A stretch of DNA of 39,300 bases from Oscillospiraceae bacterium (GTDB lineage Bacteria; Bacillota; Clostridia; Oscillospirales; Oscillospiraceae), in assembly GCA_009783555.1 (NCBI GenBank), contig WRDH01000028.1, positions 1 to 39,300 on the forward strand. Reading direction: 5' to 3'. The notes under the pieces are model-generated. The model did not search any database. It was not told the origin of the DNA and saw only the letters and a list, made by a program, of their open reading frames with translations. Shown piece by piece: positions 1 through 39,300 of this stretch; the stretch's first letter is position 1; every line of letters starts with the position of its first letter. Position numbers and translations under genes: made by a program.

Positions 1-4
1 CCCA

Positions 5-280
5 ATGAACAAAACAGAACTCATCAATGCTATTGCAGCAAACTCAGGCCTTTCAAAGAAAGACAGCGAAAAAGCACTCGGCGCGACTATCGATGCCATT
101 ACATGCGCACTCAAAGGCGGAGACAAAGTTCAACTCGTAGGCTTCGGCATATTCGACGTTAAAAACCGCGCAGCCCGCATCGGCCGCAACCCCAAAACAA
201 AAGAACCCATCAATATCCCCGCAACAAAAACACCGGTATTCAAAGCCGGCAAAGCTCTTAAAGACGCAGTTGCGAAGTAA
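5..280 (+). CDS. hup: HU-family DNA-binding protein
   Basis: A 91-residue histone-like nucleoid protein that binds and bends DNA as a dimer. The length is normal for the family. The N-terminal helical dimerisation half (MNKTELINAIAANSGLSKKD) is followed by the family signature around residues 46-68, with GFGIF, the RxGRNPKT DNA-binding arm, and a C-terminal FKAGKALKDAV helix. The ATG lies four bases from the window edge, so its promoter and ribosome site are not visible. RqcP follows about 70 bp downstream, but a good hairpin terminator separates them. HU beside an RqcP-type S4 gene is a common Firmicute arrangement. Confidence 0.97.
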   Translation: MNKTELINAIAANSGLSKKDSEKALGATIDAITCALKGGDKVQLVGFGIFDVKNRAARIGRNPKTKEPINIPATKTPVFKAGKALKDAVAK

Positions 281-300
281 TTAAAGCAAAAATACAACAA

Positions 301-330
301 GGGGCTGTTGCAAAACAGCCCCTAAATTTT
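301..330 (+). terminator. Intrinsic terminator after HU gene
   Basis: A perfect 9-bp stem (GGGGCTGTT, 301-309; AACAGCCCC, 314-322) with a GCAA loop is followed by TAAATTTT. The T tract is modest, so some read-through into the S4-domain gene is likely. Confidence 0.8.
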
Positions 331-349
331 AATCCTAAAGGACATAACT

Positions 350-595
350 ATGCGTATTGATAAGTTTCTTAAAGTTTCGCGGCTCATAAAACGCCGTACT
401 GTCGCAAATGAAGCATGCGACGGTAAACGCATCAGTGTAAACGGACGCATTGTAAAGGCTTCCTATGATGTCAAACCCGGTGATATTATCGAGATACATT
501 TTGGTCAGCGAACGTTGAAAGCAGAAGTTTTGACCGTATCGGAACACGCAACAAAAGCAGACGCGCCTGCTATGTATCGTGAAATTACAGAATAA
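350..595 (+). CDS. rqcP: S4-domain RNA-binding protein, RqcP/YabO type
   Basis: An 81-residue protein made almost entirely of one S4 RNA-binding fold: MRIDKFLKVSRLIKRRTVAN, then a GKRISVNGR turn and KPGDIIEIHFG. Length and motifs match RqcP (formerly YabO/Hsp15-like), which works with RqcH on stalled 50S subunits in ribosome quality control by stabilising the peptidyl-tRNA during alanine tailing. The start is supported by AAAGGA seven bases upstream. It sits behind HU and is followed by a bidirectional terminator. Family assignment is firm; the specific RqcP role is inferred from size and neighbourhood. Confidence 0.9.
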   Translation: MRIDKFLKVSRLIKRRTVANEACDGKRISVNGRIVKASYDVKPGDIIEIHFGQRTLKAEVLTVSEHATKADAPAMYREITE

Positions 596-598
596 AAA

Positions 599-622
599 GC
601 CGCACCAAGATTGAAGTGCGGC
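599..622 (-). terminator. Bidirectional intrinsic terminator between convergent genes
   Basis: The stem GCCGCAC (599-605) pairs with GTGCGGC (616-622). Read on the - strand it is followed by TTTTTATT, a strong U tract, so it mainly ends the YjfB-like transcript. On the + strand it is followed only by ACTTTATA and would be a weaker stop for the S4 gene. Confidence 0.75.
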
Positions 623-650
623 ACTTTATATGATATGGGGTTTTAATTTT

Positions 651-908
651 CTACACGGATACGTCTATTGTCTGCCCTACTCCTGTAGCCATTGCCATTG
701 AGCTTATCAGCTCATTAGCAGCATCTTCGAACTGACTTGTTGCCATATCCATAACCTGGGTCTGAACCTGTGCACTGAAATTCACTGCATCGGCACCAAC
801 TTCGGCTCCGATTTGTTCCGTCTGCGTAGCCTGCTGCGTTTGTGCGCTTTGATAAGGTTGAGTTGATGGTAAAACTTGAGCGGTTTGTGTTACTCCTGAT
901 ATGTTCAT
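651..908 (-). CDS. YjfB-like putative motility protein
   Basis: A small acidic, Gln/Thr-rich protein of 85 residues. I start it at the ATG at 908 (MNISGVTQTAQ) because GGAGGG lies four bases upstream; an upstream ATG at 920 in the same frame is possible, and the open frame extends to 971. The C-terminal half (VQTQVMDMATSQFEDAANEL, ending GVGQTIDVSV) resembles YjfB-type proteins, which carry an amphipathic helix and end in a G-Q-x-I-D-V/I-x-V motif. YjfB has been called a putative motility protein, but its function is not established. The gene has its own promoter (1034-1062), a leader of about 115 nt and a strong terminator, so it is a monocistron. The middle third has no recognisable domain. 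Confidence 0.6.
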   Translation of the reverse strand: MNISGVTQTAQVLPSTQPYQSAQTQQATQTEQIGAEVGADAVNFSAQVQTQVMDMATSQFEDAANELISSMAMATGVGQTIDVSV

Positions 909-1030
909 AATACCCTCCATCCTTTCTCCGGATTCCAACAGAGCTATAGTAACTCTATTGTATGAACCCATTTGGGCAAATCCACGGTGGAAAATCCGTC
1001 CTCCATCAGTGACCTATCGCCACTGTACCC
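909..1030 (-). promoter_or_regulatory. Structured 5' leader of YjfB-like gene, GGA-rich
   Basis: Between the predicted start of transcription near 1027 and the ATG at 908, the - strand can fold into several stems: AGTGG/TCACT near the 5' end, a TGGA/TCCA hairpin with a GGACGGA-containing loop, and AGAGTTA/TATAGCTCT closer to the gene, enclosed by GGATT/AATCC. It contains eight GGA triplets (TCC on the + strand at 916, 920, 927, 934, 981, 995, 999 and 1002), including the ribosome site. I could not match it to a known riboswitch class. Confidence 0.35.
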
Positions 1031-1033
1031 TGC

Positions 1034-1062
1034 ATTTTACCACACTTTTCGGGAAAAAGCAA
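1034..1062 (-). promoter_or_regulatory. SigA-type promoter for YjfB-like gene
   Basis: On the - strand, TTGCTT (1062-1057), a 17-base spacer and TAAAAT (1039-1034). Transcription would begin near 1027, between the end of rnj and the YjfB-like gene, separating the small gene from the upstream operon. Confidence 0.55.
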
Positions 1063-1084
1063 TACATATCGCAAATATTTTGCA

Positions 1085-2743
1085 TCAAAATTCTGTGACA
1101 GTTGGTAATATCATCGGGTTTCTTTTTATCTTGTTGTATAGATATTCTGATAATTCCGACCTTATTATCCTCTTCAGCGACGTCCTGTCTGCTACATTAT
1201 CATCGTTGTAATTATCTAAAATGTCCATAACAACATTTTTAAGCTCTTGTATCAGTTCCTCTGATTCTTTTACATAGACAAAACCGCGTGTTATTATATC
1301 CGGTTCAGAAATTAGACTTCCATCCGCGCTGGACAGATTAACTATGACTACCAACATGCCGTCTTGTGCCAATTGTTTTCTATCACGCAAAACAACAGAA
1401 GCTACATCACCGACGCCTGTTCCGTCAACTAAGACTTTCCCCGATGGAACTGTACCACGTTTTTGAATAGTTTTTCCTGTCAGTTCAATAACCCTGCCTA
1501 TATCAGCTATAACTATCTTTGATGACTTTATACCCATTTGCTCTGCAAGTTTTGCATGGTTGCATAAGTGCCTGTGTTCTCCGTGTACGGGGATAAAAAA
1601 CTTTGGCTTCGTAAGCGCAATAAGCATTTTTAATTCTTCCTGATAAGCATGCCCCGAAACATGCAGATCCGAGACCTTGTCATATATTACATCTGCTCCT
1701 CTGCGGAAAAGCTCATCAATGACACGGCTGACAGTTTTTTCATTTCCCGGCACAGCAGATGCAGATATTATGACTCTGTCGCCGTGTTTTATTTCTATTT
1801 GCCTGTGTCCTGAAAACGCCATGCGGTAAAGAGCGCTCATAGGTTCACCCTGACTGCCGGTTGTAATTATTACAATTCTGTCCGGGGGCAGATTATGTAT
1901 TTTACCAAGCTCCATAAGTATACCGTCCGGAATTTTCATGCATCCCAGCTCTGTTGAAACCCGTAGAACGTTTTCCATGCTTCTTCCGGTTATCGCTACA
2001 CGTCTTCCGAACTTTGCGGCGCAATCTATTACTTGCTGAACACGATGGATGTTTGAAGCAAAAGTAGTAACGATTATTCTTTGCCCGCAACCTTGAAAAA
2101 GCTCCTCAAAGCGTTCGCCGACTTTACTTTCCGATGTGGAGTAACCTTGCTTTTCAACATTGGTTGAATCCGAGAGCAATGCCAATACACCTTTTTTCCC
2201 CAGTTCGCCAAATCTCGCAATATCAATCATATCTCCGGATACAGGTGTTGTATCAACCTTAAAATCTCCGGTATGTATAATCACTCCATGAGGTGTTTTA
2301 ATTGCAAGCGATACAGTGTCATGTATACTATGAATTACGTGAATCAGCTCCACTTTAAAACAGCCGAGCTTGATGATGTCGCCCGGTTTCTTCACTTCAA
2401 GAACGGCGTTCTCCAATAACTTATGCTCGGAGAGCTTTATTTCCAGCAGTCCTATCGTTAGCGCCGTTGCATAAACCGGCACGTTTATTTCGCGCATGAT
2501 ATAGGGTAAAGCACCGATATGGTCTTCATGTCCGTGTGTAAGAACTATTCCTCGAATTTTTGATTTGTTTTGTACTAAGTATGTAATGTCGGGTATAACG
2601 ATATCCACACCATACATGTCATCATCCGGAAACCCCAGTCCGCAGTCAACGATGATTATATCCGCTCCATATTCATAAACAGTAAGGTTCTTGCCGATTT
2701 CGTTCAAACCGCCAAGTGAAATGATTTTTAAGCTTTCAGCCAT
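1085..2743 (-). CDS. rnj: Ribonuclease J
   Basis: A 552-residue metallo-beta-lactamase/beta-CASP nuclease. RNase J is a 5'-3' exonuclease and endonuclease central to mRNA decay and rRNA maturation in Firmicutes. The zinc motif HGHEDH is at residues 70-75, further ligands lie in VELIHVIHSIHD and HTGDFKVD, and the beta-CASP part carries VTTFASNIHR, TGRSMENV and the late VSGHAYQEELK and PVHGEHRH motifs. Length matches RNase J1/J2 (about 555). The ATG has AAGGAG about ten bases upstream. It is the last gene of rpe-recR-rnj, 68 bp after recR. Whether it is the J1 or J2 paralogue cannot be decided from one copy. Confidence 0.96.
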   Translation of the reverse strand: MAESLKIISLGGLNEIGKNLTVYEYGADIIIVDCGLGFPDDDMYGVDIVIPDITYLVQNKSKIRGIVLTHGHEDHIGALPYIMREINVPVYATALTIGLLEIKLSEHKLLENAVLEVKKPGDIIKLGCFKVELIHVIHSIHDTVSLAIKTPHGVIIHTGDFKVDTTPVSGDMIDIARFGELGKKGVLALLSDSTNVEKQGYSTSESKVGERFEELFQGCGQRIIVTTFASNIHRVQQVIDCAAKFGRRVAITGRSMENVLRVSTELGCMKIPDGILMELGKIHNLPPDRIVIITTGSQGEPMSALYRMAFSGHRQIEIKHGDRVIISASAVPGNEKTVSRVIDELFRRGADVIYDKVSDLHVSGHAYQEELKMLIALTKPKFFIPVHGEHRHLCNHAKLAEQMGIKSSKIVIADIGRVIELTGKTIQKRGTVPSGKVLVDGTGVGDVASVVLRDRKQLAQDGMLVVIVNLSSADGSLISEPDIITRGFVYVKESEELIQELKNVVMDILDNYNDDNVADRTSLKRIIRSELSEYLYNKIKRNPMILPTVTEF

Positions 2744-2772
2744 TTGGGTATTATATCTCCTTCATTTTAATA

Positions 2773-2801
2773 TGTTTGTGTTATTGAAGGACTCACAAAC
2801 A
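2773..2801 (-). promoter_or_regulatory. Inverted repeat in recR-rnj gap
   Basis: TGTTTGTG (2773-2780) and CACAAACA (2794-2801) form a perfect 8-bp stem with a 13-base loop upstream of the RNase J ribosome site; an alternative stem AAGGAC/GTCCTT (2787-2792/2803-2808) overlaps it. There is no U tract, so it is not a simple terminator. It could be an mRNA processing or stability element; that is a guess. Confidence 0.25.
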
Positions 2802-2811
2802 CGTCCTTAAA

Positions 2812-3411
2812 TTACATTTCGAGTCTTCCTTCGAGAGCTCTCATAAGTGTTGCGTCGTCCACGAATTCCAAGCTGCCGCCGACCGGTATACCATATGCCA
2901 GCCGTGTAACCTTTACTCCGAACGGCTGCAATAAACGTGATATATATCTGGCTGTCGTTTCTCCTTCGGTATCAGGATTTGTCGCCATGATGACTTCATC
3001 GACATCCCCGTCCGAAACGCGTGCCATCAGTTCTTTTATTCGTATATCATCAGGTCCTATACTATTCATGGGGGAAATTACACCATGAAGAACATGGTAT
3101 CTGCCTTTGTATTCGTGTGAGCGCTCAATCGCAAGCACGCCCTTCGAGTCGGGAACAACACAGACTATACCGGCATCACGGCCGGTATCACGACAAACAA
3201 CACAAATCTCACCATCGGTGAGGTTTAAGCAGATTGCACAATATTCAATACTGTTTTTTGCTTCTGTTATTGCATCGGCAAATGATATTGCTTCTTCATC
3301 AGGTAAGGACATCACAAAAAACGCCAACCTTTGCGCAGTTTTGCGTCCGATACCCGGTAATGTCGCAAATTTATCAATTAAATTGTCAAGTGCTGAAGGG
3401 AAAAAATCCAC
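2812..3411 (-). CDS. recR: Recombination mediator RecR
   Basis: A 199-residue RecR, the ring-forming partner of RecO that helps load RecA onto SSB-coated gaps. In order: a helix-hairpin-helix (LPGIGRKTAQRLAF, about 18-31), a four-cysteine zinc finger (C58, C61, C70, C73), a Toprim domain with NPDTEGETTA, and the C-terminal Walker-B-like YGIPVGGSLEFVD. Length is standard. The start is a GTG at 3411, with AAGGGG eight bases upstream inside the end of rpe; the two genes are one base apart and probably translationally coupled. recR next to dnaX is more usual, so recR between rpe and rnj is a local arrangement. Confidence 0.96.
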   Translation of the reverse strand: MDFFPSALDNLIDKFATLPGIGRKTAQRLAFFVMSLPDEEAISFADAITEAKNSIEYCAICLNLTDGEICVVCRDTGRDAGIVCVVPDSKGVLAIERSHEYKGRYHVLHGVISPMNSIGPDDIRIKELMARVSDGDVDEVIMATNPDTEGETTARYISRLLQPFGVKVTRLAYGIPVGGSLEFVDDATLMRALEGRLEM

Positions 3412-3412
3412 G

Positions 3413-4060
3413 CTAGTGTCCCCTTAATTCTTTAATGTGTGCGGCTCTGTCTGCTGAGTGAAAAATATCTTCTCCTGCAACAAGAACATTTGCACCTGCT
3501 TCTACACATATTCTTGCCGTTTCGATATTTATCCCGCCATCAACTTCCAGATCACAGTCCGGCTTGCGGATATTAATGATGCTCCGAAGTTCTGATATTT
3601 TTGGTAACATCTCATCTAAGAATTTCTGTCCGCCGTATCCCGGCTCTACGGTCATTACCAAAATAAGGTCGAGTGAATCCAGAAACGGTATAATCTTTTG
3701 CACGGGAGTGTCCGGTCGAAGTGAGATACCTGCTTTTTTCCCATATTTATTTATTTCATTTATCGTTTTTTGGATGTATTCCTCTTTCTCCGCTTCAATA
3801 TGAAATGTGATTATATCTGCACCTGCATCCGCAAATTTTTGCACATACCTTATCGGAGTGTCAATCATTAAATGGACATCCAAAATCATGTCAGTGATTT
3901 TCCTGACAGATTCAAGTACGGGAACTCCGAATGAAATGTTCGGTACAAAGCTTCCGTCCATCACGTCAAAATGCAGATAATCCGCACTCTTTACACTTTC
4001 TATATCCTCACCGAGCTTTGTAAAATCCGCCGCAAGTATCGACGGTGCAACTTTTATCAT
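3413..4060 (-). CDS. rpe: Ribulose-phosphate 3-epimerase
   Basis: A 215-residue TIM-barrel enzyme interconverting ribulose-5-phosphate and xylulose-5-phosphate in the pentose phosphate pathway. Visible family motifs are KVAPSILAADF at the N-terminus, HFDVMDGSFVPN (metal and catalytic Asp), VHLMID, MTVEPGYGGQKF and the second catalytic Asp in LEVDGGIN. It is full length. It is the first gene of the rpe-recR-rnj transcript and reads from a promoter that overlaps the divergent xpaC promoter. Its product xylulose-5-phosphate is a transketolase substrate, and a split transketolase lies about 30 kb away in this window. Confidence 0.96.
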   Translation of the reverse strand: MIKVAPSILAADFTKLGEDIESVKSADYLHFDVMDGSFVPNISFGVPVLESVRKITDMILDVHLMIDTPIRYVQKFADAGADIITFHIEAEKEEYIQKTINEINKYGKKAGISLRPDTPVQKIIPFLDSLDLILVMTVEPGYGGQKFLDEMLPKISELRSIINIRKPDCDLEVDGGINIETARICVEAGANVLVAGEDIFHSADRAAHIKELRGH

Positions 4061-4077
4061 TGTAAACCTCTCTTCGC

Positions 4078-4106
4078 TTGCTAATAATACATTAAAGTAG
4101 TATAAT
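4078..4106 (+). promoter_or_regulatory. SigA-type promoter for xpaC-telA
   Basis: TTGCTA (4078-4083), exactly 17 bases, then consensus TATAAT (4101-4106). Transcription would start near 4113, some 37 bases before the xpaC ATG. It is interleaved with the divergent rpe promoter. Confidence 0.65.
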
Positions 4107-4112
4107 AATCAA
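4084..4112 (-). promoter_or_regulatory. SigA-type promoter for rpe-recR-rnj
   Basis: On the - strand, TTGATT (4112-4107), exactly 17 bases, then TATTAT (4089-4084). It occupies nearly the same DNA as the opposite-facing xpaC promoter at 4078-4106. Confidence 0.5.
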
Positions 4113-4149
4113 GTTAATTAGGTTTTCATGTGATGAGGTTGTTAGTTTA

Positions 4150-4803
4150 ATGATAGAAATTGAAAAAAAATCTGTTGTCCCCATTTATGGGCTTATGGTT
4201 GTCTGGGTGCTTTATTGCGTTATATTTCCGCTCGATAGTATATTGAGTTTTGTCGGGCTTGCGAGTGCGGGTTTGATTGCCTATGGTGTATTCTCATTAA
4301 TTTTCCCGGGTAAAACCATAAGTATAAACGCAACGGAAAAGCCGAAGAGCACGGGTGATGAAAAAGTAGACACATTGCTTACGGAGGGAGAAAAATCAGT
4401 CGCCGAAATGCGTGGTATGAGTGCCGCGATAACCGATGATGCAATCAAGCAAAAAGCAAATGAGCTGATTTCCGTCACTGACAGTATTTTTAAGAAGCTT
4501 CTTATCGAACCCGATGTTTACACGCAAGTTAAGCGGTTTGCAGACTTTTTTCTTCCTACAACCGTTAAGCTTCTGTGTTCATATGTCAGATTCAGTCAAA
4601 GCGGTGTCGACGGCGAGAACATTACAAGCACATTGGAGCGCATCAGTAATGCTCTTGACACTACACTTGTCAGCTACCGTAAGTTTTATGATTCTCTGTT
4701 TGAGACTCAAGCACTGGATATCGAAACCGACATCGACGTACTTGATACAATGTTGAAAAAAGAGGGCTTACTGGATTCAGATTTTGATGCGAAAAACTCA
4801 TGA
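4150..4803 (+). CDS. xpaC: XpaC-family membrane protein
   Basis: A 217-residue protein with two hydrophobic segments near the N-terminus (about 12-28 and 32-52), then a helical cytoplasmic part with EMRGMSAAITDDAIKQKANE and FADFFLPTTVKLLCSYVRF. This matches the XpaC family (named for 5-bromo-4-chloroindolyl phosphate hydrolysis), whose biochemical role is unknown. The clinching context is telA 37 bp downstream: xpaC and telA-like genes are paired in Bacillus and many Clostridia. The upstream ribosome site is poor (GAGG about 13 bases before the ATG), so translation may be modest. The family call is more secure than any function. Confidence 0.85.
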   Translation: MIEIEKKSVVPIYGLMVVWVLYCVIFPLDSILSFVGLASAGLIAYGVFSLIFPGKTISINATEKPKSTGDEKVDTLLTEGEKSVAEMRGMSAAITDDAIKQKANELISVTDSIFKKLLIEPDVYTQVKRFADFFLPTTVKLLCSYVRFSQSGVDGENITSTLERISNALDTTLVSYRKFYDSLFETQALDIETDIDVLDTMLKKEGLLDSDFDAKNS

Positions 4804-4840
4804 ATGAGAATAAAATATAACAATACAAGGAGATAGTGAT

Positions 4841-6022
4841 ATGCCGGAAATGCAAGCTTTGGAGTATGTACCAACCTTAACACTTGACCCCGATGGCGAA
4901 AGCAGTCCGACTGCGGCTGCGATACCTGCCGCAAATGCGCTGGAAATCAGTAAAGATGAAGTCGCAGGGTCAAAACTTGATATCAGCCAGCTTACAGACG
5001 AAGAACAAAAACAAGTCCGTGATTTCGCGGAAAAAATCGACATCACAGACACAAACGCGGTTTTGACATTCGGTGCGGCTTCGCAGCGTAATATCGCAAA
5101 CTTCTCGGAAAATACGTTAAAAAACGTCCGCTCCAAGGACATGGGCGAGGTTGGTAAAATGTTGTCCGGTCTCGTCGTTGAGCTGAGAGGTTTTGGTGAT
5201 ACCGGTGAGGGCAAAAGAGGATTTTTAGGGATAAGAAAGAGAATCACCAACAAAATTGCCACATTAAAAGCCGAGTATGCCAAGGTTTCCGCAAACGTTG
5301 ACAAGATTTCCGAAATGCTCGAAAAGCATCAGGTTATATTACTGAAAGATGCTGCAATGCTTGATAAAATGTATGATGTAAACCAAGTTTACTTCAAGGA
5401 ACTTACCATGTATATCCTGGCAGGAAAGCAAAAGCTGGAAGAATGCAGGACTGTAGTATTGCCGGAGCTTCATAAAAAAGCGGCAGAGTCGGGGTTGCCT
5501 GAAGATGCACAGGCGGCAAATGATTATGCCAATATGATAAACCGTTTTGAGAAGAAATTGCACGACCTTGAACTCACCCGTATGATTTCAATTCAAATGG
5601 CACCCCAAATCCGTATGGTGCAAAACAACGACGTTTTGATGGTAGAAAAAATCCAAACGTCTATAGTCAACACAATACCGCTTTGGAAAAGCCAAATGGT
5701 GCTGGCTTTAGGTATGCATAACGCACAACAGGCTATGCAGGCACAACGTCAGGTCACAGATATGACAAATCAACTTCTCAACAAAAATGCCGAAATGCTT
5801 AAAACCGGCACTGTTGAGATTGCAAAAGAGTCCGAGCGCGGTATTGTCGATCTCGAAACGCTTGTTAACACAAACCGTATGTTAATAGATACGCTTGAAG
5901 ATGTGCGCTCAATCCAAACCGAAGGCTCACAGCGCAGAGCTGCAGCCGAAGTCGAACTCGGCCGCATCGAAGGCGAGCTGAAGCAAAAATTGTTGGAATT
6001 GCGAGATCCTAATAGAGGCTAG
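4841..6022 (+). CDS. telA: TelA-family toxic-anion resistance protein
   Basis: A 393-residue, largely alpha-helical, coiled-coil-rich soluble protein of the TelA (toxic anion resistance) family. Members are linked to tellurite, cell-envelope and antimicrobial stress tolerance, mechanism unknown. Characteristic stretches are FGIRKRI-like GFLGIRKRITNKI, the DAAMLDKMYDVNQVYFKELT block, and the late IPLWKSQMVLALGMHNAQQA motif, which is strongly conserved. Length is normal. AAGGAG lies eight bases before the ATG. It follows xpaC in the same transcript and precedes a TPM-domain membrane protein, suggesting a three-gene envelope-stress unit; that link is inferred. Confidence 0.93.
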   Translation: MPEMQALEYVPTLTLDPDGESSPTAAAIPAANALEISKDEVAGSKLDISQLTDEEQKQVRDFAEKIDITDTNAVLTFGAASQRNIANFSENTLKNVRSKDMGEVGKMLSGLVVELRGFGDTGEGKRGFLGIRKRITNKIATLKAEYAKVSANVDKISEMLEKHQVILLKDAAMLDKMYDVNQVYFKELTMYILAGKQKLEECRTVVLPELHKKAAESGLPEDAQAANDYANMINRFEKKLHDLELTRMISIQMAPQIRMVQNNDVLMVEKIQTSIVNTIPLWKSQMVLALGMHNAQQAMQAQRQVTDMTNQLLNKNAEMLKTGTVEIAKESERGIVDLETLVNTNRMLIDTLEDVRSIQTEGSQRRAAAEVELGRIEGELKQKLLELRDPNRG

Positions 6023-6054
6023 TTAATAAATAATCAGACTGGGTACTTATAAGA

Positions 6055-7167
6055 ATGAAACTGTTAAAAAATAGAAAGTTTGCTATTGTTTTTGCTGTAG
6101 TCGTTATGCTTGCGGCTACTATATACGGAGTGCTAAAACCATCGGCTGATACCGGTGGTGGTAATGTTTCGCCTCCACCCTCAGAAACTTCACCGCCTGC
6201 CGTGCAGACACCGATGCCTGCCGCACCATCGGATGTTGCTCATCTTATTGCAGACAACGCAGGTGTGTTATCAGATGTAACTCGTAACGTCATCATAAAT
6301 GCCAATATTGAGTTGATGCTAAGTTGCGATGGTGCTCAAATTGCGGCAGTTACAATGGAGAATTATCCGGATATGGAGCTTAGAGGATATGCCATAAATC
6401 TTTTTACCGAAATGGGTGTAGCAAACAACGGTATGTTGATATTGCTAATTACTGAAGAATATGACGGTTGGTTTGTGGTAGGTCCGGGTATTTCAGGTGC
6501 TTTTTCGGACAATATGGTTAATACCTATGGAGAAAGATACTTCTGGCCTCATGTTGACAATCGTAATTTTGACGCTGCATTTGTAGAAATATATTCCGCT
6601 TTGTACTCATGGTATATCAATGAATATTCGAGCGTTCAAGGCGGCACAGCAATACCACCCTCCGTTATTGGACAAGGTAGTACTCAAACAGGCGGAACAG
6701 CCGATATAGCTGTGATATTATTTTTTGTCATTGTTATCGTTTTGCTTATAGTCATTTTTATTGCAATGTCAGCAACCGGCGACAGGCGAAGACATAGAAT
6801 GTACTACACCCACATGGGTATGCCCGTTCCGCGATATCACTGGTGGTATATGTGGGGACCACGCCCGTACAGAGCATGGTACAGAACAACCTATCACCGA
6901 AACCATTGGGGTGGTGGTCCGCGGGGACCGAGAGGTCCCGGTGGCTTCGGCGGCGGAGGTTTCGGCGGTGGTGGCAGACCCGGCGGAGGCTTTGGCGGTG
7001 GCGGTAGGCCCGGTGGAAGCTTCGGTGGAGGCGGACGACCCGGTGGAGGCTTCGGTGGAGGCGGACGACCCGGCGGAGGCTTCGGCGGCGGTGGCAGACC
7101 CGGCGGAGGCTTCGGCGGTGGCGGCAGATCCGGCGGTGGTTTTGGCGGTGGCGGACGGCGACGGTAG
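6055..7167 (+). CDS. Membrane TPM-domain protein with Gly-rich repeat tail
   Basis: A 370-residue protein. In order: an N-terminal signal anchor (about 9-27), a Pro/Ser/Thr-rich linker (34-60), a TPM domain (about 62-185, including LIADNAGVLSD and MLILLITEEYDGWFVVGPGI), a transmembrane segment (216-240), a basic, aromatic stretch (245-285, rich in R, Y, W and H) and a Gly-rich tail (286-370) made of seven FGGGGRPGGG-like units. TPM domains occur in YgcG-type membrane proteins and plant TLP18.3, where phosphatase or photosystem-repair roles have been proposed; the role here is unknown. Tails of this FGGGG kind are common in the YgcG group. The upstream spacing of 32 bp puts it in the xpaC-telA operon. 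Its ribosome site is weak. It converges with the kinase gene, with only 11 bases between them and no evident terminator. Confidence 0.85.
   Translation: MKLLKNRKFAIVFAVVVMLAATIYGVLKPSADTGGGNVSPPPSETSPPAVQTPMPAAPSDVAHLIADNAGVLSDVTRNVIINANIELMLSCDGAQIAAVTMENYPDMELRGYAINLFTEMGVANNGMLILLITEEYDGWFVVGPGISGAFSDNMVNTYGERYFWPHVDNRNFDAAFVEIYSALYSWYINEYSSVQGGTAIPPSVIGQGSTQTGGTADIAVILFFVIVIVLLIVIFIAMSATGDRRRHRMYYTHMGMPVPRYHWWYMWGPRPYRAWYRTTYHRNHWGGGPRGPRGPGGFGGGGFGGGGRPGGGFGGGGRPGGSFGGGGRPGGGFGGGGRPGGGFGGGGRPGGGFGGGGRSGGGFGGGGRRR
6940..7164 (+). repeat. In-frame 30-bp tandem repeats (Gly-rich tail)
   Basis: About seven degenerate 30-bp units, each encoding a 10-residue FGGGGRPGGG-type block. The best-preserved neighbours (about 7020-7080) are nearly identical at the DNA level, so unit number could change by slippage or recombination. 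The last units end in RS and then RRR. The repeats also keep other frames open, which explains spurious overlapping reading frames here. Confidence 0.85.
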
Positions 7168-7178
7168 AAAAAGATATA

Positions 7179-8144
7179 CTAAACACATAGATATACTCTA
7201 TCAAGCATCTTACTCAATTCTGCAGCGGATTTAAATCGTTGGGTTGGGTTTGTTTTCATTGAATTTTCAATGATTTTTAAGATGCTGTTTGAATATCCTG
7301 TTAAGTTAGGGATTTTTGCGACTTCGTCCGGTACTACAGGCGGACGATTTCCTGTTAACAGGTGATATATTGTTGCTCCTAAGCTGTAGATATCGGAAAG
7401 CTTCCAGTCTATAGCAATTTCGTGATTATTGCTTTGTGAGCTTTCATCTTCATGTTTATTTTTCCCGGCCTCCGGTACTTTTGATTTCTTTACATTTCTG
7501 ACCAGTTCTGTCAAGCCATCATTTTCAGATATCGATGCTTCCATATGATTGTCGCCGGTTTTGGGATTATCAGTAAATGTGCTTCTGCACAGCTTAAAAT
7601 ACTCATATTGTTCCGGTGAAGCATAGCCCATGCTTCGACTGATTACGCCCGTGTTGTTGCCGCTTACAAATGCAAAATTAAAATCGATCAAACATACATC
7701 CCCGTTTGTTGTCAGCAATATATTTGCAGGTTTGATATCTCGGTGGCAGACATCATATCTGTGAATCGCACATAAAGCTGATGTTAACTGCTTATACCAC
7801 TGCACGACCTTACTTTCATCGAACCGCTTTTTCTGCTTTAAGAGTTTATCAAAGCTCTCTCCTTCGATATGCTCTATTACCGTGAAGCTATGGTCATTTT
7901 CTACCAGAAAGTCCAATACTTGAGGTACATACATGTTTCTAATTTTTTTGAGTGCTTCAACTTCATTTCTGCGGGTCTCAACAGTGCTTGCAGAGCAGTT
8001 TTTGACAAGCTTTATTACCACATGTTTTCGCAGTCGCGTATGCCATGCAAGGTATACCGCTCCGCTGCCGCCCGAACCCAGCTTCTCTACAATACGATAT
8101 GTGCGATAAATATATGAACCGGGTTTAATTGTTTTCCCATACAT
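7179..8144 (-). CDS. Serine/threonine protein kinase (DFN variant)
   Basis: A 321-residue Hanks-type kinase with no transmembrane or PASTA part. Motifs: Gly loop GSGGSG (23-28), VIKL lysine K45, catalytic HRDIKPAN (124-131), metal-binding D144 in DFN (Asn replaces the usual Gly of DFG), GYASPEQ (163-169) as the APE motif, and DIYSLGATIYHLLTG (231 on). An unusual insertion of about 55 charged residues (171-226) separates SPE from the DIYSLG helix. The frame is open to 8336, but I start at the ATG at 8144, where AGGAG lies six bases upstream and the kinase fold begins; this overlaps the FHA gene by 20 bp and implies coupling. It is the last gene of the pilus-linked operon, and the adjacent FHA protein is a likely partner or substrate. 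Confidence 0.92.
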   Translation of the reverse strand: MYGKTIKPGSYIYRTYRIVEKLGSGGSGAVYLAWHTRLRKHVVIKLVKNCSASTVETRRNEVEALKKIRNMYVPQVLDFLVENDHSFTVIEHIEGESFDKLLKQKKRFDESKVVQWYKQLTSALCAIHRYDVCHRDIKPANILLTTNGDVCLIDFNFAFVSGNNTGVISRSMGYASPEQYEYFKLCRSTFTDNPKTGDNHMEASISENDGLTELVRNVKKSKVPEAGKNKHEDESSQSNNHEIAIDWKLSDIYSLGATIYHLLTGNRPPVVPDEVAKIPNLTGYSNSILKIIENSMKTNPTQRFKSAAELSKMLDRVYLCV

Positions 8145-9426
8145 AGTCAGCTCCTGAGTTGCCAAACGACACTCGGTAACCTGTTTCCAGTCCGTATGGT
8201 GTGTTTGGAGGTATTTTTTTATCGTTAACAAAGGTCCCCGCACTTGATGATAAATCAACGATTTTATAGCCTTCGATATCTCGCTCAATAACAGCATGGC
8301 GTCGGCTGATTGCTTTTGTCTTTCTTTCAAACTCAAAATTCGATTGCTTTTTTCCTATTGCCGCATCGAAGCGGCCAATCGTAAATATCTCACCCTCAGA
8401 TATCATAATCTGAATGGATGGCGGTAAGTGTGCCCGTCCTACATATCGCAATCCCGTTCCACTCAGCACTGTGGATACGCTCTGTGTTATGTCAATTATA
8501 TCGACATGGTTTTTACCTTCACACTCAGGATATATACTTGGCGGGGACTCAAACTCGTCATTTATAAACGTTGTTTCTGATAGATCGTGCAACTGTAGCT
8601 TCTCCGGCAAGCTTTTTTGCGGTAACATCTCAGGAGTACTCTTCTCTGTTTGCATTTCCGGCGGACTATGCCGGTCTTGTGTCAATTTCTTACTTTTTCT
8701 TCTTCCAAAGAGCTTGAAGCCTCCTGTATCTCTCTCTTTTTTATTTTGCTCAAGCTTAATATCCGTCCATATGTCTACATCGGCATTATCGGTTTTATCT
8801 CTTTGTCTTGCCGATGTTAGTTTAACCGGAAGCTCCGATTCGTCTTGATATTCAAGAATCGGAAGCACTTGCGGGGTTTCAGGGGATTCTGCTGCATAAT
8901 CCTTTATCATTTGCAGAAATTCAACAGGATTAAAATCATTTATAATCGCTTTGAGAACCTTGTTTTCCAAAATGGCATCTGATACTGACATCATTTTTGA
9001 TACTTCTACAGCCATTTCATAAAAAGCGTCATAACCGGAACACCCGTATGCTGATGGGATATATACATAGCTGATGGTTTTGTTACGTTTATCATAGTAT
9101 AAATAATCAGTATTTAACACAAATGAACATGGATTCATAAACCAGTCAACACAGTCAAGCAGCGGCTTTAACATGCTTTGCCATAGCTCCGCATACTCAT
9201 TTGGCGACAACTCTCCGGAAAAATAATTCAGCTTGCATAATGCACCTGTTTTATATATGAATTCAATTTGACCGTCAGTATTTTTAAAGTGAAACGGAAT
9301 TATGAAATCAGGACAATCCGCTTGTATTGTATTTAGGGCACATTGATCCAATTCGTTTTCCGGTATTCTAACAACCAGATATGCTCCTGTTAGAAAATCG
9401 TTCCTGCATTGCATTTCATAATTCAT
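8125..9426 (-). CDS. FHA-domain protein with DUF6382-like N-terminus
   Basis: A 433-residue cytoplasmic protein. The N-terminal half (about 1-180) resembles the DUF6382 module often found with FHA domains near clostridial Tad loci. A low-complexity, charged linker (about 185-330) with many Ser/Thr follows. The C-terminal FHA domain (about 338-431) has the phosphothreonine-binding residues: TIGR (R352), SRRHA (374-378) and SSSAGTFVN (393-401). FHA domains read phosphothreonine, so this is the natural reader for the kinase encoded next. It starts four bases after the WG-repeat gene ends, with GGGGGA upstream. The FHA call is firm, the DUF6382 call less so. Confidence 0.9.
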   Translation of the reverse strand: MNYEMQCRNDFLTGAYLVVRIPENELDQCALNTIQADCPDFIIPFHFKNTDGQIEFIYKTGALCKLNYFSGELSPNEYAELWQSMLKPLLDCVDWFMNPCSFVLNTDYLYYDKRNKTISYVYIPSAYGCSGYDAFYEMAVEVSKMMSVSDAILENKVLKAIINDFNPVEFLQMIKDYAAESPETPQVLPILEYQDESELPVKLTSARQRDKTDNADVDIWTDIKLEQNKKERDTGGFKLFGRRKSKKLTQDRHSPPEMQTEKSTPEMLPQKSLPEKLQLHDLSETTFINDEFESPPSIYPECEGKNHVDIIDITQSVSTVLSGTGLRYVGRAHLPPSIQIMISEGEIFTIGRFDAAIGKKQSNFEFERKTKAISRRHAVIERDIEGYKIVDLSSSAGTFVNDKKIPPNTPYGLETGYRVSFGNSGADYVWENN

Positions 9427-9430
9427 ATGC

Positions 9431-10744
9431 TTAAAATCCCCCTCTTGTGCTATATTCTATTAATGTTATGAATTGCCAGCCTCTATCTGTCAGTACCGGT
9501 GCACTGCCTCCCGAAAAGCTTTTTGCGTTTTGAAATGTCGTTTCTATTACAATATTTCCAAGCAAGTTTATATATCCCCAGTACTCTCCTATCTTTACTG
9601 CGGCTAAATGCTGTCCGAATGATAATGCATCATCGAACACAAACGGTATAACTTCCTCACCGTTTGTGTTGATGAAGCCCCAGCTTCCGTTTTTTTTCAC
9701 CGCCGCATATCCTTCATCCGAAAAAGGTCTTGCGTCTTCAAAAACGGCTTCCGTAAAATGACCTCTTGTAAACAGATACACATATCCGCTTTGTCGAACG
9801 AACACAGTGCCTTGCGCAAAACATCGCCCGAGTTCATCTCTTATGACCTCGTCATACTCAGCCGGAATCAACCAGTTATCGGAAATATCAATAACACCCC
9901 ATCTGCCGTTGTATTTTGCTGCCGCATATCCTCCGGAATATGTGCCGATATCATCGAATGCTTTATCCCCTATTTCAAATTCCCCCGCAGCTCTGTGCCA
10001 TCGTCCATTAACCAGTACAGACATACGATTCTCAGCGTAATTCCCGAAGTCAACAACTGCTTCATTCGGTATCGCGATACGGTTATTATTAATGTCAACC
10101 GCATAAATGTTGCCGCCGCTTCTTACAACCGCACGATCTCTGTTGAACGTGCTGATTTTATCATACCGGCACGGTATTACTAAAAATCCGTCTGCATTTG
10201 CAATACCCCACTTTCCCTCGGATTTCACCTGTATAGTGTTGTAAAAAATCGCTGCTACATCCTCGTATGCCGCTCTGTTTATATTGAATGCATATCGGGT
10301 ACTTTCATACATTTCTAAAATATCCTCGTCGCCTGTTCTATCTAAGCCGTTTCTCATAACCGATAATGCTTCTGATATTTTTGAAACACTCAGATAATAA
10401 TCCGCCGCTTCCAAAAATATGTAAGGCTCTGCATCTCGCCTGTTCATTTGTTTTTCAAGGAGCGTCGTATATCTTCGGGGAAATCCCCTGTTATCCATCA
10501 GAGCAAGGTATGCTTTTTTCAATAAGCTTTCCGCAATCCTTGTATGTACAGTTTCATACTCTGCGGCTTCTTCAAGTAACGGCACGGCACGAATGTAAAT
10601 ACCATCACCCATAAGCGCAGTTGCTTCATTTATCAAAACAAGCTGTTTCTCGGCAGTTGACCTTGAGTTTGTTGCTATAACCCACGATACAATAAGCAAG
10701 ATAATACAAAACGCACTTATAAGAGTACGAGCAATCTTCTTCAA
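9431..10744 (-). CDS. Membrane-anchored WG-repeat protein
   Basis: A 437-residue protein with an N-terminal signal anchor (about 6-26), a helical TPR-like region (about 35-160: KQLVLINEATALMGDG, AVPLLEEAAEYE) and then about five WG (KWG) repeats, recognisable as GKWGIANADGFLVIPCRYD, GRWGVIDISDNWLIPAEYD, GSWGFINTNGEEVIPFVFDD and YWGYINLLGNIVIETTFQNA. WG repeats form beta-propeller-like surfaces, usually outside the membrane, of unknown function. The start is a TTG with GGAGGT eight bases upstream. It lies between the prepilin peptidase and the FHA gene. It could be an exposed sensor or pilus accessory; that is inference. Confidence 0.88.
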   Translation of the reverse strand: MKKIARTLISAFCIILLIVSWVIATNSRSTAEKQLVLINEATALMGDGIYIRAVPLLEEAAEYETVHTRIAESLLKKAYLALMDNRGFPRRYTTLLEKQMNRRDAEPYIFLEAADYYLSVSKISEALSVMRNGLDRTGDEDILEMYESTRYAFNINRAAYEDVAAIFYNTIQVKSEGKWGIANADGFLVIPCRYDKISTFNRDRAVVRSGGNIYAVDINNNRIAIPNEAVVDFGNYAENRMSVLVNGRWHRAAGEFEIGDKAFDDIGTYSGGYAAAKYNGRWGVIDISDNWLIPAEYDEVIRDELGRCFAQGTVFVRQSGYVYLFTRGHFTEAVFEDARPFSDEGYAAVKKNGSWGFINTNGEEVIPFVFDDALSFGQHLAAVKIGEYWGYINLLGNIVIETTFQNAKSFSGGSAPVLTDRGWQFITLIEYSTRGGF

Positions 10745-10800
10745 ACGATGGCACCTCCACAGATATTAATTCAAACTTTCATTAATCTTTATTTGTCTTT

Positions 10801-10833
10801 TTGTCATTTATCATTTGTCATTTGTCATTTTCT
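10801..10833. repeat. 7-bp-periodic AAATGAY repeat tract
   Basis: On the - strand the tract reads as heptamers AAATGAC, AAATGAC, AAATGAT, AAATGAC. It begins two bases after the stop codon of the prepilin peptidase gene. Related tracts lie at 12098-12118 and 22945-22978. Confidence 0.75.
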
Positions 10834-10834
10834 A

Positions 10835-11386
10835 TCAACCGCTACTTAAAAATACCGTTATTATTATGCCGATAAAGAGAAACGGGGCGAGCGGTATGCT
10901 GTCTTTGCGATTGATTTTTTTTAGTAGTATCAAGACCAGTCCCGTCAGTGCCGCAATTATCGTTCCGAATAAAATTGCAGGTATTGTCCCGGAAAAGCCT
11001 AAGTATAGTCCGGCAGCCGACATAAACTTAACATCACCGCCACCCAAACCTTTGCGGCTCAGCAAATACACCAATAAAAACAATCCGCCGCCCAGTAATA
11101 ATCCGTATATCGAATCGACCAGAAACTTAATTCCATGTTCTGTATCAATAAACAGCATTGGTGTTATAAGGAGCAGCCAACCTGTAATCATAATGATTAT
11201 TAACACATTGGGAATTTGTTTTGTTTTGATGTCAATAACCATAGCTATGTAGCTGAGGATTATTAGCATAGCTGTCCGAATCAGTGTAAACGCTGACAAT
11301 GCTCCTGCAAATAAAATTACCCAGGCAGACAGTATAATCATCAGAGCTGCACAGTACATCGCTGTTTTATGTTCTTTTAATTTCAT
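10835..11386 (-). CDS. tadV: Prepilin peptidase, A24 family (CpaA/TadV-like)
   Basis: A 183-residue polytopic membrane aspartyl protease with about six hydrophobic segments. Both catalytic motifs are visible: MVIDIKTKQIPN with the first Asp and GLGGGDVKFMSAAGLYLG with the GxGD second Asp. It lacks the large N-terminal methylation domain of PilD, as expected for TadV/CpaA. It would remove the leader from the Flp pilin and TadE-type subunits encoded just upstream. I start at the ATG at 11386, with AAGGA nine bases upstream; the frame is open 11 codons further, but that stretch overlaps the preceding gene. Confidence 0.93.
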   Translation of the reverse strand: MKLKEHKTAMYCAALMIILSAWVILFAGALSAFTLIRTAMLIILSYIAMVIDIKTKQIPNVLIIIMITGWLLLITPMLFIDTEHGIKFLVDSIYGLLLGGGLFLLVYLLSRKGLGGGDVKFMSAAGLYLGFSGTIPAILFGTIIAALTGLVLILLKKINRKDSIPLAPFLFIGIIITVFLSSG

Positions 11387-11388
11387 CA

Positions 11389-12114
11389 CTAATATCCTTC
11401 CCCGCTGCCGTCGAGCCATGCTTTCGTAACCGCTGTTTGAGTTACTCTCAAGGACGGTCCGAACGGAAGTCTCAATGCGCCGAATGTATACTCGATCTCA
11501 TAATTCACAGTCAGCTTTATATTTCCGTTTCTATCAACAATTACACAATCGCGTAAATCAAAATTTATAACTCTGACACTGTTTAGGTATTCTTCTCCTG
11601 ACATTTCATCATTTGCCAGAAATCGCATAACAAACGGACGCACAAGCTGCTCTGTTGCCAAACCCCGCAGTTCCCCAAGACCGTAATTTGCTAATTTTTG
11701 TATTATGGATTTTGGGTCACTCATCGCTTCTTCAATAACTTCAAAAGCCCGGTTTTCAACACCTCCGCCAATCCCGTTACCTCTTGAAAGAGCGTTAATG
11801 CCGTCAACAACAGCTCTTATACTATCACCGGAGCTTGTTGCTTTATTATCCGCCACGATTAAACTATCCGCTGCCCCGGTAGCTTTTAATACATAACTGT
11901 ACATAGACAGTGTATTTGCAGTCTGTGTTAAGGCATTATGCACCCGTGCTTGTAATGTCACAATATTTACAAGACTTAAGATAGAGATAACAAGCAGCAG
12001 GAAGGGAAGGAAAACCCCGACTGTTTCAACTACGATGTACCCGTTAGGCTCGTTTTGAGGCTTTTTGTTGCATGTCACCCATCCGCCCGTCATTTGTAAT
12101 TTATCATTTATCAT
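11389..12114 (-). CDS. TadE-like pilus assembly protein (second copy)
   Basis: A 241-residue protein with a class III prepilin-like N-terminus: a short leader, then NG followed by YIVVETVGVFLPFLLLVISI, giving Gly at -1 and Glu at +5 after the predicted cut. A secreted domain follows. This is the TadE layout of a pseudopilin with one hydrophobic helix. The first codons (MINDKLQM) are encoded by a heptamer repeat tract, so the ATG at 12114 comes from repeat DNA; AGGA lies three bases upstream. The alternative ATG at 12093 has no ribosome site. It begins five bases after the tadG-like gene ends. Confidence 0.78.
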   Translation of the reverse strand: MINDKLQMTGGWVTCNKKPQNEPNGYIVVETVGVFLPFLLLVISILSLVNIVTLQARVHNALTQTANTLSMYSYVLKATGAADSLIVADNKATSSGDSIRAVVDGINALSRGNGIGGGVENRAFEVIEEAMSDPKSIIQKLANYGLGELRGLATEQLVRPFVMRFLANDEMSGEEYLNSVRVINFDLRDCVIVDRNGNIKLTVNYEIEYTFGALRLPFGPSLRVTQTAVTKAWLDGSGEGY

Positions 12115-12118
12115 TTAT
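12098..12118. repeat. 7-bp-periodic repeat supplying a start codon
   Basis: On the - strand ATAAATG, ATAAATG, ATAAATT, ACAAATG. The tract contains the predicted ATG (12112-12114) of the second TadE-like gene and encodes its first eight residues. Confidence 0.65.
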
Positions 12119-12119
12119 C

Positions 12120-14711
12120 CTAATACCCTCTCCGGTCTGTTACAACCAACGGCATTGTCGATGGTATACCAATCCCTCTCGTGTCAGAAAAGTTTTGAGC
12201 GAAAATCATTGATAAGAACAGCATCCTCATTTCCGCAGTTGTAGTTAAGCTGACGTCTGTTTTCATATCAACCAGCCTAAACCTGTCAGTATTTGACAAT
12301 GTGCTCGACATTTGGCTCTCATCACCGAAAGTGTTACCTTTATAATTTAATACATTCCATTCAATCAAATTTGCGGTCCTCCCGGTCAGTTCTGTTGCGA
12401 AGCCTGAACTGACAAGTCCTTTTGCCAAAAAGAAAAATGTCATATAGTTAGAATATGAAAGCCCTTTGCCGTTTGCACTGCTGTCCTGATTTACAGTACC
12501 TGCTGCGGTATCTGCCAGAGCTTTGACAAGTCCGCCCGGGCTGCACACCCATTCTCCGTTTCTTCCGCTTTTTATAAGCGGTACTTTTTCTCCCGACCGC
12601 AGCGACGCAACATCAACTGCTGATTCCGCAGCGACAAATGCCGCTCGCGCTAACTCACCCAATATAAGAGCAAGCGGCGGATTCCACGCAAAGGCAGTTT
12701 TTATGCCGTTTATCACTGTTGTTACTTCACGGACGCTGAAGACAGTTATGTAGTTGCATATCAAGCGTACCAGAAAAATCAATCTTGTTACAGCATTAAG
12801 GTTTTTTGCGGCATTTTCACTGCCGTTGTAAAGATACTCCCATTCCGATTGGAAAAAGTAGTTAACCTGGGGACTAATCGGAACGCCTGTAATTGATTTT
12901 GGAAATTCTACGCCTCCAAGCTCCGAGCGAGCCATACCAATAGTATCAGGCCTTGTTGTTGTGTAATTTGAAAAAACTGAAGTACAGTATGAGAGTAATA
13001 GCAAGTAATCAGCCGCCTGCATAACACTTCCCAAAGGGTCGGAAATAACATTCGAAACAGGCTCGTTGAGAGCTTGCGGGATAATCCCTGTTATATTCTG
13101 CATATCCATTGCATCTGAATCGGAGTCGGCATTGTTGTTTATATACCTTGCTCCGAGCGGCTCATTCTTAAACCCGGCAAAAGCAGAGTTTACTTGATCC
13201 AGAAGTTGTCTAATCATACCCCTTTGTTTAGCTTCGGCATTTGCGCCGCCGGATTCCTCTTGTCCGTCATATAGGCTGACGGGAGGAATATCCGGCTGAC
13301 GCATCATTTGTTCAAGTTCTGCAAAGAATGTTCTGTTATCCCTACCTGATCCGGAAAATCTTATAAATCCCGGAGGCACACCATATGTTATATTGTCTAC
13401 TGTATAATTTCCAAGCACCTCCGCAAGACTGTCTACTGCCAAAACAGACTCCGAAAGTGCAAACCCCGGATTTGTTTGAATGTTTTCAAGCTCTGCGCGT
13501 GTAAGGCTTTCACCCGACGGAGTGTTAATGTTTCTGTACATGACACTGTCGAGCAGTGGTTTCATAATATTATCTAAGTAATGATATCCATTATCTTTGT
13601 AGGCGATTGCCATTGGTTCCAAATCCCATTTTAATATATCCCGATATCTCTCCATGATGGATTTTGGCGGGGTCCCTGTTCTTTCCGTTAGCGCCGCTCT
13701 TAATTCCGCATTGCTCTCACCACTGTTTATTCTTTGCTCAAGGCTGTCGATTTTTATTTCCAGTTCTGCTTTCATTGCGTCCAATTGTTGTGCTATGCTG
13801 ACAACTCTGTCGAAATTTTGTTTGAACCTTTCGGCACGTTCCTTTGCGCCTTCAATTGTTTTATTCAAGCCTTGAGGGTTTGTTGTGCTTTGCCAGCGTC
13901 CATTGCTCCAATTGCTGCCCACAGGACCGCCTATGGTACGAGAGCGGATGTTTGCCAATATTGCTTCGTACCTCGCGGCAATATCATTTTTTGCTGAAGA
14001 AGTACTTGCTTTTTCCCACGACACATAACATGCTCTCAAGTTGACAAACTGCTGCCTTATTAGTTCCAGCGATGATGATACTGTAGCGACTGTGCCTCCG
14101 ATTAACCCTCCGCTGACTTGATCACATCTATCCGCAGCAACGATAGCATTATATAATTCTTTGTATTTTTCATAAATCCCGGCAATCGCTGATTCAATTT
14201 CCAGCTTATCCTTGATTACACCCGAATCTTCTCTGAATGAACTTGAACCGAGAAGCTCAAGTATATCCTGTACTATGATAACAGGACCCCGGAATTTCAT
14301 GTATTCTTCTATTTGCCGACGTAATACATCTTCATTGCGCAGGTCCTTTCCATCTGCAAAGTACGGCTCAGCAAGCGATATATTACTGCCGTAGAATAAC
14401 TGCAAGGTACCGAGCGATCTGTCTTGCCCATCCTCTCCAAATATAGATACTGCAATATATTCATCCAGCAATTGCCACAATATCGGGTCATCCTCAGCCA
14501 CACCAAAAAGCCCGTACAAGTCTTTTAGCAATGCGTTGTATTGTGTCAGAACAGAGTTTGCCGCAAGTTGGTTTGCATCTTGTACAATGCTGCGGGCTGT
14601 ATGTATTCTTGCCAAATCAACAGCCGTTCCACTGATAAGTACGGCAGGTATGAGAAGCAATGTAACAAACACTGTTACAGCACCTTTTGTATTTCTAATA
14701 AACTTTAACAT
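12120..14711 (-). CDS. Large TadG-like protein (DUF5702-like)
   Basis: An 863-residue protein. The N-terminus (KGAVTVFVTLLLIPAVLISG then TAVDLARIHTARSIVQDANQ) is the TadG-type pilin-like helix with a Gly before the predicted cut, but the residue at +5 is Phe rather than Glu. A very long secreted part follows, with helical segments (about 160-360) and hydrophobic stretches around residues 640-700. The size and position match DUF5702-type proteins of clostridial Tad loci, thought to be minor pilins or surface components. GGAGAGGG precedes the ATG. It sits between two TadE-like genes, as expected for TadE-TadF-TadG triads. Confidence 0.8.
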   Translation of the reverse strand: MLKFIRNTKGAVTVFVTLLLIPAVLISGTAVDLARIHTARSIVQDANQLAANSVLTQYNALLKDLYGLFGVAEDDPILWQLLDEYIAVSIFGEDGQDRSLGTLQLFYGSNISLAEPYFADGKDLRNEDVLRRQIEEYMKFRGPVIIVQDILELLGSSSFREDSGVIKDKLEIESAIAGIYEKYKELYNAIVAADRCDQVSGGLIGGTVATVSSSLELIRQQFVNLRACYVSWEKASTSSAKNDIAARYEAILANIRSRTIGGPVGSNWSNGRWQSTTNPQGLNKTIEGAKERAERFKQNFDRVVSIAQQLDAMKAELEIKIDSLEQRINSGESNAELRAALTERTGTPPKSIMERYRDILKWDLEPMAIAYKDNGYHYLDNIMKPLLDSVMYRNINTPSGESLTRAELENIQTNPGFALSESVLAVDSLAEVLGNYTVDNITYGVPPGFIRFSGSGRDNRTFFAELEQMMRQPDIPPVSLYDGQEESGGANAEAKQRGMIRQLLDQVNSAFAGFKNEPLGARYINNNADSDSDAMDMQNITGIIPQALNEPVSNVISDPLGSVMQAADYLLLLSYCTSVFSNYTTTRPDTIGMARSELGGVEFPKSITGVPISPQVNYFFQSEWEYLYNGSENAAKNLNAVTRLIFLVRLICNYITVFSVREVTTVINGIKTAFAWNPPLALILGELARAAFVAAESAVDVASLRSGEKVPLIKSGRNGEWVCSPGGLVKALADTAAGTVNQDSSANGKGLSYSNYMTFFFLAKGLVSSGFATELTGRTANLIEWNVLNYKGNTFGDESQMSSTLSNTDRFRLVDMKTDVSLTTTAEMRMLFLSMIFAQNFSDTRGIGIPSTMPLVVTDRRGY

Positions 14712-14726
14712 ACCCTCTCCTGTTTC

Positions 14727-15428
14727 CTACCATCCTAAAAGCCCTGAAACCCTGCTGCCGAATGAGCTTATTGCATCTGTAATATTATGCAGATTGTATT
14801 TTTCTATAATAAAATCAACGAAATCACTTGCGATGTCTATATTACGGATAAACTCATCACCGTTTTGCACCACCGCTGTTGATGTAGCAGATACCGAAAT
14901 CGTTTCGGGAAATCCTATAAACGAGAGATTTACCGGCATTGGAAACTCTCGCGTTGCTGTAGCTACGATTTCTCTAAACAGGAGATTGTTTACAGAACTG
15001 ACATCAACTGTAAGCTCACCTGCTTTGGAACTAATGTTTCGGCTTTCTATGTAGGCTGCCAATGCTTCTCCCTTATCGCTTATATCACTTCCGGCTGTGA
15101 ACAGATCAGCGTACACGTTAACAAGTTGGCTTCTGTTATCATAATTCCTTAAGGTCATACTGCTTTCATCGAAATAAAGCCATGTATCGCTGAGTTCGGT
15201 CGCAAGAGTGACTGCAGTATATTGTGTTGCAAGCTGTAATGCTGCCAAGGTCGGCAGATAAATCGCAAGCAATACCAAGGCTGCAAAAATCATTATCATT
15301 ATCGGAAACAGTATGGTCGCTTCAACGACCGCATCGCCTGTTGTATCTTTTACCATTAAAGATGCACACTTCTTGAAGCGACCATATGTCCTTGCCTGTG
15401 ACGAACGGGAGCTTTCGCTCTTATCCAT
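14727..15428 (-). CDS. TadE-like pseudopilin
   Basis: A 233-residue protein with the class III pseudopilin motif DTTG followed by DAVVEATILFPIMIMIFAAL: Gly at -1 and Glu at +5, then one hydrophobic helix and a secreted domain. The frame stays open to 15656, but that extension runs through the Flp-like gene in another frame, so I start at the ATG at 15428, whose ATGA overlaps the Flp-like stop codon. There is no good ribosome site, which fits coupled re-initiation. It would be processed by the prepilin peptidase encoded downstream in the same operon. Confidence 0.82.
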   Translation of the reverse strand: MDKSESSRSSQARTYGRFKKCASLMVKDTTGDAVVEATILFPIMIMIFAALVLLAIYLPTLAALQLATQYTAVTLATELSDTWLYFDESSMTLRNYDNRSQLVNVYADLFTAGSDISDKGEALAAYIESRNISSKAGELTVDVSSVNNLLFREIVATATREFPMPVNLSFIGFPETISVSATSTAVVQNGDEFIRNIDIASDFVDFIIEKYNLHNITDAISSFGSRVSGLLGW

Positions 15429-15649
15429 CAACTTATTGTACTTGCTCCGCTTGTAATTTGTTCCCATAGCTCTTGCAGCCATCCGCTTAAGAAGCCCCAT
15501 ATCAGCACTATAGCGAGCACAGCAACCAGGATTAACAATATCGCAACTACTACTCCTGACAAGCCTCTTTCGTCGTTTTTCAAAGTACCCAAATGTTCCA
15601 TCGCTCTGCCGACCGCTTTGTGCGGTATTTCTAACATCTTTTTCCACAT
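15428..15649 (-). CDS. Flp-type pilin-like protein
   Basis: A 73-residue protein: a cationic N-terminal part, NDERG, then a hydrophobic helix (LSGVVVAILLILVAVLAIVL, about residues 30-49) and a short C-terminus ending QITSGASTIS. Size, position between tadC and tadE, and the Gly before the helix fit the Flp or Flp1-like pilin of the Tad system. It lacks the usual Glu at +5 (Val is present) and resembles archaeal-style class III pilins in the RGLSGVVVA stretch. GGGGGTG precedes the ATG. It is the best candidate for the major pilus subunit here, but could be a minor membrane component. Confidence 0.72.
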   Translation of the reverse strand: MWKKMLEIPHKAVGRAMEHLGTLKNDERGLSGVVVAILLILVAVLAIVLIWGFLSGWLQELWEQITSGASTIS

Positions 15650-15668
15650 TTTTCACACCCCCTTACAT

Positions 15669-16724
15669 TTAAATTCCGGAAAAGTTCATCGCTACCGGGA
15701 CCATTAGCATCACCAGAATTGCCAGAAATAATAGCATTGTCGGTATCATAAGCATTGAGTTTGCTTTTTCCGCATCTCTTTTTGCCATATGCCGGCGTTC
15801 CTGCCAGGCTTCCCGTGCCATGTTTTTAAGAAGCTCTCCTATTTCCGCATTTCCTTTTGACAAGTTTTGCATTATTGCAGAGGCAAGCTTTGCACTCTGT
15901 TTAGTATTACAGCGTTTGATAAAGCCGTTATACGCCGATTCCGGGCTTACAAGGTTATCCAGTTCTTTTGAGGTTTTTCGCATTTCCATATATAGTTCGG
16001 TTTCCCTGCTGTATGCAGTCTCTTTCCATGCTCTGTCCATAATCATGCCGGACGTGACAAGCAGTGCAAGCTTGGAAACAACATTCGGAAACTGTCTGAT
16101 AATTGCCGTACGGCGTTTGCGAACCGAATCACTCAGCTCGTCATACATGGCATATACAAGAACCAGCACCAATAGCGACCCTATACCAATAATCCCCAAA
16201 CCAACCGAGACGCTGTCTATGCCAAGAAATATGACACCCAGCATTAATGTACAGGCAACACCAATCAAAGGATATGACAAGACCTTCGCGAGTAATTGTT
16301 TTGTCTTGTTAAGTGCATGTTTTTTTCCATAAAGCTCAAAGCTGTTAGTCATAATATTCTTATAGATATTTCCCTTACCAATAGTTTTTATTTCGCGCTG
16401 TAAAACATATCCCGGCATAACAAACACATTGACACTCCTTAAATCCCCTTTTTTCAAGCGTTCGATATCACATTCAAGTTTACTAATCTTTTTTATCGAA
16501 TCCGTGTTTATAAAAAGCTGTAATACAACAAGAGCAATGCCGCTGTATTTAGACAGTCTCCCGGTTGCTTGTTTGTCCCGGATGCGCAGCTTCTCAATTT
16601 CCGCCAGATTGTCGAATATCTTTACATACGCAGATTGCATCCAATCTTCCCTGTTGACTCTCGCCAGCAGGATAAGCCAGGCAATTAACATTAAAGAAGC
16701 TACAATTGTAATAGCAATAAGCAT
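15669..16724 (-). CDS. tadC: Pilus assembly platform protein TadC
   Basis: A 351-residue inner-membrane protein with an N-terminal membrane segment, a central pair of hydrophobic helices (about 160-195), and a type II secretion F (T2SSF) domain (RQFPNVVSKLALLVTSGMIM through KGNAEIGELLKNMAREA), ending in another membrane helix. TadB and TadC form the platform that the TadA ATPase drives. A GTG at 16736 opens the frame, but the ATG at 16724 has GGGGGAA just upstream and is preferred. It lies downstream of tadB, separated by about 85 bases that hold a REP-like hairpin. Confidence 0.9.
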   Translation of the reverse strand: MLIAITIVASLMLIAWLILLARVNREDWMQSAYVKIFDNLAEIEKLRIRDKQATGRLSKYSGIALVVLQLFINTDSIKKISKLECDIERLKKGDLRSVNVFVMPGYVLQREIKTIGKGNIYKNIMTNSFELYGKKHALNKTKQLLAKVLSYPLIGVACTLMLGVIFLGIDSVSVGLGIIGIGSLLVLVLVYAMYDELSDSVRKRRTAIIRQFPNVVSKLALLVTSGMIMDRAWKETAYSRETELYMEMRKTSKELDNLVSPESAYNGFIKRCNTKQSAKLASAIMQNLSKGNAEIGELLKNMAREAWQERRHMAKRDAEKANSMLMIPTMLLFLAILVMLMVPVAMNFSGI

Positions 16725-16741
16725 TTGTTCCCCCACCCCAC

Positions 16742-16763
16742 GGGCGACCGAGGGCGGTCGCCC
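16742..16763. repeat. REP-like hairpin in tadB-tadC gap
   Basis: GGGCGACC (16742-16749) and GGTCGCCC (16756-16763) form an 8-bp stem with a GAGGGC loop. The wider GTAGGGGCGACC...CGTGGGG form resembles a dispersed repeat seen in many Clostridia. Its edge lies within about 18 bases of the tadC start, so it may shape tadC expression. Confidence 0.7.
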
Positions 16764-16810
16764 CTACATAGCCTTTATAGATTTCCACCATCATCAAAAG
16801 ATTTTCCGGT

Positions 16811-17572
16811 TCATAGTTTTATATTGCTGAATTTTCTCGCCATGATAAAGCTTAAAATGAACACTATCAGCCCGCCTGTTGAAACAATCCGCCCCGCGCC
16901 GGTCGTGTAAATTGCATCCATAAAACCCGCTCCTGCATAGCCTATGATTCCAAGGATTACAAGCGGCATTAACAGCATGATGTTTACTTCCGATCTTGCA
17001 GCCGTCATCAATGTGTCGATTTCCATCTCTATCTCCATCTTGTCAGCAATTATTTGCTGGGTTTCTTTTATGATTTCATCTGCTCTTCCCGATTTTCCTT
17101 CGATTGTTGCATATATCGATGCAAAGCTTTCAATATCCGCAAGACCGGTACGTTCTGCCAAATCTGAAAAAGCAATCGATAACGGAACTGCATTGTCAAA
17201 CTTGCCTATGATAATATCAAGCTCCGTGATGATATCGCTGCTTTCGGGGTAAATCAGAATCAAGTCTGAGCGTGCATTTTTCAAAGACCACAGCATAGGA
17301 TTCCCTGCTCTCATAGCTACGGACATGGCTTCCAGCAGATCAAAAAACTGTGTCCGCAGCTTAATCAGACGTTTTTCTATCGAGGCATGCATTGAAACGA
17401 ATATGTTTATGCCTCCGGTAACCGAACCGCCAATAGCTGAGATAACAATGAAGTTATAGAAGATAAACAACACTAAAAACCCCGCTGCAAAACCAATTGC
17501 AAAAGCAATCATGTGGTCAATCATCATAGACTGACTCTTTTTGTAATTCGGTACTTTGATTGAATTTTCCAT
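16811..17572 (-). CDS. tadB: Pilus assembly platform protein TadB
   Basis: A 253-residue inner-membrane protein: two hydrophobic helices near the N-terminus (about 20-60), a T2SSF domain (RTQFFDLLEAMSVAMRAGNP through FSDLAERTGLADIESFASIY) and a pair of C-terminal membrane helices. It is the partner of TadC. The start chosen is the ATG at 17572, with AAGGA six bases upstream; the open frame extends eight codons further. A 129-bp palindromic element sits between it and tadA. Confidence 0.9.
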   Translation of the reverse strand: MENSIKVPNYKKSQSMMIDHMIAFAIGFAAGFLVLFIFYNFIVISAIGGSVTGGINIFVSMHASIEKRLIKLRTQFFDLLEAMSVAMRAGNPMLWSLKNARSDLILIYPESSDIITELDIIIGKFDNAVPLSIAFSDLAERTGLADIESFASIYATIEGKSGRADEIIKETQQIIADKMEIEMEIDTLMTAARSEVNIMLLMPLVILGIIGYAGAGFMDAIYTTGAGRIVSTGGLIVFILSFIMARKFSNIKL

Positions 17573-17593
17573 TGTTTTTCCTTCCGGGGAACG

Positions 17594-17722
17594 CAACGGG
17601 AATTGGAGTTATAATTTACAATTCCTACCGCCAGAGAGTACGTCCTGTACTCTACTGTCGGACGCTCCACCGTCCATGGCTACGCTTGACGGAATTGAAA
17701 ATTATAACTCCAATTCCCGTTG
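17594..17722. repeat. 129-bp MITE-like palindromic element
   Basis: 32-base terminal inverted arms (17594-17625 and 17691-17722) match at 31 of 32 positions; each begins CAACGGGAATTGG at its outer end. The interior holds two more hairpins: AGAGTAC/GTACTCT (17635-17641/17647-17653) and GGACG/CGTCC (17660-17664/17671-17675). It carries no coding capacity and lies wholly between the tadA stop and the tadB ribosome site. No clear target duplication is visible. Confidence 0.85.
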
Positions 17723-17734
17723 TTCAAGTTTCGC

Positions 17735-19015
17735 CTAAATCTTTACCCCGACTCCTGCCATTTCCAGTTTAAACGTGTTTTCCATCGCGTTTTTTGTGCG
17801 GAAAAGATTTCCTATGACCTTACTTTTTGTGCTCTCTTTTGACTCACAAAATTCATATAACGTATTGAGTTTAATCTGCCTGCTGACGGCATCATAACCT
17901 GTAACCTCTGCAATCTCCATTGTGCGGCGGCTTCTGTCACGCATTCGGGACAGATGGATGATGATGTCAATTGCCGAAGCTATCTGTTGACGAACCGCCT
18001 CAAGCGGTAAACCGTCCGCGCCTTGAAGCACCATTGTTTCCAGACGGCTTAAGATGTCGCGTGTGGAGTTGGCGTGACCTGTTGACAGTGAACCGTCATG
18101 CCCTGTGTTCATGGCTTGCAGCATATCCAATGCTTCCGCGCCGCGGACTTCTCCGACAACTATGCGCTCAGGTCTCATTCGCAGAGCCGACTTGATTAAA
18201 TCCCGAATTGTTATCGCTCCCTTGCCGTCGGCACTTGCATTGCGCGTTTCAAGCTGTACGAGATTTTCGATGTTCTTTATTTGTAGCTCTGCAGAATCTT
18301 CGATAGTTATTATACGCTCGTCGTGCGGTATAAAATTCGATAGAGCGTTTAAGAAAGTTGTTTTACCGCTCCCCGTTCCCCCGCAAACAAAAATATTATA
18401 TTTAGCACCGACCAGTAATTTGAGGATTTCTGCAACTTCCGGTGTTATCGATTCAAATACTATCAGCTTGTCAACCGTCATTGCTTCCTTTGGAAAACGG
18501 CGCATTGTTACTATCGGTCCGTTTAGTGCTATTGGTTTCATCACAACATTTACCCGGGAACCGTCCTCAAGGCGAAAGTCTACGATAGGGTCGCTTTCAT
18601 TTACCGCTCTGCCTGCTCTTGATACAAATTTTGTAATAATTATCTCCAACTCACGGCGACTCTCGAACCGGCTTTCCAGTTTATACAGTCTTCCTTCTTT
18701 CTCTATAAAGATGTTTTCGAATCCATTTATCATGATTTCAGTAATATCGGGGTCAACGATGATACCTCCCAAAACGCCCAATCCTCGAATCGATTCAAAT
18801 ACGGCTGTTGTAATCAATTTCTTTTCTTTGAAATTTAGCGTTAACAGTTCCTTGTTCGTATCTGAATGCTGTGCTTTTGCCAGATTCGTTTTTTTATCAA
18901 GGGCTTCTGTTATAAAAGCTTTTAACTGTGTATCATTAAAGTTCGTCAAGTCCGCATGATCTTGTATTTCTGACTTTAATTCACTGATAATGTCATTTTT
19001 CCATAGCTCAGTCAT
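17735..19015 (-). CDS. tadA: Tad pilus assembly ATPase TadA/CpaF
   Basis: A 426-residue secretion ATPase that forms the hexameric motor for Tad pilus extension and probably retraction. Walker A GGTGSGKT is at about 212-219, the Asp box in RIITIEDSAELQ, the Walker B region RIVVGEVRGAEALDML at about 284, and the His box in MNTGHDGSLSTGHANS. The N-terminal domain carries VDPDITEIMING and FVSRAGRAVNESDPIVDFRL, typical of CpaF. Length is normal. Its ATGA overlaps the stop of cpaE, so the two are coupled. Confidence 0.97.
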   Translation of the reverse strand: MTELWKNDIISELKSEIQDHADLTNFNDTQLKAFITEALDKKTNLAKAQHSDTNKELLTLNFKEKKLITTAVFESIRGLGVLGGIIVDPDITEIMINGFENIFIEKEGRLYKLESRFESRRELEIIITKFVSRAGRAVNESDPIVDFRLEDGSRVNVVMKPIALNGPIVTMRRFPKEAMTVDKLIVFESITPEVAEILKLLVGAKYNIFVCGGTGSGKTTFLNALSNFIPHDERIITIEDSAELQIKNIENLVQLETRNASADGKGAITIRDLIKSALRMRPERIVVGEVRGAEALDMLQAMNTGHDGSLSTGHANSTRDILSRLETMVLQGADGLPLEAVRQQIASAIDIIIHLSRMRDRSRRTMEIAEVTGYDAVSRQIKLNTLYEFCESKESTKSKVIGNLFRTKNAMENTFKLEMAGVGVKI

Positions 19016-20049
19016 AGAGAATAACCTCTCTTTTTATATGCTCCCCACTGCTCACTGTTTTCAGACATAGTCCTGCAAATGCTTCTCACATCGTTCGATT
19101 GGATATACGGAAGGGAAACAACGGTTTCAATATCATGAGTGTTAACCATTGCTCCTTTATTTGCGACAAGTGTTACTTTCTCTTTAATACTCTCGAAAAT
19201 GTTACTCTGCAATACAAACTGATTCAGTTTAATTTCTGCAGTTGTTGTTTGCCCTGTCACAAGCATTACATTATCGGCAAGCTCAAAGACTTTTCTTGTC
19301 CGGGCATCACAGATGCAGGATAAGTCAATTACCAGTTCGTCCGAAATTTCTGAGCATGTTGTTATTAACTCATAAACATCTTCGCTTGATAGGATACACA
19401 TATCGTCAAAGTTTTCAGGACCGCAGAGATACGTTATTCCATTTTCCCGGCAGCATAAGCCTTGAATAAGCATTTTTATATCACCTTCGCGATTTTCGAG
19501 CATTTCAAATACCGTGCTTATGCTTTTTCCGTTTTTGTCGAAATAATCGGATGTGCTTGAAAAATACTCCAGATTCAGGTAAAGCACTTCTTTATTTTCG
19601 CCGGTGTTTGACAACGCGTATGCCATTGCTACAGAGGTTTTGCCAACACCGCCGGCAGGTGACCAGACTGCTGTGATTTTTGCACGGTTAGAATTTGGAT
19701 TGCTGCTTTTTTTTGATAGTTTTGCGTATTGTTCAAGAACAGCCGCAACTATCGACGATATACGCTGATACTTACTCACCCTGCCGAACTCTTCATTCAG
19801 CTCTTCAGGCATATCTGTCTCTGACCATAGCAATAATGGCAGATGCACTGATTTTATATCTGCATGTTTTATCAGTTCTGCATCAAAAAGAGCTACATTG
19901 TATTTTCGCTGAAACAACGTTTCCTGCAACCCTTCCAATGAATTGCATATGCTTACGGTTATTTTGTCCGCATGATGCTCAGATATATTGTCGGAGAGAA
20001 GCTTGGCGTACAAAACATCTATAGTAGCTATCAGTAAGTTAATTCTCAA
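19012..20049 (-). CDS. cpaE: CpaE/TadZ-like pilus localisation ATPase
   Basis: A 345-residue protein with an N-terminal receiver-like domain (about 1-100; NVALFDAEL) and a ParA/MinD-type ATPase with deviant Walker A SPAGGVGKTSVA (about 130-141). Later motifs include LYLNLEYFS and ELVIDLSCICD. CpaE/TadZ proteins localise the Tad machinery to a site on the membrane. The start is TTG at 20049: AGAGG lies eight bases upstream and the fold begins at once (INLLIATID). It is the first gene of the pilus operon, about 76 nt after a strong promoter. Confidence 0.92.
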   Translation of the reverse strand: MRINLLIATIDVLYAKLLSDNISEHHADKITVSICNSLEGLQETLFQRKYNVALFDAELIKHADIKSVHLPLLLWSETDMPEELNEEFGRVSKYQRISSIVAAVLEQYAKLSKKSSNPNSNRAKITAVWSPAGGVGKTSVAMAYALSNTGENKEVLYLNLEYFSSTSDYFDKNGKSISTVFEMLENREGDIKMLIQGLCCRENGITYLCGPENFDDMCILSSEDVYELITTCSEISDELVIDLSCICDARTRKVFELADNVMLVTGQTTTAEIKLNQFVLQSNIFESIKEKVTLVANKGAMVNTHDIETVVSLPYIQSNDVRSICRTMSENSEQWGAYKKRGYSL

Positions 20050-20131
20050 TCTAAATACCTCTGCAATTAGTTTATTCTTAAGGACTCATTTCCCGGAACT
20101 CGTATTTCATGTTTCGTGTTTTGGGATTTTG

Positions 20132-20160
20132 ATTTTATACATGAGATTTCGAGAAGTCAA
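20132..20160 (-). promoter_or_regulatory. SigA-type promoter of the Tad pilus operon
   Basis: On the - strand, TTGACT (20160-20155), exactly 17 bases, then TAAAAT (20137-20132); transcription would start near 20125. It is the best promoter in the 470-bp gap upstream of cpaE. Confidence 0.7.
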
Positions 20161-20162
20161 CA

Positions 20163-20212
20163 ACTATTTACCACTATATAGCCTATATTATGCTAATATT
20201 TACCACCATATA
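20163..20212 (-). promoter_or_regulatory. Paired 18-bp direct repeats upstream of Tad promoter
   Basis: Two copies of A-N-TATTTACCAC-N-ATATA lie at 20163-20180 and 20195-20212 (+ strand orientation), identical at 16 of 18 positions, with starts 32 bp apart (about three helical turns). The nearer copy ends three bases from the -35 box. This is the geometry of a dimeric or tandem activator site; no regulator gene is identified here. Confidence 0.5.
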
Positions 20213-20396
20213 TTGCGTATTTTTCTCCATATTGTGTGTAAATCTAATACTCATTTTCACATAATTTTATCCTTTTTTCGCCATTTTCACATTTTCTTTC
20301 ACCACAAGGATTATTCTAATTTTTGTGAATAATGACATGTTGTTATAGGCATAATGACTAAAAGCAGACAGCGAAAAAAGTACTCCCCTCAAACAC

Positions 20397-20470
20397 GTCA
20401 TTGCGGGCTTGACCCGCAATCCCATGAAGTTCGCACTATCAAGGGGATTGCGGGTCAAGCCCGCAATGAC
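20397..20470. repeat. Perfect 26-bp inverted repeat (REP/BIME-like)
   Basis: Left arm 20397-20422 and right arm 20445-20470 are perfect reverse complements (outer end GTCATTGCGGG) with a 22-base spacer. Each arm is itself palindromic (TTGCGGG/CCCGCAA). It lies downstream of the transglutaminase gene and could protect or end that transcript, but has no U tract. Confidence 0.85.
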
Positions 20471-20519
20471 AAAATCTATTATTAACTATTATACTTTACT
20501 TTGTCCCATCTATCCTATT

Positions 20520-22880
20520 CTAACACAATGCGCGAACATACTTCAGCCAAAGCCGCCCATACTCGCCTTTGGTGCTGTTTATTTCATAAGCAAGCCTGTT
20601 AGTGTATGATTCAATAACCGCTCTCTCTTCCTCTGTCATTCTGTGTTGGCTGAAGCGGGCTTTAAGTGCCAGCTCTTCAATATCATTTGGAATAATAATC
20701 TCGTTACGCCCCAGTTTCTTTATGTATCGCCACATACATATTATAGCCTTATTTGTATTAACTTGTTTGAAATGTTTTTCTCTGGTTCTGTGCATGATTC
20801 TTCTGCGGGTTACAATTGCAATTGCCATCAAAAGAATACATATAATAGTAATCACTATGCGAGATATCTTTGCAAAAATTGACTGCTCTTCCTCTTGTGT
20901 AATACCATTCGTGCTTGTGTCGGAGTTGATATTTATGTTTGTATCCGATATTTGGCCGTCGGTGGAATCTTCGATAGGCTGTTCATCAGGCAGATTGTCG
21001 GGAACATTACTTTCCGGTATCGTATCCGGCATCTCTTGCTCAACATTATTAGCCGGAGTATGCGGTCTTGAAAACGGTATATATAACCCGCCCCCGGGCG
21101 GAGTTGCTTCCAGATAAAGCCAGCCGATGTCGTCATAAAATACTTCGACCCATGCGTGAGCATTTAAATCTGTGAGTTCAATTGTTTGCCCCACTTCATC
21201 CGGTGCAACCGTAACAATATACCCGCTGGTAAATCTTGCGGGTATATTCAGTGAGCGAAGCATTAAAACGGCGGCTGTAGCAAAATGAATACAATAACCT
21301 TCCCTCATCTCCCGTAAAAAGTACAATGCAAAATCTTCATTTTCGGGTATTATACCCGGAGTAAGTGTATATCTTCCTGACGACCTGATATATCTCGCTA
21401 CTGCGTCTGCAATAACTGTTCTTTCCGCATTAGGGTCAATTCCCGCTCCTATGGCGATTTGACGCAACTCTCGCGCTGTGTTGCTGTCAATTTCCGTGTA
21501 GACACCCAGCAAACTTAATACATTTGCGTAAGCGTGCAGCGCATCAATCGGGTACATATCAAAAAGATCCGGATAATGAATGTATTCTCTATTCACTCTT
21601 TCCGCAAAGCTGTGTACACTGTTGCTAACATGGAAAAACCTATGTCCCGTTATCTGTGTATCGCTGAAACGATCCGAGTCAATATGATTAGCACTGAAGT
21701 ATGGCTCATAGACAATACGAGGTGTTATATCACCTGTTCTGGAAATTGCCATTTGTGCTCTAGCCGGGTAACGATTATTCTCGTTTATTATTGAGTATAT
21801 ATAAGAGATGTTTGCAGGCATTCTTCTTGCGACAATATCAAGTTCATCGGGAATCGTTTCCCTGTTAGACCACGAGCGCCCGTTAAAACTCTGCATGGAG
21901 TAGCCTCTCAGATAAAATGTGCCTGCACTGTCCGATGAAATCTCTAAGAGACTTTGATGAGTAAGGGATCTCTCTCCCGCATCTGCTATGCGGACATCAC
22001 TTGTGTTAAACTGCCATAACCCTGAGTCCAGCCTTCCAATCCATCCTATATCCCATGTGCCGACACCATATGTCTGCCAATATTGTCCAAAGCTTCCCAT
22101 CTGTGATGCAATTACTCTGAAACGGCGACCGAGAGCGGCAATCTGCTCTTCCCTTGCATACTGCCCTTGCGGAGCAAAGAAATACGCAATAAGCATAAAT
22201 ACTATTGCAATTATAAAAGACGGAATAATTATCAATCCTCTTTTTAGAAAACTATCCGGTTTTACAGTACCGCTTATAAGTAACGTCAGATAGACAGAAA
22301 TTAAACCTAAAAGATATATCACGTCCGACCTCAGACTAGTTATAATGAATGTCAAAAAAACAATCGGAGCAGTGATTGCTATTGTCGTAAAAACACTGCG
22401 GCGTAAGCAAATCGAAAACCCAAGCAAAAGCGATAAAAGAACTCCTGCAGCGGATAAGAAAGCGGTCGTGTCGGCTGAAGGCTCAACTGTATCTGTAAAT
22501 AAAGCCGATACAGGCAGCCATCTGCTATACTGATAAGAAATTTCATGAACAACCCATTTGCCACCTTCAATAACTTCGGAAACGCTAAGCAAAAACAGTA
22601 AAAATACGGGGACTATCAGTACTAATAAGCCTTTTCCCCTATATAATGCTGTAAATACCGCAACAGCAGCGGCACTGATGAAGCACACCAAAAAAAGTGT
22701 GGCAGCTTCTATCGGCAACGAAAATGCCGACACAACTGCACCAAGCGTGCAATAAACAGCAAGCATAATAAGCACGCCGCTTCCGCAACAAACCAAAACA
22801 CGTTTAGCAGAAGAAGACATTTCTCTTTTATGTTCCGCTCTAGTATCAACTAAAAGATTAATTTCCGCTTGCGTATCCAT
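20520..22880 (-). CDS. Membrane transglutaminase-like protein (TgpA type)
   Basis: A 786-residue protein with about eight hydrophobic segments in the N-terminal 240 residues, an extracellular transglutaminase-like domain, and a final membrane helix (about 680-700) with a cytoplasmic tail resembling DUF4129. Catalytic residues are C530 in REGYCIHFATAAV and H575 in LNAHAWVEVF; the third position is Glu (E591, GWLYLEATPP) instead of the textbook Asp, a substitution I believe is common in Firmicute members. Such proteins co-occur with MoxR and DUF58, as here. The substrate is unknown; a role in envelope protein processing or crosslinking is inferred. AAGGAG lies four bases before the ATG. Confidence 0.92.
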   Translation of the reverse strand: MDTQAEINLLVDTRAEHKREMSSSAKRVLVCCGSGVLIMLAVYCTLGAVVSAFSLPIEAATLFLVCFISAAAVAVFTALYRGKGLLVLIVPVFLLFLLSVSEVIEGGKWVVHEISYQYSRWLPVSALFTDTVEPSADTTAFLSAAGVLLSLLLGFSICLRRSVFTTIAITAPIVFLTFIITSLRSDVIYLLGLISVYLTLLISGTVKPDSFLKRGLIIIPSFIIAIVFMLIAYFFAPQGQYAREEQIAALGRRFRVIASQMGSFGQYWQTYGVGTWDIGWIGRLDSGLWQFNTSDVRIADAGERSLTHQSLLEISSDSAGTFYLRGYSMQSFNGRSWSNRETIPDELDIVARRMPANISYIYSIINENNRYPARAQMAISRTGDITPRIVYEPYFSANHIDSDRFSDTQITGHRFFHVSNSVHSFAERVNREYIHYPDLFDMYPIDALHAYANVLSLLGVYTEIDSNTARELRQIAIGAGIDPNAERTVIADAVARYIRSSGRYTLTPGIIPENEDFALYFLREMREGYCIHFATAAVLMLRSLNIPARFTSGYIVTVAPDEVGQTIELTDLNAHAWVEVFYDDIGWLYLEATPPGGGLYIPFSRPHTPANNVEQEMPDTIPESNVPDNLPDEQPIEDSTDGQISDTNININSDTSTNGITQEEEQSIFAKISRIVITIICILLMAIAIVTRRRIMHRTREKHFKQVNTNKAIICMWRYIKKLGRNEIIIPNDIEELALKARFSQHRMTEEERAVIESYTNRLAYEINSTKGEYGRLWLKYVRALC

Positions 22881-22941
22881 TTTACTCCTTCTCCCGGTTT
22901 TACCCGCAGCATTGTGTATAAAATCTGTTCAGTGGGCTTCG

Positions 22942-23907
22942 TTAATTGTCATTTATCATTTGTAATTTTTCATTTTCAAATGCGTCTATGCGATATACCC
23001 ACGAAAAGCGCGAAGGTATTTGATTGAGGCTTTTCGGCTTACTTTCAGATACTCCTAATGCGTAACATAAATACTTTATAAGGTCAGCTTCCCGTGCGAC
23101 TTCGGTAACCACCGGATTATCATCATATCTTACATAAAACGGCAATTGCCATTTTAACAGATAATCGGAAACCCACCGTAAACGCCCCAAAATCAAGTCC
23201 CGCTCCGCATCTCCGCTCCATGGCATTATATGAACAAGCCTGCTGTGGGGGGGCGGTTCAAGCGGCTCACGGATAATCAGCGAGTCAAATTTTGCCGAAA
23301 CCTTCCAATGTATGCTTTTGACGGGGTCTCCTTGTTGATAATTACGCATATCATGTTCTTCGGAATAACCTCCTCCGGGTTTAGGGCGTAAATTAGTTCC
23401 ATACTGTAACACCCGTGTATTTTCAGGCTCAACCGGTGGAGGCAGTATTAACACAAAGCCTTTCCCGCCTGCGCTTACCGGTAATGAAAATAACCCCAAC
23501 AGGCTCACTGCTTTAATTCTTTTCAGTATAAAAACAGTAACTCCGCTGCGTGATGTATCAATCGTAACTTCTCGCTCTGAGTTATTTTCAGGTAAGCATT
23601 TAATGCGGCAGGTAACAGAAAAATCATCTCCACTCACGTGCAGCTTAGCCACAAGGCATCTGACAGGATACGATTTTTTATGAGTCGTTTTCAGTCTGAG
23701 TACCGCATCTTCATCTTTATCCAGCACCGGCGGTATTGACATCAGTAAACCCTTTGTCAACATTCCGGGCAGACTGAAAATCAAATCAACAGGTATCATC
23801 AATAAAACCAATACAAGCATATACCATGATATCCATGGCGGGTAAAGCATATAAAAAACAAAAGATAATGCTAGTGTAAGCACGTAAATCAGTCGGTTAA
23901 CAATCAT
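22942..23907 (-). CDS. DUF58-domain membrane protein
   Basis: A 321-residue protein with two N-terminal membrane helices (about 5-50) and a C-terminal DUF58/VWA-like domain marked by GGGYSEEHDMRNYQQGDPVK followed by SIHWK. It is the usual partner of a MoxR ATPase and a transglutaminase-like protein; the biochemical role is not established. It starts four bases after the moxR stop. The last eleven residues (ENEKLQMINDN) are encoded by a heptamer repeat tract, so the C-terminus looks replaced or extended by repeat DNA. Confidence 0.92.
   Translation of the reverse strand: MIVNRLIYVLTLALSFVFYMLYPPWISWYMLVLVLLMIPVDLIFSLPGMLTKGLLMSIPPVLDKDEDAVLRLKTTHKKSYPVRCLVAKLHVSGDDFSVTCRIKCLPENNSEREVTIDTSRSGVTVFILKRIKAVSLLGLFSLPVSAGGKGFVLILPPPVEPENTRVLQYGTNLRPKPGGGYSEEHDMRNYQQGDPVKSIHWKVSAKFDSLIIREPLEPPPHSRLVHIMPWSGDAERDLILGRLRWVSDYLLKWQLPFYVRYDDNPVVTEVAREADLIKYLCYALGVSESKPKSLNQIPSRFSWVYRIDAFENEKLQMINDN
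22945..22978. repeat. 7-bp-periodic repeat encoding a protein C-terminus
   Basis: On the - strand AAAATGA, AAAATTA, CAAATGA, TAAATGA, CAATTAA: the same family as at 10801 and 12098. It encodes the end of the DUF58 protein and its TAA stop. Confidence 0.65.
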
Positions 23908-23911
23908 GGCG

Positions 23912-24862
23912 TTACCCTATTTTCAGGGCTTTCACGGAGTTAATAATATCACCTAAAATATTTTCCGCTGTAATTCTATCGTGATCCGCACCCGGACGAA
24001 GCACCAGACGGTGTGCAATCGTATCCACAAAAAGCGGCTGTATGTCACCGGGAATAACATAATCCCGCCCCTGTAAGTATGCCGCTGCTTTTGATATGCT
24101 TGTTAATGCAATAGAAGCGCGTGGGCTTGCGCCCAATATGATATCGGGATGATTTCGTGTTTTATTTACAAGGGCAACGATATAGCTCAAGATATCCGGA
24201 TTGACATGAACTCTGTCTACTTCCGTGCACATTTCTTCCAGTTCCTCTTGTGTTACAACAGCTTCTACAAGGTCTAAGAGATTTTTTCCCTGCTTTCGCT
24301 TTAGCAGTGATAGTTCATCAGTGGGTTTCGGGTATCCCAGCGAAAGGCGTACCATAAATCTATCCATCTGTGAATCCGGCAGCATTTGTGTTCCTGCTGC
24401 ACCGACAGGGTTTTGTGTCGCTATAACTATAAACGGCTGCGGAATTACATGTGATGTCCCGTCAACCGTGACTTGTCCCTCTTCCATTGCTTCGAGCAGA
24501 GCCGATTGTGTACGGCTTGTGGCACGGTTTAATTCGTCCGCTAAAAACAAATTACACAAAACCGCACCGGGTGTATAGTCCATGGTGCCTGTATCTTTGT
24601 TAAACACGGAAAATCCCGTAACGTCGGACGGCAAAACATCCGGCGTGAACTGCACACGGCTGTATTCCAGATTAAGTGCTTTTGAAAAAGCTATCGCAAG
24701 TGTTGTTTTTCCAACACCGGGGATATCCTCGATTAAAATATGCCCCCTTGCAAGAATTGCCAGAAATACGCGTAGCACCACTTGTTCCTTTCCGACAATC
24801 GCTTTCATAACGCTTTTCAGAACACGTCTGCCCGCAATATTCCCTTTTTGGGTTTCTTTCAT
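23912..24862 (-). CDS. moxR: MoxR-family AAA+ ATPase
   Basis: A 316-residue AAA+ ATPase. Walker A PGVGKTT is at about 48-54, Walker B LFLADE at 105-110, sensor 1 in FIVIATQNP, the arginine finger in DRFM, and sensor 2 in GASPRASIAL. MoxR proteins act as chaperone-like ATPases assembling or activating substrate complexes, commonly with DUF58 and transglutaminase partners. GGGAG lies six bases before the ATG. It is the first gene of this operon, with a strong promoter 130 bp upstream. Confidence 0.95.
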   Translation of the reverse strand: MKETQKGNIAGRRVLKSVMKAIVGKEQVVLRVFLAILARGHILIEDIPGVGKTTLAIAFSKALNLEYSRVQFTPDVLPSDVTGFSVFNKDTGTMDYTPGAVLCNLFLADELNRATSRTQSALLEAMEEGQVTVDGTSHVIPQPFIVIATQNPVGAAGTQMLPDSQMDRFMVRLSLGYPKPTDELSLLKRKQGKNLLDLVEAVVTQEELEEMCTEVDRVHVNPDILSYIVALVNKTRNHPDIILGASPRASIALTSISKAAAYLQGRDYVIPGDIQPLFVDTIAHRLVLRPGADHDRITAENILGDIINSVKALKIG

Positions 24863-24908
24863 TTACTTCTCCCGGAACTTACCTAATGTTGTTGTTGGAG
24901 AGGTCATT

Positions 24909-24956
24909 ATATCATGTTTCACGGTTCTCGCTCAGCGAGGAGTGGAACGATATCAT
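24909..24956. repeat. Imperfect palindromic repeat upstream of moxR
   Basis: The centre CTCGC-TCA-GCGAG (24927-24939) is perfect; flanking arms ATATCATGTTTCAC and GTGGAACGATATCAT pair imperfectly. It lies in the moxR leader region, between promoter and gene. It looks like a dispersed palindrome, not a regulator site specific to this operon. Confidence 0.5.
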
Positions 24957-24993
24957 AAAATCAATGTATGATAACCGCTATACGGATGCGGTT

Positions 24994-25022
24994 ATTATAC
25001 CCTAAAACCGCCAAAAAAGCAA
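24994..25022 (-). promoter_or_regulatory. SigA-type promoter for moxR operon
   Basis: On the - strand, TTGCTT (25022-25017), exactly 17 bases, then consensus TATAAT (24999-24994). An 8-bp inverted repeat ATAACCGC/GCGGTTAT (24971-24978/24988-24995) runs into the -10 box, and 11-bp inverted arms TATACGGATGC (24979-24989) and GCATCCGTATA (25035-25045) bracket the promoter. Confidence 0.65.
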
Positions 25023-25112
25023 TATTTTGAATCAGCATCCGTATATATTCAGCGAAATTTGTGATATTATGTATTAATTAATTCTATTAAAATCCGCAGG
25101 AGGAACTGATTG

Positions 25113-25679
25113 GTGGCAACGTATTTTACGGCAGACCTGCATTTCGGACACCGGGAAATTATAGATTATTGCAGCAGACCTTTTAATGATGTTTCAGACA
25201 TGAATCAAAGCCTGATCAGAAACTGGAACTCCCGTGTTAACAACGATGATCATGTCTATATTGCCGGCGACTTATTCTATGGCGGGCGTGATGCCGCAGG
25301 GATTGATGAGGCCATATCCACAGTTAAAAAACTCAACGGTATATTGCACCTTGTTGCCGGAAACCATGATTTCCCATACCTAAAAAATATGGAATATCAC
25401 TACCTCTTTGCCGATGTTGACCAAGTGCGGTATCTTAAGCATGAGGGTGAAAACATCTTTCTTTGTCATTACCCGATGGCAGAGTGGAGCGGCTACTACC
25501 GGGGAAGCTGGCATATTTACGGGCATGTGCATAATGATAAGGATAGTAAAGCGTTTCAGTATATGAGAACCCTGGATAAAGCATTAAATGCAGGAGTCGA
25601 CATTTGCGGGTACATGCCTGTGACATTTGAGGAACTGAAAAAGTACAATGAGGCTTTTAATACGTCATTCTGCGCGTAG
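25113..25679 (+). CDS. Metallophosphoesterase
   Basis: A 188-residue calcineurin-like phosphoesterase. Metal and active-site motifs in order: DLHFGH (D8, H10), GDLF, AGNHDFP, CHYPM and GHVHND. It belongs to the small group starting M-x-TYFTADxHxGH; the substrate is unknown. I favour the GTG at 25113, which gives exactly that N-terminus, with AGGAGGA eight bases upstream; a TTG one codon earlier (25110) is also possible. The last residues (SFCA) and the stop codon lie inside a palindromic repeat, so the original C-terminus may have been altered. The gene stands alone between oppositely read or separately promoted neighbours. Confidence 0.88.
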   Translation: MATYFTADLHFGHREIIDYCSRPFNDVSDMNQSLIRNWNSRVNNDDHVYIAGDLFYGGRDAAGIDEAISTVKKLNGILHLVAGNHDFPYLKNMEYHYLFADVDQVRYLKHEGENIFLCHYPMAEWSGYYRGSWHIYGHVHNDKDSKAFQYMRTLDKALNAGVDICGYMPVTFEELKKYNEAFNTSFCA

Positions 25680-25764
25680 TCGCAGAATCCATGTCGCAAT
25701 TATGCTATATATTTGGAAATGCTACATACAGTAATAGATTCTGCGACTAACGCGCAGAATGACG
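25663..25764. repeat. 102-bp MITE/REP-like inverted repeat overlapping a gene end
   Basis: The arms 25664-25689 and 25737-25763 are near-perfect reverse complements (outer end GTCATTCTGCGCG; one extra A in the right arm) around a 47-base AT-rich centre. The left arm contains the TAG of the metallophosphoesterase gene. Confidence 0.85.
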
Positions 25765-25831
25765 GGGCTTGGAATACCCCTCTGCACAGCAACTAGCGGG
25801 CACGAGTGTAACTTTCAATATATTCTTTTTG

Positions 25832-25860
25832 TTGCTAATAATCATGCTTCGTAGTAAAAT
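25832..25860 (+). promoter_or_regulatory. SigA-type promoter for pssA-psd
   Basis: TTGCTA (25832-25837), exactly 17 bases, TAAAAT (25855-25860). Transcription would begin near 25867, about 37 bases before the pssA ATG. Confidence 0.55.
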
Positions 25861-25903
25861 AGGGGCACATCGTTAATGCTTATTTGGGCTGTCGGGAGAA
25901 AAA

Positions 25904-26608
25904 ATGAAAGATATTGAGCTTTCTTCCCATGATATCGAGAAAAACAAAAAAACGAAGCCTTTTATCGGGTATTACAAGTTCTGGGTTATGCTTACATATC
26001 TCAGTGTATTATCAGCGATTGTCGGCATGTCATTTGCGCTGAGCGGTGACCTTGTACTTGCTATGATATGCCTTATGACATGCGGTTTATGTGACATGTT
26101 TGACGGCCCTGTCGCTAGACGCAAAAAGCGAAATGATCGAGAAAAGAACTACGGCATACAAATTGATTCATTAGCGGATTTGGTCAGTTTTGGAGTATTT
26201 CCGGTTGTTATCGGATACACTGTTGGATTCGGGTATATTACACAAGGGCATTACTTGCTCGAGCCGGTTTTGTTTATTGTCATTGCCGCAATTTATGTTT
26301 TAGCTGCTCTTATCAGGCTTGCGTATTTTAACGCCGTAGAAATTGAGCTTCAAGCAAAAAAGGAGAAGCGCAAGCATTACGTCGGTATGCCCGTTACTTT
26401 CGTTTCCATCCTGATTCCCCTTGTCTATTCGGTATGTTTTTTGCTCGATTTCTCGTTTGCGCTTGCATATCCGGTAATGCTGTTCATTATTTCTCTTGCG
26501 TTTTTATCGAGAATTAAGTTTCCGAAAATCAAAGGCAAGTATTTGGTGCTTTTCTTACTGATAGGCATACCCCTTGTTGTATTTCTGGTATGGAGCATCG
26601 GAGGATAG
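25904..26608 (+). CDS. pssA: CDP-diacylglycerol-serine O-phosphatidyltransferase
   Basis: A 234-residue integral membrane enzyme making phosphatidylserine from CDP-diacylglycerol and serine. The CDP-alcohol phosphotransferase signature is visible as DMFDGPVARR, then an 11-residue spacer, GIQIDSLAD; the spacer is about three residues longer than the classic pattern, which I have seen in clostridial homologues. About six hydrophobic helices follow the signature. GGGAG precedes the ATG. Psd, the next enzyme in the pathway, is encoded 57 bp downstream. Confidence 0.93.
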   Translation: MKDIELSSHDIEKNKKTKPFIGYYKFWVMLTYLSVLSAIVGMSFALSGDLVLAMICLMTCGLCDMFDGPVARRKKRNDREKNYGIQIDSLADLVSFGVFPVVIGYTVGFGYITQGHYLLEPVLFIVIAAIYVLAALIRLAYFNAVEIELQAKKEKRKHYVGMPVTFVSILIPLVYSVCFLLDFSFALAYPVMLFIISLAFLSRIKFPKIKGKYLVLFLLIGIPLVVFLVWSIGG

Positions 26609-26665
26609 GAACAAATCGCAAATAGTAAATGGTTGCCTTTTATGTTTTAAACACAGGTGAAAGGA

Positions 26666-27544
26666 ATGGAATTTAGTGTGATAAGTGAGGAAAAAATCAC
26701 TTTCAGGGCTGTTCCGATTCTCGATGAAAATAAAGCAAGCATCAAGTTTCTGTATAATACAGTCTTTGGGAGAATCTTGCTCAAGGTTATAATAAAAACA
26801 ACTGTGTCCAAACTAGCCGGCTTCATACTTGGTAGTCCGGTTTCACGTGTTTTTATAAAAAGATTCATCACACAAAACGGTATTAAAATGGATGCGTACC
26901 GCAATGTCAACTACAGCTCATTTAACGACTTTTTCACAAGGGAGATAAAAGAAGGTTACAGACCCTTTCCGGCTGATATCGGTAGCCTTGCATCACCTTG
27001 CGACGGTAAACTGACAGCATATCCGATATCACCTGACAGTGTTTTTCGAATTAAGCATTCCTCGTATTCCATAAAAGATCTTCTTCAAGATAAATCGCTT
27101 GCCGATAAATATTCCGGCGGTACATGTCTTGTGTTCAGGCTGTCACCCGACGACTATCACAGATATTGTTTTATTGATGACGCAGAGATATTAAAGCACA
27201 GATATATTAAAGGCGTACTCCACACTGTTCGCCCGATTGCATATCAATACCACACGGTTTTCTGTCAGAACTCAAGAGAATATACAGTGATGCAAACAAA
27301 GCACTTCGGCAGAATTGTTCAAATAGAAGTCGGCGCGTTATTTGTCGGAAAAATCTCGAACCATAAAAAAAGCAGCATTGTGCTGCGTGGCGAAGAAAAA
27401 GGAATGTTTAAATTCGGCGGCTCAACAATAATACTGCTGTTTGTTGAAAATGCGGTAACGGTTGACGGTAAAATCATGAAAAACACTGCCTTGAACAGGG
27501 AAACTATAGTGAGAATGGGTGAAAAGATAGGGGAGTGCAGTTAA
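26666..27544 (+). CDS. psd: Phosphatidylserine decarboxylase proenzyme
   Basis: A 292-residue proenzyme that decarboxylates phosphatidylserine to phosphatidylethanolamine. The self-cleavage motif is GGST near the C-terminus; S253 would become the pyruvoyl group. Other conserved parts are SFNDFFTREI, SPCDGKL, RLSPDDYHRYCF and VEVGA-like IEVGALFVG. The frame opens at a GTG (26657), but the ATG at 26666 has AGGTG six bases upstream and is preferred. It is co-transcribed with pssA. Its TAA overlaps the TAA of ftsK on the opposite strand. Confidence 0.94.
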   Translation: MEFSVISEEKITFRAVPILDENKASIKFLYNTVFGRILLKVIIKTTVSKLAGFILGSPVSRVFIKRFITQNGIKMDAYRNVNYSSFNDFFTREIKEGYRPFPADIGSLASPCDGKLTAYPISPDSVFRIKHSSYSIKDLLQDKSLADKYSGGTCLVFRLSPDDYHRYCFIDDAEILKHRYIKGVLHTVRPIAYQYHTVFCQNSREYTVMQTKHFGRIVQIEVGALFVGKISNHKKSSIVLRGEEKGMFKFGGSTIILLFVENAVTVDGKIMKNTALNRETIVRMGEKIGECS

Positions 27545-30120
27545 GCGTTGCCGTTTATATATTGCATTTGATGCCATTGATCTTTTGTTATCAATAAATT
27601 CCTGGGTTTTGAGCCTTCAAAGGGTCCGACGATTCCCATTTCTTCCATCTGGTCTACTATTCTCGCAGCTCTTGCATAACCCAGCTTCAGTCTTCTTTGG
27701 AGCATTGACACGGATGCCTGGTTCGTTTCGAAAATAACGTCCACTGCTTGCGGGAGAAGTTCATCGTAGTCGCTTCCGTCTGAATCACCCGATTGTTTTT
27801 CTCCCGTGGTTTTTTCTGCAGCGGCTTTTTCGATTTCACCCATGACCTCTTCCGAGTATTGAGCATCGCCGCTTTTTTCAATATACCCGATTACTTTTTC
27901 ACGTTCCTTGTCCGATACCCATGTGCCCTGCAATCGCATGGGTTTTCCTGTACCTGTCGGAGCGTAGAGCATATCACCGTTTCCAACGAGCTTATCCGCA
28001 TTTTGACCGGGGTCTAAAATTATTCTTGATTCAAGCGCGCTGGAAACTTTAAACGCTATACGTGACGGGATATTTGCTTTCATCAAGCCGGTTATGACAT
28101 CCGCACGCGGGCTCTGTGTAGCAATAATTAAATGTATCCCGGCTGCACGCCCCATTTGTGCGATACGGCAGACTGATTCTTCAACTTCCTTTGCCGCCAT
28201 CATCATTAAATCTGCAAGCTCGTCAATGACGACAATAATCTGCGGCAGCGACTCACGTTCTTCCTTCGATTTACGCGCTGCTTGATTATACCCTTCTAAA
28301 TCTCTTGCATTTGTTTCCGAAAAGAGCGTGTATCTCTTCATCATTTCATATGTCGCCCACTGCAACGCTCCTGCAGCTTTTTTCACATCTGTTACGACAG
28401 GGACAAGCAAGTGCGGAATACTGTTGTAGACCTTAAATTCAACCATTTTCGGGTCAATCATTATAAACCGTGCGTCCTCGGGACTTGCTTTGTACAGAAT
28501 GCTCAAGATAATCGAGTTCAAGCAGACCGATTTGCCTGAACCGGTAGTGCCTGCAACCAACATATGCGGCAGCTTCTTGACATCACCTACTATAGGTTCA
28601 CCTGTAATGTCCATTCCTATTGCAAATGTCAGCTTCGATTTCGCTTGTGAGAACTCTTTTGATTCGAGAACATCACGCAGATGGACGTTACTTATATTCT
28701 TATTCGGAACTTCAATGCCGACCGTGGATATTCGGTTCGGCATAGCTGCAATACGAACTCCAACCGTACCAAGTCTCATTGCAATATCGTCAGCAAGGTT
28801 TGTCAGTTTGTTCAGTTTAATACCTGCTTCAAGCTCGGCTTCATATCTTGTAACGGAAGGACCGCGCGTTGCATTGGAAATATTAACATTGACACCAAAG
28901 CTTTGAAACGCTGCCTCGAGCCTCTCTGTATTTAACCGAACCTCGTTATCGCCTGCACGCGACTGTGGCTCTCCACGCGATAACAACTCGAGCGGCGGAA
29001 AAGAATAGCTTGTATCCGGGCTTACACCTACGTCAATATCAGGCACAATCGGCATTCTTGATTTCTTTACAGGCTTACTTCCCGGAGTTGGTTCCTGAGT
29101 CGGCATAGGTTCAACGAAACCTGTATTTTCCGCTATAATCGGTGGTAATAAGCGGTCGGGTCTACGTTGTTTACCCTCCATAAACGGTATATCGAGCGGC
29201 ATGTCTTCCGGGGTTATGTTTTCTTTCTCAATCTCAGGCATAATGGAATTCGAATTATCATCTCCCGAAGCCGGGTCATTCGAAGAATCCTTATTAAATG
29301 CATCTGTATCTTCATCTGCAAAATGGTCAGGTTTCAAGGGCTTACCGTTTTCATCCAGAGGTATGTCAATTTTCCTCTTTTTCCAAAGCGGTATTAATGA
29401 ACTCCCGTATGGCCGGTTTTGCCTCTGCCGGGATCTGTCAGGTACCGCTCCCCCCGGAGGATATGGTTCATGTTCGGGTTCGTACTCGGGTTTGGGTTCA
29501 GGTATATAAGGACGCCTTTGACGCTTGCCGTATGCTTCAATTAACCCTGTAATTGTTGCGTTGAAAGCAATCATTAAAAATACAAGTGTTGCACAAATAA
29601 GAGCTATTGCTCCTCCCACTTTGCCAAAAAGTAATAAGAAAAGTTCCGCAACAGTGCCGCTTACTATTCCTCCCGATTCAAGCGCTGCACCGCTTGACCA
29701 AAGCCGACCGATCATAGCAAATGAGAAACTATACGCTTCAACATCAATCATGAACAAATGCACAAGTGCACCTATAACGACAGTCAGTAGTAAAGTACAA
29801 ATGGTTCGCAGCAATATCGGGCGACCTTTGTGAAACGCCAAAACTACCGCACACATAATAAGAGCAGGCGGCAGCGCATAAAAACCATATCCGATTAGAC
29901 GTTTTACAAATCCTGTGAAAAACGCAATAAAAACGGGATCGTTATCGAAGTACCCGATAAATGAAAAAATTCCGATAATAAAGCAAGTTATTGCCATTAT
30001 CTCACGCCGGCGCGGCGGTTTTGATGTATTTGCTTCAGACTGCGAGCTCGAACCCGTATTCGGGCTTTGTCTTGCTGCAGAAGTACCTGAAGCTCTCTTT
30101 TTCCTGTTTGTCTGAGCCAT
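27541..30120 (-). CDS. ftsK: DNA translocase FtsK/SpoIIIE
   Basis: An 859-residue DNA motor for chromosome segregation at the septum. In order: about four membrane helices in the first 190 residues, a charged Pro/Glu-rich linker (about 200-370), the alpha/beta RecA-like motor with Walker A GTTGSGKS (K530) and Walker B IIVVIDELADLM, the IATQSPRADVITG segment, and a C-terminal winged-helix gamma domain (NQASVSMLQRRLKLGYARAA) that reads polar DNA sequences. The frame opens at TTG 30129; I start at the ATG at 30120 (MAQTNRKKR). FtsK versus SpoIIIE cannot be told apart from sequence alone. It follows uppP closely. Confidence 0.96.
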   Translation of the reverse strand: MAQTNRKKRASGTSAARQSPNTGSSSQSEANTSKPPRRREIMAITCFIIGIFSFIGYFDNDPVFIAFFTGFVKRLIGYGFYALPPALIMCAVVLAFHKGRPILLRTICTLLLTVVIGALVHLFMIDVEAYSFSFAMIGRLWSSGAALESGGIVSGTVAELFLLLFGKVGGAIALICATLVFLMIAFNATITGLIEAYGKRQRRPYIPEPKPEYEPEHEPYPPGGAVPDRSRQRQNRPYGSSLIPLWKKRKIDIPLDENGKPLKPDHFADEDTDAFNKDSSNDPASGDDNSNSIMPEIEKENITPEDMPLDIPFMEGKQRRPDRLLPPIIAENTGFVEPMPTQEPTPGSKPVKKSRMPIVPDIDVGVSPDTSYSFPPLELLSRGEPQSRAGDNEVRLNTERLEAAFQSFGVNVNISNATRGPSVTRYEAELEAGIKLNKLTNLADDIAMRLGTVGVRIAAMPNRISTVGIEVPNKNISNVHLRDVLESKEFSQAKSKLTFAIGMDITGEPIVGDVKKLPHMLVAGTTGSGKSVCLNSIILSILYKASPEDARFIMIDPKMVEFKVYNSIPHLLVPVVTDVKKAAGALQWATYEMMKRYTLFSETNARDLEGYNQAARKSKEERESLPQIIVVIDELADLMMMAAKEVEESVCRIAQMGRAAGIHLIIATQSPRADVITGLMKANIPSRIAFKVSSALESRIILDPGQNADKLVGNGDMLYAPTGTGKPMRLQGTWVSDKEREKVIGYIEKSGDAQYSEEVMGEIEKAAAEKTTGEKQSGDSDGSDYDELLPQAVDVIFETNQASVSMLQRRLKLGYARAARIVDQMEEMGIVGPFEGSKPRNLLITKDQWHQMQYINGNA

Positions 30121-30136
30121 GGCTTTCAACTTTCAA

Positions 30137-30976
30137 TTAATTATTAAACAGTGACCATATTATAGTGACTATGCCAATGCCCCAGCAATAGTATGCGAAG
30201 TTTCCGAATTTCCCCAGCGACATAATCCGCCTTAAAAATTGAATTGCGAAATAGCCTACGCCGGCAGCGACAACAAATCCTGCAAGGTATATCGGGAGTA
30301 AAGAAAAGTCAGCACCTCCGGTTATTGCCCTGAACACGGAAACAATTGTTGCTCCTATCACCGCAGGGATTGAAAGTAATAAAGAAAACCGGACTGCAAA
30401 TGTTCCGGTAAGCCCCCGTGCAAGCCCGACGGCAATGGTTGTTCCCGAACGGGAAAGCCCCGGTACCACCGCTACTGCTTGCGCAAGTCCGATAAAAATA
30501 GCATCCGCGATTGTCATTGTCTTGTCTGTTTTATTTCCCTCTTTGATGTATTTGCTAGAGACATACAGTATGCAACCGGTGACAATAAGTGCAAAACCAA
30601 TAAAGAGTGTATTAAAGAATAGTTGTGAAAATGGAACAAATACAACGAATATAAGTGGTAATGTACCTATAATAATGAATAACAACGCTCTGCCCGGCGG
30701 TTTGAGAGCTACAGGTTCGTCTGAATTAGTATCTGATTTCAAACGCAGATATTCAACTCCGTCATGAATCATTTCTTTTATTTCCGCTCTGTATACCGCG
30801 CAAATAGAAACCAATGTACCAAGATGCAGGAGTACATCAAACAGCAGATGATACTCTTCCGAGTATTCCATTCTGAACAAGTTTTGCAATATGGACAAAT
30901 GACCCGAGCTGGAAATGGGGAGAAACTCAGCTATACCCTGCACAAGCCCTAAGAATACCGCTATTATAAGAGACAT
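30137..30976 (-). CDS. uppP: Undecaprenyl-diphosphate phosphatase
   Basis: A 279-residue polytopic membrane enzyme of the BacA/UppP family that recycles undecaprenyl pyrophosphate to the monophosphate carrier for cell-wall synthesis; loss usually raises bacitracin sensitivity. The two signature motifs are visible: GLVQGIAEFLPISSSGHLSI near the N-terminus and PGLSRSGTTIAVGLARG in the middle. AGGGG lies upstream of the ATG. It sits between metG and ftsK on one strand, 16 bp ahead of ftsK. Confidence 0.96.
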   Translation of the reverse strand: MSLIIAVFLGLVQGIAEFLPISSSGHLSILQNLFRMEYSEEYHLLFDVLLHLGTLVSICAVYRAEIKEMIHDGVEYLRLKSDTNSDEPVALKPPGRALLFIIIGTLPLIFVVFVPFSQLFFNTLFIGFALIVTGCILYVSSKYIKEGNKTDKTMTIADAIFIGLAQAVAVVPGLSRSGTTIAVGLARGLTGTFAVRFSLLLSIPAVIGATIVSVFRAITGGADFSLLPIYLAGFVVAAGVGYFAIQFLRRIMSLGKFGNFAYYCWGIGIVTIIWSLFNN

Positions 30977-31062
30977 AACAAATCCCCTTTCAAAGTAATT
31001 AAGAAATAACTATGCAGAATGCAGAAATAATAAACTGCTTCATTTTGTTTCGGTTTCACACA

Positions 31063-32643
31063 TCACACCATCTCAGCGGACAGAATTTCAAGTTCTTTTG
31101 CTACATCAAAGCGCGGGAAGATTATTTCACCTTTGTTTACCTTTACTGTCTTTGGAAGTGTTCCGAAGGATTCCGCAGAGTCATATGTCGATATTTCATC
31201 AGTTGCGCCAATTTGCGTTAGTATCGCCTTGCATGATTCCGGCATTACAGGTGTTAGGAATATTACACATATGCGTATTGCTTCGAGAAGATTATACAAT
31301 ATTGCCGCAAGCCGTGTTTGGTTTGTTTCATCTTTTGCCAGTATCCACGGTGTTGTTTCATCTATGTACTTGTTTGCACGTGATGTAACCTTAAATATAT
31401 CCGATAGCGCGTTTTGGAATGCAAGTTTCTCCATATGTGTTTCGTATGTTTCATGTAAGCCGTTTGCTAAAGCAATTAGCTCATCATCTTCGGGAGAATA
31501 TTCATGAACCGATGGCAACGCACCCCCAAAGTATTTATCTGCCATTGCAACTGTCCGTGAAACAAGATTTCCGATATCATTTGCAAGGTCGGTATTTATA
31601 CGTGTAAGAAGCAGTTCGTTGTTGAAATTCCCGTCAGCACCAAATGTGTATTCGCGTGCGAGGAAAAAGCGCAGCGTATCCACTCCGTATCTGTCGGCAA
31701 GTATTATCGGGTCGATTACATTTCCTTTTGATTTGCTCATTTTTTCGCCGTCAAACAGCAGCCAGCCATGTCCGAAAACCTGTTTCGGCAACTCGACACC
31801 GAGCGACATAAGCATTGCCGGCCACAAGATTGAATGAAACCTTACTATTTCTTTGCCGACAAAATGCACTGTACAAGGCCAGTATTTGTCGAAATCGTCG
31901 TATCTCTCATTTTCATATCCGAGTGCCGTTATATAGTTGTTTAACGCATCGACCCACACATACACCACATGTCCCGGGTCAAAATCAACGGGAATGCCCC
32001 ATTTGAATGTCGTGCGCGATACACAGACATCCTCAAGTCCCGGTTTGAGGAAGTTGTTTATCATTTCATTCATACGTGACTGCGGCTGCAGAAAATCGGG
32101 TTGATTTCTATACAACTCAATAATTTTATCTGCATACTTTGATTGACGGAAGAAATACGCTTCTTCTTCGGCGTATTTTACTTCACGCCCGCAATCGGGG
32201 CAATTACCTTCCACAAGCTGGCTGTCTGTCCAAAATGATTCGCAAGGTGTACAGTATGAACCTTTGTATGCACCCTTATATATATCCCCGTTGTCATGCA
32301 TTCTTTTGAATATCTTTTTTATTGATTCCTCGTGGTAGTCATCGGTTGTGCGAATGAAGCGGTCATAAGAGATGTTCAGTTTTTCCCAGAGGTCGAGAAT
32401 TCCGCCTTTTCCGCATACAATGTCATCAACAAAGTCCTTTGGCGTGACACCTGTTTCTCTTGCTACCGTTTCAATTTTCATCCCATGTTCGTCCGTCCCG
32501 GTAAGAAACATAACATCATAACCGCGCATCCTTTTATATCTCGCCATAATATCAGCCATAACAGTGCAGTACGCATTCCCAATGTGCAGTTTGTTAGACG
32601 GGTAATAAATCGGCGTTGTTATGTAGTATGTTCCTTTTGGCAT
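31063..32643 (-). CDS. metG: Methionyl-tRNA synthetase, short form
   Basis: A 526-residue class I synthetase charging tRNA-Met. HIGH is present as KLHIGNA, KMSKS as GEKMSKSKGN, and a CxxC...CxxC zinc knuckle as YCTPC and CPDCG; the WVDALNNYI and HVVYVW stretches are typical. It stops shortly after the anticodon-binding helical domain, without the C-terminal OB-fold (EMAP-like) domain found in many Firmicute MetRS. The frame opens at 32670; the ATG at 32643 has AAGGAG six bases upstream. No T-box leader precedes it: only about 150 bases separate it from glyS on the other strand. Confidence 0.96.
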   Translation of the reverse strand: MPKGTYYITTPIYYPSNKLHIGNAYCTVMADIMARYKRMRGYDVMFLTGTDEHGMKIETVARETGVTPKDFVDDIVCGKGGILDLWEKLNISYDRFIRTTDDYHEESIKKIFKRMHDNGDIYKGAYKGSYCTPCESFWTDSQLVEGNCPDCGREVKYAEEEAYFFRQSKYADKIIELYRNQPDFLQPQSRMNEMINNFLKPGLEDVCVSRTTFKWGIPVDFDPGHVVYVWVDALNNYITALGYENERYDDFDKYWPCTVHFVGKEIVRFHSILWPAMLMSLGVELPKQVFGHGWLLFDGEKMSKSKGNVIDPIILADRYGVDTLRFFLAREYTFGADGNFNNELLLTRINTDLANDIGNLVSRTVAMADKYFGGALPSVHEYSPEDDELIALANGLHETYETHMEKLAFQNALSDIFKVTSRANKYIDETTPWILAKDETNQTRLAAILYNLLEAIRICVIFLTPVMPESCKAILTQIGATDEISTYDSAESFGTLPKTVKVNKGEIIFPRFDVAKELEILSAEMV

Positions 32644-32677
32644 GGCTTTCTCCTTATAGTCGCACGGCAATCAAGGC

Positions 32678-32686
32678 ATTTTATCA
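32678..32686 (-). promoter_or_regulatory. Extended -10 promoter for metG
   Basis: On the - strand TGA-TAAAAT (32686-32678), an extended -10; the -35 position 17 bases upstream is only TTTATT (32706-32701). Transcription would start near 32671, about 28 bases before the ATG. Confidence 0.4.
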
Positions 32687-32742
32687 TATATGAACAAAAA
32701 AATAAACCCCCGAAAATTTTTATTCCAATCTAGAGGAAATCT

Positions 32743-32775
32743 TGTTATAATACCCTTCACGGCTTTTGTGCCGTG
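32743..32775 (+). promoter_or_regulatory. Extended -10 promoter and start-site hairpin for glyS
   Basis: TGT-TATAAT (32743-32751) is an extended -10 with consensus hexamer; the -35 region is poor. Right at the expected start, CACGGC (32758-32763) and GCCGTG (32770-32775) form a 6-bp stem, which may stabilise the mRNA 5' end. Confidence 0.5.
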
Positions 32776-32790
32776 GTACGGAGGGAAGTC

Positions 32791-34194
32791 ATGCTTAAGA
32801 ATACAGAGAAAACTATGGATAAAATCACCGCACTTTGTAAGGGCAGGGGATTTGTTTTCGCAGGGAGCGAAATCTATGGCGGACTTGCCAATTCATGGGA
32901 CTACGGTCCTCTTGGAGTTGAACTGAAAAACAACATCAAACGTGCCTGGTGGCAGAAGTTTATACAGGAAAACCCTTACAACGTCGGTCTTGATTCTGCG
33001 ATTTTGATGAACCCCCGTGTATGGGAGGCATCAGGTCATGTCACAACATTTAATGACCCTCTCATTGATTGCAAAGGTTGCAAAATGCGCCACCGCGCAG
33101 ATAAGCTTGTTGAGGACTGGAGTGCCGAAAACAATGTGACTGATGTACATGTAGAGTCGATGGACGATGACGGTATGATGGTTTATATCAGGGAAAAGCA
33201 CGTTGTTTGCCCACATTGCGGAAAATCGGACTTCACTGATATAAGGAAATTCAACTTGATGTTTAGAACTTTCCAAGGCGTCAACGAAGACACCGCCGCA
33301 CAAATTTATCTGCGTCCCGAAACAGCGCAAGGCATTTATGTTAATTTCAAAAACGTCCAGCGTACAACAAGGCGTAAAATTCCTTTTGGCATAGGTCAAA
33401 TAGGCAAATCCTTCCGAAATGAGATAACCCCCGGCAATTTTATTTTCCGTACACGCGAGTTTGAGCAAATGGAAATGCAGTTTTTCTGTAAAGAAGGAAC
33501 AGATCTCGAATGGTTTGATTATTGGCGTACATTCTGCCACAACTGGCTGCTCTCACTCGGACTTCGTGATGAGAACATACGTTTGCGAGATCACGAAGAT
33601 GAGGAGTTGTCTCATTACTCAAAAGCAACGACCGACTTTGAGTTTCTTTTCCCGTTTGGATGGGGTGAGCTTTGGGGTCTTGCAAATCGTACAGATTATG
33701 ACCTCACCGCACATCAGACACATTCCGGCGAAAGCATGGAGTATTTCGACCAGGAAACAAACGAGAAGTTTATTCCGTTTGTTATAGAGCCGGCACTGGG
33801 GGTTGACCGTTTGCTATTATCTGTTCTTGTAGATGCATATGACGAAGAAGTTGTCGATGCTGAGAAAAATGATGTCCGCACAGTATTGCGCTTACATCCT
33901 GCACTTGCTCCGTTTAAATGCGCTATTCTGCCGTTATCCAAGAAGCTCTCTGCAAAAGCAGAGGATATACTTGCAGTATTAAGTAAAAGCTTTATGATCG
34001 ATTTTGATGACAGCGGCTCAATCGGAAAACGTTACAGACGTCAAGACGAGATAGGCACACCATTTTGCCTGACCTATGACTTCGACTCCGAAACGGACAA
34101 CTGCGTAACAGTCCGCGACAGAGATACTATGGCTCAAGAGCGAATACCTATAAATAATTTGGTTAGTTATTTATCAGGTAAGGTAGTATTATAA
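32791..34194 (+). CDS. glyS: Glycyl-tRNA synthetase, homodimeric type
   Basis: A 467-residue class II synthetase charging tRNA-Gly. It is the single-chain (alpha2) form, with [20 protein letters not shown] near the N-terminus, motif 2 around [20 protein letters not shown] and EQMEMQFF, and motif 3 near the C-terminal catalytic end (ALGVDRLLL), then a C-terminal anticodon-binding domain. The frame opens at a GTG (32773) inside the start-site hairpin; the ATG at 32791 has GGAGGG upstream. There is no room for a T-box leader. The transketolase N gene starts nine bases after it, so they share a transcript. Confidence 0.96.
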
Positions 34195-34203
34195 AAGAGA
34201 GGA

Positions 34204-35076
34204 ATGAGTGACGATATGAGTTTAGAAAAGGACACACTGGATCTCAAGGTTGTGGCGGAGAGTATTCGCCTTGTAACGCTTCAGACATTCGCCAACATTG
34301 GTTTTGGACATGTCGGGGGTGCAATGTCTATTATTGAAGCTCTTGCAGCCTTATATGGCGGCGAACTAAGAAGCGACCCCAATAACCCGAACATGCCGGA
34401 CAGGGATAGGCTTGTTTTGTCAAAAGGGCACGCCGGACCTGCACTTTATGCAACGCTTTGCTTGCGTGGTTATTTCCCGAAAGAAGTATTGCTCCAACTT
34501 AATCAAGGCGGCGGAAGCCTTCCGAGTCATTGCGACATGCACAAAACAATCGGCATAGACATGACAACAGGTTCTTTGGGGCAAGGAATGTCGACAGCCA
34601 TAGGGCTGGCTCTCGGTAGTCGTTTAAACAATATCAATAACTTCACCTACCTTATCCTCGGCGACGGCGAATGCAATGAAGGACAGGTTTGGGAAGGAGC
34701 AATGTTTGCTGCACACAAAGAAATCGGAAGCCTTATTGCACTAATTGACTGGAATAAACAACAGCTTGACGGATTTACAAAAGACATCATTGATATGGGT
34801 GACATTGCGGAGAAATTCAAGGCATTCGGGTGGCACTCGCAAACAGTTGAAGGGCACGACCCCGGTAAAATCAAGGCGGCAATTGTGGACGCAAAACGGT
34901 ATAAAGACGCACCGAGTGCAATAATTCTGGACACCATAAAAGGTTATGGGTGTAGCTTCGCCGCAGGTATAGCAAGCAACCACCATATGAACTTCACGCC
35001 TGAGGAGATGGAAAAGGCTATAAAAGAAGCGGAAGATAGACTCAAGGAAGTCCGCGATCTTGCCAATAAAGGTTAA
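34204..35076 (+). CDS. tktN: Transketolase, N-terminal subunit
   Basis: A 290-residue thiamine-diphosphate-binding half of a split transketolase. The ThDP/metal motif is GDGECNEGQVWEGA and the conserved GHVGGAMSIIEALAALY and SKGHAGPALYA stretches are visible. With the C subunit 14 bp downstream it would move two-carbon units in the pentose phosphate pathway. The start is uncertain: the ATG at 34204 has AGAGG almost touching it, and the ATG at 34216 has a weak GAGTG at better distance. Confidence 0.93.
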   Translation: MSDDMSLEKDTLDLKVVAESIRLVTLQTFANIGFGHVGGAMSIIEALAALYGGELRSDPNNPNMPDRDRLVLSKGHAGPALYATLCLRGYFPKEVLLQLNQGGGSLPSHCDMHKTIGIDMTTGSLGQGMSTAIGLALGSRLNNINNFTYLILGDGECNEGQVWEGAMFAAHKEIGSLIALIDWNKQQLDGFTKDIIDMGDIAEKFKAFGWHSQTVEGHDPGKIKAAIVDAKRYKDAPSAIILDTIKGYGCSFAAGIASNHHMNFTPEEMEKAIKEAEDRLKEVRDLANKG

Positions 35077-35090
35077 TGGGGGAAAAGTAA

Positions 35091-36056
35091 ATGTTTACAA
35101 TACATGATGTTTTTGAAAAGAACCCTAGGATGATGAGGGAAGTCTATTGTGATACACTCTTGGATCTTGCAATCGGAAATGAAGATATAGTAGCACTCGA
35201 TGCGGATTTAGTAAGTTCGTCGGGTATGAAGCCGTTTTTCCAAAGATTTCCGGACAGGGCTTTTAACTGCGGCGTTGCCGAAGCTAATATGATAGGAGTT
35301 GCAGCAGGATTGTCGGCAATGGGCAAAGTCCCGTTTGCACACACCTTCGGTTGTTTTGCGTCAAGACGTGTTTGCGACCAAATAATGATTTCCGCTGCAT
35401 ACGCAAAACAAAATGTGCGGATAGTCGGTTCAGACCCGGGTGTTACAGCCGCGTATAACGGCGGAACGCATATGCCGTTTGAAGATATGGGCGTTTTGCG
35501 TTCAATACCTGAAATCACATTGATTGAACCTGCTGATAATGTAATCCTTGAAGACATAATCAGGCAACTGGCGAGTCTCTACGGTGTGTTTTATATCCGC
35601 ATGGCGAGGAAAAACGCCGTTTCCATATATCAGGAAGGCTCAAATTTCCATATCGGACGCGGGAATACACTTGTCGATGGCACTGATGTAACAATCTTCG
35701 CCAGCGGCATAATGGTCTATGAAGCACTAAAAGCAGCATCAATTCTACAAACTGATGATATTTCAGCAAGAATCGTTGACATGTTCACATGGAAGCCGAT
35801 AGATTCTGAACTTGTCGATAATTGCGCACGTATCACCGGAGCATTTGTGACTGCAGAAAATCATAATATAATCGGCGGCTTGGGTTCTGCAATTGCAGAA
35901 GCATCAGCGAAAATTCGCCCTGTACCGATAGAAATGGTCGGGGTTAAAGACAGATTCGGACAAGTCGGTACGGAAGACTTCTTACGCGAAGAATATGAAC
36001 TGACTGCGGCAGATATCGTTGCTGCCGCAAAACGCGCAATAGAAAGAAAAGGATAA
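35091..36056 (+). CDS. tktC: Transketolase, C-terminal subunit
   Basis: A 321-residue pyrimidine-binding plus C-terminal half of a split transketolase, with FNCGVAEANMIGVAAGLSAM, FGCFASRRVCDQI, GSDPGVTAAYNGGTHMPFED and the late VTAENHNIIGGLGSAIAE. GGGGGA lies eight bases upstream of the ATG. Split transketolases of this size are common in Clostridia, and the pair assembles into the full enzyme. The larE start follows eight bases later, so lar genes are read from the same message. Confidence 0.93.
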   Translation: MFTIHDVFEKNPRMMREVYCDTLLDLAIGNEDIVALDADLVSSSGMKPFFQRFPDRAFNCGVAEANMIGVAAGLSAMGKVPFAHTFGCFASRRVCDQIMISAAYAKQNVRIVGSDPGVTAAYNGGTHMPFEDMGVLRSIPEITLIEPADNVILEDIIRQLASLYGVFYIRMARKNAVSIYQEGSNFHIGRGNTLVDGTDVTIFASGIMVYEALKAASILQTDDISARIVDMFTWKPIDSELVDNCARITGAFVTAENHNIIGGLGSAIAEASAKIRPVPIEMVGVKDRFGQVGTEDFLREEYELTAADIVAAAKRAIERKG

Positions 36057-36063
36057 GCTAGTT

Positions 36064-36813
36064 TTGCAGTTACAACAGTTTTTTGAAGAGAATCCACGTA
36101 TTGCCATCGCATTTTCCGGCGGCGTGGATTCGTCATATTTGCTTTATGCCGCAAAAGCAGCGGGGGCAGATGTGCATGCATACTATGTTAAGGCAGAATT
36201 CCAACCGCAATTTGAGTTTGAAGAAGCCGTTTATATCGCTAAGCTTCTTGATATTCCTCTGACAGTAGAAACTATGAGTGTATTAAGCGAACCCGATGTT
36301 GTCAGTAACTCGGCAGAGCGTTGTTATCATTGCAAAATGAAAATCCTTGAACGACTTTGGGCGCTGGCTCACGCTGACGGATATACTGTACTATGTGATG
36401 GAACAAATGCTGATGACGACGAATCCGACAGACCCGGAATGAAAGCATTGCGGGAACAAGGTGTTGTGTCGCCATTACGTGATGGAGGTCTTATTAAGAA
36501 TAACATCCGCATTCTATCAAAAAAAGCGGGACTACCCACACATAACAAACCCGCTTATGCATGCCTTGCAACACGAGTTCCGACAGGCACAGCAATAACG
36601 CGGGAATTCCTTACCAAGATAGAACGTGCGGAAGGAGCACTCTTTGAAATGGGCTTTTCCGACTTCCGCGTCCGTCTGATACCACCCGACACAGCGAAAA
36701 TACAAATGCCTGAAAAACAATGGAAAAAAGCAGCCGCAACGCGCGAGAGGATATTTAAAGCACTTGAAAGTGACTTTAGTTCGGTTGTACTGGATATGGA
36801 GTTTAGGAACTAA
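36064..36813 (+). CDS. larE: ATP-dependent sacrificial sulfur transferase LarE
   Basis: A 249-residue PP-loop enzyme that adenylates the P2CMN intermediate and installs sulfur for the nickel-pincer (NPN) cofactor of lactate racemase. The PP-loop is AFSGGVDSS (16-24); RCYHCK lies at 86-91; DGTNADDD at 112-119; and the sulfur-donor cysteine is C167 in YACLATR. Only one cysteine lies in the C-terminal half, which fits the single-Cys sacrificial type and not the Fe-S cluster type of LarE. The start is TTG, with AAAGGA about ten bases upstream inside the end of tktC. Its stop codon touches the edge of a palindromic element. Confidence 0.93.
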   Translation: MQLQQFFEENPRIAIAFSGGVDSSYLLYAAKAAGADVHAYYVKAEFQPQFEFEEAVYIAKLLDIPLTVETMSVLSEPDVVSNSAERCYHCKMKILERLWALAHADGYTVLCDGTNADDDESDRPGMKALREQGVVSPLRDGGLIKNNIRILSKKAGLPTHNKPAYACLATRVPTGTAITREFLTKIERAEGALFEMGFSDFRVRLIPPDTAKIQMPEKQWKKAAATRERIFKALESDFSSVVLDMEFRN

Positions 36814-36923
36814 GGACAACCCCCACCGTCTTCGACGGCACCCCCTTCCACGGAAGGGGGCAAGGATAAAAGAGCCCCCTTCCGTGGAAGGGGGTGATGC
36901 CTACAGGCGGCGGGGGTTGTCCT
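36813..36923. repeat. 111-bp compound palindrome between larE and larB
   Basis: Outer arms AGGACAACCCCC (36813-36824) and GGGGGTTGTCCT (36912-36923) are perfect. Inside, 36841-36860 and 36875-36894 are exact reverse complements, each a hairpin of CCCCCTTC/GAAGGGGG. A further small hairpin CCGTC/GACGG sits at 36826-36838. It begins in the larE stop codon and ends 33 bases before larB. It resembles a dispersed clostridial repeat and could attenuate transcription inside the operon. Confidence 0.85.
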
Positions 36924-36955
36924 ACATCGACAGAAAACAAAGAAAGGAAATAAAA

Positions 36956-37198
36956 ATGGAGCAAAAAAAAATATTAGAGTTGCTTAAAAAAGTTAAAAAC
37001 GGTGAGGTTTCACCCGATGAGGCAGTTTTGCAGCTCAAAAAAGATCCTTTCGAGGATGTCGGATATGCAATGATTGACCATCACCGCGGACTGCGTCATG
37101 GTATTAACGAAGTTATATTCGGCGAGGGTAAAACAACCGAACAAATAGTTGGAATAATGAAAACTATGATGGAGCGGGACAGAAAAACATCATGGTGA
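36956..37198 (+). CDS. larB: LarB N-terminal domain (split gene, part 1)
   Basis: An 80-residue frame matching the N-terminal domain of LarB: ILELLKKVKNGEVSPDEAVL, DPFEDVGYAMIDHHRGLRHG, NEVIFGEGKTTEQI. AAAGGA lies just upstream of the ATG. It ends with a TGA at 37196-37198, at the point where the family normally continues into VTRIS. The rest of LarB lies in the -1 frame. A -1 slip at the AAA codon at 37184-37186 (inside A5) would give ...ERDRKNIMVTRIS, which is what the family shows, and a 251-residue product of normal length. As read, this part alone would be made unless slippage, re-initiation or an error in the sequence joins the halves. Confidence 0.85.
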   Translation: MEQKKILELLKKVKNGEVSPDEAVLQLKKDPFEDVGYAMIDHHRGLRHGINEVIFGEGKTTEQIVGIMKTMMERDRKTSW

Positions 37199-37710
37199 CT
37201 CGTATATCTCAAAAAAAAGCAACCAAGGTTCAAAAAGAACTCCCTAACATGTGGTACGACCCTGTTTCCCGTATAGGTATCTGCGAACGTGAACCCGAGC
37301 CTTCACCACATGGTTTGATTGTTATAGCCGCAGCCGGTACAAGCGACATCCCGGTGGCGGAAGAAGCGGCAGTTACCGCAGAAACTCTTGGAAATAAAGT
37401 GGAAAGACTTTATGATGTTGGTGTTGCAGGTCTGCACCGTCTGCTTGGTCATCTTGATGTTATTATGAGAGCACGTGTAGTAGTAGTGGTTGCCGGCATG
37501 GAAGGTGCCTTACCATCCGTAATAGGCGGTCTGGTAGCATGCCCCGTAATTGCGGTTCCTGCAAGCGTAGGCTATGGCGCAAACTTCGGCGGTTTGTCAG
37601 CACTTTTAACTATGCTAAATGCGTGTTCGGGGAATATAAGCGTGGTGAATATAGACAACGGCTTCTGTGGCGGTTATATTTCGAGCTTAATAAACCACAT
37701 CGGGGATTAG
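37192..37710 (+). CDS. larB: LarB PurE-like domain (split gene, part 2)
   Basis: A 172-residue frame with the PurE-like catalytic domain of LarB, which carboxylates nicotinic acid adenine dinucleotide and releases AMP, the first step of NPN synthesis. Motifs: AAAGTSDIPVAEEAAVTAET, YDVGVAGLHRLL, VVVAGMEGALPSVIGGLV, VPASVGYGANFGGLSALLTM, NIDNGFCGGY. The ATG at 37192 overlaps the stop of part 1 as ATGGTGA, allowing coupled re-initiation; the only SD-like element (GGAG, 37171-37174) is 17 bases away. All catalytic-domain motifs are intact, so decay is not evident. Confidence 0.88.
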   Translation: MVTRISQKKATKVQKELPNMWYDPVSRIGICEREPEPSPHGLIVIAAAGTSDIPVAEEAAVTAETLGNKVERLYDVGVAGLHRLLGHLDVIMRARVVVVVAGMEGALPSVIGGLVACPVIAVPASVGYGANFGGLSALLTMLNACSGNISVVNIDNGFCGGYISSLINHIGD

Positions 37711-37732
37711 AGAAACAAGGGAGTAAATATTG

Positions 37733-39031
37733 ATGAAGCTATATCTGCAATGTAATATGGGTGCGTCCGGTAATATGGTTATGGCGGCGCTGTATGAATT
37801 GTTGACTGATAAAACCGGGTTTCATACAAAAATGGAGAAGCTAAACCTGCCGAATGTCAAGATAAAATATAAAGATGTGACCAAATGCGGGATAAAGGGT
37901 ACGCATATTTCTGTTATTGTAGATGGTGTTGAAGAAGAAAGTCAGGATGTTCACAGTCATAATTACACAGGTCAGAATAATCATAATCATGACCACTCGC
38001 ATAAACATAATCCTGATCACGATGATCATTCTCACAAACACTCGCGCTCCCACACCCACGTTGGTAAAAGATATGGGTACAAGGATATTCTTGCATTGAT
38101 TAGCAACCTTGATTTGCCTGATAATGTCAAGGATAGTGCAATTGGTGTATATAAAATTATCGGTGAAGCAGAAGCTAATGTGCATGGCGTTTCACTTGAA
38201 GAAATACATTTTCATGAAGTCGGTTCCATAGATGCAATCGTGGATGTTGTTGGCTGCAGCTTGCTTGTAGATTTGCTTGGCATAACAAGTATCATAGCAT
38301 CTCCTATACATGTCGGCTTTGGCATGATTCGCTGCGAACATGGAGTTTTGCCTGTTCCCGCTCCGGCGACGGCTGAAATACTCGATGGTATACCTATGTA
38401 CAGCGGACAAATCGAGGGAGAGCTTTGTACGCCGACAGGAGCTGCTTTGTTGAAATATTTTTCCGACGAGTTTGGTTCAATGCCTCCGATGACTGTAAGA
38501 AAAATCGGCTATGGAATGGGAACTAAGGACTTTGAAGCGGCAAATTGCCTACGTGCATTTTTGTATGATGATGCCGGGGATGAAACAGATGAACCGTCCC
38601 CGTGTTCCAACTTTGACACGGTCTGCGAAATCTCTTGCAATCTCGATGATATGACGCCTGAAGCTATCGGTGCGGCATTTGAGCTCCTGCTTGAAAATGG
38701 TGCTCTTGATGTTTATACAACTCCAATAATGATGAAAAAAAACCGCCCTGCAGTAATGCTCTCATGCTTATGCACAGAAGGGTTACACAACGATTTGGCG
38801 ATTTTAATGATTAAGCACACAACAACACTCGGAGTGCGCACGGTCAAATATCAACGTATGACAACGAGCCGCACCACCGAAACAATACAGACAAATTACG
38901 GCGACATACGGGTAAAAAAGGCACAAGGATTCGGCATTACCAAACAAAAACCGGAATACGACGACGTACAAAAAGCGGCACGTAAACACGATGTCCCGTT
39001 CCACGCGGTATATGATGAAGTTGTGAAGTAG
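37733..39031 (+). CDS. larC: Nickel-pincer cofactor cyclometallase LarC
   Basis: A 432-residue enzyme that inserts nickel, with CTP, into the pincer nucleotide to finish the NPN cofactor. It opens with KLYLQCNMGASGNMVMAALY, has EEIHFHEVGSIDAIVDVVG, HGVLPVPAPAT, EGELCTPTGAALL and the C-terminal NLDDMTPEAIGAAFELL. A His-rich insert (residues 74-109, 13 His) is a likely nickel-binding store. Unlike Lactobacillus plantarum larC, which needs a programmed frameshift to join LarC1 and LarC2, this gene is one continuous frame. I start at ATG 37733 with AGGGAG nine bases upstream; a TTG one codon earlier is possible. Confidence 0.94.
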   Translation: MKLYLQCNMGASGNMVMAALYELLTDKTGFHTKMEKLNLPNVKIKYKDVTKCGIKGTHISVIVDGVEEESQDVHSHNYTGQNNHNHDHSHKHNPDHDDHSHKHSRSHTHVGKRYGYKDILALISNLDLPDNVKDSAIGVYKIIGEAEANVHGVSLEEIHFHEVGSIDAIVDVVGCSLLVDLLGITSIIASPIHVGFGMIRCEHGVLPVPAPATAEILDGIPMYSGQIEGELCTPTGAALLKYFSDEFGSMPPMTVRKIGYGMGTKDFEAANCLRAFLYDDAGDETDEPSPCSNFDTVCEISCNLDDMTPEAIGAAFELLLENGALDVYTTPIMMKKNRPAVMLSCLCTEGLHNDLAILMIKHTTTLGVRTVKYQRMTTSRTTETIQTNYGDIRVKKAQGFGITKQKPEYDDVQKAARKHDVPFHAVYDEVVK

Positions 39032-39125
39032 ACAAGGGGACGGTTAGTTTCGTTAAGGGTATATCATATCTTGCGTAAATAACTTTTACTGTTTTGCAAT
39101 TGGGATATGAAAAGCAAAAAAAATA

Positions 39126-39153
39126 TTGCAATTCTAAGCAATTTGTGTATAAT
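39126..39153 (+). promoter_or_regulatory. SigA-type promoter downstream of larC
   Basis: TTGCAA (39126-39131), 16 bases, consensus TATAAT (39148-39153). It would start transcription near 39160, at the base of a folded RNA candidate. Confidence 0.6.
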
Positions 39154-39159
39154 GAAGAT

Positions 39160-39240
39160 AGAGGGAACGTCGCCGGTTAATGCGAGGGTGGTTTCACCAG
39201 CATGAGAAATCATGTGGCAGTCGCACCGGGGGTTCCTTTT
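39160..39240 (+). ncRNA. Candidate structured RNA or riboswitch-like leader
   Basis: Nested pairings: AGGGAAC/GTTCCTT (39162-39168 with 39232-39238, one G-U), CCGGT/ACCGG (39173-39177 with 39225-39229), GCGA/TCGC (39182-39185 with 39221-39224). Inside the closed junction are two hairpins, GGTG-GTTT-CACC (39187-39198) and CATGA-GAAA-TCATG (39201-39214), the second with a GNRA tetraloop. I could not match it to a named class; it begins at a good promoter and is followed by a TTTTTTT near 39291. Confidence 0.45.
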
Positions 39241-39300
39241 ACGTTTGCTTACATATTTGCTTACCCTTGAAATAAGTGGCTTTTGGCTTCATTTTTTTAC

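Follow-up and report, generated by a model that had tools for sequence, protein, structure and literature searches.

LarB (NCBIfam NF033503; PDB 7mj0) makes P2CMN in the synthesis of the nickel-pincer nucleotide. In the same pathway, larC of Lactobacillus plantarum is reportedly read by frameshifting; the gene considered here is a different one, larB, and the larC beside it is in one frame. With −1 frameshifting of the dnaX type, the larB locus described below shares an A-rich site and an upstream purine stretch, but it has neither a canonical slip heptamer, nor a significant fold, nor conservation. In a GeneTack survey of prokaryotes (PMC3711429), single frame transitions that fall into no cluster are put down to sequencing error or indel, and the larB locus is likewise a single, unclustered frame change with homology confirming both sides. 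Recoding of a chance homopolymer frameshift mutation is reported for chloroplast atpB (PMC8254509); that case and the present one, as read below, have a chance homopolymer indel in a needed gene in common, but recoding of atpB is reported from experiments, whereas the larB case is known from sequence. No report of larB frameshifting was found in the accessible portions of the open-licence literature.

The window (the whole stretch of DNA that was analysed, 39,300 nucleotides) carries larE (36064–36813; single frame; NCBIfam TIGR00268, 1.8e-71), larB and larC (37730–39031; single frame; TIGR00299, NF052512 and PF01969; with a His-rich loop), all on the forward strand. The larB gene is divided between two overlapping frames. 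Its N-terminal part (36956–37198, 80 aa, ending at a TGA) matches the NCBIfam LarB profile NF033503 at 5e-09, with a score of 36.2 bits that falls below the cut-off of 175, and its catalytic, PurE-like part (37192–37710, 172 aa from the ATG at 37192) matches the same profile at 2.9e-71, with 239.5 bits, above the cut-off. The two frames overlap as ATGGTGA (37192–37198); the frame changes at a run of five A (37183–37187), the likely site of a one-base loss, which is preceded by a GGAG (37171–37174) lying within Met-Glu-Arg codons. In all of this, letters, frames and coordinates were as the original prediction had described them. Together, the two parts cover NF033503 piecewise, the N-terminal part positions 1–37 and the catalytic part positions 40–208 of 209, and they align consecutively with chain residues 5–71 and 78–246 of L. 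plantarum LarB (7mj0). The further claim that the break falls exactly at the domain boundary proved too loose: Pfam AIRC spans residues 43–162 of the catalytic part, so the break precedes the PurE-like domain by more than 40 residues. In a structure model of the intact Sporobacter termitidis LarB (built with a 22-sequence alignment, mean pLDDT 83.6), the break maps to a predicted loop (74–78) between a helix (61–73) and a strand (79–82).

Other larB loci were collected by a protein search of the genome collection, from which the best 80 of 561 candidates were used, and by further searches that took in 60 relatives, 19 genomes from the genus (this one among them) and 400 from the family. The 123 loci compared are L003 to L130 minus the window itself (L083), three weak matches (L102–L104, 28–35% identical) and L101, which in genome G015 matches over 35 residues at 59% identity; L001 and L002 were also left out. 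Some of the 123 are nearly identical to one another, as L009 is to L010. In every one of these other loci (123/123) the N-terminal part lies upstream of, and in frame with, the catalytic part, and none (0/123) shows the frame change. The window copy resembles them in that both of its parts match LarB, most conserved residues are kept and larE and larC are its neighbours, but it differs in that its frame, continuous in all 123, is interrupted. Within the genus, 5 of the 18 other genomes contain a match that covers 168 or more of the 172 query residues with 64–76% identity, each in one open frame of 247–276 aa; the remaining ones comprise G015 with its 35-residue match, G005 and G007 with weak matches (28% identity) and ten without a match. 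Among the matches listed in the family search, the other larB copies have longer open frames than the window copy. One family genome has a larB catalytic match (G346:C113:5343-5852) with one in-frame TGA. Where gene order was compared in ten relatives, larE lay upstream of larB in eight and larC downstream in all ten, and both genes flank larB in the window. Uninterrupted larB in near relatives together with a break unique to one assembly, the outcome that the original prediction had set against itself, is what was found among the loci examined. The frame change is thus seen in one genome only, with both parts homologous to one protein, as in a singleton frame transition.

Since the relatives carry larB whole, a lost base is favoured over a translational device. 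We conclude that the break in larB is very probably an ordinary indel, in which error or recent mutation has removed one base from a short run of A; a base missing from the five-A run would make a single ancestral LarB frame read as two. One-base A loss, which the original prediction had listed last among three options, is the one that the 123 uninterrupted loci support. As to how the base was lost, we infer that a consensus error in the assembly is more likely than a recent mutation, and we give it a somewhat better than even chance of being the cause of the break; a real and recent loss-of-function mutation, in this strain or in part of its population, is a possible but less likely cause. 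Against an error stands the length of the broken run, which is only five A, while an A9 run at 36963 (near the start of the N-terminal part) and an A8 run at 37211 (past the stop of the N-terminal frame) are both unbroken within larB; a homopolymer error model favours longer runs. It also counts against an error that the surveyed part of the genome holds few genuine breaks (two).

The second of these breaks is in plsY. PF02660 matches this genome (G000) only as two parts in different frames (G000:C4:29977-30626, outside the window), and plsY is whole in all 15 other same-genus genomes with a PF02660 match (3 of the 19 genomes have none). As plsY is an essential gene of many Gram-positive bacteria and the sole copy is the broken one, this break points to consensus error, and the larB break may share its cause. 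The loop that holds the plsY break differs in length from relative to relative; the lost letter can therefore not be placed, although the stretch has a T5 run, and the two breaks are not demonstrably of one kind. The frame-break survey covered 1.60 of 2.75 Mb of this genome (58%) and 1.20 of ~2.8 Mb of the same-genus genome G003 (43%), and bears on genes with counterparts in the compared stretches of both. Of the G003 ORFs, 467 had a match in this genome: 342 of these were whole, 122 were neither whole nor split, and 3 were split, namely larB, plsY and one antisense ORF over two real genes, which we take to be era- and recO-like. The reverse comparison gave 501 matched ORFs, of which 362 were whole and 137 neither; the 2 that were split were both antisense ORFs over two genes. 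Because the ORF lists contain antisense ORFs, 467 and 501 exceed the true gene numbers. All three antisense splits were discarded as artefacts, as each lies over two real genes. Two further G003 split rows that appeared at other thresholds were also artefacts: one lies over a tRNA-Leu gene, and the other, a weak one, sets a long ORF of this genome against two separate G003 genes, presumably transketolase-like. Within the stretches compared, the survey thus leaves this genome with two genuine frame breaks and G003 with none, and with just two the assembly is not generally poor.

Residue conservation was examined in both halves. At columns conserved to 90% or more, the window larB keeps 20/20 in the N-terminal part and 71/77 in the catalytic part. 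The cysteine codon at 37624–37626 is also kept; its counterpart in the alignment with 7mj0 is Cys221 of L. plantarum LarB, for which we assume a catalytic role. Of the six departures in the catalytic part, five are shared with at least one intact same-genus copy, the one at residue 164 is shared by none of the five intact copies, and two of the six lie at columns that are invariant in the 22-sequence alignment. The intact same-genus copies themselves vary, with six catalytic departures each in G017 and G006 and 0–1 in the other three. Six departures against 0–1 in three copies, together with residue 164, could hint at a slight relaxation of larB. Decay of the pathway was considered as well. 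It finds no support: larE and larC are each in a single frame, and so is a LarA homologue (420 aa, contig 41; PF09861, 5.0e-14). In these sequences, larB and its pathway show little or no sign of decay. The His-rich loop of LarC occupies residues ~75–112, and LarC of G003 has a longer His/Asp-rich loop. A broken larC in G003 was entertained and rejected, since larC there is in one frame and differs in its longer His-rich loop.

That the break is both real and tolerated, with enough LarB, full-length or in two pieces, reaching the retained LarA homologue through slippage at a low level on the A run or through coupled re-initiation, is improbable; neither recoding nor a LarB in two pieces is likely. 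If true, it would mean that a recoded or split LarB has newly arisen in one species, and that a cofactor enzyme survives a frame break through translation. For want of conservation, structure or run length, canonical −1 frameshifting, re-initiation and transcriptional slippage all went unsupported.

Translation with a −1 slip at the A run (single-site, A-AAA) would give a 251-residue LarB plus a short N-terminal product. Re-pairing at AAA is possible; the N-terminal frame reads AGA-AAA-ACA there, and the GGAG ends 8 bases ahead of the run; retention of most conserved LarB residues and the chloroplast precedent also fit such a slip. The original prediction had remarked that the slip site is not a canonical heptamer, with which we agree: a heptamer of the X-XXY-YYZ form was sought at the larB junction and is absent. 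The GGAG, proposed there as a stimulator like that of dnaX, is no special mark, because a GGAG occurs within 30 bases before the equivalent place in 22 of the 123 unbroken loci and upstream in 1 of the 5 intact same-genus copies (G014, L087 only). In a pseudoknot-free model, the RNA at the junction folds no better than shuffled sequences (z = +0.49 for 37160–37270 and +0.66 for 37189–37260). The A-rich letters at the site differ among the five intact same-genus copies, none of the 123 other loci departs from one frame, and plsY is broken in the same assembly. True frameshifting is thereby left without positive support, and we regard it as very unlikely.

Slightly less credible still is termination at the TGA (37196–37198) followed by re-initiation at the ATG (37192), which would yield a two-subunit LarB. 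A stop/start overlap of seven bases is a usual geometry of coupled genes, and the break lies in a predicted loop. The same ATGGTGA, however, stands unchanged at the same place inside the intact larB of same-genus G003 (L084) and in the unbroken larB of a more distant locus (L034), where it codes for Met-Val-Thr, and an origin as a start and a stop need therefore not be assumed for it. From the sequence comparison, the overlap is best read as coding sequence rather than as an evolved stop-start pair. Furthermore, the GGAG lies 17 bases from the ATG, which is too long a spacing for a usual ribosome-binding site, the break comes well before the PurE-like domain instead of at its edge, and with no split among the 123 loci the co-location of stop and start is not conserved. 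Nothing positive thus speaks for the two-subunit option either.

Slippage of RNA polymerase on the A run, by which some transcripts would regain the frame, has an A run at the frame change in its favour and is the least credible, close to negligible: the run has just five A, compared with nine, the length at which selection against slippage is seen in many genomes (PMC1088944), and neither the A8 run, which comes after the stop of the N-terminal frame, nor the A9 run, which sits near the start of the N-terminal part, could rescue the frame.

If the indel reading of larB holds, it calls for caution, as a stop-start overlap together with an A run can mimic recoding when one assembly is considered by itself; a look at relatives, and at another gene that is broken too, goes most of the way to a decision.

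The surroundings of larB have features of their own. The gap between larE and larB (36813–36923) contains a nested palindrome, with inner arms of 23 nt that are perfect and outer arms of 19 nt at 89%, and its fold has a z of −9.5. The palindrome resembles two copies of a ~50-base repeat placed head to head. Matches to the stretch number 45 across this genome, a figure that includes the stretch itself and counts many places twice, once for each strand. Directly upstream of larE lies a two-gene transketolase (34204–36056; N and C parts in separate ORFs), the C part of which adjoins larE in G003 and G014 also. A DUF3800-VII RNA (Rfam RF02967, 52.1 bits) follows larC at 39162–39243, close to where the window ends.
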